Of a stretch of 64,000 nt of DNA, positions 1 through 64,000 are shown one piece after another. Under the pieces are notes generated by a model that was not told where the DNA came from, did no database searches, and saw nothing but the letters and a program-made list of their open reading frames with translations. Origin of the DNA: Betaproteobacteria bacterium (GTDB lineage: Bacteria; Pseudomonadota; Gammaproteobacteria; Burkholderiales; SG8-39); assembly GCA_022340285.1 (NCBI GenBank), contig JAJDOG010000057.1, forward strand, positions 1 to 64,000, in the 5' to 3' direction. The stretch's first letter is position 1. The number at the start of each line of letters is the position of its first letter. The position numbers and the translations under genes are program-made.

Positions 1-819
1 TTCGCGGTGCAATTCGTCGGCGAGCGTGTTCAGGCGTGGCAAGGTCCCGTCGTTGATTGCCCGCGCCGTCGCGCCGACGTCGTCGGCGTTGTTGCCGACC
101 TGGCCGAGCGCCGGCGCGTGTTCCTCGTACTTCGCCGCGAGGCTGGTCATTGACTCGACCATAACCTCAGCGCGCTTCACGGCGCCCCGTGCGTCGTTCA
201 CCGCGGCGCGCATGTCGGCAAGCAATGGCGCGAGCGACGTCGCAGCGGGCTCGAGGTTCTCGGCGAGCTTCCTCGCCTGCGCGGCGGCGTCGTCGATGCT
301 AGCGAGCGTGCCGATGAGCACCTTCTGGTTGTCATGGGCGAGCAGCCCGTTCAGACGATCGGCAATCTCGCCGAACGCAGTAACCAGCTCTTCGGCCGTG
401 TCGAATAGCGACGGCCGCATCGGGATGCGCGCCGGCAGATCGGCCGCGGTCGCAAGTGGCTGGCGCATGGCGCCGTCGTCGTCGAGCTGCACGAACGAGA
501 GCCCGGTGACGCCCTGGAATCCGAGCTGCGCATAAGTCCCGCGCGTGAGCGGCGTGTCGGGGTCGACGGAGATGCCGATCAGGACGCGGCCGGGTTCGGT
601 GGGATCGAACCGGATGGTCTCGACCTTGCCGACGTCCACGCCGCGATAGCGCACCGGCGCCTCGACCTTGAGTCCGGAGACGGCGCGGGTCGTCGTCACC
701 ACGTAGGGCAGCCCGCCCACGCGCTCGTCGCGGTTGAGCCACAGCACGCCGGCGACAAGCGCGATGCCGAGGACCAGCACGAAAAACCCGGCGGCCAGCG
801 CGTAGGCTCTGTTTTCCAT
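1..819 (-). CDS. MlaD/MCE-family lipid transport substrate-binding protein (partial, runs off left edge)
   Basis: Reverse-strand translation from ATG at 819 reads MENRAYALAAGFFVLVLGIALVAGVLWLNRDERVGGLPYVVVTTTRAVSGLKVEAPVRYRGVDVGKVETIRFDP...: N-terminal TM helix plus MCE core (GLxxxAPVRYRGVDVGKV). Purine-rich RBS just upstream. Not in the ORF track because it is truncated by the window. Confidence 0.85.
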   Translation of the reverse strand, partial: MENRAYALAAGFFVLVLGIALVAGVLWLNRDERVGGLPYVVTTTRAVSGLKVEAPVRYRGVDVGKVETIRFDPTEPGRVLIGISVDPDTPLTRGTYAQLGFQGVTGLSFVQLDDDGAMRQPLATAADLPARIPMRPSLFDTAEELVTAFGEIADRLNGLLAHDNQKVLIGTLASIDDAAAQARKLAENLEPAATSLAPLLADMRAAVNDARGAVKRAEVMVESMTSLAAKYEEHAPALGQVGNNADDVGATARAINDGTLPRLNTLADELHRE

Positions 820-836
820 CTTGTCCTCCTGGTTGC

Positions 837-1721
837 TTAGTTGCCCGCGAGGGCGACGGGCCCGAGCACGCTCAACGCGCGCTGGCCCCGCTCGCCACCG
901 AAGAAATTGTGGATGAAGGGATGGTCGACGCGCACCACCTCCGGGACTGTCCCCATCGTGATCAGCTCGCCCATGAACAGCACGGCGACGCGGTCGGCTA
1001 GCGAGACGAGCGTATCGAGATCGTGAGTGACCATGACGACGGTGAGCTCGAGGCGCTCACGCAGGGAAGCGAGCAGCGTCACGAAGCTCTCGCTTCGGTC
1101 AGGGTCGAGTCCGGCGGTCGGCTCGTCCAGGAACAGGAGCTCGGGCTCGAGCACGAGCGCGCGCGCGAGGGCGACGCGCTTCACCATCCCGCCCGAGAGC
1201 TCGGACGGCATCCGGTCGGCATGGCGCCGTTCGATGTCGACCATGTCGAGCTTGAGCAGCACCAGGTCGCGAATGAAGTCCTCGTCGAACGCGCGCAGCT
1301 CGCGCAACGGGAGCGCGAGGTTGTCGTAGACCGGCAACGCGCTGTAGAGCGCGCCCTCTTGGAACAGCACCCCCCAGCGCTTGCGGATCTTGGCGCGGAT
1401 TGCCGTCGGCGCTTGGCGCAGGTTGAAGCCGAACACCTCCACGCTGCCGCGGCTCGGACGCTCGAGGCCGACCATCTGGCGGAGAAGCGTCGTCTTGCCG
1501 CTGCCCGATCCGCCGACGAGCGCGAGGATCTCGCCGGCATCGACTTCCATGTCGAGGCCGCGATGGACGACGTGGCCATCGAACTCGGTCCAGAGGCCCT
1601 TGACGGCGATAACGGGCCGTTCCGGGGTCCGCGGCGCGCGCGTTGCGGGCTTCCCGGCGGTTGCCCGTCCGGGGGCGGGTCGAGTGGGTGCCATTGCCTG
1701 GCCCGTCACGTGCTCAGCCAC
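837..1721 (-). CDS. ABC transporter ATP-binding protein, MlaF-like
   Basis: Walker A GGSGSGKTT, signature LSGGMVKR, Walker B LLFLDEPTAGLD; adjacent to MlaE and MlaD homologues. Start codon may be internal. Confidence 0.88.
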   Translation of the reverse strand: MAEHVTGQAMAPTRPAPGRATAGKPATRAPRTPERPVIAVKGLWTEFDGHVVHRGLDMEVDAGEILALVGGSGSGKTTLLRQMVGLERPSRGSVEVFGFNLRQAPTAIRAKIRKRWGVLFQEGALYSALPVYDNLALPLRELRAFDEDFIRDLVLLKLDMVDIERRHADRMPSELSGGMVKRVALARALVLEPELLFLDEPTAGLDPDRSESFVTLLASLRERLELTVVMVTHDLDTLVSLADRVAVLFMGELITMGTVPEVVRVDHPFIHNFFGGERGQRALSVLGPVALAGN

Positions 1722-2859
1722 GGAGCTCGAGGCCGATGTGGGAGAACGCGATCGCGAACATCGAATCGACGATGAGCACGATCGTTATCGCGGCGACTAC
1801 CGACTGGGTGGTGCCGGCGCCGAGGCTCTCGGTGTTCGGCCGGATGCGCAGACCGAAATGGCATGCGGTCAGCGCGATCAATGCACCGAACACGGCGCCC
1901 TTCACGAGCCCGAGCCAGAGGTTCGACGTCGGCACGGCGACCGGCAGCGTCTGCATGAACAGGGTGAAGCTGATATCGAGCTCGAGCCGCGCTGCGAGCA
2001 TCGCGCCGATCAGCGCGATCGCGTCGGTCCACACGACAAGGAGCGGCACCGCGATGGCGAGCCCGACGACCTTAGGCAAGATGAGCCGGATGCCGGCGGG
2101 AATTCCCATCACCCTGAGCGCGTCGAGCTCCTCGGTCACCCGCATCACGCCGAGCTGCGCCGTGATGGCCGACCCCGACCTTCCGGCGACGAGGATCGCC
2201 GCGAGCACCGGGCCGAGCTCGCGGATGATCCCGATGCCGACGATATTGATGACGTAGATGCCCGCGCCGAATGTACGCAGCTGCTCCGCTGAAAGGTAGC
2301 TCAGCACGATCCCGATGAGAAAGCCGACGAGCGCGGTGACGGGAAGCGCCTGCGCGCCCGCCCGGCGGATCGTCGCGGACAGCTCGCGCCAGGGGCCGCG
2401 CGACGGATTGGCGACAACCCATGCGCCGTCGAGGGCGACTTGGCCGGCGAGGCGAATGATACGGAGGAGATGTCCCCAGACGCCGATCACGCGGCGCCCG
2501 AGCGCCGCGAGCGGGTCAAGCAGCGACCAGCGAGGCACGGCGAGCTCGCCGCCTTCGGCATGGGCGAGATTCTCGAAGAACAACTCTTGCGCGGGCTCGA
2601 GCCGTAGTCGCTCCGGGCGCTTTCGCTCCCACGCGCGCCAGAGAAGCAGCGCGCCGACGTGATCGAGACGCTCGATTCCGGTCAGATCCCAGGCGTCGCG
2701 CGCGGCGAACCGCGCGAGCTCGCTGGCCAGCGTTCGCGCGCGGGACTCGAGCGCGCGGATGTCCCACGCCCCGCTGACCCGGACGGTGCGCGTGCCGTCC
2801 GCGCCGGTGTCAGCGTCGATCTCGGGATCGTGGATCCGCGTGGGCGCGGAGTCGGCCAT
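1714..2859 (-). CDS. MlaE-family permease with N-terminal STAS-like domain
   Basis: C-terminal MlaE core (ELGPVLAAILVAGRSGSAITAQLGVMRVTEELDALRVMGI). N-terminal ~110 aa resembles a STAS domain. Slight overlap with the ATPase gene. Confidence 0.88.
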   Translation of the reverse strand: MADSAPTRIHDPEIDADTGADGTRTVRVSGAWDIRALESRARTLASELARFAARDAWDLTGIERLDHVGALLLWRAWERKRPERLRLEPAQELFFENLAHAEGGELAVPRWSLLDPLAALGRRVIGVWGHLLRIIRLAGQVALDGAWVVANPSRGPWRELSATIRRAGAQALPVTALVGFLIGIVLSYLSAEQLRTFGAGIYVINIVGIGIIRELGPVLAAILVAGRSGSAITAQLGVMRVTEELDALRVMGIPAGIRLILPKVVGLAIAVPLLVVWTDAIALIGAMLAARLELDISFTLFMQTLPVAVPTSNLWLGLVKGAVFGALIALTACHFGLRIRPNTESLGAGTTQSVVAAITIVLIVDSMFAIAFSHIGLELRG

Positions 2860-3004
2860 CGATTGTTGCCCCGCGCAGGTTTACCGCGACGCGGGTCCTC
2901 CCCCTTTGCTGTTCGGAGTGAGGCTAGCAAATTAATCCTGTCGGGGCTATCGGGTCCTATGTTCCGCCCTGACAAGCACAAGACGCTTTGGCCGGTGGCC
3001 TCGT

Positions 3005-4015
3005 TCAAGCCCCGCGCTGGCCGCGGACCATGCGCGGCTCGGCGAACAACGACGTAATCTCGACTTTCCGGATCGTGGGGTCGTCCGGAACCTGATACAG
3101 AACGGGGGTGATCAGCTCCTCGAAGAGCCCGCGCAGGCTCCGGGCCCCGGTTTTGTACTCGATCGCCAGATCGGCGATCTGCTCGAACACCTCGCGGGCT
3201 ACGGTCAGCTCGACGCCCTCGCCGGCGAATATGTCGCGAAACTGGGTGTACATGGCGTTCGCGGGCTCGGTCATGATCCGCACCAGCATCTCTTGGCTGA
3301 GGTCCTGAAAGCGCGCGGTGATCGGCAGCCGCCCGGTGAATTCCGGGATGAGCCCGAACTCGATCAGGTCGGTCGGCTTGACCCGCGCGTTCAGGCGCTC
3401 GAGGACGGCGGGATTGTCCTCGCCCGACGTGGAGATGTAGCCGTACGTATGGCTGTGCGAGGCGATCTTCTCCAGCCCGACGAAAGCGCCACCGCAGATG
3501 AACAGGATGTTCGTCGTGTCGAGGTACTGGCCGTTGCCCAGCTTGACCATGCAGCCTTCCATGATCTTCAGGAGCGCGTGCTGCACGCTCTCGCCGGAGA
3601 CGCCCTGTGGCTGACCGCGGGTGCCCTTGAGCTTGTCAATTTCATCGATGAACACGATGCCGTTCTGGGCGCGGCCGACGTCACCATCCGCGCCGTCGAC
3701 GAGGCGCTGAAGGATCGCCTCGATCTCGTCGTTGACATACCGGCTCTGCGCAATCGACGTGGCCTCCGCCGTCACGAACGGCACCCGCAGTGCCCTCGAC
3801 AGCGTCTCGCACATCAACGTCTTGCCCGTTCCGGTCGGCCCAATCAAGAGGACATTGCTCTTGGCAATCGGGGCGGCGTCACGGCGCGACCGCGCGATCT
3901 TCTTCTGGTGCGTGTACACGGCGACCGCCAGCGTCTTCTTGGCGTCGTCCTGCCCGATCACGTACTGATCGAGATACTTTACGATGAGGCTCGGCTTGTT
4001 GACGCTGTCGGGCAC
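3005..4015 (-). CDS. ClpX-like AAA+ ATPase lacking the N-terminal zinc-binding domain
   Basis: YVIGQDDAKKTLAVAVYTH, Walker A GPTGTGKT, Walker B GIVFIDEIDK, LIPEFTGRLP, KTGARSLR: all ClpX hallmarks. Protein begins directly at the AAA+ domain. Confidence 0.85.
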   Translation of the reverse strand: MPDSVNKPSLIVKYLDQYVIGQDDAKKTLAVAVYTHQKKIARSRRDAAPIAKSNVLLIGPTGTGKTLMCETLSRALRVPFVTAEATSIAQSRYVNDEIEAILQRLVDGADGDVGRAQNGIVFIDEIDKLKGTRGQPQGVSGESVQHALLKIMEGCMVKLGNGQYLDTTNILFICGGAFVGLEKIASHSHTYGYISTSGEDNPAVLERLNARVKPTDLIEFGLIPEFTGRLPITARFQDLSQEMLVRIMTEPANAMYTQFRDIFAGEGVELTVAREVFEQIADLAIEYKTGARSLRGLFEELITPVLYQVPDDPTIRKVEITSLFAEPRMVRGQRGA

Positions 4016-4040
4016 GGTCGGTCCTCGTCGGTTTCGATCT

Positions 4041-4484
4041 CTAGAAAGGCTTCACGACAGCGAGGATCACCCCGGCGAAGATGAGCAGCGTCGGCACCTC
4101 GTTGAACCACCGGAACCAAACATGCGATTTGGTGTTCCGGTCGCCCTTGAAGTCATTCAGCAGCTTGCCGCACCAGAGGTGGTAGATGATCAATGCCGCC
4201 ACCACCGCGAGCTTCACGTACAGCCAGCCGCCGGAGAAGCCGTAGCCCAGCCACAGCCAGGTGCCGAAAACGATCGTGAGCACCGCGCCCGGCGTCATGA
4301 TGCCGAAGTAGAGCTTGCGCTCCATTACCTTGAAGCGCTCGATCCCCGTCTTGTCCGCCGGATCCGTCATCGCGTGGTAGACGAACAGGCGCGGAAGGTA
4401 GAAGAGGCCGGCGAACCAAGTGACCATAAAGATGATGTGCAGAGATTTGACCCAGAGCACAGCGCTATCCTCTTCTACAGCCAT
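4041..4484 (-). CDS. hemJ: HemJ/CopD-family membrane protein (protoporphyrinogen oxidase HemJ-like)
   Basis: LWVKSLHIIFMVTWFAGLFYLPRLFVYHA...; ends in EVPTLLIFAGVILAVVKPF, typical of HemJ. True start uncertain because the 5' end is duplicated. Confidence 0.75.
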   Translation of the reverse strand: MAVEEDSAVLWVKSLHIIFMVTWFAGLFYLPRLFVYHAMTDPADKTGIERFKVMERKLYFGIMTPGAVLTIVFGTWLWLGYGFSGGWLYVKLAVVAALIIYHLWCGKLLNDFKGDRNTKSHVWFRWFNEVPTLLIFAGVILAVVKPF

Positions 4485-4568
4485 CTGAATTGGGAGATAT
4501 GCAAGGGGGTGTGCCCCCTTGCTCGATCGTGACCATAAAGATGATGTGCAGAGACTTGACCCAGAGCA
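4420..4568. repeat. Direct repeat pair of ~40 bp (4420-4459 and 4529-4568, one mismatch) flanking a spacer with a perfect 9-bp-stem hairpin (4501-4522)
   Basis: gtgaccataaagatgatgtgcagagatttgacccagagca versus gtgaccataaagatgatgtgcagagacttgacccagagca; hairpin gcaaggggg-tgtg-cccccttgc. Confidence 0.95.
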
Positions 4569-4571
4569 TGG

Positions 4572-5382
4572 CTATGAGAGCAATCGGCGGCGAAACAGGA
4601 CGAGCGCGGCGTAGAAGGCCACTGCACCATAGGCGATCAGCACGGCGAGATGCAGCGCGATGTTTGCGGGAATCTCGCCCAGGATCAGTGGCCGCACCAG
4701 CAGCGTCGCGTGCGTGAGCGGCAGCACGTAGGACAGTGTCTGGATCGCTGCGGGAAGCTGATCGATCGGGAAGAAGACACCGGAGAGCATGGCCATCGGC
4801 GTGATGAACAGCGTGAAGTAGTACATGAAGAAGTCGAAGGACGGCGACAACGCCGTCACGACGAGGCCGAGCGCGCTGAACGTGAATCCGATCACGGGAA
4901 TGAGCGGCAGGACCCAGAGCGCGAGCCAGCTGTCGAGGAGCCCGAGCGCCGCGGCGACCAGCAGGATCGCCAATCCGGAGAGGAACGATTTGCTCGCCGA
5001 CCATGCGCATTCGCCCAGCACGACGTCTTCGAGCGCGAGCGGCGCGTTCAGCATGGCGTCCCAGCTTCGCTGCACGTGCATGCGCGAGAAGGAGGAGTAC
5101 AGCGCTTCGAAGGTCGCGCTGTTCATGGTCGAGAAGCACACAGTTCCGGCCGCGAGGAACACGATGTAGCGCACTCCTCCGACCTCGGGCAGCAGCTTGC
5201 CCAGTCCGTAGCCGAAGCCGAGCATGTAGATCATCGGATCGGCCAGGTTGCCGAGCATCGACGGCACGGCGAGTTTCTGCCAGACGAGGAACATGCGGCG
5301 CCACACGGCCGCGAAGCGCCACGAGAGGTGCGGCACGCTGAACTTGCCGGTGGCTGCAGCAGGCGTCGCCCGGGCATGCATT

Positions 5383-5390
<8 letters not shown>
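4572..5390 (-). CDS. ABC-2 type transporter permease, NodJ-like
   Basis: Multi-TM protein ([39 protein letters not shown]); next to a NodI-like ATPase. Confidence 0.85.
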
Positions 5391-6288
<898 letters not shown>

Positions 6289-6347
6289 CGTGCCACCCTG
6301 ATGCGGAGCGGCCGCGCCAGCGCGCTCGATCGTAGGCCGCGGATCGT

Positions 6348-6995
6348 TCAGTGCCAGCTCCCCTTCACGATGTTGCGCAGGAGGTTCAGGCGCCGGTGGA
6401 AGAAATGATCGGCGCCGGGAATCACGATGATCGGCAGCTCTTGCGGGCGCGCCCAGTCGAGCACGCGCGCGAGCGGCACGGTCTCGTCGACTTCGCCGTG
6501 AATCACGATCGTTCCTGCCGGTACCGGTGGCGTCTCGTACTTGCGCTCTCCGAGATCGCCGGTCGCCGTGCCCACCAGCACCATGCGCTCGGGAGCGACG
6601 CGCTGTGCCACACGCGTCTGCACGTAGCCGCCGAACGAGAATCCTGCCAGGGCGAGCGGGATTTCGCCGAAACGTTCGCGCGCGAATTCGATCACCGCGA
6701 GCATGTCATCCGTCTCGCCCTGGCCGTGGTCGTGCACGCCCTCCGATTTGCCGACGCCGCGAAAATTGGGCCTGATCGCGATGTAGCCGAGCTCGACGAA
6801 TGCGCGTGCGAGCGTTGCGACGACCTTGTTGGTCAGCGTGCCGCCGAAGAGCGGATGGGGATGGCAGACGAGCGCGATGCCACGCGCGCCCTCGGAAACA
6901 CCATCCGCCGGAAAGACGGCAGGATGCTCGATGACCGTTTCGATCTTTCCGGCCGGCCCCTCGAGGAACGCATGTTCTTGCGGCGGCCGGGTCAT
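6348..6995 (-). CDS. alpha/beta hydrolase
   Basis: [25 protein letters not shown]...[16 protein letters not shown]...[12 protein letters not shown]...[10 protein letters not shown]-terminal GADHFFH. Start chosen at internal ATG. Confidence 0.82.
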
Positions 6996-7300
6996 ATGCG
7001 CAGGCGCTCGACGATGCGCCCGTGCACGAGATGCTCCTCGATGATTTCGTCGATGTCGGCCTTGTCGACGTAGGTGTACCAGACCTCCTCGGGATACACC
7101 ACGATGACCGGGCCTTCCTCGCAACGGTCGAGGCAGCCGGCGCTGTTGATGCGCACCTTGCCCTGGCCGTTGAGCTTGAGCGCCTTGACGCGGTCTTTCG
7201 CGTAAGCGCGCACATCCTTCGCGCCGCGGTCGGCACAGCAGGTCTCGCCCGGCTCGCGCTGGTTGCAGCAGAAGAAGACGTGATGCTTGTAGTAGCTCAT
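6992..7300 (-). CDS. (2Fe-2S) ferredoxin, thioredoxin-like fold
   Basis: MSYYKHHVFFCCNQREPGETCC...INSAGCLDRCEEGPVIVVYPEEVWYTYV; Cys pattern of the thioredoxin-like ferredoxin family. ORF-track start (7981) is too far upstream. Confidence 0.85.
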   Translation of the reverse strand: MSYYKHHVFFCCNQREPGETCCADRGAKDVRAYAKDRVKALKLNGQGKVRINSAGCLDRCEEGPVIVVYPEEVWYTYVDKADIDEIIEEHLVHGRIVERLRI

Positions 7301-7477
7301 ATTTCGGTTCACCGCCGGAGGGGGCGCGGCACAGGGTGCGCGAAACCCATCGATTATAGCCAGCGCGCTATCGTGGCGTGTGCCATCTGCGAAGCGACGC
7401 CCGATATTCTGCGAGGGATTGGTGATAGCCTTACGACGCCCCATCCGTCGTATCGCACCCTTCGCGGGCCGTTCATC

Positions 7478-8611
7478 ATGAAGATCTCGCACTTGGAAGT
7501 CCACATCCTGCGTGCCCCGGACGAGAGCCGCCCGCACTGGGTCAGCCACTTCAAGGTCCCGAAGGCCAACGAGATCCTGGTGCGGCTGAGAACCGACGCG
7601 GGCGTCGAGGGCATCGGTCTCGCCACGAGCTACACGCCGATCGAGGCCGCAATCCATGCCTTTCGCACGGGTATCGGCGAGCTCGTCGTCGGCGCCAATC
7701 CGCTGGCGCCCGAGCGTCTCTATGAAAAGCTCTTCGCGCTCACCTCTCAACGCCTCGCGCACGAGAAGGGCTGGTCGCGCGAAGCGATCGTGCGCATCTC
7801 GGCCGCAGTCGACATAGCGGTCTGGGACATAATCGGCAAGGTTGCAAATCTGCCGCTCTACCGCCTTTTCGGCGGCTACCGCTCCGAGGTACCGTGCTAC
7901 GTCACCTGCGCCTATTACCGCGATGGCAAGGACATGGCGGAGTTGCGCGACGAAATGCAGATGCTGAAGGCGCAAGGCCACAAAGGGTTCAAGGGTAAGG
8001 TCGGCGGCGCGCCTCTCGCGGAGGACATCGAGCGCATGGCGCTCGTGCGCGAAGTGATCGGCGAGGACAAGGATCTGATGATCGATGTCAATCGCGCCTG
8101 GGATCTTCCCACCGCGATCGAGGGCGCGCGCCTGCTAGAGCCTCTGCGGCCGCGCTGGCTGGAGGAGCCGGTACGCTGGGCCGATGATCGCCGCGAACTG
8201 AAGCTCCTGTCGCAGCGAACGAAGATTCCGCTGTCCGCGGGCGAGAGCGAGCTCACGAGCTACGGCTGCCGCGCGCTGATCGACGAGCAGGCCATTCAGA
8301 TCCTGCAGTTCGACTGCACGATGATGGGCGGCTTCACCGAGGGCCGCAAGCTCGCCGCGCTGTGCGAGTTGAACCACGTCGAGGTCGCGCCGCATCACGA
8401 CTGCTTCATCCACGCCCACATCGTCGCGGCCAGCCCCGCGGGTTGCATCGTCGAGTCCTTCACCGATCCGGAGCGCGACCCGCTGCAGGCCGAGCTCTTC
8501 GAGAACCCGCCCAAGATCGCGGACGGCCTGCTCACGCTCAACGAGCAACCCGGGCTGGGGCTCTCGCTCTCCCCATCCGCAATGAAGAAGTTCGGCGAGC
8601 GGATTCTCTAA
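7478..8611 (+). CDS. Enolase-superfamily enzyme (mandelate racemase/muconate lactonizing type)
   Basis: MKISHLEVHILRAP...; barrel motifs KGFKGKVGG, MIDVNRAWD, RWLEEPV, SAGESELT, HDCFIHAHIVAA. Confidence 0.82.
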   Translation: MKISHLEVHILRAPDESRPHWVSHFKVPKANEILVRLRTDAGVEGIGLATSYTPIEAAIHAFRTGIGELVVGANPLAPERLYEKLFALTSQRLAHEKGWSREAIVRISAAVDIAVWDIIGKVANLPLYRLFGGYRSEVPCYVTCAYYRDGKDMAELRDEMQMLKAQGHKGFKGKVGGAPLAEDIERMALVREVIGEDKDLMIDVNRAWDLPTAIEGARLLEPLRPRWLEEPVRWADDRRELKLLSQRTKIPLSAGESELTSYGCRALIDEQAIQILQFDCTMMGGFTEGRKLAALCELNHVEVAPHHDCFIHAHIVAASPAGCIVESFTDPERDPLQAELFENPPKIADGLLTLNEQPGLGLSLSPSAMKKFGERIL

Positions 8612-8637
8612 TCTGCCCTCCCAGCGGGAAGGAGGGT

Positions 8638-8669
8638 AACGGGAGGAATCCGGCCGGTTTCCTCCCGTT
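8638..8669. terminator. Perfect 11-bp stem hairpin, probable terminator between convergent genes
   Basis: aacgggaggaa-tccggccggt-ttcctcccgtt, 27 bp past the stop at 8611. Confidence 0.6.
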
Positions 8670-8691
8670 CGTGACCTACCGGGTTTGCTCT

Positions 8692-9909
8692 TCAGATATT
8701 CGGATTATCGGGCGTGAGACCCATGGCGACGCGCCCGAACGCGGCGCTATTGGCATCCCAGTTGACGTGGAAATGGCCCATCGCCGCGTTGATGTCGCGC
8801 ATGTGCCGCTGCATGGGGTTCGAAAGGCGAATGGCGTTGCCGCCCGCCGCGCGAAAAAGCGACGTGCCCGCGGTCGAAGCGAGCACCGCGGCGTAGGTGC
8901 CGTCCCGCCGCCAACGCAGCTTGTCCGCCACAGACGGCACGGATTCCGCCTCTGCAAGGCGCAGGGATTCATGAAAACCCTTGTAGAGGAGCAGCCGCGC
9001 GGCGTCGACCTGCGCGCCGGCTTCCGCAACGCGGCTCTGGATGGTGCCGTGCTCGGCGATGCGTGATCTGCTGGACATCGACTTGCCGGCGCCGAACCGC
9101 TCGATAGTCTGATCGTACATGTCCTGTGCCATGCCGATGACGAGCGACGCAATGAGATGCGGAAAGAGCGCCGCCACCGACTGGCGGTAGAGCGGACCTG
9201 GATTGACTGCGCTTCCCGGCGTGAGATCGCCGCGCACCTCGCGCGCGCCGACCGTCATGTAGCTGGGAACTTCCAGATCCTTGCATGCAACGTCGTGACT
9301 ACCCGTTGCGGCGAGACCCGCCACGTGCCAGGTGTCGATGACCTCGAGCTCCGATTTCGGCACCAGGAACATGCGCGGCTCGGGCGAAGCGTCGGCTGCA
9401 TCCTCGCGGCGGACCATGCCCCCGAGCATCGCCCAGTCGCTGTGCAGGATGCCGCTGCAGAACGGCCAGCGTCCGGAGAGGACATAGCGATCGCCGTTCA
9501 GACGCGCCTGGCCGCACGGGTAGATGACCGCCGAAGCCATCAGCACATCGGGGTTCTCGCCCCAGACGCGGTCCTGGCCTTCGGGTGGCCACATCGCGAG
9601 CATCCAGTGATGGACCGCAAGATTGACGAACACCCATCCGGTCGATCCGCACGCACGCGCGAACTCGCTCGAGATCTCGACCAGCAGCTGATAGTCGAGC
9701 TGCGGCCCGCCGACGCGCGCCGGCTGGTTGATGCGCCACAGGCCGGTCTCGTGCAAGTCGCGAACGGTTGCTTCGGGAAGTCGGCGGAGTGTTTCCGCCT
9801 CGGGTGCACGCTCCCGGATGGCGGGAACGAGCGATTGCGCGCGCCGCAGCATCTCCTCGCGCGTGGCCGCCGCGGTGACCGGCATGCGTTTGGAATTGGT
9901 CTTGGCCAT
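8692..9909 (-). CDS. Acyl-CoA dehydrogenase-fold flavin-dependent monooxygenase/hydroxylase-like protein
   Basis: MAKTNSKRMPVTAAATREEMLRRAQSLVPAIRERAPEAET...GSTGWVFVNLAVHHWMLA...GRWPFCSGILHSDW; resembles HpaH/HsaA-type family. Start chosen at 9909. Confidence 0.75.
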   Translation of the reverse strand: MAKTNSKRMPVTAAATREEMLRRAQSLVPAIRERAPEAETLRRLPEATVRDLHETGLWRINQPARVGGPQLDYQLLVEISSEFARACGSTGWVFVNLAVHHWMLAMWPPEGQDRVWGENPDVLMASAVIYPCGQARLNGDRYVLSGRWPFCSGILHSDWAMLGGMVRREDAADASPEPRMFLVPKSELEVIDTWHVAGLAATGSHDVACKDLEVPSYMTVGAREVRGDLTPGSAVNPGPLYRQSVAALFPHLIASLVIGMAQDMYDQTIERFGAGKSMSSRSRIAEHGTIQSRVAEAGAQVDAARLLLYKGFHESLRLAEAESVPSVADKLRWRRDGTYAAVLASTAGTSLFRAAGGNAIRLSNPMQRHMRDINAAMGHFHVNWDANSAAFGRVAMGLTPDNPNI

Positions 9910-10003
9910 GTCCGTCGATCCCGGTCGATAAGCGTCGCCAAATTCTGCCTCAGAACGGCGTTCGGCCGCTACGGATGGCGCGCAGCGTGGTAGATTGGCT
10001 TGC

Positions 10004-10621
10004 ATGGAAGCCGCCTCCGTCCTGCTCCTATCGGGGGGCATCGAGAGCACGACGCTGCTGCACCAGCTCGCCGCCGACGGGGAGCCGGTGCAGGCGCTGT
10101 TCATCGACTACGCCCAGCGCGCGGCGGCGCAGGAGAGTACCGCCGCGCACGTGCAGTGTGGGGAGCTCGGGGTCGAGCTGGTACCGCTGGAGCTCGGGAA
10201 CGTGGGCGAGATCTTCCGGCGCGGGCAGGATCGCAAGCGTCACGTGCCGCTGCCGCACCGTAACCTCGTCGCCCTGAGCATCGGCCTGTCCTACGCGGCG
10301 AACCAGGGCGCGCGCAAGTTGTACCTGGCGGTCAACCTGGACGACACGGTGGATTACGCGAGCGCGTCGCACGCGTTTCTCGCACAATTTCGATTGATAT
10401 GCGGGCTGCTTGGCGATGTACGCCTCGCGACGCCTTTCGTCGGTCTCTCGAAGCGCGAAGTCATCAAGCGGGGTATCGCGCTCGGTGTGGACTACGCGAC
10501 GACGTACAGCTGTCTCCTCGGCTATGCGGTGCATTGCGGCCGGTGCCCGCAATGCCAGAAGCGGCGCGAGGCCTTCCACCAGGCCGGGATCGACGAGCCC
10601 GCCGAGTTCTACAGGACCTGA
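10004..10621 (+). CDS. QueC/ExsB-family PP-loop protein (7-cyano-7-deazaguanine synthase-like)
   Basis: PP-loop LLSGGIESTTLLHQL, HVPLPHRNL, C-terminal Zn-type motif HCGRCPQCQKRREAF. Confidence 0.75.
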   Translation: MEAASVLLLSGGIESTTLLHQLAADGEPVQALFIDYAQRAAAQESTAAHVQCGELGVELVPLELGNVGEIFRRGQDRKRHVPLPHRNLVALSIGLSYAANQGARKLYLAVNLDDTVDYASASHAFLAQFRLICGLLGDVRLATPFVGLSKREVIKRGIALGVDYATTYSCLLGYAVHCGRCPQCQKRREAFHQAGIDEPAEFYRT

Positions 10622-10696
10622 GCACGCCACGGCGGGCGGTTTCCCGATAACGCGAGCGTGAACGAAGCGGTCCCGCGCGCTGTCCGAAGGGATACG

Positions 10697-11578
10697 ATGC
10701 CGGAGCACGCGAAGACGATATCGCTGGTCCTGGGCAGCGGCGGCGCCCGCGGCCTCGCGCACATCGGTGTGATCCGGTGGCTCACCGAGAACGGCTATGT
10801 CATTCGCTCGATCGCGGGCTCTTCCATGGGCGCGCTGGTGGGCGGGATCTACGCGGCGGGAAAGCTAGAGGTGTACGCCGACTGGGTCCTGGCGCTCGAG
10901 CGCATGGACGTCGTGCGGCTGCTCGACCCGTCCTTCGGTCGCGCCGGACTCTTCAAGGGCGAACGGATCATGGACGTGCTGCGCGAGCTGATCGGCGATT
11001 GCACGATCGAGGATCTGCCGGTGTCGTTCACCGCGGTCGCTACGAATCTCGACTCCGGTAAGGAAGTGTGGCTCAGAAAGGGAAAGCTGTTCGACGCGAT
11101 CCGCGCCTCCATCGCGACTCCGCTGATCTTCACACCCTTTTCGCTCGGTGGGCGGAGACTCCTCGATGGCGGGTTGGTGAATCCGATCCCGATCGCGCCC
11201 ACCCTCAACGACTCCACCGATCTCACGGTCGCGGTCAATCTGAGCGGCCGCTCCGAGGTGCGACCCGCGGCGCCGGCGCCGGCGCCGGCGCCTCGCGGCA
11301 ACGCGTATCGTCAGCGCATCCGCAGCTTCGTCGAGAGTCTGTACCCCGCGCGCACTCCGGAGCCTCCCGCACTTGGGATGATCGACATCTTGTACGCCTC
11401 CATGGAGACGATGCAGAACACGATCGCGCGCCTCAAGCTTGCCGCCTACTCGCCCGATGTGGCCATCGACATTCCGCGCAATGCGTGCGCATTCCACGAG
11501 TTCTGGCGCGCGGAGGAACTGATCGCCCTCGGCCACGAGCGTACCGCGCGCGCCTTCGCGAAGACCAGCCAGCATTGA
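10697..11578 (+). CDS. Patatin-like phospholipase
   Basis: GSGGARGLAHIGVI (oxyanion), GSSMG nucleophile elbow, LLDGGLVNPIP (DGG dyad). Confidence 0.88.
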   Translation: MPEHAKTISLVLGSGGARGLAHIGVIRWLTENGYVIRSIAGSSMGALVGGIYAAGKLEVYADWVLALERMDVVRLLDPSFGRAGLFKGERIMDVLRELIGDCTIEDLPVSFTAVATNLDSGKEVWLRKGKLFDAIRASIATPLIFTPFSLGGRRLLDGGLVNPIPIAPTLNDSTDLTVAVNLSGRSEVRPAAPAPAPAPRGNAYRQRIRSFVESLYPARTPEPPALGMIDILYASMETMQNTIARLKLAAYSPDVAIDIPRNACAFHEFWRAEELIALGHERTARAFAKTSQH

Positions 11579-11586
11579 GCGACGCG

Positions 11587-11614
11587 GCGACCGGCGCGAG
11601 GTCGCGCCGGTCGC
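11587..11614. terminator. Perfect 12-bp GC stem-loop between convergent genes
   Basis: gcgaccggcgcg-aggt-cgcgccggtcgc, 9 bp after the patatin stop. Confidence 0.6.
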
Positions 11615-11626
11615 TCTCGCGTCGAA

Positions 11627-12043
11627 TCAACCCAGGTTCTGCGCCCAGGCCTGCCCGCCGGAACCGTAGAACTGCAGGCTCCTCGCGTGCGCCGATGCGT
11701 CCTGGACGCCGTGCGCCATCTTGCGGAAGGCGTCGACAACGCGCGCCTTGAGCTCGTTGCCGCCCTGCTCGGTCAGCGAGTGCGCCCACTGCTGGCCGCT
11801 CGAGCGGTAGAAGGCTTTGGTTTGCTCTTCTGCGGTCGACACATCGACCCCACGCGCCATGTTGCGGAAGCCGTCGAGGACGCGCGCGCGCGGTGTCTGC
11901 TCGGTGATCGGCTGTTCCGCACGGGCATGACTGGGCGGAGCCGGGTGACGGGAAGCCGGATGCGGCCGGCGAGCGTGCTTGCGGATGATGGTGATGCTGC
12001 GCTCGGCGGTCGGAGTGATCGTCGTTTGCATGGTCATGGTCAA
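11627..12043 (-). CDS. Hypothetical protein with two ungapped ~38-aa tandem repeats
   Basis: ARVLDGFRNMARGVDVSTAEEQTKAFYRSSGQQWAHSL / ARVVDAFRKMAHGVQDASAHARSLQFYGSGGQAWAQNL. Confidence 0.65.
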   Translation of the reverse strand: MTMTMQTTITPTAERSITIIRKHARRPHPASRHPAPPSHARAEQPITEQTPRARVLDGFRNMARGVDVSTAEEQTKAFYRSSGQQWAHSLTEQGGNELKARVVDAFRKMAHGVQDASAHARSLQFYGSGGQAWAQNLG

Positions 12044-12290
12044 TGTCTCCTATGGCGGCTCAGGTTTGCCGGCAACTCCGGCCGTCCTGTTGGGAGAGAT
12101 GCTAGGGTCGGCGCGTATCGGCACGATTTCCGGAAGCGCCCAGTTTGTTTCCCGATTGTTTCAGGGACGTGCCATCGGGGGCGCGTCTCGTTCCTCTTCG
12201 TGTTGATCGCCGCGATCATCGGACTGAAGCTCGTTTCCTAGGTAACATTGCCGCCGTGCCCCGCGCATTGGAATCCGCTGAGGGACCGTC

Positions 12291-12935
12291 ATGAAAGCCC
12301 GCCGTCTCGCCCTTCTGATGACCCTTGCATCGTTACTCGTATCCGGGTGCGCCCCGGCGACGAAGCTGACGAATGCGTGGGTGGACCCCTCTTACAAGGG
12401 CCCGCCCTTCGAGAACCTGCTCGTGCTCGGGATTTCGAAGAATCCGGGCGTGCGACGCACCTTCGAGGACGAGTTCTCCGCGAAGCTGCGCGCGGCGGGC
12501 GTGAAGAAGGCGGTCCCCGGCTACACCGTGCTCCCCGAAAGCGGCAAAGTCCCGACGCCCGTCCTGGAAGGGATCCTCAAGAAGATGGGCGCCGACGGCG
12601 CGATCGTTGCCCGCGTGCTCGACGTCGATCGCAGGACCGCCTATTCGCCGGGCTATGTCACGGTGATTCCCAGCGTCGGGTACGCCCGGGGCTTCTACGG
12701 GTTCTATGGTTCGGCGATCGCAGTGTCGACGCCGCCTACCCCCTATCAGTACGAGGTCGTGGTTGTCGAGACGAGCCTGTGGCAGACGCGCGACGCTACG
12801 TTGGTGTGGTCGGCGACCACGCAGACCACGGATCCAGGCGAGCTCAGGAAGGAGATCGCCGGTTACGCCGACATCATCATCGGGGCCTTGCGCGAACGCG
12901 ACCTGATCGGCGCAGCACCTCAACAGAAGAAATAA
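12291..12935 (+). CDS. Lipoprotein, DUF4136-like
   Basis: Lipobox LLVSGC; TNAWVDPSYKGPPFENLLVLGISKNPGVRRTFEDEF. Confidence 0.65.
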   Translation: MKARRLALLMTLASLLVSGCAPATKLTNAWVDPSYKGPPFENLLVLGISKNPGVRRTFEDEFSAKLRAAGVKKAVPGYTVLPESGKVPTPVLEGILKKMGADGAIVARVLDVDRRTAYSPGYVTVIPSVGYARGFYGFYGSAIAVSTPPTPYQYEVVVVETSLWQTRDATLVWSATTQTTDPGELRKEIAGYADIIIGALRERDLIGAAPQQKK

Positions 12936-12969
12936 CCCGCGCGCGAGACCGCGCATTTTGGAGAGAACC

Positions 12970-13338
12970 ATGCGACGTTGCAGACTGTTCCTGGCATTCC
13001 TGGCACTGACGTTGATCCCGGCACTCGCCGCGGCGGCGGGATGGGGTGCCCTGCTCCTGCAGGGCCCGACCGAATGGTTCAACGGGGACGACATGAAGCT
13101 GCTGGTCGACAGTGCGCGGGAAGCGCTCGAGAAGGCGCCGGTCGGCCGGACCATCGACTGGAGCAACCCGGCGACCAATAATTCCGGCGCGACCACGGTC
13201 CTCGCGGAATCGACGAAGAACGGCCGGGTCTGCAAGACGATCAGTGTCGCGACCCAGGCTAAGGGCTTGAAGGAGTCCATGCGCTATGTCGCCTGCCGGG
13301 AGCCCGACGGTCGCTGGGGGCTGAGCGTCGCGCAGTAG
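12970..13338 (+). CDS. Small secreted protein, surface-antigen/RT0821-like
   Basis: N-terminal signal peptide; C-terminal CKTISVATQAKGLKESMRYVACREPDGRWGL. Confidence 0.55.
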   Translation: MRRCRLFLAFLALTLIPALAAAAGWGALLLQGPTEWFNGDDMKLLVDSAREALEKAPVGRTIDWSNPATNNSGATTVLAESTKNGRVCKTISVATQAKGLKESMRYVACREPDGRWGLSVAQ

Positions 13339-13386
13339 GCGGCCGAAAGCGTCGCTCATCGACAGCGGCGTGTCGCCCTCTTTCCG

Positions 13387-16050
13387 ATGACCGTTCGCGC
13401 AATCAGGGCGCTCTTCGAGCCTGAGCGCATTGCTTTTGCGCCGGGCGCGCACGGCGACGCGGCGGCCGAGCGGACGCTCCGCGCCAATCTCGCCAAGCCT
13501 GGACTGGCCGTTCCGGTTCAGGAAATCACCCATCGGCTTCCGCGCGATGTCCGATTCGACCTCGGAGTGATCGCGCTGCCGAATCGTCATGCGGAAAGCG
13601 CGCTCGAGCGGCTTGCCCGGCACGGCTGCCAGGCCGCCGTGCTTGTCGACACCCACATGCGCCGCACGCCGGAGACGGTGCGGGAGTTGCAGGCATTGCG
13701 CGCACTTGCGCGCGAGCTGGGGCTCCGCACCCTCGGTCCTTCCCGCGGTGGGGTCATCGTGCCAGCCCTCGGCATGAGCGCCGGCACGGTGGGTGACATT
13801 CCGGTTGCGGGATCGTTCGCGTTCGTCACGCAATCCGATTCCGTGCTGGTCGCGATGCTCGATCGCGCGGCAGCGCGGGGCATCGGCTTCTCGAAAGTCG
13901 CATCGGTCGGAAAGCCGAGCGACGTCGTGCTCGGTGATCTGCTCGATTATCTTGCGGCGGACGAGGAGACGCGCGCAGTGTTGGTCCACCTCGAGAACGT
14001 CGCCGATCCGCGCCGGTTTGTCTCTGCCGCGCGTGCCGTCGCATGGGGAAAACCGGTTCTGGTGCTTCGCGGCGGACGATCGTGCGAGCCCGCCGACATT
14101 GGTGAAGGTCTGCTCGACGCGCTCGTGCGGCGCGACGACGTGTACGACGCCGTATTTCACCGCACCGGGCTAGTCCGCGTACCGTCGATCGACGCGATGT
14201 TCGACGCGGCGCTCGCGCTCTCGCGGTTCGGCCCGCGGCATGTGCAGGCGCTCCGCCGCGGTCGGCTTGCCATTCTGGCGAATGGCACGGGCGCCGCATT
14301 GCTCGCTGCTGACGCCCTGGCTGCAGGGGGCGGGACGCTGGCGCCGCTTGGCGCGGCAACCAGGAGAACGCTCGCGAGGTCGGGCGCGCTGACCGAGCGC
14401 GAATGCTGCGTCGATCTCGGCGTCGAGGCGACCCCTGCGAGATTTGCGGACGCACTGAAAGTCGTTCTGGCCGGCGGCGAGACCGACTGCGTTCTGGCGA
14501 TTTTCGCGCCCGCTGCCGGTGCCAACTCGGTTGCGGTCGCGACGGCCGTCGCCGACGCGACGACGCGGAGCAACGGTGGCATCGTGATCGCCGCGTGGCT
14601 GGGCGCCGAGGGTTTTCGGGAAGCGCAAGCGGTCTTGGAGCGCGCGGGGGTGCCGCTGTACCGGGACACGGTCGAGGCGGTAGACGCCTTCCTCGCCGGC
14701 GTGCGCGCAGGCCGCGCCCGCGAGCAGCTTGCCGAGATTCCGTCCCTGGTCGTCGGCGCCGAAGCGCCTCGGACGGCAGAGGCCACGGCCATGATCGACG
14801 CTGCGCTCGCACGCGGTCGACAGTTCATTCAGGGCGACGATGCGCTCGAGCTCCTCGAGGCATACGGGATACACACTGCGGGGTCGCGTCGCGTGCGCAC
14901 CATCGCCGAGGCGCATGCTGCCGCTCGTGCCGTCGGCTTCCCCGTTAGCGTAGCGGGCCTGGTACGTGGAGGCGGTCGCCGACCCGCGCGACTGGCAGCG
15001 CTCGAGGCGGGCGACGCCGGGGCACTCGCGAAGCGCTGCCGCACGTTGCGCGAGCGTGCGCGGCGCATGCATCCTGGTGCTCGGCTGGCGAGTTTTCTGG
15101 TGAGCGCCGCGCGACGCCCGGACGACTCGCTCTCGCTCATGCTCGGTGTGACGACCGATCCGCTGTTTGGTCCCGTGATAGTGGTGGGGCAGGGCGGCCC
15201 GCACTTCGCCGCCATGGACGACCTCGTCTGTGCGCTGCCGCCGCTCAATGCGGCATTGGCGCGCTCAGCCCTCGGCGACACGCGCATCGGGCGACTTCTA
15301 CTTGGCGAGACGGGGCGCTCCACCGCGAACGCCGAATCGGTGATCACAGCGCTGGTTCAGCTCTCGCAGCTGGCCGCCGACCAGCCCGCCCTGGTGGAAT
15401 TGATCGTGAACCCGTTGCTCGCTGCGCCGCATGGCGCGCTCGCGCTGGCCGCCGAGGCGCGGCTCGCGAAGACGCGTCGCGGCGCCCGTGGCGCCGACCG
15501 GCTCGCGATCCGGCCGTACCCGAGATCGCTCGAGTGCACGGTGCGCCTGCGCGACGGCACCGAGACGCGGATGCGCCCGATCCGACCCGAGGACGCGCGC
15601 GCGATGCAAAGCGCGTTTCTGAAGATGACCCCCGAGGATCGGCGCATGCGTCTCTTCACGCCGATGAACGTCCTGCGCGACGACCTCGCTGCGCGTTACA
15701 CCGCAATCGACTACGACCGCGAGATGGCGCTCGTGATCGAGGATGTCGAGCACCCGGGCGAGCTCTGGGGCGGCGCGCGAATCGTCGCGGACCCGGATGG
15801 CGTCACCGCGGATTACGCGGTGTCGACGCGCTCCGACGCGCAGCACCGCGGCATCGGCGAGACCGCCCTGCGTGCCATCCTTGCCTATGCAGCCGAGCGT
15901 GGGATCCGGTCAGTGCGCGGCAGCGTGCTGCGCGAGAATGCGGCCATGCGCGCGCTCGCGAAGCGGGTCGGTTTTCGCGAGACGCACGATCCGGACGATC
16001 CGGCCTGCGTCCTGACGGTGATCGACCCCGCGCGGGTGCGGAGGCCGTGA
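13387..16050 (+). CDS. Pat-like protein acetyltransferase: acyl-CoA synthetase (NDP-forming)-like region plus C-terminal GNAT
   Basis: N-terminal CoA-binding/ligase-CoA-like region, ATP-grasp-like region (GPVIVVGQGGP, LVELIVNPLLA), C-terminal GNAT (MRPIRPEDARAMQSAFLKMTPEDRRMRLF, QHRGIGETALRAI). Confidence 0.8.
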   Translation: MTVRAIRALFEPERIAFAPGAHGDAAAERTLRANLAKPGLAVPVQEITHRLPRDVRFDLGVIALPNRHAESALERLARHGCQAAVLVDTHMRRTPETVRELQALRALARELGLRTLGPSRGGVIVPALGMSAGTVGDIPVAGSFAFVTQSDSVLVAMLDRAAARGIGFSKVASVGKPSDVVLGDLLDYLAADEETRAVLVHLENVADPRRFVSAARAVAWGKPVLVLRGGRSCEPADIGEGLLDALVRRDDVYDAVFHRTGLVRVPSIDAMFDAALALSRFGPRHVQALRRGRLAILANGTGAALLAADALAAGGGTLAPLGAATRRTLARSGALTERECCVDLGVEATPARFADALKVVLAGGETDCVLAIFAPAAGANSVAVATAVADATTRSNGGIVIAAWLGAEGFREAQAVLERAGVPLYRDTVEAVDAFLAGVRAGRAREQLAEIPSLVVGAEAPRTAEATAMIDAALARGRQFIQGDDALELLEAYGIHTAGSRRVRTIAEAHAAARAVGFPVSVAGLVRGGGRRPARLAALEAGDAGALAKRCRTLRERARRMHPGARLASFLVSAARRPDDSLSLMLGVTTDPLFGPVIVVGQGGPHFAAMDDLVCALPPLNAALARSALGDTRIGRLLLGETGRSTANAESVITALVQLSQLAADQPALVELIVNPLLAAPHGALALAAEARLAKTRRGARGADRLAIRPYPRSLECTVRLRDGTETRMRPIRPEDARAMQSAFLKMTPEDRRMRLFTPMNVLRDDLAARYTAIDYDREMALVIEDVEHPGELWGGARIVADPDGVTADYAVSTRSDAQHRGIGETALRAILAYAAERGIRSVRGSVLRENAAMRALAKRVGFRETHDPDDPACVLTVIDPARVRRP

Positions 16051-16053
16051 AAG

Positions 16054-17313
16054 CTAGACGCCGGGCCGCCAGAGCCCGGGCTTGATCGACTCTCCGGAGT
16101 CATAGCGCTCCCAGAACCGGCGCAGAATCTTCCGATAGCATGCCGGGTAGGCGTGATGCTCGTCGAGGAACTCGGTGGCGGTGCAGCCGAAACGCTCGGA
16201 TGCCCCGGCGTCGATGATGATCAGGCCCTCGCGTTTCGCCCATTGGTCCAGCGCCGCCTTGGTGCGTTTCACGGCGTCGCCGGCATGGGCACTCGCACCG
16301 AGCGTGCGCTCGAGCCCCGGGATGAGCGGAGGTGCGAACAGCACGAGCCGTCCACCTTTGGCCGCCAGCTCGTTTGAGAGCCGGACGAGGCCATCGAGCA
16401 ATGCAGGGTTGATCTTGCCGTGGCCCTGCACGATTGGCTGCGAGTATCGGGAGTCGGGCGCCGCACCGGCCCGCACGAGCTCGTCGACCCGCGCCGGATC
16501 GACGGGCCGGCCGTCGGCGAAGGTGGCGCTGCCGTCGTTGCGGAAACCGACGCACATGCCGCGGTTGATGGTGTCGAAGTCGCGCGCCGGCGTTCCGTCG
16601 GGGCAGCGGTAGTCGGTGCTCGACGCGTCGAAGAGCGCCCGCTTGACCGCCGCGATGCCGCTCGGGGAGCGCCAGGCGAGGCGCAGGATGCTCCACAGAT
16701 TTCTTACGCGCGGCCAGGAGATGGCGTCCTCCAGCTTCCGGAGGAAGGACACGCTGGGCAGCGCCTGCGGTGACACCGCTGCCGCGGGGGAGAGATCGAG
16801 CGTGTTCGGCTTACCCGGCCGATACAGCATGCCCACCGACCAGTCGAGCGCCAGGAAGATCCATTTCACCTGATCGGAATAATGGTGAACGATGTATTCC
16901 GCTTCGCCGATCGTCGAATGAAGCGGATTGGCGGTCTGGGCGAAGTTGTAGATGCGAACGTCGGGTGGAAACGCGTCCGCGGTGAGGCCCATCGACGTCG
17001 AAGCGCCGAGCACCACGCCGTTGATCTCCGGCAGCCGATCGGCCAGCCGCAGCGACTTGAATGGGCGATTCGCGGTGATGGGCGGGGAGTACGTCACCCC
17101 GCCGGTCGCGTGCTGCCAATCGCTCGCTGCCTTCACGAGCTCCGGTGTCCCCGCGGCCCGCTCGCCCAGCAGGAGATTCAGCCCGACGACGACTGCGAGC
17201 ATCAGCCCCAGCCCGATGAGAAGCGCCGCGTTGTAGCGCCGGCTGCCTGCCTCCGCAGCGGCGTCGGGCGAAGCGACTGCATCGGGCAATGGTCGTGCGT
17301 TCTGTGTGTCCAT
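16054..17313 (-). CDS. SGNH-like/AlgJ-type membrane-anchored protein, MBOAT partner
   Basis: N-terminal TM; GASTSMGL serine motif; C-terminal FLDEHHAYP (DxxH-like); 7 bp from an MBOAT gene. Confidence 0.65.
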   Translation of the reverse strand: MDTQNARPLPDAVASPDAAAEAGSRRYNAALLIGLGLMLAVVVGLNLLLGERAAGTPELVKAASDWQHATGGVTYSPPITANRPFKSLRLADRLPEINGVVLGASTSMGLTADAFPPDVRIYNFAQTANPLHSTIGEAEYIVHHYSDQVKWIFLALDWSVGMLYRPGKPNTLDLSPAAAVSPQALPSVSFLRKLEDAISWPRVRNLWSILRLAWRSPSGIAAVKRALFDASSTDYRCPDGTPARDFDTINRGMCVGFRNDGSATFADGRPVDPARVDELVRAGAAPDSRYSQPIVQGHGKINPALLDGLVRLSNELAAKGGRLVLFAPPLIPGLERTLGASAHAGDAVKRTKAALDQWAKREGLIIIDAGASERFGCTATEFLDEHHAYPACYRKILRRFWERYDSGESIKPGLWRPGV

Positions 17314-17320
17314 CCGTGGC

Positions 17321-18892
17321 TCAGAACTGGAAGTACAGGAACTCCGAGTTCCGGTGCAGGTTGATGATCACGGTAAACGCCACCACTGCGGCGATCACTC
17401 CCAGCGCGGCCCGCGGGCGCCACAGCAGAAGCCGAGCAGGTTGCGAATCTCTGGGGATCCCGAGCGCTGGCTTGAAACGCGCCATGATCTGTTGCGTGTT
17501 GGGCGCGAACCACGCGATCGCCAGCAGGATGATCATCCAGTTGACCAGCCCGCCGCGCACGAGTCCGCGCCCCTCCGAGAAATCCATGCCGTGCACGGCC
17601 AGCCACTGCCCGAAGGCGCCCCATTTCGCGAGCAGCAGACCGGGCAGCGCGAATCCGTGAAAGCCGAACATGCCCTTGAGGATCATGACGGCGTCGTGCA
17701 TGTTCGCCGCCCGGAAGAGCGCGAGCCCGACCAGCCAGCAGGCGAAGGTCAGCAGGATCGCAAGCGGGCGTCCCCACCACGTCGAGTGGCCGCGCTTGCG
17801 CCCGAGTCGCCGGTCGCGGTGCTTGCGCATGGTTCGCCAGACCTGGTTCACGGCGAGATAGAAACCGTGCAGGGCGCCGAACACGACGTAGGTCCAGCCC
17901 GCACCGTGCCACACGCCGCACAGGATCATCGTCACGATCAGACTGTAGTAGCGTCGCGCTGCGCTCTTGCGATGTCCGCCGAGCGGAACGAACACATAGT
18001 CGCGCAGAAAGCGCGAGAGCGTCATGTGCCACCGCTGCCAGAGGTCGGACATGTTGACCGCCTTGTACGGTGAGTGAAAGTTCAACGGCAGCGTGACCCC
18101 GAAGAGCCGCGAGAGGCCGATCGCCATGTCGGAATAGCCCGAAAAATCGAAATAGAGCTGGAGCGAGTAGGCGAGCACGGCGCTCCATGCCTCGACGAAC
18201 GTGGGCTCGACGCCGGAACCCGGCAGCGAGAAGAGCGGGCCCACGTACGGCCCGATCCCGTCGGCCAGGATCACCTTCTTGAAGAGCCCGATGATGAAGA
18301 TGGTCAGACCCACGGCCACGTTCTCCGCGCGCAGTCGATAGGTCTCGCTCTTGGCGAACTGCGGCATCATTTCGGCGTGATGCAGGATCGGCCCGGCGAT
18401 GAGGTGCGGGAAGTAGGTGACGAAGAGGCAGTAGTGGACGAAGCGGTACTCCTGCACCTTCCCTTGCCAGGTGTCCACCAGGAACGCGATCTGGGTGAAC
18501 GTGAAGAAGGAGATCCCCAGGGGGAGAATGATGTTCGCGTGGGGAAACGACGTGCCGACCAGCTCGCCCACGTTCTCGAGGAAGAAGTTGGCGTACTTGT
18601 AGTAGCCGAGCAGCGCGAGATCGCCCGCCACGGCAATGAACAGCATCAGCTTCGCCCGGGCGAGATCGCCGGCCGCGCGCGCCTTGCCGATCCGCATTCC
18701 GAGGACGTAATTGAAGACGATGGAGCCGAGCAGCAGGCCGACGTAGATCGGGTTCCACCAGCCGTAGAAGAAGAGCGAGGCCGCGGCTAGCCATCCGGCT
18801 GCCAGCGCGTGGTTCGTCCGGGCGACCACGTAGAAGACCGCGAACGTGATCGGGAGGAAGAAGAAGATGAATGCGTGGGAATTGAACAGCAT
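17321..18892 (-). CDS. MBOAT-family O-acyltransferase (AlgI-like)
   Basis: MLFNSHAFIFFFLPITFAVFYVVAR; ISFFTFTQIAFLVD; CGVWHGAGWTYVVFGALHGFYL (MBOAT His). Confidence 0.9.
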   Translation of the reverse strand: MLFNSHAFIFFFLPITFAVFYVVARTNHALAAGWLAAASLFFYGWWNPIYVGLLLGSIVFNYVLGMRIGKARAAGDLARAKLMLFIAVAGDLALLGYYKYANFFLENVGELVGTSFPHANIILPLGISFFTFTQIAFLVDTWQGKVQEYRFVHYCLFVTYFPHLIAGPILHHAEMMPQFAKSETYRLRAENVAVGLTIFIIGLFKKVILADGIGPYVGPLFSLPGSGVEPTFVEAWSAVLAYSLQLYFDFSGYSDMAIGLSRLFGVTLPLNFHSPYKAVNMSDLWQRWHMTLSRFLRDYVFVPLGGHRKSAARRYYSLIVTMILCGVWHGAGWTYVVFGALHGFYLAVNQVWRTMRKHRDRRLGRKRGHSTWWGRPLAILLTFACWLVGLALFRAANMHDAVMILKGMFGFHGFALPGLLLAKWGAFGQWLAVHGMDFSEGRGLVRGGLVNWMIILLAIAWFAPNTQQIMARFKPALGIPRDSQPARLLLWRPRAALGVIAAVVAFTVIINLHRNSEFLYFQF

Positions 18893-18899
18893 CGGCAGG

Positions 18900-21554
18900 C
18901 TAGGTGGCCTGTAGCGCCGACCAGTCGCCGACTTTCAGACTCGCCAACTCGGCGGTCACATCGCGCTGCGCTTTCACGGCGCCCGTCACACCCGACATGA
19001 GCGTGGGGTGGCCGATGAGAATCGCGCCGGCCAGCCGGCCGCTGCGATCGACGACGAGCTTGCGATACTGGTACTCCGCCGCGTCCTCGTGGACGATGAC
19101 CTCCTCTCCGTCGCCTTCCGGATTGACGCGCCCCACGGACGCGACATCCGCGCCGACGACCTTGAGAATGGTGAAGGCCACCGGCTCGCGGTAGGTCCGG
19201 TCGCCGCTCAGCGCATTGACGGCGGCCACCTCGCCCTGCTCGGCCGCGACCGGCCAGAGACCCGGGATGCGGCCGTCGAACTCCGCGACGTCCCCGGCCG
19301 CGTAGATGTTGGGCACGTCCGTCCGCATGTGATCGTCCACGATCACGCCGCGCCGCGTCGCAATCCCGCATGCTTGCGCGAGCGCGATGTTCGGTGCGAT
19401 GCCCGCCGCGACGATGAAGACGTCCGCGGGAACCTCGATTCCGGTGCTGAGCCGCACGTAGATATGCCCGTCGTCGCTGCGCGCCACGCGCCGGATCTCC
19501 GTGGAGACCTGGAAAGCGATGCCCAGTCCTTCGAGATAGCGTCGCAGGAGTTGCCCGGCCGGCTCGTCGAGCTGACGATGCAATAACCACGGGTTGCGGT
19601 CGAGCACGGTGACCTGAACGCCGAGCTTGGTCAGCGCGTAGGCGGCTTCCAGTCCGAGCAATCCGCCGCCGGCGATCACCGCCTGTCGGGCCTGGGTGGC
19701 CTGCGCGTAGCGCCGGATCTCCATCGCGTCGTTCGCCGAGCGCACCACGAAGCAGCCCGCTCCCCCGTGGCCCTCGATCTCGGGCACGAAGCTCGAGCTG
19801 CCCATCGCGAGAATGAGCCGGTCGTAGCGGAGCGTGTCCCCGGTCGCGAGCGTCACGGCCTGCGCGGCCGGGTCGACCGCGCTCGCGGTGGTGTTCAGCC
19901 AGCAGGTGACTTCGCGCTCCTCGTACCACTTGTCCGGCAGCAGATAGAGTCCCTGCATCGCCGAGCGCCCGTAGATCAGCCGGGTGATCGCCATGCGGTT
20001 ATAGAGCGGGTGGTTCTCTTCTGCAACGACGTGGATCGCGCAGACGGGGTGGCGACGTCGGGCGTAGTCGGCCGCGGTGATGCCGGCGATGCCGTTGCCG
20101 ATGATCACGACGTCCTTGATGTTCGCATCGTATTGCGAGGAGGTGGGGTACTCGGGAAGCTTGCGTCGCTCGGGCTTGAGCGCGATCGCCACGCGTCCTT
20201 GCTGGACCTTTGCGCAGCAGGCCATGCGGGTGTTGGGTGCATAGCCGAGCCGCTCGAGCGTGCTCTTCTCGTCGCTCTCGGCCGGAGAGAGGTTTTCCAT
20301 GCCTTCGCGCACCGCGATCGGATCGGCGCCGCACACGCCCATCCGGCAGCCGGACTCGATCTCGCCGCCGCAGCCCTCGATCACCTCGAGGAGGCTCTGG
20401 CCGGCGCTCGCGGCGATACGCTGATCGTCGGGCTGGATCACCACTTCCGCCTGCTGGCGCGAGCTCGCGCGCCGCATCGCCTGGGCGGCGTTTTCGCCCA
20501 CGCGCGCGCCCTGTTGCGCGGTCTTCTGGATGACATGCTCGAGAAAGAGGCGCTCGGTGCGAAAGCAGCGGACGATCCATACCAGCGCGATGCCGATCAC
20601 CACCGTACGCAGCGCCCAGGGCGCCGCAGGAGGAATGCTCACGCCCCCGAGCTGCTCCACACCCGACGCCATCGCGGGCGCCACGAACCAGTAATAGAGC
20701 GCGATCGCCGCCGCGCCGAACACGACGGTCAGGCGATTGCGCGGCAGTTTCAGGAAAACATCCAGCACCTGGAACAGGGCGAGGCTCAGCGCGCACCACA
20801 GGCCGAAATGCGCATAGATCTGCGGGAGCGATTCGTCGGTGGACACGGTGTAGAACGCGTAGATGAATCCGGGAAGCGCGCCGGCGAAGACCCGCCGGTA
20901 GCCGACGTAGTGACGGTCGTCGTCGTACTGGTCCGCGAGGTAGGCGATGGAAGGATTGAAGTCATAGCAGTTCTTGGTGCACCCGACGCACGGCTTGCAA
21001 TGCGCGTTGGGAAGCACCGCGAAAGGCGCCTGGCCGTAGAGGCGCTGGACCGGGAGCAGGGGACAGATGCTGCTGCACCAGCCGCTCTTGCCCTTGAAGA
21101 CGAGGCCGCCGAGAAACGCGCCGCCGAGCCCAAACAGCACCAGCGCCGCCGAGGCGACGCCGCTGCCGTCGAATAGCCACTTGCGCGACGAGACCAGCAC
21201 GAAGAAGAGCGCGATGCCCACAACGAAGCTGTACTCGCGGATTTGCGGCGTGTGCGCGAGCCCGCGCGTGAAGCCGGCCATGCGCGGCAGCTGGTTGAGC
21301 GCGGCCATCGGGCAGAGATTGCGCCACAGCCCCGGCACGACGAGCATCACGAGCGGCAGGCTCGGTACCAATACCTGCCAGAGCAACACGCGTCCGCGCT
21401 CCGGATTCACGACGAGCAGCAAGGCGACCGCGAGCGCGGTCGCGATCGAGGCTGCGCGGAGCGCGAACCAAACCCACCCGGGAACCCTGGTCGGGATCTG
21501 AGTGTAGTTCGGGAACGGAGGTCGGGCAGTGCCTGCGGTCTGCGCCATCGTCAC
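18900..21554 (-). CDS. Three-module membrane redox fusion: NapH/NosR-like TM 4Fe-4S module + 2Fe-2S ferredoxin-like module + NirB-like FAD/NAD(P)H oxidoreductase
   Basis: TM segments; CSSICP and CKPCVGCTKNC; CGGEIESGCRMGVCGADPI; VVIIGNGIAGITAADYARRRHP and AVIAGGGLLGLEAAYAL dinucleotide folds; IYAAGDVAEF. Confidence 0.85.
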   Translation of the reverse strand: MTMAQTAGTARPPFPNYTQIPTRVPGWVWFALRAASIATALAVALLLVVNPERGRVLLWQVLVPSLPLVMLVVPGLWRNLCPMAALNQLPRMAGFTRGLAHTPQIREYSFVVGIALFFVLVSSRKWLFDGSGVASAALVLFGLGGAFLGGLVFKGKSGWCSSICPLLPVQRLYGQAPFAVLPNAHCKPCVGCTKNCYDFNPSIAYLADQYDDDRHYVGYRRVFAGALPGFIYAFYTVSTDESLPQIYAHFGLWCALSLALFQVLDVFLKLPRNRLTVVFGAAAIALYYWFVAPAMASGVEQLGGVSIPPAAPWALRTVVIGIALVWIVRCFRTERLFLEHVIQKTAQQGARVGENAAQAMRRASSRQQAEVVIQPDDQRIAASAGQSLLEVIEGCGGEIESGCRMGVCGADPIAVREGMENLSPAESDEKSTLERLGYAPNTRMACCAKVQQGRVAIALKPERRKLPEYPTSSQYDANIKDVVIIGNGIAGITAADYARRRHPVCAIHVVAEENHPLYNRMAITRLIYGRSAMQGLYLLPDKWYEEREVTCWLNTTASAVDPAAQAVTLATGDTLRYDRLILAMGSSSFVPEIEGHGGAGCFVVRSANDAMEIRRYAQATQARQAVIAGGGLLGLEAAYALTKLGVQVTVLDRNPWLLHRQLDEPAGQLLRRYLEGLGIAFQVSTEIRRVARSDDGHIYVRLSTGIEVPADVFIVAAGIAPNIALAQACGIATRRGVIVDDHMRTDVPNIYAAGDVAEFDGRIPGLWPVAAEQGEVAAVNALSGDRTYREPVAFTILKVVGADVASVGRVNPEGDGEEVIVHEDAAEYQYRKLVVDRSGRLAGAILIGHPTLMSGVTGAVKAQRDVTAELASLKVGDWSALQAT

Positions 21555-22037
21555 TTAGCGTACGATGCGCAGGAGCCGCTGGGTCATCTCGCGCAGCCGC
21601 AGCGAGAGGATCCTCGCAAGGTCTGCGACGACATCACGCGCCAGCGCGGGATCGCGGGCGCTCATCACTTCGAGCGCTTTCGCGTCGATACGGAAAAGCT
21701 CGCCGTCGCTCAGCGCGCGCACCGTGGCGGAGCGTGGCAGGCCGTCGAAGAACGACTGCTCGCCGATGATCGAATGCTCCTCGATCGCCGACAGCAGGAA
21801 CTCCTTGCCTTGCTCGGTGCGCGCCACGGCCTCGAGCCGGCCGTTCGCGACGATGTAGAAGTCGCGGCTCTGCTCGCCGGCCTCGAGGAGCGTCTCGCCC
21901 TGCGCGAAACGGCGGTGCTGGGCATACCCGAGCAGCTTCGACCAGCCGGACTCGGAGAGTTGCGCGAGGAAGACCGGCGAGGCCGACTCCGGCTCGCGGT
22001 CCGGATTCTCGTAATTGAAGAACGAGGTGAAGTCCAT
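21555..22037 (-). CDS. Cyclic nucleotide-binding domain protein without recognisable DNA-binding domain
   Basis: FAQGETLLEAGEQSRDFYIVANGRLEA...IIGEQSFFDGLPRSATVRAL (cNMP fold with phosphate-binding RSA); ends ~40 aa later with no HTH. Confidence 0.85.
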   Translation of the reverse strand: MDFTSFFNYENPDREPESASPVFLAQLSESGWSKLLGYAQHRRFAQGETLLEAGEQSRDFYIVANGRLEAVARTEQGKEFLLSAIEEHSIIGEQSFFDGLPRSATVRALSDGELFRIDAKALEVMSARDPALARDVVADLARILSLRLREMTQRLLRIVR

Positions 22038-22163
22038 GCCGCTTCGCTCCTCTCGATGCGCACGTTCGACGCGCATTGCCGCAGACTGCAGTAGGGTACC
22101 CGCATCGACGCTGGCCAAAAAGGGGCCTGGCGCCTAACCTCGTTCTGCGGGACGGGGGCCCCG

Positions 22164-24548
22164 ATGATCTGGCAGAATCGGCGGTCAAGTCTCCGCGAGT
22201 CGTCCCGCTTGGCCCGGTCCCGCAAGAAATCCCCCCCGCAGGCGTCATCACCCGAGCCCGCCGCGCGTGCACGCGGCCGCTCCAGGTACGCCTGGCCGGC
22301 GCTCACGGTGGCTGCCGTGCTCATCGCCGGTCTGCTGGCCACGATACTGTGGAAGCCGCAGGAGCCACCTGCGACCACCGCGCGGGGCAAAGCGGAATTC
22401 ATCGGCAGTCCCGCGTGCGGTGAATGCCACGCCGATGCATACCAGGCGTGGCAGGGCTCGCAACACCAGCGCGCGATGCAGCACGCGACCGATGCGACGG
22501 TGCGCGGCGATTTCAACGACGCAAAGTTCGACTACGCCGGCGTCGTGTCGACATTTTTTCGGCGCGACGGGAAGTTCTTCGTGCGCACGGACGGGCCGGA
22601 CGGCGCGCTCGCCGATTTCGAGGTCAAGTACACGTACGGGGTCTATCCGCTCCAGCAGTACCTGATCGCGTTTCCTGACGGGCGTATCCAGGCCCTGTCG
22701 ATCGCGTGGGACACGCGCGCGAAGGAAGCGGGCGGCGGGCGCTGGTTTCACCTCTATCCGGACGAACGCGTGGATTTTCGCGACGAGCTCCATTGGACGA
22801 AGCGCTCGCAGAACTGGAACTACATGTGCGCCGACTGTCATTCGACCGACGTCCGCAAGAACTACGACGCTGCGACCGACACGTTCAAGACGACCTGGTC
22901 CGAGATCACCGTCGGCTGCGAAGCGTGTCACGGTCCCGGGTCGCGTCACCGTCGCTGGGCCAACAACTCGGCGAACGAGAAAAGCGCCGATCCGACGCGT
23001 GGTCTGACGGTGGCGCTCGACGAACGGCATGGCGCGACCTGGAAAATCGACACCGCAACGGGCAACGCGACGCGGAGCGCCATCAAGCGCACGGATCGGG
23101 AGATCGAGGTCTGTGCGCAATGCCACGCGCGCCGAAGCCAGATTGCCGAGGGATACCACGCCGGCAAGCCCTTTCTCGACTACTACCGGCCCACACTTCT
23201 TTCAGCCGGTCTCTATCACCCCGACGGACAGCAGCGCGCCGAAGTGTACGTGTGGGGCTCGTTCCTGCAGAGCAAGATGTATCGGGCGGGCGTGACATGC
23301 AGCGACTGCCACGATCCGCATACCCAGAAGCTGCGTGCGGAAGGCAACGCCGTGTGCGCCCAGTGTCACTTGCCCGCAAAGTACGACGCGCCGTCGCACC
23401 ATTTCCACAAGGCGGGCGCGCGCTGCGTCGACTGCCACATGCCGGCCGCGACCTACATGGTCGTCGACCCGCGGCGTGACCACAGTCTGCGCGTTCCGCG
23501 ACCCGATCTGTCGGTGGCGCTGGGAGTGCCGAACGCGTGCAACGGATGTCATGCCGACAAAACCGCACAATGGGCGGACGATGCCGTGCGCAAGCTGTAC
23601 GGCCACCGGCCGGAAGGCTTTCAGCGCTTCGCCGGCACGCTTGCGGCGGCCGAACGAGGCGACGCGCGCGCGGGCGCGAACCTCGCGGTGGTTTCGGGAG
23701 ACCTGTCGCAGCCGGCCATTGCGCGTGCCACGGCGGCCGAATCGCTCGCGAGATTTCCCTCGCAAGCGACCCTCGCGGCGCTCCAGCGCGGGTTGACGGA
23801 CGCCGACCCGATGGTTCGCCGCGCGAGCGTGACCGCGGCGGCGGCGCTGCCAAGCGCGCAACGGGCATCGCTCGTTGCGCCGCTCCTCGACGATCCGGTG
23901 CGTACGGTCCGTATCGAGGCGGCCTCGGCGCTGGCCGGCGTGCCCGACAGCGCGCTCGATCGAGCGCAGCAGGCCGGCTTCGCACGCGCCGCCGCCGAGT
24001 TCGAGGCCGCGCAGCGCTATAACGCGGACCGGCCCGAAGCGCGTACGGCGCTCGGAACCTTCTACGCGCAGCGTGGGCGAGCCGCGGAAGCCGAGCGGGA
24101 GTACCGGGCGGCGCTTGCAATGGACCCGCGTCACGTTCCGGCTTATGTGAATCTCGCCGACCTGTTCCGCTCGCAGCAACGCGAGGCCGACGCGGAGGCG
24201 GTGCTGCAGGAGGGATTGAAGCGATTTCCCGAGAGCGCTGCGCTCCAGCACGCGTACGGACTTTCGCTCGTGAGGCTGAAGCGGATGCCTGAGGCGCTCG
24301 ACGCGCTGGCGCGATCGGTGGGGCTCGCGCCCGACGACGCGCGCTTCGCGTACGTTTACGCGGTGGCGTTGAACTCGAGCGGGAACACGCGCGCGGCGCT
24401 CGCGGAGATCGATCGCGCCCTCGCGCGGCATCCCGATGATCGCGATCTCCTCAACGCGGGCGCGGCGTTCGCGCGCGACTCGGGAAACAGCGCTGCGATG
24501 GCCCGGTATATGAAGCGGCTTGCGGCGCTACCCGGCGCGCAACGCTGA
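22164..24548 (+). CDS. Membrane-anchored octaheme c-type cytochrome with HEAT-like and TPR C-terminal region
   Basis: Eight CXXCH motifs: CGECH, CADCH, CEACH, CAQCH, CSDCH, CAQCH, CVDCH, CNGCH; N-terminal TM; TPR-like helices. Exact start uncertain. Confidence 0.87.
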   Translation: MIWQNRRSSLRESSRLARSRKKSPPQASSPEPAARARGRSRYAWPALTVAAVLIAGLLATILWKPQEPPATTARGKAEFIGSPACGECHADAYQAWQGSQHQRAMQHATDATVRGDFNDAKFDYAGVVSTFFRRDGKFFVRTDGPDGALADFEVKYTYGVYPLQQYLIAFPDGRIQALSIAWDTRAKEAGGGRWFHLYPDERVDFRDELHWTKRSQNWNYMCADCHSTDVRKNYDAATDTFKTTWSEITVGCEACHGPGSRHRRWANNSANEKSADPTRGLTVALDERHGATWKIDTATGNATRSAIKRTDREIEVCAQCHARRSQIAEGYHAGKPFLDYYRPTLLSAGLYHPDGQQRAEVYVWGSFLQSKMYRAGVTCSDCHDPHTQKLRAEGNAVCAQCHLPAKYDAPSHHFHKAGARCVDCHMPAATYMVVDPRRDHSLRVPRPDLSVALGVPNACNGCHADKTAQWADDAVRKLYGHRPEGFQRFAGTLAAAERGDARAGANLAVVSGDLSQPAIARATAAESLARFPSQATLAALQRGLTDADPMVRRASVTAAAALPSAQRASLVAPLLDDPVRTVRIEAASALAGVPDSALDRAQQAGFARAAAEFEAAQRYNADRPEARTALGTFYAQRGRAAEAEREYRAALAMDPRHVPAYVNLADLFRSQQREADAEAVLQEGLKRFPESAALQHAYGLSLVRLKRMPEALDALARSVGLAPDDARFAYVYAVALNSSGNTRAALAEIDRALARHPDDRDLLNAGAAFARDSGNSAAMARYMKRLAALPGAQR

Positions 24549-24611
24549 GCCGGGGTGTAATGCCGGATAATCGCGGGATCGTCGCGCGATTGCAGCCGAA
24601 AGGGGAGCCTG

Positions 24612-27197
24612 ATGGCCGACGCTCGATCGCCGGATATCGAGACCGTTCCTACAGATCTCTCGCTCCGTGCAGGCACCGGGAAGGCGCGAGGCTATGCGCG
24701 TCTCGCGCTCGCGATCCTGCTGATCTGTGCGGGGTACTACGTCACCGGTGTCGTCGCGCTCTCGCTGCGGCTCGAGCCCGGGGGCATCTCCACCATCTGG
24801 TTGCCGCACGGCATTCTGCTGGCGGCGCTGATTCTCACGCCGCTACGCTACTGGTGGCTGGTGCTCGCCGCATTGCTGCCCGTACACCTGCTTCTCACGG
24901 CCCGCTTCCAAGGCGCCGTTCCGCTCGAAATCATGCTCATTCAGTTCGGCGGCAACGCCGCACAGTCGTTGCTCGGAGCGATCGCCGTGAGACGTCTCAT
25001 CGGCACGCCGCCACGGCTGGACGTATTTCGAAACATGATCGTCTTCGTTGTCCTCGGCGTGATCCTTCCCGCGCTGGTCGTCTCCGTGGCCGTGGCAGGG
25101 CTGTTCGAGATCTCGGGGTGGGTCGACGAGTTCGGGCTCGCCTGGCATCGGCGGACGTTGACCGGCATCTGTGGGGCGCTGTTGCTCGCACCGTTCATCA
25201 TCGGAGTGGCCGCCGGGGGGGCGGGAGCTATCAGAGGGCTGCCGCTGCGGCGCCTGCTGGAATACGCCGGTATCACGATCGGCGTCATCGCGCTGGAACT
25301 GCCCGCGGGCAACGTGATTTGGGATCTCGCGAGCCAGCAAGCGCTGCTCTTCGCGCCGCTTCCCCTGCTTCTGTGGACGGCGGTCCGCTTCGGGCCGACC
25401 GGCCTCACTCCGCAGCTGCTGATCGTCGCGCTTGCGGCGCTTACAGCGACGAAGGTCGGACACGGACCGTTCTTGGCCGAAACGACTGCCGAAAGCGTGC
25501 TTTCCGTGCAGGCGTTTCTGTTGTCGATCGCGGTCCCGAAGCTGTTGCTGGCGGCCCTGGTCGCCGACCGGGATCGGTCCGCGCGCGCGCTCGACGAGCG
25601 ACTCAACTTCGAGCGGCTGGTCTCCGGGGTGTCCGCCAGCCTGATCAATCCCCCGCAGGACAAGCTCGACGAGGAGGTTGGCGAGGCGCTGGGCAAGGTG
25701 GTTGACGCCATGAAGCTCGACCGTTGCTCGGTGTTCCAGTACTTGCCGATGCAGCACGGCTGCCGGATCACGCACAGTGCCGAATCGGCCGAGAGCCCGC
25801 CCTTGCGGCGCGAGATGGCCGAGGCGGAGCTCCCCTGGATGCTCAGGCAACTGCGGGCCGGCAGGACCTTGGTGCTGAACGATGTCGATCGCGACTTGCC
25901 GGCCGAGGCGACTGCCGAGCGCCGTTATGCCGCAGACTACCGCTCGCGGTCCTGGCTCACGGTTCCGGTGTCGGTCGGCAACGAGCTGGTAAACGCCGTG
26001 TCATTTCACAGCATCAAACGGCGGGAGTGGACCCCCGATCTCGTGGCGCGTCTGCAGTTGCTGGCGGAGATCTTTGTTTCATCGTTGACGAGCAAGCAGG
26101 CCAAGGAGGCGCTTCACGCAAGCGAGGAACGCTACCGCGAGGTCGTCGAGAGCCAGACCGAGCTGGTGTGCCGCTACCTGCCGGACACCACGCTGACCTT
26201 CGTCAACAATGCCTACTGCCGATTCTTCGGCCGCCGGCGCGAGGAGCTCATCGGACGCAAGTTTCTCGAGCTGATCCCGGAAGCGGCTCACCCGGCGGTG
26301 TTGGGTCAGGTCGACTCGCTCGTCAGAGAGCCGCGCGTGCACACCTACGATCACGAGGTGATGCGCGCGGACGGGACCATCGGCTGGCAGCAGTGGGTGG
26401 ACTCGGCGATCGTCGGTGCCGACGGTCGCGTGACGGAGTTGCAGGGCATCGGTCGGGACATCACCGACCGCAAGCGTGCGGAGGAGGCGACCCAGCGGCT
26501 TGCGCATGCGTCGCGACTCGCGGTGATGGGCGAGCTGACGGCATCGATCGCTCACGAGATCAACCAGCCGCTCAATGCGATCCTCAACAACGCCGACGCC
26601 GCCGAACTGCTTCTCGAGACGGGCTCGGGGCGATTAGACGAAGTGCAGCGGATCCTGGCCGACATCCGCAGGGACGACCTGCGGGCGAGCGAGGTGATCC
26701 GGCGCATTCGCGCACTGTTGCGGAATCGTCCCTTGGACCGCCAGCCGGTCGACCTGAACGATGTGGCGGCCAGCATGCTTCAGCTGGTCGGCAACGACGC
26801 GTCGAAGCGGGGGATCCGGGTGGAGACCGAGCTCGAGCCGGGCCTGCCGGCGGTGCTCGGCGACGGGGTGCACCTGCAACAGGTGCTGCTCAATCTCGTC
26901 CTGAACGGCATGGACGCGATGACCGACGTGCCCGAACCACGACGCCGACTCTCGGTGCGCGTCGCGCGCGAGGGCGGTGGAGTGGAGATCGCCGTGAGCG
27001 ACTGGGGCAACGGAGTCGACCCGAGCAGGATGCCGATGCTTTTCGACTCCTTCTTCACGACGAAGGAGGACGGAATGGGTCTGGGATTGTCCATCGCCCG
27101 ATCCATCGTCGAAGCGCACGGCGGACGAATCTGGGCGGAGAACCGCGCCGAAGGCGGAGCGACGTTCCGTTTCTCGGTGCCGATCGAGCCCGCATGA
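24612..27197 (+). CDS. MASE1-type sensor histidine kinase (MASE1-GAF-PAS-HisKA-HATPase)
   Basis: N-terminal multi-TM with GGISTIWLPHGILLA; GAF and PAS regions; ELTASIAHEINQPLNAIL H-box; GMGLGLSIARSIVEAHGG. Confidence 0.88.
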   Translation: MADARSPDIETVPTDLSLRAGTGKARGYARLALAILLICAGYYVTGVVALSLRLEPGGISTIWLPHGILLAALILTPLRYWWLVLAALLPVHLLLTARFQGAVPLEIMLIQFGGNAAQSLLGAIAVRRLIGTPPRLDVFRNMIVFVVLGVILPALVVSVAVAGLFEISGWVDEFGLAWHRRTLTGICGALLLAPFIIGVAAGGAGAIRGLPLRRLLEYAGITIGVIALELPAGNVIWDLASQQALLFAPLPLLLWTAVRFGPTGLTPQLLIVALAALTATKVGHGPFLAETTAESVLSVQAFLLSIAVPKLLLAALVADRDRSARALDERLNFERLVSGVSASLINPPQDKLDEEVGEALGKVVDAMKLDRCSVFQYLPMQHGCRITHSAESAESPPLRREMAEAELPWMLRQLRAGRTLVLNDVDRDLPAEATAERRYAADYRSRSWLTVPVSVGNELVNAVSFHSIKRREWTPDLVARLQLLAEIFVSSLTSKQAKEALHASEERYREVVESQTELVCRYLPDTTLTFVNNAYCRFFGRRREELIGRKFLELIPEAAHPAVLGQVDSLVREPRVHTYDHEVMRADGTIGWQQWVDSAIVGADGRVTELQGIGRDITDRKRAEEATQRLAHASRLAVMGELTASIAHEINQPLNAILNNADAAELLLETGSGRLDEVQRILADIRRDDLRASEVIRRIRALLRNRPLDRQPVDLNDVAASMLQLVGNDASKRGIRVETELEPGLPAVLGDGVHLQQVLLNLVLNGMDAMTDVPEPRRRLSVRVAREGGGVEIAVSDWGNGVDPSRMPMLFDSFFTTKEDGMGLGLSIARSIVEAHGGRIWAENRAEGGATFRFSVPIEPA

Positions 27198-27823
27198 CCG
27201 AGCGTGGACCCGTCGTCCACGTCGTGGATGACGACAACTCTGTGCGGACCGGGGTCGTGCGCCTGCTGAAAGCCGCCGGCTACGAGGCCCGGGGCTACAG
27301 TTCCGCGGGCGAGTTCCTGCTGAACCGATCGGAAGAGAACGGCCCCGGCTGCGTGGTCCTCGATGTCCGGATGCCGGGCCCGAGCGGCCTCGAGCTGCAG
27401 GATGCGCTTGCCCGGCTCGAGGTGCCGCTGCCGATTGTCTTTCTTACCGGCCATGGAGACATTCCGATGAGCGTGCGCGCGATGAAGGCCGGGGCGATCG
27501 ATTTTCTCACCAAGCCGGTGAGCCGCGAGGCGCTCCTCGGCGCCGTGAAAAACGCGCTTGCGCGCGGTGCGGCGACGAGGGCGGCCCGAGCGCTTGCTCA
27601 GACGTTGCGCACGCGCTACGAGACGCTGACGCCGCGTGAGCGCGAAGTCTTTGCCGGTGTCGTCGCCGGTAAGCTGAACAAGGAGATCGCCTACGAGCTG
27701 GGCACCGCGGAGCGCACGATCAAGGCGCACCGCGCACAGGTGATGGAGAAAATGCAGGTTGCCTCCGTTGCCGAGCTCGTCCACGTCGCGGAACAGCTGC
27801 GCGAGGGATCGGCGCACTCGTAG
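27194..27823 (+). CDS. FixJ/NarL-type response regulator
   Basis: VVHVVDDDNSVRTGV, LDVRMPGPSGLEL, FLTGHGDIPMSVRAMKAGAIDFLTKPV, TPREREVFAGVVAGKLNKEIAYELGTAERTIKAHRA; ATGA overlap with kinase stop. Confidence 0.9.
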   Translation: MTERGPVVHVVDDDNSVRTGVVRLLKAAGYEARGYSSAGEFLLNRSEENGPGCVVLDVRMPGPSGLELQDALARLEVPLPIVFLTGHGDIPMSVRAMKAGAIDFLTKPVSREALLGAVKNALARGAATRAARALAQTLRTRYETLTPREREVFAGVVAGKLNKEIAYELGTAERTIKAHRAQVMEKMQVASVAELVHVAEQLREGSAHS

Positions 27824-28045
27824 GATTTCCTGTTTCTGAGATTCCAGCGCTCACCTGGGCGGCGCTGCCGTCGTATTCCGCGCCTCCGCGGGCCGTCATG
27901 CCCGTCGGCGCGCGACGACACCGGCACCAAAGGGCAATAAGGCCTATGCACCAAGATCCGATTCCCGGCCTGCGGTGGTAAGACCATCATTTCCCGCGTT
28001 GGCCCCGGCGTCTTGTGACCCAGCCGCAGCACGAAAGCACATTGG

Positions 28046-28423
28046 ATGCCGGAAGAGGTGGGAGCAATCGTTGTCGTGGAAGACGACGCCAGTTCCAGGC
28101 GAGCGTTCGAGAGGATGCTCAATGCGGCGGGGTTCAAGACGGAAGGATTTGCGTCGGCCGAATCGCTGCTCGCGACCGACGCGGCGTCCCGTGCGGCGTG
28201 CTTGGTATTCGACGTTCGCCTGCCCGGCCTGTCGGGCTTCGAGCTCCGTCGCGAGCTCGCTCGCTCCGGTTCCGGGCAGCCGCCCGTCATCTTCATCACG
28301 GCGCACGACGACCCCGCTGTGCGTGAGCAAGCCGCGGCGCTGGGCGCGGCCGCGTATCTGCCGAAGCCGTTCGCGGGCCGAACGCTCGTGGAGACGGTGG
28401 CCCGAGTCGTTGGTGTGGGATGA
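28046..28423 (+). CDS. Stand-alone receiver-domain protein
   Basis: AIVVVEDDASSRRAFERML, CLVFDVRLPGLSGFEL, FITAHDD, LPKPF; no output domain. Confidence 0.82.
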   Translation: MPEEVGAIVVVEDDASSRRAFERMLNAAGFKTEGFASAESLLATDAASRAACLVFDVRLPGLSGFELRRELARSGSGQPPVIFITAHDDPAVREQAAALGAAAYLPKPFAGRTLVETVARVVGVG

Positions 28424-28594
28424 GATGAATGGCGCCGCGGAGTTCCGATCTCGAGATCGAGACGCAACCGGCATGAGAGAAAGGTCGCAATCGTGAGCCA
28501 CGACATCCCCGCCAAGTCCAGGCTGCTTCCGACGATCCCGGTCACGAGCCCGCAGTTCGTCTACCGTCGGGCCCGCGAGACCGACGTGCGGATT

Positions 28595-28666
28595 ACGTTC
28601 GCGCGCGCGCGAGTGGGTGGGGCGACAACAACGTTCGCGCGCGCGCGAGTGGGTGGGACGACAACA
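28595..28666. repeat. Two-copy 36-bp tandem repeat (28595-28630, 28631-28666), one mismatch
   Basis: acgttcgcgcgcgcgcgagtgggtgggGcgacaaca / acgttcgcgcgcgcgcgagtgggtgggAcgacaaca. Confidence 0.95.
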
Positions 28667-28742
28667 CGCCCGGCTCTAACGATCGCCAGTACACGAGCTG
28701 GTACCGACGTCGATCCGGAAGCCAAGTAGAAACACGAAGCGT

Positions 28743-29078
28743 ATGGAGATCTTTCTGACCCTGGCGGGCGGCTTCTGTATCGGCGAGATCGCGCGTCACG
28801 CCTTGCCCAGCGAGCCGCCGATGAGCAGGCTGGCGACGGCCCTGCTCGGCATCGGCGGCGCGCTTGCAGGGACGCTCGCGGGCGAGGTGCTCGGCCTGCA
28901 CATGGTCGGCGAGCCGCTCGGCTGGGTCGGCGCGGTGTTCGGCGCGGTGCTCCTGCTCGTGCTCTACCGCGCGATCAGGCTATCGGCTCATGAGATGTCC
29001 CCGCAGGCACGGCCGCTCGCTTCGCGGCGCACGCGGCGCGGCAACCATGCAAAGGGCAAGCCATGGTCAACAATCTGA
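28743..29078 (+). CDS. Small membrane protein, GlsB/YeaQ/YmgE (transglycosylase-associated)-like
   Basis: Glycine-rich hydrophobic protein: LLGIGGALAGTLAGEVLGLHMVGEPLGWVGAVFGAVLLLVLYRAIR. Confidence 0.55.
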   Translation: MEIFLTLAGGFCIGEIARHALPSEPPMSRLATALLGIGGALAGTLAGEVLGLHMVGEPLGWVGAVFGAVLLLVLYRAIRLSAHEMSPQARPLASRRTRRGNHAKGKPWSTI

Positions 29079-29917
29079 AGGTGATTGTGCTGATGGCCGG
29101 CCTCACGGCGCTGTTCGTGGTCGTGGGCGGCGCACTCGGCGGCCAGCAGGGAATGCTCATCGCGTTTCTCCTCGCAGGCGCGCTCAACCTCTTCGCCTAC
29201 TTCAATTCCGGCAACGCGGCGCTGCGCGCCTTCAAGGCGCGTGTCGTCTCGCGCGACGAGTCGCCCGATCTCTACGACATGGTGGACCGCCTGCGCCAGC
29301 GTGCCGGGCTGCCGATGCCCAAAGTGGCGATCGCCCCGCATCAGCAGCCCAATGCCTTCGCCTCCGGACGCAATCCGAAACATGCGGTGGTGTGCGTCAC
29401 CGAGGGCATCTTGCAGCTCGTGGACCGCGACGAGCTCGAGGGCGTGCTCGCGCACGAGATCGGGCACATCAAGAACGGCGACATCCTGATCCAGACGCTG
29501 ACCGCAACGGTCGCCGGAGCGGTCGGCATGCTGTCGCGCTTCGGCATGGTCGGCGCGGCGGCAAGCGGCGGGCGCACGCGCGTCAATCCGCTCATCGTGA
29601 TCCTCGCGCCGCTCGCGGCGATGCTCATCCAGTTCGCGATCAGCCGTCAGCGCGAGTTCGGCGCTGACCGGGTAGGGGCGGAGCTGAGCGGCCGGCCGCT
29701 CGATCTCGCAAGCGCGCTGCAAAAGCTCAACGCGGCCGCACGCCGCGTTCCCATGCGGATCGTGCCGTCGTACGCGCCCATGGCGCAGGTGGATCCGCTG
29801 CAGGCTTACGGACGCGGCGTACTGAGCCTCTTCTCTACGCATCCGCCCGTCGCGGAGCGCGTCGCGCGACTTGAAGCCATGGCAAGGGACAGCCTGGCGG
29901 CGCCGGCCGCTGCGTGA
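29063..29917 (+). CDS. htpX: Zinc metalloprotease HtpX (M48)
   Basis: TM N-terminus; LAHEIGHIKNGDILIQTLTATVAGAV; QREFGADRVGAEL; THPPVAERVARLEAM. Confidence 0.92.
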   Translation: MVNNLKVIVLMAGLTALFVVVGGALGGQQGMLIAFLLAGALNLFAYFNSGNAALRAFKARVVSRDESPDLYDMVDRLRQRAGLPMPKVAIAPHQQPNAFASGRNPKHAVVCVTEGILQLVDRDELEGVLAHEIGHIKNGDILIQTLTATVAGAVGMLSRFGMVGAAASGGRTRVNPLIVILAPLAAMLIQFAISRQREFGADRVGAELSGRPLDLASALQKLNAAARRVPMRIVPSYAPMAQVDPLQAYGRGVLSLFSTHPPVAERVARLEAMARDSLAAPAAA

Positions 29918-30051
29918 CGATTCGCGCGAGGGCGTAACTCGGGCCGGCGCGGCGGCCCCGGTCGTCACGGGTCGCGGTCTGAGGTAGGGCTATACTGGTG
30001 GTTCGGGCCATCGGACACGCTGGCACGCCCGGTCACCAATCAAAAGAGCAC

Positions 30052-31965
30052 GTGAATCATCCAGACGGTCGTCACGGCGCGGCGCGCCATGCGCTCGGCG
30101 CGCTGATGTTGCTCTCACTGGTCGTTTGCGGTGCTTCCGCGCAATCCGACCGTGCACCCGATTCGCTGTGCCGCGTCGTCCTGCTGAACGTCGGAGATCC
30201 GCTTCTTCCGGCGTTCATCGCACTGGACCGGGCGACCCGCGACGAGATCCGCGCCAAGGTCGGGCGGCCGGTGCAGTTCTACGCTGAGACCCTCGACATG
30301 CTGCGTTTCCCCCGCGCGCAGCTCGAGCAGGAAACGGTTGCGCTGCTGAGCAAGAAATATCGCGGTGCGAAGGTCGAGGCCGTCGTCGCCATCGAGACGA
30401 CTGCGCTCGAGTTTGCCGAGAGCCATGGCGATTTGATCTGGCCGGACACGCCCATCATCTTCCACAGCGTGCCGACTTCCTACCTCGCACGGCGTACCCT
30501 CAGTCCGCGCATCACGGGTGTGCCAGTGCGGTACGACATCGAACCGACGCTCGAGCTCGCGCTGCGACTGCGGCCCGCAACCCGCCGCGTCGTCGTGATC
30601 GCGGGCGCCGGGGAATTCGACCATGAGTTGATTCGCCTCGCGCGCGGGGCGATCGAGGGCCGTGCCGGAAAGATCGACGTGGAGTTCCTCGTCGACCGGT
30701 CGCTCGCCGAAGCCCGCGCGGCGGTCGGGAAGCTGCCGGTCGATGCGATCGTGCTCTTCCTGTCGATGGTCCGGGGCGGCGACGGGGCGCCGCACACTTC
30801 GCGCAATGTAGTCACCCAGCTCGCCGCCGCGTCGAGCGTGCCGATATTCGGCATCTTCGAGACGTACCTGAGCGATGGCATCGTGGCGGGCTCGATCGCG
30901 AGCTTCGAGACGCAAGGCCGGCGGGCGGGCGACCTCGTCGCACGCGTGCTGAAGGGAGAGCGCCCGGCGGACCTCAACGTTCAGCCCCCGGTGCAGCCGG
31001 GTTGCATTGCCGATTGGCGGCAGCTCAAGCGCTGGGGGATCGACGAATCGCTGCTTCCCGACGGTTGCGACGTGCGGTTTCGGGAGATATCGACGTGGGA
31101 ACGCTATCGATGGCAGATCGATCTGGCCATCCTGGTCATGTTCGCCCAGACGGCGCTGATCGGCGCGCTCCTCTTTCAGCGCTACCGGCGGCGGCAGGCC
31201 GAGAGTGCGGGCGCGCAGCTCCGGGTCGAGCTCGCGCACGCTGGACGGCTCGTGACGATCGGCGAGCTGACCGCAGCGATCGCTCACGAGGTCAACCAGC
31301 CCCTCGGGGCAATTCTCGCGAACGTGGATTCCGCAGAGATGCTGCTCGATTCCGACGATCCCCGCATCAGCGACGTGCGCCAGATCCTCGCCGACATCCG
31401 CAAGGACGATCTCAGGGCGAACGACGTCATCAAGCGTTTGCGAACGCTCCTCGCCAAGCACGAGATGACCCGGGAGCGCATCGATCTCAACGAGACGATC
31501 TTGGAGGTGCTGCGAGTTCTCGAACCCGAGGCGCAGCGGCGCCACGTGGAGCTCGTGACCGAGTTCGACGACGGGATTCCCAGGATCCTCGGCGATCGCG
31601 TGCACCTTCAGCAAGTGCTGCTCAACCTGGTCCTCAACGCAATGGACGCGATGGCCGACACGCACGTGACCTCGCGCCGCGTGACCGTTCGCACGGCGCG
31701 GCGTCCCGACGGAGACGCGGAGGTGACGGTCAGCGACCGGGGTCACGGCATCGCATCCGAGCATCTATCCAAGCTCTTCGTCTCGTTCTACACGACCAAG
31801 CAGCGTGGCATGGGACTCGGTCTCTCGATCGCGAAATCCATCGTCGAGGCTCACGGCGGCCGAATCTGGGCCGAGCCCTACAGGGGAGGCGGTGCGACGT
31901 TCCGGTTCACGCTGCCGGTCACCGGGGATTCTGGTCGAGCCGCTACCGCGGAGCGTCCCGCATGA
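30052..31965 (+). CDS. Sensor histidine kinase with ABC substrate-binding-like extracytoplasmic domain
   Basis: Signal peptide, periplasmic-binding-like region (RRAGDLVARVLKGERPAD), TM, ELTAAIAHEVNQPLGAIL H-box, GMGLGLSIAKSIVEAHGG. Start approximate (GTG). Confidence 0.82.
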   Translation: MNHPDGRHGAARHALGALMLLSLVVCGASAQSDRAPDSLCRVVLLNVGDPLLPAFIALDRATRDEIRAKVGRPVQFYAETLDMLRFPRAQLEQETVALLSKKYRGAKVEAVVAIETTALEFAESHGDLIWPDTPIIFHSVPTSYLARRTLSPRITGVPVRYDIEPTLELALRLRPATRRVVVIAGAGEFDHELIRLARGAIEGRAGKIDVEFLVDRSLAEARAAVGKLPVDAIVLFLSMVRGGDGAPHTSRNVVTQLAAASSVPIFGIFETYLSDGIVAGSIASFETQGRRAGDLVARVLKGERPADLNVQPPVQPGCIADWRQLKRWGIDESLLPDGCDVRFREISTWERYRWQIDLAILVMFAQTALIGALLFQRYRRRQAESAGAQLRVELAHAGRLVTIGELTAAIAHEVNQPLGAILANVDSAEMLLDSDDPRISDVRQILADIRKDDLRANDVIKRLRTLLAKHEMTRERIDLNETILEVLRVLEPEAQRRHVELVTEFDDGIPRILGDRVHLQQVLLNLVLNAMDAMADTHVTSRRVTVRTARRPDGDAEVTVSDRGHGIASEHLSKLFVSFYTTKQRGMGLGLSIAKSIVEAHGGRIWAEPYRGGGATFRFTLPVTGDSGRAATAERPA

Positions 31966-32609
31966 GCGTCCCGAAGGCGATCGTGCACTTGGTGGACGAC
32001 GACGAATCGTTCCAGACCGCCGTCACGCGCCTCCTGCAGATCGCGGGCTATGAGGTTCGCGGCTACGCGTCTGCGGGGGATTTCCTGATGTCGCGGCCGG
32101 CCGATGCGCGAGGCTGCCTCCTGCTCGACGTGAACATGCCGGGCCCGAGCGGTCTCGACCTCCAGGCCGCGCTGTCCGACCACGGGATCGACCTGCCCAT
32201 CGTCTTTCTCACCGGGCATGGCGACGTGCCGATGAGCGTGCGCGCGATGAAGCGGGGCGCGGTGGACTTCCTCACCAAACCGGTCGAGCGTGAGCCGCTC
32301 CTGCGGGCCGTGAGCGAGGCGCTTGCGCGCGACGCTGCGGCGCGCGAGACCGGCAGCCGACGGCAGTTGCTGCAGTCGCTCTACGATACCCTCACCCCGC
32401 GGGAGCGCGAGGTCTTCGGCGGCGTGATCTCGGGCAAGCTCAACCGGCAGATCGCGGTCGAGCTCGGGGCGGCCGAGCGTACGGTCAAAGCGCACCGCGC
32501 CCAGGTGTTGACGAAGATGCGCGCCGGCTCGGTCGCGGACCTCGTGCGCGCTGCGACGGAGCTCGGGCTCATGCCCGACTCGCACCCGCGCGAGCCTCGC
32601 GGCCGGTAG
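31962..32609 (+). CDS. FixJ/NarL-type response regulator
   Basis: IVHLVDDDESFQTAVTRLL, LDVNMPGPSGLDL, TPREREVFGGVISGKLNRQIAVELGAAERTVKAHRA; ATGA overlap with kinase. Confidence 0.9.
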   Translation: MSVPKAIVHLVDDDESFQTAVTRLLQIAGYEVRGYASAGDFLMSRPADARGCLLLDVNMPGPSGLDLQAALSDHGIDLPIVFLTGHGDVPMSVRAMKRGAVDFLTKPVEREPLLRAVSEALARDAAARETGSRRQLLQSLYDTLTPREREVFGGVISGKLNRQIAVELGAAERTVKAHRAQVLTKMRAGSVADLVRAATELGLMPDSHPREPRGR

Positions 32610-32774
32610 CGTCGCTCGGCCAGATCGCGGGCCCGCCCGGGGCCCCGCGGAAAGGGCGCATTGCACCAAAGGGCAGCGCCTGCCTGTACCCACGGCCGAT
32701 AGGCAATGACGCTCGGCCGGGGGAGCATCGTCGTAGCGGATCCTCTTGTAGGCGCATGCGTGTCGGAGTCACCC

Positions 32775-33143
32775 ATGAACGTCGTCATAGTCGAAGACGA
32801 TATCGGAATGAGAATGGCGTTGGCCCGTGTTCTGCAGATCGCCGGCCACAAGGTGGAGGCCTTCGCTTCGGCCGAGGACTGCGTGGTCTCGACCGCGGCG
32901 CCGCGAGCGGACTGCCTTGTTTTCGACATCCGGCTCCCCGGCGAATCGGGATTCGACCTGCACAAGCGCCTTGCGCGGTCCGGATCGAAGGCGCCGGTGA
33001 TCTTCATCACCGCGCACGACTCGGCCGCTGCCCGCGGCAAGGCCATGCAGAGCGGCGCGGCAGCTTTTCTGACGAAGCCGTTCGAAGGCCGCGCACTGAT
33101 CGGCGCGGTGAGCGAGGCGATCCGATCACAAGCCGGCGGCTGA
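32775..33143 (+). CDS. Stand-alone receiver-domain protein
   Basis: MNVVIVEDDIGMRMALARVL, CLVFDIRLPGESGFDL, FITAHDS, LTKPF; paralogue of 28046-28423. Confidence 0.82.
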   Translation: MNVVIVEDDIGMRMALARVLQIAGHKVEAFASAEDCVVSTAAPRADCLVFDIRLPGESGFDLHKRLARSGSKAPVIFITAHDSAAARGKAMQSGAAAFLTKPFEGRALIGAVSEAIRSQAGG

Positions 33144-33159
33144 TCGAAAGGAGACAGTC

Positions 33160-33405
33160 ATGCGTAACCCTTGCGAACGATGCGTTCATGCCGTGGCCGT
33201 CCCCGATTCGGGAATGCACTGTGCGCGCTCCGGCGGCTGGTACCGCTGTGAAGACGAGCGCGCGCTGAGCTGGGTCGCGGCGCTTGCCTATCACGCCTGC
33301 GGCGCTGGCGGACGGTTCTTCGCCGAGCGCCCGGAAGAAACCGACGGAAGGCTGCCGGCCGCGGCTGTCGCCGGGGCGACAAGTCATTTCCGGACGCAGG
33401 CATAG
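33160..33405 (+). CDS. Small Cys-containing hypothetical protein
   Basis: MRNPCERCVHAVAVPDSGMHCARSGGWYRCEDERA...; CxxC plus further Cys; good RBS (aaaggagac). Confidence 0.5.
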   Translation: MRNPCERCVHAVAVPDSGMHCARSGGWYRCEDERALSWVAALAYHACGAGGRFFAERPEETDGRLPAAAVAGATSHFRTQA

Positions 33406-33506
33406 GATCCGGGATCGCGCGCGACGACTTGTATCGAGCGACCCAGACCGCCATGACTGAGCCTCCTTTCCACCGCGCTGCCGTCGCCCGATGCATACAG
33501 CGATTC

Positions 33507-33749
33507 ATGAAACGCTTTTACGCCTGCTGCCGTAACACCGCGCTTGTCGGACTCCTCCCTCTGCTCCTCACTGGCATCGCGGGCCCGTCCTACGCGCAGC
33601 AGGTCTTCTCTTCCCCGGAGGTGGCCACGACGGCTTTTGCCGACGCGCCTGGTGGAAGCGTGCTCGGCGCAAACTGGCGGCGCTATATTCCGACCGAAAG
33701 CGTGGACATGGACGACGTGTACCGCTTTCTCTCGGAAGTCGCGCCGTAG
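33507..33749 (+). pseudogene. Possible truncated DUF2950-like secreted protein
   Basis: Signal peptide then QQVFSSPEVATTAFADAPGGSVLGANWRRYIPTESVDMDDVYRFL followed by a stop; resembles only the N-terminal part of DUF2950 proteins. Confidence 0.35.
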
Positions 33750-33783
33750 TCACGCGCGCTCGCGGCGGCTAGGAAGCGATGAC

Positions 33784-34131
33784 GTGAAACGCCTGGTTGT
33801 TGTGACGCTCGCGGTCCTTGCCGGTTGCACCTACTACGTGGCCCAGCCTCCCACCTACGCTTCGGCGCCGCCGCCGGCGATGGCGCGCTTCGATCGCTCC
33901 TGGTCGGCGGTGGTCGGGGCATTCGGCGACGAGGGCGTGCAGGTCACGTCCGAGGACCGGAATGCGGGCATCGTGAGCGGCTCGCGCGGCGGGATCGACG
34001 TCACCGCGAATGTCCGCGCCCAGGCCGATGGCAGCATACGCGTGGAGCTCAACACCCGAGGTGCGACAGAGCGCGACCCGGGACTGATCGATCGGATCTC
34101 ACGCGCCTACGATCGACGCATGGGGCGTTGA
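33784..34131 (+). CDS. Small lipoprotein (GTG start)
   Basis: MKRLVVVTLAVLAGCTYYVAQPP lipobox; C-terminal ~75 aa compact domain. Confidence 0.6.
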   Translation: MKRLVVVTLAVLAGCTYYVAQPPTYASAPPPAMARFDRSWSAVVGAFGDEGVQVTSEDRNAGIVSGSRGGIDVTANVRAQADGSIRVELNTRGATERDPGLIDRISRAYDRRMGR

Positions 34132-34203
34132 CTTCAGCAACGCGCCGGCGGATGTGTTGACATTCGCTTTTGACCACGCGGCCCGGGGCCAAGGGGACGG
34201 AAC

Positions 34204-35085
34204 ATGAGGTGGCGGACCGGACGGCAGAGCCAAAACGTGGAGGACCGTCGCGGGCAGACCCCGCGCTTTGGCCGTGGCGTGCGCGTGGGCGGAATGAGCG
34301 GGCTGGGGCTGGTAGTACTCCTGGTGATCGCGCTTCTGACGGGAATCAATCCCCTCGCACTGCTCGAAGGGATGGACGGGGGATCGATGGTTCAGCCTGG
34401 GCCGCGCACCGGTGCGTCGTCCGCGCCGCCACCGGCGAGCACCGACGAGCCGGCGCAATTCGCCTCCGCGATCCTCGCCGACACCGAAGACACGTGGACC
34501 AAGATCTTCTCGGCGGGTGGCAGCCGTTACGAGCCGCCACGGCTCGTGCTCTTCGACGGGGCGACGCGTTCCGCATGCGGGCTCGGCTCCGCCGCGATGG
34601 GGCCCTTCTACTGTCCGCCGGATCGTCGGGTCTATCTCGACCTGGCGTTCTTTCGGCAGCTCGAGCGGCGCTTCGGCGCGCCCGGAGACTTCGCGCAGGC
34701 TTACGTCATCGCGCATGAAGTCGGCCACCACGTGCAGAACCAGCTGGGGGTCGCGGAGCGCGTGCACAGCCTGCGCACGCGGGTGAGCGAGCGCGAGGCG
34801 AACGCGCTCTCCGTGCGCATGGAGCTGCAAGCGGATTGCCTTGCCGGTGTGTGGGCCTACCACGCGCACAAGGAGCGCAATCTCCTGGAACCCGGAGACG
34901 TCGAGGAAGGCCTGCGCGCGGCGGCAGCCATCGGCGACGATACGCTCCAGCGACGCACTCAGGGCCACGTCGTGCCGGAGAGCTGGACGCACGGCTCGTC
35001 GGAGCAGCGCGTGCGCTGGTTTCGGCGCGGAATGGAGAGTGGAAGGCTGGATGACTGCGACACCTTCACCATGGGGCGGCTCTGA
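34204..35085 (+). CDS. YpfJ/KPN_02809-family neutral zinc metallopeptidase
   Basis: MRWRTGRQSQNVEDRRG, TM, ACGLGSAAMGPFYCPPDRRVYLDLAFF, VIAHEVGHHVQNQLGV, ELQADCLAGVWA. Confidence 0.92.
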   Translation: MRWRTGRQSQNVEDRRGQTPRFGRGVRVGGMSGLGLVVLLVIALLTGINPLALLEGMDGGSMVQPGPRTGASSAPPPASTDEPAQFASAILADTEDTWTKIFSAGGSRYEPPRLVLFDGATRSACGLGSAAMGPFYCPPDRRVYLDLAFFRQLERRFGAPGDFAQAYVIAHEVGHHVQNQLGVAERVHSLRTRVSEREANALSVRMELQADCLAGVWAYHAHKERNLLEPGDVEEGLRAAAAIGDDTLQRRTQGHVVPESWTHGSSEQRVRWFRRGMESGRLDDCDTFTMGRL

Positions 35086-35238
35086 ACCGGGCATGCCGCT
35101 TATCCCGGCTCTTTTGGGAAACTAGATCTCAATCCAGTGGTTGCCCAGACGGATGGCGCTGGATCGCTGCCGCATCATCGGCTCTCGCACCGGGCGCGGC
35201 CACCAGCGCGAGGAATAGAACGATAAATCGCCATCTCG

Positions 35239-36807
35239 TCACAACGACTCCACGAACTTCACCAGGGCGTCTCGTTGCGCTTTGCTCATGCTCAACACCC
35301 GCTGACGGCTTTGCTCCGCCTCACCCCCGTGCCACAGGATAGCTTCCAGCACGCCGTCGGCGCGGCCGTCATGGAGCAGGCGCATGTGGCCGTTGACGTC
35401 CTTGATCAACCCGATGCCCCAGATCGGCGGGGTCTTCCACTGCTGGCCGGTGGCGCCGAAGTCCGGGCGGTCGTCCGCGAGGTCTACGCCCATGTCGTGC
35501 AGCAGGAGATCAGTATAGGGAAAGATCCGCTGGCCGCTGACCGCCTTGCTCGTGAATTGCGGATTCGGTCCGCGCGCGGTCACGTAGCTCGGCCGATGGC
35601 AGACCGCACACTGTGCGTCATGGAAAAGCTTCTGCCCCTGCAGCACCTGCGGATCGTCGGGCGTGCGTCGCGCGGGGGGCGCCAGGGTGGCCTGATAGAA
35701 CACCACCTCACCGAAAGTCTTGTCGTCGATTTCGGGCGACTTGCCTGCGCCGCCGCGCGGGGCGGCAAGACAGTCCTTCTGCTCGGGCGTGCAAGCCTCA
35801 TCCGGAAACACCGATGAAGTGATACCGATGTCGCCGTTAAACGCGCCCGCCGTCTGGTGAGCGATGGTGGCGACATTGGCCTTCCAACCGAAGCGCCCCA
35901 GCATCATCTGCTTGGACGGTGCGTCCCAGACCTGATTGGGAACGCCCTTGATGGGCCCAGGCGCGGCGGCCTGCTCCTTTGCATTGGCCATGATGTCGGC
36001 CGCGTCGATGGCCTCGATGAGCCCGACTCCGATTAGCTGGGGCGCTATCCTCGGGCTCACCAGCACGTTGTTGCTCATCGGGCCGTAACCCAGTTCATCC
36101 ATCGTGTAGCGGGGCTTTCGCAGCGTGTACGGCGTGCCGTCGGCGAATCGTCCAGCCACATTCTCGTAGGCGATCGCGACCTTGCCCTCTGGCTTCACCC
36201 GCTGCACGGCCGCGTTGTCGAGCTGATCGCCGTAGGTGGGTTCGGGAACCACGCCGCCGTGCGCGCCGACGCCGGCCACCGACAGGCGCAACAGCAGTGC
36301 AACGGGCTGCTCACCCGGTGCGGGAGGCGCGCCGCGCCCGTCTTCGGTGTGACAGCCGCCGCAGGAGCGCGCGATGAAGTGGGGGCCCAGACCGTCTCGC
36401 TTCTTCGTCGACGAGGGCGCCTCGACCCAGTTGCGCTTGAAGAACGAGTTGCCGATCACGAAGCGGGTGCGCTCCGGGTCGGTCAGGTTGGCCGCGGGAA
36501 ACGAGAACGCATTTCTCCCGGTGGCATAGACCGTGGTGTTGCCGCCTACCTTCTCGCCCAGAGGATCGTCGGTCGGCGCCGCGTGCACCGATCCCCAGAC
36601 GAGCGAGAGAATGACGGCGAAGCGTACGGGACTTATGGCACGAGCTCCGGTGTGCGATGGAGGAAAGCGTGCCGACGCATCACGGTTGCCCCAGCGTGAG
36701 CTTGGTGATGCCCAGTGCTGCCGCGGCGTCCACGAGATCCTTGCTCTGCTGGATGAGGCTGTCGACGGTGGCCTGGACACGCTGTCGGCCTGGAGCATCG
36801 CGACCAC
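35239..36807 (-). CDS. Di-heme oxidoreductase family (DUF1111/thiol oxidoreductase-like); start probably near 36640
   Basis: SCGGCHTEDGRG and CAVCHRPS heme motifs; TDLLLHDMGVDLADDRPD; TPPIWGIGL; LLHDGRADGVLEAILWHGGEA. Confidence 0.82.
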   Translation of the reverse strand: MVAMLQADSVSRPPSTASSSRARISWTPRQHWASPSSRWGNRDASARFPPSHTGARAISPVRFAVILSLVWGSVHAAPTDDPLGEKVGGNTTVYATGRNAFSFPAANLTDPERTRFVIGNSFFKRNWVEAPSSTKKRDGLGPHFIARSCGGCHTEDGRGAPPAPGEQPVALLLRLSVAGVGAHGGVVPEPTYGDQLDNAAVQRVKPEGKVAIAYENVAGRFADGTPYTLRKPRYTMDELGYGPMSNNVLVSPRIAPQLIGVGLIEAIDAADIMANAKEQAAAPGPIKGVPNQVWDAPSKQMMLGRFGWKANVATIAHQTAGAFNGDIGITSSVFPDEACTPEQKDCLAAPRGGAGKSPEIDDKTFGEVVFYQATLAPPARRTPDDPQVLQGQKLFHDAQCAVCHRPSYVTARGPNPQFTSKAVSGQRIFPYTDLLLHDMGVDLADDRPDFGATGQQWKTPPIWGIGLIKDVNGHMRLLHDGRADGVLEAILWHGGEAEQSRQRVLSMSKAQRDALVKFVESL

Positions 36808-37843
36808 CGACGATTTCCCGATCGAAGGGGGGCTGGATCGCCCTCGCGAGCATCACGGACTTCGCGATTTGCTGCGTGGTGCGCTCGGCCACCGCGGCAT
36901 CCTGCCTGGCCACCAGATCCCGCAGCGACGGTCCGTCTATGACGGTGCCGTCGGCGCGCTTGTAGCGCGCGAGCCAGACGTTCTCGATACCGAGCGCGTC
37001 GTTGACGATGTCGCGGTGCGTGTTGTCCGAGAAGCAGGAGTGTTCGTCCTCCTGATCCTGGCTCGCCAGCGCGACCTCCATGCGCTCGCCGGCGAGCTCC
37101 CCGCGGGAAAGGGAGCCGAGTCCCACGAAGATCTTGCGCACAGACTCCGCCCCGCCTTTCTCGAACTGCGCCCGGTAATTGAACTTGCGGCCCGACTTCC
37201 ATTCCTTGGCCACGGTCGTGAGGTCTTGGATCAGAAGATCGGTGATCACTTTGAGATACTGGCGTCGCCGGTCGGCGTTGGGCGCCTGGCCATCCACGAA
37301 ATCGGTGTAGCTGCGATTGCCCGGGCCGTTCTCGTTCGTGTCCTGGCCCCACAGCAAGAACTCGATGGCGTGCCAGCCGCTCGCGATGTTCTCCTCGCCA
37401 CCTCTCTCGTTCTGGGCGATGACGTTTTCCCGATTGATGACGAAGCGCGGATCGTTGATCAGGCCGGCGTCGGGCCGTTCCGGAACCGCGTCCACGTAGG
37501 ACTCGTCCATCGGCCAGGCGTTGATGCGCGGCTCCGGGCCGTTCTCGCCGTCGATGGGTCCGCCATAGAAGCGGAACGCCTCGGTCTGGCCGTAGAACTC
37601 GCGCGCATCGCGCCAGGCCTTTTGCGCCGCGCGTTGCGATTCGGCCGAAGGCCGGGCAATGAACGCATCGATGGCTTGCTGCATGACCTTGGCGGTCTGC
37701 AGGCTGTCCTCGTAAGTGGCGTGAGCGATATCGGCGTATTGGGCAAGCACCGCGGACGTGGTCGCCGGCGTCGCTGCCGCAAGGAGTTGAGACGTGACGC
37801 TCAGCGCCACACCGAAGGCGAAAGCTTGCAACCCATGTTTCAT
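36680..37843 (-). CDS. Imelysin-family (iron-regulated, peptidase M75-like) protein
   Basis: Signal peptide; AWRDAREFYGQTEAFRFYGGPID; GWHAIEFLLWGQD (GxHxxE); DEHSCFSDNTHRDI. Confidence 0.88.
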   Translation of the reverse strand: MKHGLQAFAFGVALSVTSQLLAAATPATTSAVLAQYADIAHATYEDSLQTAKVMQQAIDAFIARPSAESQRAAQKAWRDAREFYGQTEAFRFYGGPIDGENGPEPRINAWPMDESYVDAVPERPDAGLINDPRFVINRENVIAQNERGGEENIASGWHAIEFLLWGQDTNENGPGNRSYTDFVDGQAPNADRRRQYLKVITDLLIQDLTTVAKEWKSGRKFNYRAQFEKGGAESVRKIFVGLGSLSRGELAGERMEVALASQDQEDEHSCFSDNTHRDIVNDALGIENVWLARYKRADGTVIDGPSLRDLVARQDAAVAERTTQQIAKSVMLARAIQPPFDREIVGGRDAPGRQRVQATVDSLIQQSKDLVDAAAALGITKLTLGQP

Positions 37844-37869
37844 ACCGGAACCTGTTTGAAGATTTGCGT

Positions 37870-39357
37870 TCAGAAACCTGCCACGGCGCGCAAGCCGAGC
37901 ACCCAGAGGTTCTGTGCGCTAGGGTCGCCGCCGGGCTGGACGATCCATTGAATGTTCGGCGAGAGCTGGAGGTTCTTGTCGATCTGCCAGGCGTAATACA
38001 GCTCGATGTCCTGCTCCGCGCCGGTCGGGCTGTAGCCGTAGATGGGGGGAGCGGCGGCCTTGAACCCTGAGCTCGTATCGAGCCAACCGTAAGCAAGCCC
38101 GATCCGGTCCTCCTGGCGGCCCCAGTGGTAGCCGTTCAACTGCGCGCCGACGGTGACGGCGTTGTTAAACCGCATCGGCCCGCTGAAGGAGTGGCCATAC
38201 CGGGCGAACACGGTGAGGGAACGCGGGGCCACCTCCTGGTCGATCGAGAAGCCCCAGCCCGTTTCGCGCGTGGTGGTCCCCGTGTCGTCGTTGTAGGGGA
38301 AGAATTGCCCGTTGGTCCACGCGTAGATCCGGTAGTTGCCGGGGCGATCGCGGAGGACCCGCCCGTTGTATTCCCATTGACCGATTACGAAGGGTTTGCT
38401 GAAAGTCGAGTCGAAGCCCGCGCCCCCCGCGGTGCCGAACACGCCCAGGGACGCCTTCCAGTGATTGACGCTGTTGATGTCGTTCGTATAGCTCCCGATC
38501 ACGCCGGGCTGGAAGCCGTAGCTGTCGCCGCCGATCGCGCCGCCCGAGTCGAGCAGCGGGTTGTGAACGAAGACATTGTTCAGGAACGCCGCGTTTTCGT
38601 TGTCGGCGATCTCGTTCCCGTCGAAGAACCCGAACAGGTCGATCTTGCCGAAGGTGCCTTCGATCCGCGGGAGGGCGCCGGAGCGGGTCTGCGTCAGCGG
38701 ATAGCCGAGGTGATACCAGGCCTCGCCGAGGACGGTCGCCGAATCCTCGCTGTTCTGAAGGAAGAACGCCGTGGAGTTGGGCGTGGCGGTGTAGGTGGGA
38801 CTGGCGAATGTCAGGCCCTCGCCCTGGCCGGCGCGAAGATGGAAGAAGAGCTTGCTGTCCCCGACTCCGGCGAGCTTGCCGAAAGTGTCCAGCGGGACTT
38901 CGACCGTGACATCGGCGCGGTAGTTGAGCTGGCTCTCGCTGCCCTGGGTGGCGCCGCGCTGAGCACGCTGCGACACCATGGCCAGTTCGGCGCCGACGGT
39001 AACGCCGCCGAGGGCCTCCTCGAGCCCGCTCGGCTTCTTCAAGGTCACGACCTGGTTCTCCAGGTCTTCCACGCGGTCATCCAGATCGTTCACCTTTTCT
39101 TTCGTGGCCTGCTCGGTCGCGGCCTGCTGCTTCGTCACCTGCGGCGTCGGCCTCTGCTCGGCGGCTTCTTCCTTCTCCAGGGCCGTTTCCAAGCGCTTGT
39201 TGGCGGCCTCGAGCTGTTCCACTCGCTTGAGCAGGCGCTCGACCGCGCTCTTCAACTTCTCCACATCGGTTTCGGCCCGCGCCGGAGGACCGAAAGCGGC
39301 TCCGCCGAGCAGCGCGGCGAGCAGCAGAGGCCGCGCGATCCCTCTTTGTGTTGTCAA
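37870..39357 (-). CDS. OprB-like porin with N-terminal coiled coil
   Basis: Signal peptide, coiled coil (VEKLKSAVERLLKRVEQLEAANKRLE), beta-barrel pattern, QDIELYYAWQIDKNLQLSPNIQWIVQPGGDPSAQNLWVLGLRAVAGF. Start is TTG in the ORF track. Confidence 0.78.
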   Translation of the reverse strand: MTTQRGIARPLLLAALLGGAAFGPPARAETDVEKLKSAVERLLKRVEQLEAANKRLETALEKEEAAEQRPTPQVTKQQAATEQATKEKVNDLDDRVEDLENQVVTLKKPSGLEEALGGVTVGAELAMVSQRAQRGATQGSESQLNYRADVTVEVPLDTFGKLAGVGDSKLFFHLRAGQGEGLTFASPTYTATPNSTAFFLQNSEDSATVLGEAWYHLGYPLTQTRSGALPRIEGTFGKIDLFGFFDGNEIADNENAAFLNNVFVHNPLLDSGGAIGGDSYGFQPGVIGSYTNDINSVNHWKASLGVFGTAGGAGFDSTFSKPFVIGQWEYNGRVLRDRPGNYRIYAWTNGQFFPYNDDTGTTTRETGWGFSIDQEVAPRSLTVFARYGHSFSGPMRFNNAVTVGAQLNGYHWGRQEDRIGLAYGWLDTSSGFKAAAPPIYGYSPTGAEQDIELYYAWQIDKNLQLSPNIQWIVQPGGDPSAQNLWVLGLRAVAGF

Positions 39358-39460
39358 TGGACACGCCCCTGTAGTCAGTCATGACGAACTCACTGGCTGG
39401 CTACAGGGCATGCGCGCCCGTTGGCTGGCTGAAAAAATCACACATCGACAAGCGGTGCCG

Positions 39461-39625
39461 CTACGCGGTCAGTATCAATTTCCCGTTCTGCGTCAGCCGC
39501 AATCGATACTCGCGACCGTTGTGCACGATGACCAGCTCCTTGCGCGGTCCGAGCAGCGTCTCGCTGGACACCCGCAGCTGAGGTGTTGCCGGCGTGTTTG
39601 GCTGCGGCGGATTAGCAGGGCTCAT
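39461..39625 (-). CDS. hemP: Hemin uptake protein HemP
   Basis: [54 protein letters not shown]. Confidence 0.85.
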
Positions 39626-39632
39626 ACACAAA

Positions 39633-39647
39633 CAATAATCATTCTCA
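39633..39647 (-). promoter_or_regulatory. Fur-box-like sequence upstream of hemP
   Basis: caataatcattctca; reverse complement tgagaatgattattg is close to TGATAATNATTATCA. Confidence 0.6.
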
Positions 39648-39729
39648 ATACGGTGGTCAAGACCTATTTGTTTGATATCAAAGCAGTAAGAGATCGGGGC
39701 ACCTGCGGGGCTTGCCAACTCCAGGATAT

Positions 39730-39748
39730 TGAATAATAATGATTCGCG
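39730..39748 (+). promoter_or_regulatory. Weaker Fur-box-like AT-rich sequence upstream of bfd
   Basis: tgaataataatgattcgcg within the hemP/bfd divergent region. Confidence 0.4.
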
Positions 39749-39784
39749 TTCAACCACCGCTTCTTAGCACGGCATCTTGGCACC

Positions 39785-39985
39785 ATGTACATCTGCATCT
39801 GCAACGGAATCACCGAGCGCGAGATCCGGGCGCGCGCCGACAACGAAGGGCTTCGCACGCTCGCCGAGCTCGAGAGTTGTCTCGGTGTCGGCGCCGGCTG
39901 CGGGCGCTGCAGGCACGCGGCGAGCGAAGTGCTGAACGAATCCTGCTCGAACCCGCGAAACGTCGCGTCGGGCGCCTCCGCCTAG
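39785..39985 (+). CDS. bfd: Bacterioferritin-associated ferredoxin
   Basis: [20 protein letters not shown]...[17 protein letters not shown] (CxC...CxxC). Confidence 0.88.
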
Positions 39986-40031
39986 TCTTCCGTTAGACTG
40001 CGGCCGTTCTTTCGAACGAGCGAGGACGGCG

Positions 40032-40505
40032 ATGAAAGGCGACCGGAAGGTCATCGAGCACCTCAACAAGGTGCTCTTCAACGAGCTCACCGCGATCAAC
40101 CAGTATTTCCTCCACGCCCGCATGTTCGGCAACTGGGGGCTGAAGAAGCTGGAGGAACACGAGAAGAGCGAGTCGATCGACGAGATGAAGCACGCCGACC
40201 GGCTCATCGAGCGCATCCTGTTTCTCGAGGGCCTGCCGAACCTGCAGGATCTCGGCAAGCTGATGATCGGCGAAGACGCGCCGGAGGCGCTGAAGAGCGA
40301 CCTGAAGCTCGAGTTGGCCGCCCACCCTGACTTGAAGGCCGCCGTCGCGCACTGCGAGTCGGTCGGGGATTACGTCTCGCGCGAGATCTTCGAGGACATC
40401 CTCCAATCCGAGGAGGAGCACATCGACTGGCTCGAGACGCAGCTCGATCTCATGCAGAAGGTCGGCGTGCAGAACTGGCTGCAGACCTGGAACGGCGCGT
40501 CCTAG
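40032..40505 (+). CDS. bfr: Bacterioferritin
   Basis: [37 protein letters not shown]...[33 protein letters not shown]. Confidence 0.95.
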
Positions 40506-41433
40506 CCGAGACATTCCCGCGCAGCGGCTTCACGGTGTTGGGCAGGTTTTCGGTGATCACGTCCGCGAGCGCCTCGAGCAGCCTAGCGCGCGGATAGGAC
40601 CGACGGTAAACGAGGCGCACCGTCCGCTGCGCGTCGTGCGCCCGGAATGGGCGGGCGATGACTCCGGCGTCGGTGGTCCACGATCCGCGCAGGGCGAGCG
40701 CCGGGACGAGTGTGGTGCCGAAGCCGGCCCCGACAAGCTGAAGCAGCGTCTCGAGACTCGACGCACGAAGGTCGCCCGACTCGAGCGTGTTCCCGGCGAC
40801 CCGCGATCCGCAGATGCTGCGCGCCTGGTCCGCAAGGCAATGGCCGTCGGCAAGTAGCAGGACTTCGCCGGTGTGGAGATCGCGCAACGATACCTCGTCG
40901 GCGTCGGCCAGTGCGTGCTTGCGGGGCATCGCCAGCCAGAACGGCTCCACGAATAGCGGCAGCGCAGCAAGATCGTCCCCGCCTTCATCCGTCGCGACGA
41001 GCGCCGCGTCGATCTCGTGGCGGCGCAGGCGCTCGATGAGCGGTGCCGTCAGCTTCTCCGAGAGGACGAGCCTGAGCTTTGCGTAGCGGCTGCGGAGTGC
41101 CCGCAGCACGAGCGGCATCAGGTACGGCGCGATGGTTGGAATGACACCGAGGCGCAGCGGCCCCGCAAACGGATCGCGGTGCGCGTGCGCGAGATTGGAA
41201 ATGACGTCGGCCTCCGCGAGGGCGAGCCGCGCGTGGCGCACGATCGCCTGCCCCGCCGGTGTCGCAGTGACTGACTTGCTGTCGCGCTCGAAAAGCGTCA
41301 CGCCGAGCTCCTCTTCAAGCTTTCTGATCTGCCCGCTCAGCGTCGGCTGGCTGACGAAGCACGCCTGGGCCGCGCGCCCGAAGTGGCGCAGGTCGGCGAC
41401 GGCGACGAGGTAGCGAAGGTCGCGAAGGTTCAT
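40450..41433 (-). CDS. oxyR: OxyR, LysR-type peroxide-responsive regulator
   Basis: [63 protein letters not shown] matches the OxyR redox Cys pair; divergent from katG. Confidence 0.92.
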
Positions 41434-41443
41434 GGTGTCGCCA

Positions 41444-43757
<2,314 letters not shown>

Positions 43758-43871
43758 TCTCTGCGGATAGGCTTGCGAACGCTTCCAGAGCGCGGCCACA
43801 ACCGAATATTCGGCCAGAAGCCCGAGATCGCGTGATGCTACGCAGCGCCCGGTGACCCCGGGCGCCACGTG

Positions 43872-44336
43872 TCACTCCACGAGCGGAATGTTGTCCGCGA
43901 GCTCCATGCGCACCAACGCGCGGATCTTGTTCTCGATCTGCAGGTAGCGCGCAGTCTTCGCGCCGGGCAGCGCTGCGTTGAGCTTGGGCACGTAGCTGCG
44001 CTTGAGCTGCGTCTCGGCCTCCTCGATCGAGAGTGCCTCGTCGAGGAGTTGCATCGCGACGTCGTTCGGGAGCGGGCCTTTCTTGTAGGCCTCCGCGTAT
44101 GCGGTGATCGCCCGTCCGAGCCGGACGTTGATCTGGTCGAGATCCTTCTGATAGGCCTCGTAGATCGGCCAGAATGCCTTCGCCTCGGCCTCGGAGAGGT
44201 TCATGTTCTTCGCGATGAGCAGCTTCTTGTCCGCCTTGACCTTCTCGAGAAGGATCTCCGCGTTCGTGTTCTGGGCCATGGCCGGTGCCGCGAGCGCCGT
44301 TGCGAGCAGGAGGGCGGCGATACGAATGAACTTCAT
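43872..44336 (-). CDS. Periplasmic helical hypothetical protein
   Basis: Signal peptide APAMAQ; helical LSEAEAKAFWPIYEAYQKDLDQIN. Confidence 0.6.
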   Translation of the reverse strand: MKFIRIAALLLATALAAPAMAQNTNAEILLEKVKADKKLLIAKNMNLSEAEAKAFWPIYEAYQKDLDQINVRLGRAITAYAEAYKKGPLPNDVAMQLLDEALSIEEAETQLKRSYVPKLNAALPGAKTARYLQIENKIRALVRMELADNIPLVE

Positions 44337-44400
44337 GCGTGACTTTCCTATCGTTTGGCGTTGGGGCCACCCATTCTAGCGCCGGCTTCCGGCGCACTGC

Positions 44401-45240
44401 TTACAGCGGCCGGTCGCCGGCGAGCGTGATCCGGTGCATGACGCGGCGAAAGCCGTGGTAGTCGTTGACCGGATTGTGCTGGGTGCAGCGGTTGTCCCAT
44501 AGTGCGATGGAGCCGGGCTGCCAGGCGAAGCGGCACGTGTGCTCCGGGCGCACCTGGTGCGCGAAAAGATAGTCGAGCAACGGCGTGCTTTCTTCCTCGG
44601 TCATGCCGGTGAAGCGCACCGTGTGTGCGACGTTGACGTACAGCGCCTTGCGACCCGTCTCCGGGTGGGTGCGCACGACCGGGTGCTCCGCGACGTATTC
44701 CTTCTTGCCCTCCGCACGCCCGTCCGACTGGATGCGGTCCTCGCGCGTGCGCGACACGTCCGCCTTGGCCGAGGAATTTACCGCTCGCAGCCCGTCGATC
44801 AGTGCACGCATGCCCTCCGACAGCGTCTCGTAGGCGAGGTACATGTTCGCGAACAGCGTGTCGCCGCCGAACGGCGGCACCTCCCGCGCAAGCAGCATCG
44901 AGGCCATCGGCGGCTCGGTCAGATAGGCGGTGTCCGAATGCCAGATCCCGCCGAAGTTGACCGTCTCGTGCTCGAGCTTCTTCACCTCGATGATTTCGGG
45001 AAACCCGTCGATGCCCTTCACGAACGGGTACTCGATCGGCTTGCCGAGACGCCGCGCGAAAGCCATGTACTGCTCCGGCGTCAGCGCCTGGTCGCGAAAG
45101 AAAAGCACCAGGTGCTCGAGCCACGCGCGCCGCAGCGCTATAACCACCTCCTCCTCGAGCGGGCGCGAGAGGTCGACGCCCAGCACCTCCGCGCCGAGCG
45201 CGCCCGCGACGCGCCGAACCTCGATCGTTACCCGCTGCAT
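44401..45240 (-). CDS. TauD/TfdA-family Fe(II)/2-oxoglutarate dioxygenase
   Basis: GAEVLGVDLSRPL, FFRDQALTPEQ, IWHSDTAYLTEPP, ALWDNRCTQHNPVNDY. Confidence 0.9.
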   Translation of the reverse strand: MQRVTIEVRRVAGALGAEVLGVDLSRPLEEEVVIALRRAWLEHLVLFFRDQALTPEQYMAFARRLGKPIEYPFVKGIDGFPEIIEVKKLEHETVNFGGIWHSDTAYLTEPPMASMLLAREVPPFGGDTLFANMYLAYETLSEGMRALIDGLRAVNSSAKADVSRTREDRIQSDGRAEGKKEYVAEHPVVRTHPETGRKALYVNVAHTVRFTGMTEEESTPLLDYLFAHQVRPEHTCRFAWQPGSIALWDNRCTQHNPVNDYHGFRRVMHRITLAGDRPL

Positions 45241-45413
45241 GCCAAAAATCTACTCTGTTCGGGTACTTGCGCCAAGACCACGCTATAACCCGGTGGTATA
45301 TAGTCGAAAGAACCCGCCGAAAGCGCTGGAGCAGGCGTTTTCGGACGACTTGCGCGGCAGCGCCCGGGGCCGAGCGCAGCCGGCAGCCAATAACTAATAG
45401 ACGCCCTTGCTGC

Positions 45414-45959
45414 ATGACAGATCGCGCCTCGACCTACGTCGCGTCTTACGCGAATCCGGAGAAAGAGCCGGACGTGACCGACACCCATTATCTCGAGCTG
45501 CTGAAGGCATGGGGCGTGCGCGACGACGGCAATTTCATCGTTACCGACATCCGCGAGAAATCCGAAGCGCGCGCCAGCGTTCGGTTGCGGGAGTTCACCG
45601 AGCGTCACTTGCGCATGCGGCTCGACAACGCCAAGAACGTGGTGCTCGTCATCAGCGAGACGACCCGCGAGGACAACGAGTGGATTCCGCTCGAGATCCG
45701 CTATGCCGTCGACGATTGCGAGATCCCGATTATCGCGGCCTACCCCGGGCACGAAGTGATTCTCGACCCGACCGAGCTCGCGCCGCTCTGGCCGGCAGCT
45801 CTCGCCAAGCGCATTCGCGAAGGCACCGCACGCGTGATCCACATTCCGTTCCGGCTGGAAGCCCTGAAGGATGCGGTGGCCCAGTTCGGCCCCGCGAAGC
45901 GGCCGCAGAGCGGCTTGAGCTTCTACGATATCGAGACCTATCGCGGTTGGGGGTATTGA
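45414..45959 (+). CDS. TIR-like (MTH538/DUF1863-type) domain protein
   Basis: LDNAKNVVLVISETTREDNEWIPLEIRYAVDDCEIPIIAAYPG plus N-terminal VASYANPEKEP; layout typical of TIR-like/ThsB-type proteins. Confidence 0.65.
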   Translation: MTDRASTYVASYANPEKEPDVTDTHYLELLKAWGVRDDGNFIVTDIREKSEARASVRLREFTERHLRMRLDNAKNVVLVISETTREDNEWIPLEIRYAVDDCEIPIIAAYPGHEVILDPTELAPLWPAALAKRIREGTARVIHIPFRLEALKDAVAQFGPAKRPQSGLSFYDIETYRGWGY

Positions 45960-46059
45960 CGGTTCAAATCGACCGGTAGGGGAATGCCACGGTGGTGGCG
46001 GGTGTTTGCTCCTGGCACGCGGGATTTTCCCGCGCGGCCGACCCCCGAAGGAGACCGCC

Positions 46060-46650
46060 ATGACTCTCCGAATTGCGTTCCTGGCCGCTGCGCTGGCGCT
46101 GGCAAGTGCCGCGGCCGACGCCCAGACCAACATGCGGGTGCGGGGCACCATCACCGCCATCGAAGGAAACACGATGATGGTCAAGTCCCGCGATGGTAAG
46201 GACTTGACTCTCACGTTGCCGGACAACGTGGGCGTCGCAACGGCGAAAGCGATCAAGTTCGAGGACATCAAGCAGGGCGACTACGTGGGCACGACGGCGA
46301 CCAAGCGCGCCGACGGCATGCTCGAGGCGCTCGAGGTGCACTATCTCCCGCCGCAGGTGCCCTCCGGCCACATCCCCTGGGACCTCGCGCCCAACACGAC
46401 GATGACCAACGCCAACGTCGAAGCGATGGTGCAGGGCACGGGGAAGCGGGAGCTCACCCTGAAGTACAAGGACGGCATGCAGAAGATCCTGGTGCCCCAG
46501 GGCGTGCCGATCGTGCGCGCCGTGCCGGGCAATCGCTCGGACCTCAAGCCCGGGGAGTACGTCTTTCTCATCGCGCAGGTGAAGCCCGACGGCAAGATGG
46601 TCGCGCCGCGCATCCAGGTGAGCAAGGACGGGGTGAAGCCGCCGCAGTAG
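46060..46650 (+). CDS. Secreted hypothetical protein with DUF5666/OB-like segments
   Basis: Signal peptide; MRVRGTITAIEGNTMMVKSRDGKDLTLTLPDNVGV. Confidence 0.6.
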   Translation: MTLRIAFLAAALALASAAADAQTNMRVRGTITAIEGNTMMVKSRDGKDLTLTLPDNVGVATAKAIKFEDIKQGDYVGTTATKRADGMLEALEVHYLPPQVPSGHIPWDLAPNTTMTNANVEAMVQGTGKRELTLKYKDGMQKILVPQGVPIVRAVPGNRSDLKPGEYVFLIAQVKPDGKMVAPRIQVSKDGVKPPQ

Positions 46651-46766
46651 ACGCATCGCCGTTGCGACGCACAATGGGAGGCTTTGGGAGCACCTAGGGA
46701 GGGTGCGGGAGACGCTCGCCTGTCGCCCCCCGCAGATATTTGCTATAAAAAAACGAACCTCATCCC

Positions 46767-47069
46767 GTGGCGGACGGGGTTGGGCGCTACACGGAGGGGA
46801 CCTTGCACTCCTTCTGGACCGGATTGGTCGTCGTGGCGTGTTTCGTGGCGCTCAATGCGGCGAGCGCGGGCATGGCATGGTTGATGTTCACGCTCATGGA
46901 GGCGATCACTCCGGGATTCATGCGGCAGCCTCTGCTCGTCTATTTCATCGCGCTCCTGTGGCTGGCCGCGACGATCGCTCTTGTGTTGTTGGTCGTCAAC
47001 AAGATCGGGCGAATGGGTCAGGGTCGCCACTTTCCGTCGCATGGGTCGCAACGGCCGCGCCCGAATTGA
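46767..47069 (+). CDS. Small two-TM hypothetical membrane protein
   Basis: FWTGLVVVACFVALNAASAGMAWLMF and LLVYFIALLWLAATIALVLLVVNKI. Confidence 0.5.
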   Translation: MADGVGRYTEGTLHSFWTGLVVVACFVALNAASAGMAWLMFTLMEAITPGFMRQPLLVYFIALLWLAATIALVLLVVNKIGRMGQGRHFPSHGSQRPRPN

Positions 47070-47132
47070 CAATCTTCCACCTCGACCTCCCTCCCATCGT
47101 GGCGAGGAGGTTTGCCAAGTAAGCGGCCCTGG

Positions 47133-48743
47133 TCAAGCGACGGTCGCCGGCATCCACTCGAACGCCGCCCGCACGAAATCTTCACCTCGTTGCAGCACGC
47201 GCAAGAGCCTGAGGTCGCGCGTGCCCTCGGCCGTCATGGCCTCGTAGATTCGTCCTTCTTTCCAGCTTTCCGGCGGCAGCAGCAAGTGCGGCGGATCTGT
47301 CGGCTGTGATGCATCCGGCATCAGGATTGCGTTCACGCTGACGAAGGCGAAGGTGCCCGCTGACGCTTTCCAGTCAGCGCCACCTGGGCTGCCCTTGGCT
47401 TGTGGGCGCAGCGTCACCGCAACCGGCTTGCGGCTGATGGCCTGGATGTCGACGTGGGTGGCCTTGTCGATCTCGGAGTGCGTTCTGCGAATGAGGCCCA
47501 GCCACCATTCGTCGCGCCCGGCAACGCAGAAGGTGACCAGCATGCCGCTGCGCGCCCAGTTCGCGTCCGGCTGCGGCATCTCCGCGCCGACTTCGCTGCC
47601 GCCCTGGTCGCGGATAGTCCAGGTCTCGGGCACGGCGGGCGCGATGTCATCGTCGCTCGCGAGTTCGAGGCCGCGCGACTTGCTCTGGGCGGTATCGCCC
47701 CCCGTGGAGAGATGCTTGCACACGCTGGCGAATCCGTGCACGACCCGCAGCTCGCCTTTCGCGGGCGAGTGGGCCGGCGCGGGGCGCGGCGGGTTCGGTC
47801 CCCAGGTTCGCAGTAGGTGCTCGACGGCGGCGATCTGCGCGTGCGGCGGGATGTCGCTGCCGAACATGGCGGTGTTCCTGTCGTTCTCCGTGACGAGCTG
47901 CTTGTGGAGTCGCGCCAGCGCGTCGAGCGCCACGCCGGGCCCGAAGTAGCGCGCGTCGGCGGAGGGAGATTCGGGCGTCGCGCGCTGCGGCGGGTGGTGG
48001 CCGTCCGGATCGAAGCAGAAGGGATTGTCGGCGGCGCCGCGCGGCCGCAGCGCGAATTCCTCGCCGAGCTGTTCGGCAACCCGGTCGACCACCTCGATCT
48101 GCTCCGAGGCGAGCGACTCCGGCGCGGCGACGTGCATCATGAGCAGCCGCAGGAGATCCTGCGTTGCGGTGGTCGAGATCCGCTGGCTGCGGTGCGGCGG
48201 CACCGCGATGCTCGCGCAGCCAGCGGCCTCCGCGCCACCATGCATCGCGTACGCACGTCGCCACAGGTCAGCGGGTACGTCCGCGTAATGGAGTAAGCAA
48301 AGCTTCGCGAGCATGCGGCACGCGCGCAACCCGCGCACGGTGCCCACGGCCGCGGCACCCGTGGCGGTCTGCTCCGACTTGGCGATAGCCTGGAGGCGTT
48401 CGGTCGATGCGCACACGACTTCGGTGAGGCGCGTCGCGTAGGCGAACATGGCTTTCCACTTCGTCTCGCGCAGCACCTGGTTGTCGTTTGTGTCCGCGAG
48501 ATACTGCCGGAGCAGCTTCGCGACGTGCGCTGCGCCCGCTTCCTGGATCAAGCCGAGGATTTCGCTGACGGCCTGGTCGTCGATCTCGGCGCCGTCGCCG
48601 GGTGATGCGAGCCAGCCGCGCAGCTCGCCGAGGGCCGTGACCGGATCGCTCTCGCGGAGATCCGCAAGCATCGCCGACGCGGACGCGGGACTCCGCATCG
48701 GATCTTCGGGGCCGACCCCCGGACTCTTGATCCACTCCAGCAC
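47133..48743 (-). CDS. Hypothetical protein with possible degenerate PilZ-like C-terminal region
   Basis: GTG start at 48743 preceded by GAGGAGG RBS (VLEWIKSPGVGPEDP...). C-terminal WTIRDQGGSEVGAEM...WWLGLIRR...VDIQAISRKPVAVTLRP. Confidence 0.55.
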   Translation of the reverse strand: MLEWIKSPGVGPEDPMRSPASASAMLADLRESDPVTALGELRGWLASPGDGAEIDDQAVSEILGLIQEAGAAHVAKLLRQYLADTNDNQVLRETKWKAMFAYATRLTEVVCASTERLQAIAKSEQTATGAAAVGTVRGLRACRMLAKLCLLHYADVPADLWRRAYAMHGGAEAAGCASIAVPPHRSQRISTTATQDLLRLLMMHVAAPESLASEQIEVVDRVAEQLGEEFALRPRGAADNPFCFDPDGHHPPQRATPESPSADARYFGPGVALDALARLHKQLVTENDRNTAMFGSDIPPHAQIAAVEHLLRTWGPNPPRPAPAHSPAKGELRVVHGFASVCKHLSTGGDTAQSKSRGLELASDDDIAPAVPETWTIRDQGGSEVGAEMPQPDANWARSGMLVTFCVAGRDEWWLGLIRRTHSEIDKATHVDIQAISRKPVAVTLRPQAKGSPGGADWKASAGTFAFVSVNAILMPDASQPTDPPHLLLPPESWKEGRIYEAMTAEGTRDLRLLRVLQRGEDFVRAAFEWMPATVA

Positions 48744-48909
48744 TGGCGCCCTCCTCTGATCGCTCCCCCGGGAGGAGGTCGGGGCGCGCAATCGGGACGC
48801 TGACCCATCCATTCTAGGCAGGCGGGCGGGGGCGGGCGGCGGGTCGGGCGTCTCACTGAGAACGAATGCCGTCGCCCGGTGCGGCATTCGTCACGTTTGG
48901 CGAGCGATA

Positions 48910-49779
48910 TTAAGGGGAAACGCTGTTATACCAGTCGAGGATCTGAGCGCCGTTCCAGAAAACCACGCCAGGCCGCCCGGCCATCTCGGCGAGCGCACGC
49001 TCGACGTGCCGGATGCGGTGCGGCACGCCCGAGAGATAGGGATGGCACGCGACCGCCATGAATTTCGCCCGCTCCGTGCTCTCCTCGTACAGGCACTCGA
49101 AGTGGTCCATCACGCGTGCGTGGAAGGCGTCCGACGTGTGGTTCTGCAGCGCCATCATCACGATGTCGTGCAGCTCGAAGTTGTAGGGCAGCGCGACGAC
49201 GGGCTTCGTCTTTGTCTTCAGGCGCACGGGCTCGTCGTCGAGCACCCAGTCGCCGATGTACTCGATGCCGGCCTCCGCGAGGTAGTCGATGGTGTCGAAA
49301 GTCTGAGTGAGTCCGGGGCCGAACCAGCCGCGCGGGCGCTGCCCCGAGAACTTGGTGATGATCTCGACCGCGCGCTGGATCGTCTCGCGCTGATTCTCGA
49401 GCTTGTGCATCGGGATCTGCTCGTAGCTGTGGGCGTTCAGCTCCCAGCCGCTCTTCATGCACGCCTCGACGAGCTGTGGATAGGCTTCGCAGGTCTTCGC
49501 GTTGAGCGTCACCGTCGGCTTCATGCCGAGGCGCTCGTACATGCGCCGCAGGCGCCAGAAGCCGACGCGGTTGCCGTACTCGTGCCAGGTCCAGTTGGGC
49601 AGATCCGGAATCATGGGCTGGCCTTGGGGCGGCGTGATCACCATGCGCGCCATCGGGCGCGAGAGATCCCATTCCTCGAGAGCGAGCAGGGGCCAGACCA
49701 CGAGCCGCGCGCCGTCGGGCAGCTTGAGCGGCGGGCGGCCTTCCATTGCCGAGTAGGGCAGTCTTTCGTGCGGTTGCAT
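48910..49779 (-). CDS. Polysaccharide deacetylase-family protein (PuuE/allantoinase-like)
   Basis: TWHEYGNRVGFWRLRRMYERLGMKPTVTLNAKTCEAYP, GWELNAHSYEQIPMH, PRGWFGPGLTQTFDTIDYLAEAG. Confidence 0.82.
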   Translation of the reverse strand: MQPHERLPYSAMEGRPPLKLPDGARLVVWPLLALEEWDLSRPMARMVITPPQGQPMIPDLPNWTWHEYGNRVGFWRLRRMYERLGMKPTVTLNAKTCEAYPQLVEACMKSGWELNAHSYEQIPMHKLENQRETIQRAVEIITKFSGQRPRGWFGPGLTQTFDTIDYLAEAGIEYIGDWVLDDEPVRLKTKTKPVVALPYNFELHDIVMMALQNHTSDAFHARVMDHFECLYEESTERAKFMAVACHPYLSGVPHRIRHVERALAEMAGRPGVVFWNGAQILDWYNSVSP

Positions 49780-49843
49780 CGTTCTCTCCTCCAGGAAGGG
49801 TGCTCCCGAAATGGTACTCGATGCGTCTTGCATCGTGATCCGA

Positions 49844-49879
49844 TAACCGGCAAATTTCGGTTACCGACAGATTGTCGGT
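49844..49879. promoter_or_regulatory. Overlapping inverted repeats in divergent promoter region (operator candidate)
   Basis: taaccg-N8-cggtta (49844-49863) and accgaca-gat-tgtcggt (49863-49879). Confidence 0.6.
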
Positions 49880-49902
49880 TCGCCGCCGGTCGAGGAGGAG
49901 CC

Positions 49903-50763
49903 ATGGCCACCGATTTCCCGTTCGTGCACGTGGACGACGTCCCGCCGCGCAACATGGATCCGAAGCAGGGCTGGAGCATCTCGGATTTCCGCATCATCAT
50001 GGACGGACGCATCGGCTGCTCGTCGACGATTTTCCGCGGACTCTTCATGCCGGGCGCGATCCACAAGAAGCACCGCCACGACAACTGCGACGAGATGTAC
50101 TACGTGCTGCGCGGGCACGGGCTCGCCGGCGCGGGAGACGACCGCGTCGAGCTCTTCGCGGGTCACTACCACTACATCCCGCGCGGCACGGAGCACTGGC
50201 TCATCAACCTGAGCAAGACCGATCCCATCGAGGTGTACGGCATCTACGACCGCGCGCCGAGCGTGGAGGCGACCGGCTACGTCTACACCGGCGACATCAC
50301 CGACGCAGACCTCAAGGCGCCGCGCACCGCGATTCGCGACTGCAAGCACCCGGTGATCCACGACGATCTCGTGCCGATCTACAAGACCTCGCGCGGCGAG
50401 GGCTGGACGCAGGATTACTTCAACCAGCCGATCAGCCGCGTGCACGGCGCGACCACGACCTGGATGCAGGGCTACTTTGGCGCCGGCACGGTTCATCAGA
50501 AGCACGTGCACGAGAACTGCGAGGAGGTCTGCTACATCCTCAAGGGTCACGGGCTCGCGGGGGTGGGCAAACACCGCGTCGAGTTGCACGCGGGGCACTT
50601 CCATTACATCCGTCCTGGCGAGGAGCACTGGCTCGTCAATCTGAGCAAGACCGAGGTGCTCATCGCACCCGGCTGGTACATCGGCGCGGGCGATCTCGAC
50701 GAGACCGGCTATCGGCACCTCGGACCGGTCGCCCCGGAGGATCTCAAGGAGCGAACCGCGTAG
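49903..50763 (+). CDS. Tandem-cupin (bicupin) protein
   Basis: Two cupin cores: HKKHRHDNCDEMYYVLRGHG...GHYHYIPRGTEHW and HQKHVHENCEEVCYILKGHG...GHFHYIRPGEEHW; RBS aggaggag. Confidence 0.88.
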   Translation: MATDFPFVHVDDVPPRNMDPKQGWSISDFRIIMDGRIGCSSTIFRGLFMPGAIHKKHRHDNCDEMYYVLRGHGLAGAGDDRVELFAGHYHYIPRGTEHWLINLSKTDPIEVYGIYDRAPSVEATGYVYTGDITDADLKAPRTAIRDCKHPVIHDDLVPIYKTSRGEGWTQDYFNQPISRVHGATTTWMQGYFGAGTVHQKHVHENCEEVCYILKGHGLAGVGKHRVELHAGHFHYIRPGEEHWLVNLSKTEVLIAPGWYIGAGDLDETGYRHLGPVAPEDLKERTA

Positions 50764-51055
50764 CTTCTCCGCGACGCGCGGCGCGATTCGCGTCATGCAC
50801 CGATTCGGTGCCTTGTCGTGTCCGATCTCGAAGCCCCGTGGTCCTCTGGCACATTGCCCTATACTTGCGGTTCGGCCGCGGCCACGCCGGGCGGATAGGG
50901 GGGCCATTCGGAGGGCCACTCCGCTCGGGGTCTGGACCGGGGAAGCCATCGAAGCTTGAGCCACGGGAGCGGGGAGGCTTTACCATTTGCGATCGCGCCA
51001 TATCGCATGGCTCTGCCGACTTCCAATATTTTCACTGGACCTGAGGAGGAAAAAC

Positions 51056-52144
51056 ATGAAACGTCGTAAGTTCCTGACAGGCGCCGCCGCTGGCACCGCA
51101 GTCGCAGCGAGCACGCTCGCCGCTCCGGCCATCGCGCAATCGCGCAAGGAGATGGTGATCGTGTCGACTTGGCCGCGGGACTTTCCGGGCCTCGGCACGA
51201 GCGCGCAGCGACTCGCCAAGCGCATCACCGACGTCAGCGAGGGGCGCCTCAACGTCCGTTATTTCGCGGCCGGCGAGCGGGTTGGTGCGTTCGACTCGTT
51301 CGACGCAGTCGCTTCCGGTAACGCGCAGGCCTACATCGGGGCCGACTACTACTGGAAGGGCAAGCATCCGGCCTGGGCCTTCTTCACCTCGGTGCCGTTC
51401 GGCCTGACCTATACCGAGATGGGCGCATGGATCTTTCACCTCGGAGGCCAGCAGCTTTGGGACGAACTGGCCGGCGGTTTCGGCCTGAAGTGCCTGCCCT
51501 GCGGCAACACCGGCGTGCAGATGGGTGGCTGGTTCCGCAAGGAGATCAACACCGTCGCCGACCTCAAGGGACTCAAGATGCGTATCCCCGGTCTCGGCGG
51601 CGACGTCATGGCGAAGGTGGGCGCATCGCCGGTTTCGCTGCCGGGCGGTCAGATCTACGAGAACCTGGTGTCCGGATCGCTCGACGCGACGGAGTGGGTC
51701 GGCCCCTGGAACGACTACTTCCTCAAGTTCTACGAGGCGGCCAAGTACTACTACTGGCCCGGCATGCACGAGCCGGGCGGCTTCATCTCCATGGGCATCA
51801 ACAAGGCCTGGTGGAGCAAGCTGTCGAAGACCGAGCAGCTCATTCTCACGTCCCTCACCACCGAGGAATGCGAGCTGATGATGTCGGAGGTCAACGCGAA
51901 CAACGGCGTATACCTGGAGCGGCTCATCAAGGAGCACGGCGTGCAGCTGCGCGAGTTCAGCGACGAGATCTACGACAGCTTCGGCAAGGCGGCGCAGGCG
52001 GTGTTCGACGAGACCCGCTCGCACAGCCCGCTCGCGAACAAGGTGTACGAGAGCTTCGTCGCCGCGCGCAAGACCGTCGGCGGATGGCTGAAGATCTCCG
52101 ACATCGCCTACTCGGTCAAACGGAACCGGGTCCTGGGCATCTGA
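51056..52144 (+). CDS. TRAP transporter substrate-binding protein (DctP family), Tat-like signal
   Basis: MKRRKFLTGAAAGTAVAASTLAAPAIAQ; KEINTVADLKGLKMRIPGLGGDVMAKVGASPVSLPGGQIYENLVSGSLDATEWVGPWND. Confidence 0.92.
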   Translation: MKRRKFLTGAAAGTAVAASTLAAPAIAQSRKEMVIVSTWPRDFPGLGTSAQRLAKRITDVSEGRLNVRYFAAGERVGAFDSFDAVASGNAQAYIGADYYWKGKHPAWAFFTSVPFGLTYTEMGAWIFHLGGQQLWDELAGGFGLKCLPCGNTGVQMGGWFRKEINTVADLKGLKMRIPGLGGDVMAKVGASPVSLPGGQIYENLVSGSLDATEWVGPWNDYFLKFYEAAKYYYWPGMHEPGGFISMGINKAWWSKLSKTEQLILTSLTTEECELMMSEVNANNGVYLERLIKEHGVQLREFSDEIYDSFGKAAQAVFDETRSHSPLANKVYESFVAARKTVGGWLKISDIAYSVKRNRVLGI

Positions 52145-52169
52145 GCCAGAGTCGAGTCGTGTAAAGCGA

Positions 52170-52199
52170 GGGACGGGCCCGAGGCCCGTCCCGTTTTTT
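52170..52199 (+). terminator. Rho-independent-type terminator
   Basis: gggacgggcc-cga-ggcccgtccc followed by g and six Ts. Confidence 0.85.
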
Positions 52200-52218
52200 C
52201 GCGAGGGGTGGGGCCCGC

Positions 52219-53223
52219 ATGGAGTCCACTTTTTCCAGCGTCGCCGAACGGGGCTACGTCCCCACGCCGTTCACGCTGGTCGCGCGATACTTCGCGTGGA
52301 GCGTCGTCGCGATGCTGTTCGCCTTTCTCCTCAACGTTTACCTGAGCTTCTGGCGCAAGTGGCCGGGGGCGGACGCCGCCTTCGGCCCGGACGCGCCTGC
52401 GCTCGCGTGGCTGCAGGTTCTGATCTACGCGCTTGCCCTCGTCGCGCCCGCTGTGTACGTCTCGCTCACCCGGGGACGCAGCCTGCGCGAGGACGACGCG
52501 GTGATGACCCGGCTCGCGGCCTACATCGCGGCCGCGGCCTTCTGGTGCGTGCTCCTCGTCGGGGTGGCTGACTACGTCATCTCGTTCCTGCGCGTGGAAG
52601 GGATTCTCGAGAACCTGTTCGGCCACCAGCTGGCAACGGACCTGGGGCGCAACCAGTTCCGCGCGCCCTACGTGCACGGACCGCTCATCATCGCGTCGCT
52701 GGTGATCGCCGCTGTCGCCCGCCCGCCCGGGTTCACGTGGCTTGCGTTGCTCGTCGTCGTTGCCGAGCTGCAGATCGTGATCTCCCGCTTCATGTACTCC
52801 TACGAGCAGGCATTCATGGGCGACCTCGTGCGCATGTGGTACGCGGGCCTGTTCCTCTTCTCGAGCGCCTATACCCTCATCGAGGAGGGGCACGTGCGCG
52901 TCGACGTGCTCTATACGAACTTTTCCGCCCGAACCAAGGGCCTCGTGAATGCCATCGGTTCCGTCTGCCTCGGGCTGCCCTTGTGCTGGACCATCCTGCT
53001 CCTCGGCATGAGCAGCCCGGCCAGCATCATCACCAGCCCGCTGCTGGCGCTGGAGGTGACGCAGTCCGGATTCGGCCTGTACATCAAGTACCTGATGGCC
53101 GCGTTTCTCGCCGTCTTCGCGGTCACGATGTTGATCCAGTTTTCGAGCTATTTCCTCGAGAGCGTCGCCGACTATCGCGGCGATCCGGGGAAGCGCAAGC
53201 TCGCGCCTGTGGGCACGGCCTGA
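52219..53223 (+). CDS. TRAP transporter small permease (DctQ-like, extended)
   Basis: Multi-TM; EEGHVRVDVLYTNFSARTKGLVNAIGS (DctQ signature); between DctP and DctM. Confidence 0.85.
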   Translation: MESTFSSVAERGYVPTPFTLVARYFAWSVVAMLFAFLLNVYLSFWRKWPGADAAFGPDAPALAWLQVLIYALALVAPAVYVSLTRGRSLREDDAVMTRLAAYIAAAAFWCVLLVGVADYVISFLRVEGILENLFGHQLATDLGRNQFRAPYVHGPLIIASLVIAAVARPPGFTWLALLVVVAELQIVISRFMYSYEQAFMGDLVRMWYAGLFLFSSAYTLIEEGHVRVDVLYTNFSARTKGLVNAIGSVCLGLPLCWTILLLGMSSPASIITSPLLALEVTQSGFGLYIKYLMAAFLAVFAVTMLIQFSSYFLESVADYRGDPGKRKLAPVGTA

Positions 53224-53247
53224 ACAACCCGGAAACGAGCCGCCCCG

Positions 53248-55911
53248 ATGGACGTCATCTTTGTCCTGATGCTCCTGCTGACGATGGCGATCGCGCTCGG
53301 GTCCGGGTTCCCGGTCGCGTTCGCGCTCCCGGGCTCGGCAATCCTGACCATCGGCACGGCTGCGCTTGCGGGGTGGATCGTCGCCGACGATCCGAGCGCT
53401 TACTTCGCGCAGGGCGGCCCGGTCGAGTGGCTCACCGCGGGCGTGACCAACTTCCGGGGCGTCTACTGGGAGGTCGAGCGAGATACGCTCATAGCGATCC
53501 CGCTCTTCGTGTTCATGGGGATCATGCTCCAGCGGTCGCGCATCGCCGAGAACCTGCTCGTCACGATGGCGCAGCTGTTCGGGCCGCTTCCCGGTGGTCT
53601 CGGCATCTCCGTCATCTTCGTCGGTGCGCTGCTCGCCGCGACGACCGGCATCGTGGGCGCGACGGTCGTCGCGATGGGGCTCATCTCGCTCCCGGCGATG
53701 ATGCGCAGCAAGTACTCCAACGCGCTCTCGACGGGAACGATTGCGGCGTCAGGCACGCTCGGCCAGATCATTCCCCCGTCGATCGTGCTGATCATCCTCG
53801 CCGACCAGCTCTCGAGCGCCACCGACCAGGCAAGCAACGCGCGCAAGGCACTCTACAAAGTGTCGACCGGCGAGTTCTCGATGCCCACGGAGTTCGACAC
53901 GGTGTCGACGAGCGCGGGCGACATGTTCATGGGCGCGCTCGTTCCGGGGCTCCTGCTGGTCGCCGCGTACATGATCTTCGTACTCGTGCTCGCGCTGATG
54001 CGCCCCAAGCTCGCGCCCGCGGTGCACTACGAAGGAAAGCTCGACAGGCAGTTCGCCTTCAAGGTGTTCGTGTCGCTGGTGCCGCCGCTGACGCTCATCT
54101 TCATCGTGCTCGGCTCGATCATCACGGGCGTGGCGACCGTGAACCAGGCCGGCGCGATCGGCGCCGTGGGCGCGATGATCATGGCGGGCGCACGGCTGCA
54201 CGAAGGGCGCCGCGACGCCTACTGGCCGGCGCTGCTCGCCATAGGCTCGGTGTTCGCGATGGGCGTGATCGCGAGCATCGCCCCGGTCAACGTGAAGAAC
54301 CTTCGCACCACCGGGGACATGGTCGCGCTGGTGCTGGTCACCATCGCCGTCGTCGCTTTCGTCGTCTCGCTGGTCTGGAGCGGCCTGCGCACACTGCGCG
54401 TCGAGAACACCCTGCGCTCGGTCATGATCGACACCGCCAAGACGACCTCACTGGTGTTCATCATCCTGCTCGGCGCGGCCATGCTCACGGCCTCCTTCCG
54501 CGCGTTCGGCGGCGAGTCGCTCGTGCGGGATTTCCTGACCACGCTGCCGGGCGGGTTCTGGGCCCAGTTCGTGACCGTGATGGCGGTGATCTTCTTCCTC
54601 GGGTTCTTCCTCGACTTCATCGAGATCTCCGTCGTGGTCGTGCCGATCGTTGCGCCGATCATCCTCATGGATCCCGGGGCCAACGTCACCGCCGTGTGGC
54701 TGGGCGTCATGATCGGGCTCAACATCCAGACCTCGTTCCTCACCCCGCCGTTCGGGTTCGCGCTCTTCTATCTGCGCGGGGTCGCGCCCCCTTCCGTGAA
54801 GACGATCCAGATGTACCGGGGCGTCGTCGCCTTCATTTGCCTGCAGCTGATCGTGCTCGGCATCGTGGCGGTCAATCCGCGGCTGGTGAATTATCTGCCG
54901 ACTCGTATTTCGCTTCTGTCCGAGACGGCGCCCCCGCCGCTCAATCCCAAGCTCCAGACCTGCCTCGAGGAGCGCGTGATACGCGAGTACGACCGCGACG
55001 GCGCGACGATCCGCAAGGCCATCGAGACGGCGCGGGGGCTCGACTACAGCATGGTGCCGCAGCAGTTGCGCAGTGCCGCCGAAGGCGCGCTCGACAAAGC
55101 TGAGAAGACCTTTCCGCTCGTCGCGGAGATCAAGACGGCCGAGGCGGCGGTGCAGGCGCAGACCGACGCCTACCGCCCGCTGCACGTCGAAGTACGCTCG
55201 CTGCAGCAGCAGGCCCACCGCGTCGAAGAAGAGATCAAGGTGGTCCAGCGACGCCTCGACCAGCTCGGTTACGGTCCCAAGGCCGATCCGGCCCGCAAGC
55301 AGGTGCTGCAGGCCCGCATCGACGCGCTCGAAGCGGAGCGCAAGGCCATCCTGGCGGAAGTGCCGGCCCGCTGGGAGGCGGACCACAAGGCGTTCCAGGC
55401 GCTGCAGAAGGCCGAGCTGAACGCGCGGCGGGCCTACCGCCGCAACGTCGACGAGGCATACGCGCCGATCAGCGAGCTGGTCGCGACCGTCGCGGCGGCC
55501 GACGCCCTCGCCAAGCTCGAAGGAGAATTCGCGACGCTGCGCAAGAGCGTCGAGAGCGCCCCGCCCGCGGAAAACGTCGATCGAATCGCCGATCTCGCGA
55601 AGAAGGTCGGGGAGATCAAAGGAACAAACGAGATCCGCTCCGCGCTGTCGAACGCCCGCCGGGTTCTGCGGAACCAGGTGCCCGACCAGAAGGAAGCGGC
55701 CGAGTCGATGGCGAAGGCCGAGCAGCTCCTCGGCGAGGAAGTGGCGTGGCGCCAGCGCGCCAAGACCGCGCTGCTGCCGGGACTGCAAGCCTACGAAGCG
55801 ACGATCCGCGACACCATCGGCGTGCGCCTGCAAAGCAAGTTGACGCGCGACCAGGCGCTCGACATGGCGAGCTGCACGTCCGCGCATCGCGACATCTCGC
55901 TGCACTTCTGA
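53248..55911 (+). CDS. TRAP transporter large permease (DctM-like) with long C-terminal coiled-coil extension
   Basis: DctM motifs GSGFPVAFALPGSAI, GGLGISVIFVGALLAATTGIVGATV, GTIAASGTLGQIIPPSIVLII, GLNIQTSFLTPPFGFALFYLRGVAP; then ~320 aa charged, helix-rich region. Confidence 0.88.
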   Translation: MDVIFVLMLLLTMAIALGSGFPVAFALPGSAILTIGTAALAGWIVADDPSAYFAQGGPVEWLTAGVTNFRGVYWEVERDTLIAIPLFVFMGIMLQRSRIAENLLVTMAQLFGPLPGGLGISVIFVGALLAATTGIVGATVVAMGLISLPAMMRSKYSNALSTGTIAASGTLGQIIPPSIVLIILADQLSSATDQASNARKALYKVSTGEFSMPTEFDTVSTSAGDMFMGALVPGLLLVAAYMIFVLVLALMRPKLAPAVHYEGKLDRQFAFKVFVSLVPPLTLIFIVLGSIITGVATVNQAGAIGAVGAMIMAGARLHEGRRDAYWPALLAIGSVFAMGVIASIAPVNVKNLRTTGDMVALVLVTIAVVAFVVSLVWSGLRTLRVENTLRSVMIDTAKTTSLVFIILLGAAMLTASFRAFGGESLVRDFLTTLPGGFWAQFVTVMAVIFFLGFFLDFIEISVVVVPIVAPIILMDPGANVTAVWLGVMIGLNIQTSFLTPPFGFALFYLRGVAPPSVKTIQMYRGVVAFICLQLIVLGIVAVNPRLVNYLPTRISLLSETAPPPLNPKLQTCLEERVIREYDRDGATIRKAIETARGLDYSMVPQQLRSAAEGALDKAEKTFPLVAEIKTAEAAVQAQTDAYRPLHVEVRSLQQQAHRVEEEIKVVQRRLDQLGYGPKADPARKQVLQARIDALEAERKAILAEVPARWEADHKAFQALQKAELNARRAYRRNVDEAYAPISELVATVAAADALAKLEGEFATLRKSVESAPPAENVDRIADLAKKVGEIKGTNEIRSALSNARRVLRNQVPDQKEAAESMAKAEQLLGEEVAWRQRAKTALLPGLQAYEATIRDTIGVRLQSKLTRDQALDMASCTSAHRDISLHF

Positions 55912-55932
55912 GAGGGCACGCCGCGCGCGCGG

Positions 55933-56835
55933 TCAACCAAGCGCGCCCAGCCCGCGCAGGACGATGAAGCCCATCGCTAGGCCGATGAAGCCGAAAAGGA
56001 CGGCGATGGCGCGCTCCATCGTGCGCTGCGCGAAGCGGCCTTGCAGCCGGGGGCCGATCTGGCCGCCGATGATCACGCCGGGCACCGTGTAGCACACCAG
56101 GTTCCAGGGAATCGCGGCGACGCCGCCCGCAGCGACGAGGGCGGCGATCTGCGTGAACGAGGCGGAAACGAAGACGAGGATGACCGTGAACACCGAAGTC
56201 GCCGCCGCGACCGCGACCGGCACGTGGTTGCGCTTCACGAGCTGCGGCATGATCACCTCGCCCATGCCCACGCCGAGCAATCCTGTCAGAAAAGCGCCCA
56301 GCGCCGTGAAGAGCCCGCCGCTCGCTCCCTGTTTCGGCTTGCGATAGACATAGGAGTTTCCCTGCCGATCCGTTAGGCGTCGAGTCGGCCGGCGCGCGCT
56401 CTCCGGATCGTTGTCCGGATGCAAGGGATCGATGTGCGGCGGTGGCGCGTGACGCAGGATCACCGGGCAGAGCGCGAGCATCAGCGTGGCGTAACCGCCT
56501 TTGAGCAGCAGCTCGTGCTCCTTGAGCGCTGCGAGGAGCAGCGCACCGACGACCGTGACCGGCACCGCGACGCCGAGGAAAGGCACCGCGCTGCGAAAGT
56601 CGATCAACCGCCTGCGGTGATAGGTCAGCAGACCGGACGAGAAGCCGAACACGCCGGTGAACAGCGCGGTTCCGATCGCGGCCGCCGTGGTCATCGGGTA
56701 TTCCGGCCCGAGCAGCGGGAAGACGATCACGAAGATCGGGATGAAGAGCGCCGGCCCGCCGATGCCGCTCAGATTGGCCAGCGTCGCAACGCAGATGGCC
56801 ACCGGGAACATGAACCAGTACATCGTCCAATCCAT
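55933..56835 (-). CDS. TauE/SafE-family (sulfite exporter-like) permease
   Basis: MDWTMYWFMFPVAICVATLANLSGIGGPALFIPIF; GVGMGEVIMPQLVKR; VPGVIIGGQIGPRLQGR. Confidence 0.85.
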   Translation of the reverse strand: MDWTMYWFMFPVAICVATLANLSGIGGPALFIPIFVIVFPLLGPEYPMTTAAAIGTALFTGVFGFSSGLLTYHRRRLIDFRSAVPFLGVAVPVTVVGALLLAALKEHELLLKGGYATLMLALCPVILRHAPPPHIDPLHPDNDPESARRPTRRLTDRQGNSYVYRKPKQGASGGLFTALGAFLTGLLGVGMGEVIMPQLVKRNHVPVAVAAATSVFTVILVFVSASFTQIAALVAAGGVAAIPWNLVCYTVPGVIIGGQIGPRLQGRFAQRTMERAIAVLFGFIGLAMGFIVLRGLGALG

Positions 56836-56995
56836 GCCCGCCCGCTTCGCCTCTTTCCGTGTCCCGGTTTCCGGGCCCCGGCGGCCCGCGTGGAGCTTAG
56901 CCGCGAATGCCGCGCGGTTCAAACGCGCAGCGCGGCCGGGCCGCTGCGGTAAATAGGGCTTGACATCCGGCCGCCCTGGCGAAATACTAAACCGT

Positions 56996-57451
56996 ATGGT
57001 TAACTATAAGATGTCCCCGGCAAGGGCGGCGAATCTCGACGGGGTGTTCGCGGCGCTCGCGGACCCGACACGCCGCGCGATCATCGAGCGTCTCGCCGGC
57101 CGACCCGCGGCAGTCGGCGAGCTTGCGCAGGACACCACGATGTCACTGCCGGGGTTCATGAAGCATCTTGCAATTCTCGAGCGCGCCGGCCTGCTTGCCC
57201 GGCGCAAGGACGGGCGCGTCGTGCAATGCGCGCTCGCCCCGCACGCGCTCAGGGAAGCCGCCAATTGGCTCGAGCGTTACCGCCGGTTCTGGGAAGAGCG
57301 GCTGGACGCCCTCGAGCGCTTTCTCAACCGACAGGAGGACCGACCATGGCCCAAGGCACCGTCGAAACGAAGCCCTCGCTCACCGTCGAACGCACGTACC
57401 GCGTCCCGCCGCAGCGGGTCTGGCAAGCGTGGACCCAAGCGGAAGCGTTGA
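56996..57451 (+). CDS. ArsR-family HTH regulator
   Basis: LDGVFAALADPTRRAIIERLAGRPAAVGELAQDTTMSLPGFMKHLAILERAGLLARRKDGRVV. Confidence 0.88.
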   Translation: MVNYKMSPARAANLDGVFAALADPTRRAIIERLAGRPAAVGELAQDTTMSLPGFMKHLAILERAGLLARRKDGRVVQCALAPHALREAANWLERYRRFWEERLDALERFLNRQEDRPWPKAPSKRSPRSPSNARTASRRSGSGKRGPKRKR

Positions 57452-57792
57452 AGCAGTGGTTCGCGCCGAATGACGCGTTCAAGGTGGAGGTGATCGAGGT
57501 CGACGTCCGCGTCGGCGGTCGCTACCGCATCAAGATGAACGCGCCGGACGGCGAGGTGCACGACGTGAGCGGCGTGTACCGCGAGGTCGTGCCGAACGAG
57601 CGCCTCGTCTTCACCTGGGCGTGGCGTACTACCCCCGAGCGCGAGTCGCTGGTGACGGTGACGCTGCGCCCGGTCGGAACCGGTACGGCGCTCACGCTGA
57701 AGCACGAGCAGTTCTTCGACGAGAGCGCGCGCGATCATCACCGCGAAGGGTGGATCGCCCTGCTCGGCAGGCTCGAAGCGGCGCTCGGCTGA
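57346..57792 (+). CDS. SRPBCC/AHSA1-family protein
   Basis: VERTYRVPPQRVWQAWTQAEALKQWFAP...VDVRVGGRYRIKMNAPDG; usual ArsR partner. Confidence 0.88.
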   Translation: MAQGTVETKPSLTVERTYRVPPQRVWQAWTQAEALKQWFAPNDAFKVEVIEVDVRVGGRYRIKMNAPDGEVHDVSGVYREVVPNERLVFTWAWRTTPERESLVTVTLRPVGTGTALTLKHEQFFDESARDHHREGWIALLGRLEAALG

Positions 57793-57833
57793 CCGGAGTG
57801 CTCGGCGCAGGACAACGAACGGGAGATTCAGAC

Positions 57834-58541
57834 ATGCCACAACATCGCGTGGTCTCGCACGAGGAATGGGTCGCGGCGCGCCGCGAGCACCTTGCCCGGG
57901 AAAAGGAATTCACGCGCCAGCGCGACGAGCTGAGCCGCGCGCGCCGCGAGCTGCCTTGGGAGAAAATCGACAAGGAATACGTCTTCGACACCTCGGCCGG
58001 GCGCAAAACGCTCGCCGACCTGTTCGACGGCCGCAGCCAGCTGATCGTCTACCACTTCATGTATGGCCCGGACTGGAGTGACGGATGCAAGAGTTGCTCC
58101 TTCTGGGCGGACAACTTCGATGGCGTCATCGTGCACCTGAAACACCGGGACGTGACGATGATCGCGGTCTCGCGCGCCCCGCTCGAGACGCTCATGGCGT
58201 ACCGCAAGCGGATGGGCTGGCGCTTCGAGTGGGCCTCGTCGTATGGCAACGATTTCAATCGCGACTTCGGGGTCACGTTCACGCCCGAAGAGATGGCCAA
58301 GGGCGAGATGGTCTACAACTATCGGGTCACCAAGTTTCCCAGCGACGAGGCGCCCGGCATCAGCGTGTTCTACCGGTCCGGCGACGGCGAGGTGTTCCAC
58401 ACCTACTCGTGCTACGAGCGGGGGCTCGACATGCTGAACGGCGCGTACCACTACCTCGACCTGGTGCCCAAGGGTCGCGACGAGTCAGACCTTCCCTACA
58501 CGATGGCGTGGCTGCGCCATCACGACAAGTATGCCGATTGA
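57834..58541 (+). CDS. DUF899 (thioredoxin-like) family protein
   Basis: HRVVSHEEWVAARREHLAREKEFTRQRDELSRARRELPWEKIDKEYVFDTSAGRKTLADLFDGRSQLIVYHFMYGPDW. Confidence 0.85.
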   Translation: MPQHRVVSHEEWVAARREHLAREKEFTRQRDELSRARRELPWEKIDKEYVFDTSAGRKTLADLFDGRSQLIVYHFMYGPDWSDGCKSCSFWADNFDGVIVHLKHRDVTMIAVSRAPLETLMAYRKRMGWRFEWASSYGNDFNRDFGVTFTPEEMAKGEMVYNYRVTKFPSDEAPGISVFYRSGDGEVFHTYSCYERGLDMLNGAYHYLDLVPKGRDESDLPYTMAWLRHHDKYAD

Positions 58542-58554
58542 ACCAATGCCTTTT

Positions 58555-58668
58555 CCCCCTCCTCTTCGAGGAGGGGGACCCGCGTAGCGGCCGGGGTGGT
58601 GTCCTGATTGACCGAAGCCTCAACCACCCCCCCGCCCTTCGGGCGGACCCCTCCTTGAAAAGGAGGGG
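58555..58668. repeat. Intergenic mosaic palindromic element (four nested/adjacent hairpins)
   Basis: ccccctcctc-ttc-gaggaggggg; ggggtggt...accacccc; ccgccc-ttc-gggcgg; cccctcctt-gaa-aaggagggg. Confidence 0.9.
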
Positions 58669-58692
58669 ATGAACCAAACCGGCTCGAGCGCC

Positions 58693-59598
58693 TCAGCGCT
58701 TCTCGCCGAGGAGCAATGCCCGCGCCGTGGCAAGCTCCTTCTTGACGGCGGCGTCAACCTTTGGAAAGTGGAGGTCGAGCCGCTCCATCGACTCGACGAT
58801 CGCGGCCGCGACCACGAGGCGGCTGAACCACTTGTTGTCCGCGGGAACGACGTACCACGGCGCGTGCTCCGTCGCCGTGTGGCGAATTAGGTCCTGGTAG
58901 GCGGCCATGTACTTGCCCCAGTAGCCGCGCTCCCGGGCGTCGGCGCTCGAGAACTTCCAGTTCTTCTCGGGGCGGTCGAGTCGCTCGAGGAAACGTTTCT
59001 TCTGCTCCCCGCGCGAGACGTTCAGGAAGAATTTCAGGATGAGATAGCCGTTGCGCGCGAGATAGCGCTCGAAATTGGCGATGTCCTCGTAGCGCTCCTG
59101 CCAGATGCGTTTCGTGACGAGCTTCGCGGGCAGTTTCTGCTTCGCCAGCAGCGCCTCGTGCACCCGCACGACGAGCACTTCCTCGTAGTAGCTCCGGTTG
59201 AATATCCCGATCCGTCCTCGCTCCGGCGTCGCCTTCATGCAACGCCACAGGAAATCGTGATCGAGCTCCTCGCTCGACGGCGCCTTGAACGACGTCACCT
59301 GCACGCCCTGCGGATTGACGCCGGACATTACGTGCTTGATGGTGCCGTCCTTGCCGGCCGCGTCCATCGCTTGGAAGACAAGCAGCACGCCCCAGCGATC
59401 CTGCGCGTAGAGCTTCTCCTGTTCCTCGGCGAGCCACTCGACGCCGCGCGCGAGGAGCGCCTTCGCCTCGGTCTTCTGCTCCGATTTGATCCCGTGCGTA
59501 TCGCCCGGGTCGTGATCCTTCAGCTTGAAACCCTTGCCCTTCGTGACGCGATACGGGCGCAGAAACTTCTCGAGCCGCTTCAAGTCTATCTTAGCCAT
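58693..59598 (-). CDS. Polyphosphate kinase 2 family protein
   Basis: LLVFQAMDAAGKDGTIKHVMSGVNPQGVQVTSFKAPS; GRIGIFNRSYYEEVLVVRVH; LKFFLNVSRGEQKKRF. Confidence 0.92.
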   Translation of the reverse strand: MAKIDLKRLEKFLRPYRVTKGKGFKLKDHDPGDTHGIKSEQKTEAKALLARGVEWLAEEQEKLYAQDRWGVLLVFQAMDAAGKDGTIKHVMSGVNPQGVQVTSFKAPSSEELDHDFLWRCMKATPERGRIGIFNRSYYEEVLVVRVHEALLAKQKLPAKLVTKRIWQERYEDIANFERYLARNGYLILKFFLNVSRGEQKKRFLERLDRPEKNWKFSSADARERGYWGKYMAAYQDLIRHTATEHAPWYVVPADNKWFSRLVVAAAIVESMERLDLHFPKVDAAVKKELATARALLLGEKR

Positions 59599-59775
59599 GA
59601 CGCTTTGTTCCTCTCGTGCGCGGGTGCGTGATCCGTCGCGCGGAAGTTAGCGCATTTGCACCGGTCTTGCCCGCGCGCGCCCAACGAATTGCCGAGCAGG
59701 TTGCGCCGTATCAAATCACGTAATACGGTCGGGTCTATCGTCAACGAGGCAGATCAGAACGGAGGATTTCAAGTC

Positions 59776-62187
59776 ATGGCGAGAAATCAGACGAAGGTTC
59801 GCAAGCAGTCCAGAGCACGCGCGGCGAAGAGCGCGCTCGCACCGGAAGAGCTCAAGCAGATCGACGCGTACTGGCGCGCGTGCAACTACCTCGCCGTGGG
59901 CATGATCTACCTGCAGGAGAACCCGCTCCTACGCAAGCCGCTGCGTCCCGCGCATATCAAGAACCGCCTGCTCGGCCACTGGGGAACCAGTCCGGGACTG
60001 GCCTTCACATACGTCCACCTCAACCGCCTCATCAGGAAATACGACCTCGACGCGATCTTCCTCGCCGGCCCCGGGCACGGCGCGCCCGGCGTGCTGGGGC
60101 CGGTGTACCTCGAGGGCGCCTACTCGGAGATCTATCCGAACAAGGGCGAGGACGAGGAGGGCATGCGGGAATTCTTCAAGGAGTTCTCGTTTCCCGGCGG
60201 CATCGGCAGCCACTGCACACCCGAGACGCCCGGATCGATTCACGAGGGCGGCGAGCTCGGCTACAGCGTCTCGCACGCGTTCGGCGCCGCGTTCGACAAT
60301 CCCGATCTGCTCGTCGCGGTCGTGGTGGGTGACGGCGAGTCGGAGACTGGCCCGCTCGCGACGGCGTGGCACTCCAACAAGTTCCTGAATCCGGTGCGCG
60401 ACGGAGCAGTGCTACCGATCCTGCATCTCAACGGCTACAAGATCAACAACCCGACGATCCTCGCGCGCATCTCGCACGAGGAGCTCGAGAGCCTGTTCAA
60501 AGGCTACGGCTGGACGCCGCACTTTGTCGAAGGCTCCGACCCGATGAAGATGCACGAGGCGATGGCGGCGACCATGGAGAAGTGCGTGCGCGACATCCGG
60601 CGGATCCAGAGCGATGCGCGCGCCAGCGGGAAACCGCAGCGCGCCCGCTGGCCAATGATCGTGCTCCGCAGCCCGAAGGGCTGGACCGGTCCGAAGACGG
60701 TCAACGGCCACAAGGTCGAGGGCTACTGGCGCGCGCACCAGGTGCCGCTGGCCGAAGTACGCGCGAATTCGCGTCACCTCAAGCTCCTGGAAACCTGGAT
60801 GAAGAGCTACCGGCCCCAGCAGCTCTTCGACAAGACCGGCCGGCTGATTCCCGAGCTCAAGGCGCTCGCGCCCGTGGGCAGTCGACGCATGGGGGCGAAC
60901 CCGCACGCGAACGGCGGATTGCTGCGCAAGGCGCTGCGAATGCCCGAGTTTCGCCACTACGCGGCGAAAGTCGGCAAGCCCGGCCGCACGGAGGCCGAGA
61001 ACACGCGTCCGCTCGGCGCGATGCTGCGCGACATCCTGCGCGAGAACCCGACGAACTTCCGCGTCTTCGGCCCCGACGAGACGGCCTCGAACCGGCTGGA
61101 TGCGGTGTACGAGGCAAGCAAGAAGACGTGGCTCGCGGACTATCTTCCGGAGGATGCCGACGGCGGGCAGCTCGCACCCGACGGGCGCGTGATGGAGATG
61201 CTCTCCGAGCACACGCTCGAGGGATGGCTCGAGGGCTACCTCCTCAGCGGGCGCCACGGCTTCCTGTCGAGCTACGAGGCGTTCGTGCACGTCATCGACT
61301 CGATGTTCAACCAGCACGCGAAATGGCTGGCTATTGCCGAGCACTTGCCGTGGCGGGCGCCGGTGGCCTCGCTGAATTTGCTGATCACCTCGACGGTCTG
61401 GCGCCAGGACCACAACGGGTTCACCCACCAGGATCCGGGCTTTCTCGACGTGGTGGTGAACAAGAGTCCTGCGGTGACCCGCATCTACCTGCCGCCCGAT
61501 GCGAACTGCCTGCTCTCGGTCGCCGATCATTGTTTGAGGAGCACCGACAACATCAACGTCATCGTCGCTGACAAGCAGAAGCACCTCCAGTACCTGGACA
61601 TGGACGCGGCGATCAAGCATTGCACCAAGGGCATCGGCATCTGGGACTGGGCGAGCAGCGACCAGGACGGGGTGCCGGACGTCGTGATGGCCTCCTGCGG
61701 GGATATCCCGACCAAAGAGGCCCTGGCGGCGGTGATGCTGCTGCGCGAGCACTTCCCGGACCTCAAGATCCGCTTCGTCAATGTCGTGGACCTCTACAAG
61801 ATGACCCCGGCCTCCGAGCACCCGCACGGGCTCTCGGACCGGGACTTCGACAGCCTGTTCACCGTGGACCGGCCCATCATCTTCAACTTCCACGGCTACC
61901 CCTGGCTCATCCACCGACTTGCGTACCGCCGCACAAATCACGGCAATCTGCACGTGCGTGGATACAAGGAACGAGGCAACATCAACACGCCGCTCGAGCT
62001 CGCCATCCAGAACGAGATCGACCGCTTCAGCCTCGCGATCGATGTCATCAACCGCGTTCCGGGGCTGCTCGTGGCCGGTGCGCACGTCAAGGAGAAGCTG
62101 CGGGATATGCAGATCGCCTGTCGCCAACACGCCTACGAGCACGGCATCGACATGCCTGCGCAGGCCGCGTGGAAGTGGGGAGATTGA
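59776..62187 (+). CDS. Phosphoketolase (XFP family)
   Basis: [92 protein letters not shown]. Confidence 0.95.
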
Positions 62188-62203
62188 GGTCTTCCTCCGC
62201 CCG

Positions 62204-62968
62204 ATGCCCTCATCCGGCCGCTCGAAATTGATCACGCGGGATCGTTTCGATGCGGTCCTGTTCGACCTGGACGGCGTCCTGACCGACACCGCGCAGATCC
62301 ATGCGTCGAGCTGGAAGCGCATGTTCGACGAGTTTCTTCAGCGGCGTGCGGTGGCAAGGCGTGAGGAATTCCACCCTTTCGAGATCGCGACGGACTACAA
62401 GCTGCATGTGGACGGTAAGCCGCGCTATGACGGGGTGCGAGACTTCCTGCACGCGCGCGGCATCGATCTTCCGGAAGGCGCGCCGGAGGACGGACCGGAT
62501 GCCGAAACGGTCTGCGGACTGGGGAATCGCAAGAACGATCTGGTCAACGCCGCCATCGCCGCGGGCGAGGTGGTGACCTACCCGGGGTCCGTGGCCCTCG
62601 TGCGCAGGCTCCGGGACGAAGGCATCAAGTGCGCGGTCGTCACATCGAGCCAGAACCGTGCGGCGGTGCTCGAGGCTGCGGCGATCTCGGATCTGTTCGA
62701 CGTGGCCGTGGACGGCAATACGATCATCGAGCTGGGCCTGGCGGGCAAGCCGGCCCCCGATTCCTTTCTGCAGGCGGCGAAAGCGCTGGGTATTCCGCCC
62801 AAGCGCGCGGTCGTGGTCGAAGACGCCCTCTCTGGCGTCGAGGCGGGTGCGAACGGAAGGTTCGGCCTGGTGATCGGCGTGGCGCGCCACGGCGACGCCG
62901 AAGAGTTGAAGCGGCGCGGCGCCCATGTGGTGGTCGCGGATCTTGCAGAACTGGTCGACGGAAGCTGA
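62204..62968 (+). CDS. HAD-superfamily hydrolase, beta-phosphoglucomutase-like
   Basis: FDAVLFDLDGVLTDTAQIHASSWKRMFDEFL; VVTSSQNR; GKPAPDSFLQAAKALG; VVEDALSGVEAG. Confidence 0.88.
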   Translation: MPSSGRSKLITRDRFDAVLFDLDGVLTDTAQIHASSWKRMFDEFLQRRAVARREEFHPFEIATDYKLHVDGKPRYDGVRDFLHARGIDLPEGAPEDGPDAETVCGLGNRKNDLVNAAIAAGEVVTYPGSVALVRRLRDEGIKCAVVTSSQNRAAVLEAAAISDLFDVAVDGNTIIELGLAGKPAPDSFLQAAKALGIPPKRAVVVEDALSGVEAGANGRFGLVIGVARHGDAEELKRRGAHVVVADLAELVDGS

Positions 62969-62974
62969 CTTGCA

Positions 62975-64000
62975 ATGCGCCATCACGAACGTCTAAAGCC
63001 GCCGCCGCACGACTATGTCGCAGACGAATGGAACTGGATCGAGCGTCGGTTCAATCCGGAGTTCATGGCCCAGACGGAGACCATCCTCGCGCTCGGCAAC
63101 GGGTACCTCGGCATGCGCGGCTCGCCGGAGGAGGGCGGGCCGGTCGTTCAACCTGGCACGTATGTGAACGGCCTTCACGAGACCTGGCCGATCGTGTATG
63201 GCGAGGAGGCCTACGGCTTCGCCCGGACCGGCCAGACGATGCTGAGCGTCACGGACGCGAAGACCATCAAGCTCTTCGTGGACGACGAGCCGTTCTGGCT
63301 GGCGACCTCCAACATGCTGCGCTTCGACCGGCGCCTGAACATGCGTGCGGGCACGCTTGACCGGGAGATCGTGTGGGAGACTCCCGCGGGCAAGCAGGTG
63401 CTCATCCGCTCGCGGCGCTTGATCTCCTTCGAGCACCGTCATGCCGGCGCGATCTGGTACGAGGTCACGGTGCTCAACGCGCGCGCGCCGGTGGTGATCT
63501 CCTCCGAAGTGCTCGCCGAGCGGCGCAGCGCGCCGCGGGGCGGCAACGATCCAAGGCGGGGCAGGGCTTTCTCCGGACGGATCCTGCAGCCTCGCACGAG
63601 CCACGCCGGCGAGCAACGCATCGTCCTCGCGCACGGCACCGACCGGACGAAGATGGTTCTCGCATGCGGCATCGACCACCGTCTCGAGACCGAATGCCGG
63701 CACTCCTGGACGGCTTCCAATACCGACGATTTCGGCCAGGTGGCTTTCACGATCGACGCCGAACCCGATCGCCCCATACGGCTCGCGAAGTTCATGGCGT
63801 ATCACACGTCGTCGACGGCGTCTCCCGAGCAGGTTTGCGGACGCGTCGAATGGACGCTGGACCGCATCGTCACCGAGGGATTCGAGTCGCTCGCCGCCGG
63901 GCAGCAGCAATACCTGGACGACTTCTGGCGGCGGAGCGACGTGCAGGTGCAGAACGTCCGCGCCGACAAATCGCGACGCACGTCTGTCGAGGTGCAACAG
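62975..64000 (+). CDS. Glycoside hydrolase family 65-type phosphorylase (partial, runs off right edge)
   Basis: MRHHERLKPPPHDYVADEWNWIERRFNPEFMAQTETILALGNGYLGMRGSPEEGGPVVQPGTYVNGLHETWPIVYGEEAYGFARTGQ; open to the window end, absent from ORF track. Confidence 0.87.
   Translation, partial: MRHHERLKPPPHDYVADEWNWIERRFNPEFMAQTETILALGNGYLGMRGSPEEGGPVVQPGTYVNGLHETWPIVYGEEAYGFARTGQTMLSVTDAKTIKLFVDDEPFWLATSNMLRFDRRLNMRAGTLDREIVWETPAGKQVLIRSRRLISFEHRHAGAIWYEVTVLNARAPVVISSEVLAERRSAPRGGNDPRRGRAFSGRILQPRTSHAGEQRIVLAHGTDRTKMVLACGIDHRLETECRHSWTASNTDDFGQVAFTIDAEPDRPIRLAKFMAYHTSSTASPEQVCGRVEWTLDRIVTEGFESLAAGQQQYLDDFWRRSDVQVQNVRADKSRRTSVEVQQ

Follow-up and report, generated by a model that had tools for sequence, protein, structure and literature searches.

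A conserved two-gene module pairing a cyclic-nucleotide-binding protein with a membrane redox fusion, a candidate signal-gated NADH oxidoreductase

Introduction

Control of NADH oxidation in respiration is usually attributed to gene expression and to substrate. In the window (the whole stretch of DNA analyzed, 64 kb in length), a gene for a cyclic-nucleotide-binding (cNMP) protein directly adjoins one for a three-part membrane redox protein, and three further genes lie close by. Which of these genes belong together, and what might a cNMP protein do for a redox enzyme? The first-pass annotation had joined all five into one candidate undescribed membrane redox system, perhaps linked to envelope acylation or to an octaheme cytochrome.

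Results

The ORF listing confirmed the layout described in that annotation: four minus-strand genes occupied positions 16054-22037 with gaps of 0, 7 and 7 bp, and the CXXCH-rich gene started at 22164 on the plus strand across a divergent gap of 126 bp. An Rfam search gave no match. The third minus-strand gene (17321-18892) encodes a DltB/AlgI-like MBOAT O-acyltransferase, identified by Pfam (PF03062, 3.7e-35) and by matches to DltB structures. Its SGNH-like partner (16054-17313, minus strand) was assigned from a GASTS...DEHH motif seen by eye, and no family in Pfam, NCBIfam or PDB was matched. The divergent gene (22164-24548) encodes a membrane-anchored cytochrome with exactly eight CXXCH motifs; beyond these lie HEAT and TPR repeats, which were absent from the first-pass annotation.

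Only the cNMP protein and the redox fusion recurred across 80 named loci; the MBOAT, SGNH and cytochrome genes were absent from all other redox loci. In one genome of the same genus the MBOAT and SGNH genes lay within a glycan cluster and the redox genes were absent; the cytochrome was likewise present in same-genus relatives without the redox gene. In another genome of that genus the cNMP and redox genes were followed by a CoA ligase, and a second MBOAT gene, then an SGNH-like gene, occurred elsewhere in the source genome. In the source genome the MBOAT, SGNH and cytochrome genes are apparently unrelated neighbours outside the conserved module. The first-pass annotation had named the lack of a conserved neighbourhood in other genomes as grounds for refutation; the cNMP/redox pair proved conserved but the MBOAT/SGNH genes did not recur with it. 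By that measure the acylation part is refuted, and a place for the MBOAT, SGNH and cytochrome genes in the system is not supported. A four-gene redox/acylation operon under cNMP control, with the divergent cytochrome attached, is therefore very improbable. Its spacing on one strand suggests co-transcription in the source genome, where the MBOAT gene probably is co-transcribed with the cNMP and redox genes, but the other loci and the same-genus genomes separate these parts, and the source genome holds another MBOAT/SGNH-like pair. The system was more widespread than had been supposed, but smaller, with two recurring genes: positions 18900-22037 hold a single copy of a conserved two-gene module.

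The redox fusion (18900-21554, minus strand; 884 aa) was delimited with Pfam/NCBIfam, a 48-row alignment and AlphaFold models with pLDDT of 88.2 and 88.8. Residues 1-368 (20451-21554) form the membrane Fe-S part, for which the model predicted eight transmembrane helices. In a 51-row alignment C81, a CxxxCP motif (C160, C164) and C186-x2-C189-x2-C192-x3-C196 were invariant. No Pfam family matched this part at 0.001. Fer4_5 was weak in the window protein (E 0.01, 16.2 bits against a cut-off of 22); it appeared at E<=1 in 46/51 homologues (best 6.6e-5) and exceeded the cut-off only in the genome scan (22.2). Residues 369-470 (20145-20450) form a [2Fe-2S] ferredoxin part with a Fer2 match (PF00111, 2e-6), a fold matching FdC and Fdx, and C403, C408, D411 and C446 invariant in the 48-row alignment. 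Residues 480-870 (18903-20117) form a NirB-like FAD/NADH oxidoreductase part with invariant columns and matches to Pyr_redox_2 (PF07992, 6.8e-61) and Rubredoxin_C (PF18267, 3.8e-12). Conserved cysteines were absent from the NirB-like part, and disulfide chemistry is therefore not expected. The Fe-S ligands were without exception on the same side as the FAD part, predicted to be cytoplasmic; transmembrane electron transfer to a periplasmic cytochrome is therefore not indicated. No quinone site was identified in the redox protein. Foldseek against PDB gave no structural match for the membrane part, so the electron acceptor and the direction of flow proposed below are guesses.

The cNMP gene (21555-22037, minus strand) encodes a 160-aa protein, and the ATG at 22037 yields the start MDF that was conserved in an 18-row alignment. 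Its sole Pfam domain was cNMP_binding (PF00027, 1.4e-20); its profile matched the PKA/PKG regulatory and CRP domains, and the Glu and Arg of the phosphate-binding cassette, GEQSFFDGLPRSATVRA, were both intact. A CRP/FNR transcription factor was rejected, since the protein stops after the cNMP domain and has no DNA-binding helix-turn-helix. The cNMP gene adjoined the redox gene in 46/82 loci, often 0-60 bp apart, and the pair recurred as neighbours in distant phyla, far beyond chance. The module was scattered in Pseudomonadota, Chloroflexota and Actinomycetota, including Nocardia and environmental mycobacteria. Distances between cNMP proteins followed those between redox proteins (Mantel r 0.81, 0/2000 permutations), showing that the two were coinherited and have a common history. 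Apparent direct cNMP-redox fusions in three loci were actually overlapping ORFs in different frames. N-only versions in Chloroflexi/Bacteroidetes adjoined housekeeping genes. All matches in a plasmid scan were of the NirB-like FAD kind and fell short of 80% query coverage.

Upstream sequence was sufficient for 69 full-length redox genes, and 67 of these had an input module: a cNMP gene in 34, a fused FHA domain in 26 and both in 7, while two had no detectable input module. The FHA domain was fused to the N-terminus of the redox protein in 33 loci, and PF00498 was found in 8/9 of the N-termini tested. The phosphothreonine-site residues were kept in the FHA copies (GR 36/36, SxxH 34/36, NG 36/36). 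When pocket residues were read from aligned cNMP sequences, the Glu and Arg were intact in 34/37 cNMP-only loci but in only 3/10 that also had an FHA domain (Fisher P 2e-4), the pocket being degenerate in the other seven. Input coupling of the redox enzyme is thus well supported, and exchange of the cNMP receiver for a phosphorylation receiver in some lineages suggests an undescribed on/off switch for a membrane redox enzyme. The cNMP protein could instead be a bystander whose only tie to a constitutive NADH dehydrogenase is a common promoter. However, this is quite improbable, being hard to square with replacement by FHA, with pocket decay alongside FHA and with the Mantel correlation.

The input type agreed with the neighbouring genes. 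Class III cyclases were found near 7/39 cNMP-only loci (6 groups) and 0/26 FHA-only loci; only 0.39 were expected near the cNMP-only loci from a density of 1.12/Mb (P 2e-7, or 4e-6 by groups). By contrast, Ser/Thr kinases were near 17/26 FHA-only loci (0.69 expected; 5/6 groups) and 0/39 cNMP-only loci, a difference partly confounded with Actinomycetota. The pocket was kept in 9/9 cyclase-linked cNMP loci and gone in 2/2 kinase-linked loci retaining the cNMP gene. In one locus a Guanylate_cyc-AAA gene begins 7 bp past the redox gene. Cyclase linkage was confined to a minority of cNMP loci; no cyclase lay within the 64-kb window, and nine were found elsewhere in the source genome. In three divergent loci an FHA/T6SS_FHA_C gene lies just upstream; the scanned flanking genes held no T6SS genes, and a type VI secretion link was rejected.

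The direct association of signalling modules with 67/69 redox genes, together with cyclases or kinases, would also fit an outward redox sensor, in which a membrane flavoprotein of modest flux reports NADH/quinone state through the cNMP or FHA module to a cyclase or kinase. The absence of a conserved substrate-specific neighbour points the same way. However, both the cNMP protein, whose ligand pocket is conserved, and the FHA domains are receivers, and a full NADH/FAD/2Fe-2S/Fe-S chain exceeds a sensor's needs, which makes this reading unlikely. Rather unlikely, too, is a reductase that serves one separate protein partner, such as an oxygenase, desaturase or molybdenum enzyme, and uses its membrane part for docking and relay. 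The FAD part does resemble oxygenase ferredoxin reductases and the [2Fe-2S] part FdC, and one short version adjoins a sulfite-oxidase-like molybdo-enzyme, but no substrate-specific or partner gene was conserved near the module in 80 loci. Recurrence of aldehyde dehydrogenases, GNATs, an aminotransferase, a tRNA synthetase and others was, in our judgement, not above expectation for such common families.

Discussion

We give a probability of roughly 55% to the reading that the module is a signal-gated, cytoplasm-facing NADH:membrane-acceptor oxidoreductase whose gate is cAMP/cGMP or phosphothreonine. NADH would reduce the FAD of the C-terminal NirB-like part; from there, electrons would move singly to the [2Fe-2S] part and onward to a cysteine-ligated Fe-S centre at the cytoplasmic face of the eight-helix membrane part; the final acceptor is likely a lipid-soluble quinone. 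The cNMP protein, on binding cAMP or cGMP, would contact the redox protein and open or close the electron path. In many Actinomycetota this input has been replaced by the N-terminal FHA domain, which would read threonine phosphorylation by the neighbouring Ser/Thr kinases. Control of NADH-driven membrane electron flow by a cNMP module, a core claim of the first-pass annotation, gained support from a pair that is conserved, coinherited and cyclase-linked with its pocket kept. That these proteins make up a class of respiratory or redox enzymes not described before, with one membrane NADH-oxidising core and interchangeable inputs whose flow is switched by cAMP/cGMP or, after modular exchange, by phosphorylation, is a tentative proposal, to which we give slightly less than even odds. 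The combination was called undescribed from the outset, and no paper describing it was found in the open-access literature, subscription papers lying outside that coverage.

If true, scattered members of the Pseudomonadota, Chloroflexota and Actinomycetota would gate electron flow directly and post-translationally, and the many bacterial class III cyclases and orphan cNMP proteins would gain a concrete, testable non-transcriptional target. The swap from cNMP to FHA with pocket decay makes testable predictions on binding and enzyme activity.

The membrane part resembles NapH/NosR/CcoG (Fer4_5, PF12801) in placing CxxxCP and CxxCxxCxxxC motifs between transmembrane helices on one side, and hhalign aligned it to NapH-like rows with a probability of 93% over 47 columns. 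However, those proteins carry two CxxxCP and two CxxCxxCxxxCP clusters, whereas the redox fusion has one CxxxCP, one CxxCxxCxxxC and a lone C81, as well as eight helices, fused [2Fe-2S] and FAD parts and no PDB fold match. The FAD/NADH fold with a Rubredoxin_C-type C-terminal domain is common to the redox fusion, the N-terminal half of NirB and the NADH:ferredoxin, rubredoxin and oxygenase reductases. NirB nitrite reductase itself was rejected (295.6 bits against a cut-off of 578; profile positions 1-393 of 794 only; no siroheme/nitrite part), and, unlike in NirB, the FAD part is joined to a membrane protein. The CxxxxCxxD...C pattern and FdC/Fdx fold are common to adrenodoxin-type [2Fe-2S] domains, and SdhB has the same pattern with Asp in third place, but here the domain sits in the middle of a three-part electron chain and links its two ends.

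Mycobacterial Pat, a cAMP-gated enzyme, and the Pycsar defence system are alike in using a cNMP-binding module as controller, and cyclases lie near some redox loci. Pat, however, is one acetyltransferase polypeptide rather than a two-gene module, and Pycsar uses a TIR or transmembrane killing effector, unlike the redox protein. Pycsar was rejected: the window holds no cyclase and PADLOC gave no match for the redox protein. The FHA module of mycobacterial GarA is tied to Ser/Thr kinases and energy metabolism; unlike in GarA, the FHA domain here is fused to a membrane oxidoreductase.

Gene organization and distribution of the module

The first-pass annotation had proposed a likely four-gene operon divergent from an octaheme cytochrome gene, and all five ORFs were found where it placed them. 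Genes for an SGNH-like protein (16054-17313), an MBOAT protein (17321-18892), the redox fusion (18900-21554) and the cNMP protein (21555-22037) lay on the minus strand with gaps of 7, 7 and 0 bp, the TAA of the cNMP gene directly abutting the redox start codon GTG. Pfam matches in the window proteins (MBOAT, cNMP, Fer2, Pyr_redox_2 and Rubredoxin_C) agreed with the MBOAT, cNMP, 2Fe-2S-like and FAD/NAD(P)H domains proposed earlier. The plus-strand cytochrome gene (22164-24548) encoded exactly eight CXXCH motifs, confirming the octaheme assignment, plus HEAT and TPR repeats. Directly 3' of it (24612-27823, plus strand) were genes for a MASE1-GAF-PAS histidine kinase and then a FixJ-like response regulator. 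Another plus-strand gene (13387-16050), whose end lies 3 bp from that of the SGNH gene, encoded a protein resembling ADP-forming acyl-CoA ligases and carrying a GNAT domain at its C-terminus, a PatZ/Pka-like protein acetyltransferase architecture.

Scanning genome contigs with the membrane part as query recovered 80 loci, in Burkholderiales, Rhodocyclales, Andreprevotia, Pleionea, Aliikangiella, Nocardia, Mycobacterium, Mycolicibacterium, Nocardioides, Geodermatophilus, Streptomyces, Chloroflexota and others. The module was patchy, occurring in 2/399 genomes drawn across the phylum, including the window's own (a draft of 120 contigs). When all window proteins were searched against the 80 loci with tblastn, the cNMP and redox genes were found again; the proposed five-family co-occurrence went no further, as MBOAT, SGNH and the cytochrome had no match in any locus. 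Just two of the ORF clusters from the flanks were broadly shared: redox, in 55 groups, and cNMP, in 33. The third largest reached 6 groups. The conserved unit is a two-gene module. At five loci (L110, L111, L115, L038 and L118) the membrane Fe-S part came in a short form lacking the FAD part; that of L118, which had the 2Fe-2S part, adjoined a sulfite-oxidase-like molybdo-enzyme.

In one genome of the same genus (G371), cNMP and redox were present at 57% identity, the gene being broken by the contig end; a CoA-ligase-like gene followed redox by 4 bp, and MBOAT was not found at that locus. In another (G370) the redox gene was not found, and MBOAT then SGNH (46% identity) sat apart among genes read from sequence as glycosyltransferase, aminotransferase and methyltransferase. 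A second MBOAT on another contig of the window's own genome (G000:C12, 1547-4440), 60% identical to the window's, was followed by a GSS-type SGNH-like gene. The cytochrome was present in 9/61 relatives, a count that includes the window's own genome; most of these carriers had no redox gene. Judged from these comparisons, the MBOAT, SGNH and cytochrome genes are not part of the cNMP/redox system, contrary to the earlier proposal; they may be co-transcribed in the window's genome alone.

Exchange of input modules

Full-length redox genes preceded by 700 bp or more of sequence (69 in all) differed in their input: 34 had an adjoining cNMP gene, 26 an N-terminal FHA domain, 7 both and 2 neither. 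The phosphothreonine-binding signature (GR, SxxH and NG) was kept in the FHA copies. Loci L107, L112 and L116, all deep-branching and counted as cNMP type, also had a separate FHA or T6SS_FHA_C (PF20232) gene upstream of a cNMP gene with a degenerate pocket; no T6SS genes were found among their scanned neighbours. A second FHA-domain protein (cluster c3, median about 370 aa) was encoded convergently right after FHA-type redox genes in five actinobacterial groups (L073, 12656-13648; L095, 12625-13476; and relatives).

The phosphate-binding Glu and Arg were intact in 34/37 cNMP-only loci, the window among them, versus 3/10 that also had an FHA module (Fisher P = 2e-4). The pocket was intact in 9/9 cyclase-linked cNMP loci and degenerate in 2/2 kinase-linked loci still having a cNMP gene. 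The simplest reading of these sequences is that ligand binding would be under selection while cNMP is the input and would decay after FHA takeover. In the tree, cNMP-only forms spanned deep branches and FHA forms fell inside an Actinomycetota set, with the 'both' forms among them, at a weakly supported node (83/43). Distances of the cNMP and redox proteins were correlated (r = 0.81; 0/2000 permutations).

Neighbouring genes fit the input type. Class III cyclases (CHASE2-cyclase, FHA-cyclase and cyclase-AAA) lay within 6 kb of 7/39 cNMP-only, 2/7 'both' and 0/26 FHA-only loci. Ser/Thr kinases lay within about 4.5 kb of 17/26 FHA-only, 2/7 'both' and 0/39 cNMP-only loci, a contrast partly confounded with Actinomycetota; none was found near the Actinomycetota loci of cNMP-only type (Streptomyces, Solirubrobacteraceae, Nocardioides Root682, Acidimicrobiia and two others). 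Genome background (94 cyclases/83.6 Mb; 279 kinases/80.2 Mb) predicted 0.39 cyclases and 0.69 kinases, versus the 7 near cNMP-only and 17 near FHA-only loci observed.

Redox protein anatomy and proposed electron path

AlphaFold modelled residues 1-465 with pLDDT 88.2 and pTM 0.86 (full length, 88.8 and 0.66), giving a membrane part of eight long helices with two large loops that held all seven of its invariant cysteines (C81, C160, C164, C186, C189, C192 and C196). A count of eight helices would place the N-terminus (the FHA fusion point), the two loops and the redox parts at the C-terminal end on one side of the membrane, and the positive charge carried by these loops and by the C-linker predicts that this side is cytoplasmic. 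C403, C408, D411 and C446 of the 2Fe-2S part were invariant. In the homologue alignment the FAD part had no invariant cysteine, which points to single-electron transfer and not to disulfide chemistry. An acidic residue following its second Rossmann strand (VLDRN) presumably favours NADH over NADPH.

Electrons would enter from NADH and pass by way of FAD and [2Fe-2S] to an Fe-S centre with cysteine ligands at the membrane, then probably to quinone, along a path gated by the cNMP protein or FHA domain. The sequences establish the module, its ligands, the inputs and their exchange; we infer contact between the input and the redox protein, the electron acceptor, the direction and the sign of the gate. 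That the redox protein is instead a sensor feeding its signalling partner is a less likely reading.

Comparison with known systems

No description of the module was found in the open-access literature; it is likely new, short of proven because subscription journals lay outside that search. Foldseek matched the ferredoxin part alone and found no solved structural relative of the membrane fold. The Asp replacing the third Cys of the 2Fe-2S part is likewise present in the SdhB 2Fe-2S domain. The NapH/NosR-like membrane part proposed earlier had no Pfam match at 0.001; Fer4_5 was detected in 46/51 homologues at E<=1 and exceeded its cut-off in the genome scan, and hhalign matched NapH-like proteins to the membrane part over the CxxxCP/4Fe-4S region, which weakly supports a resemblance to that family.
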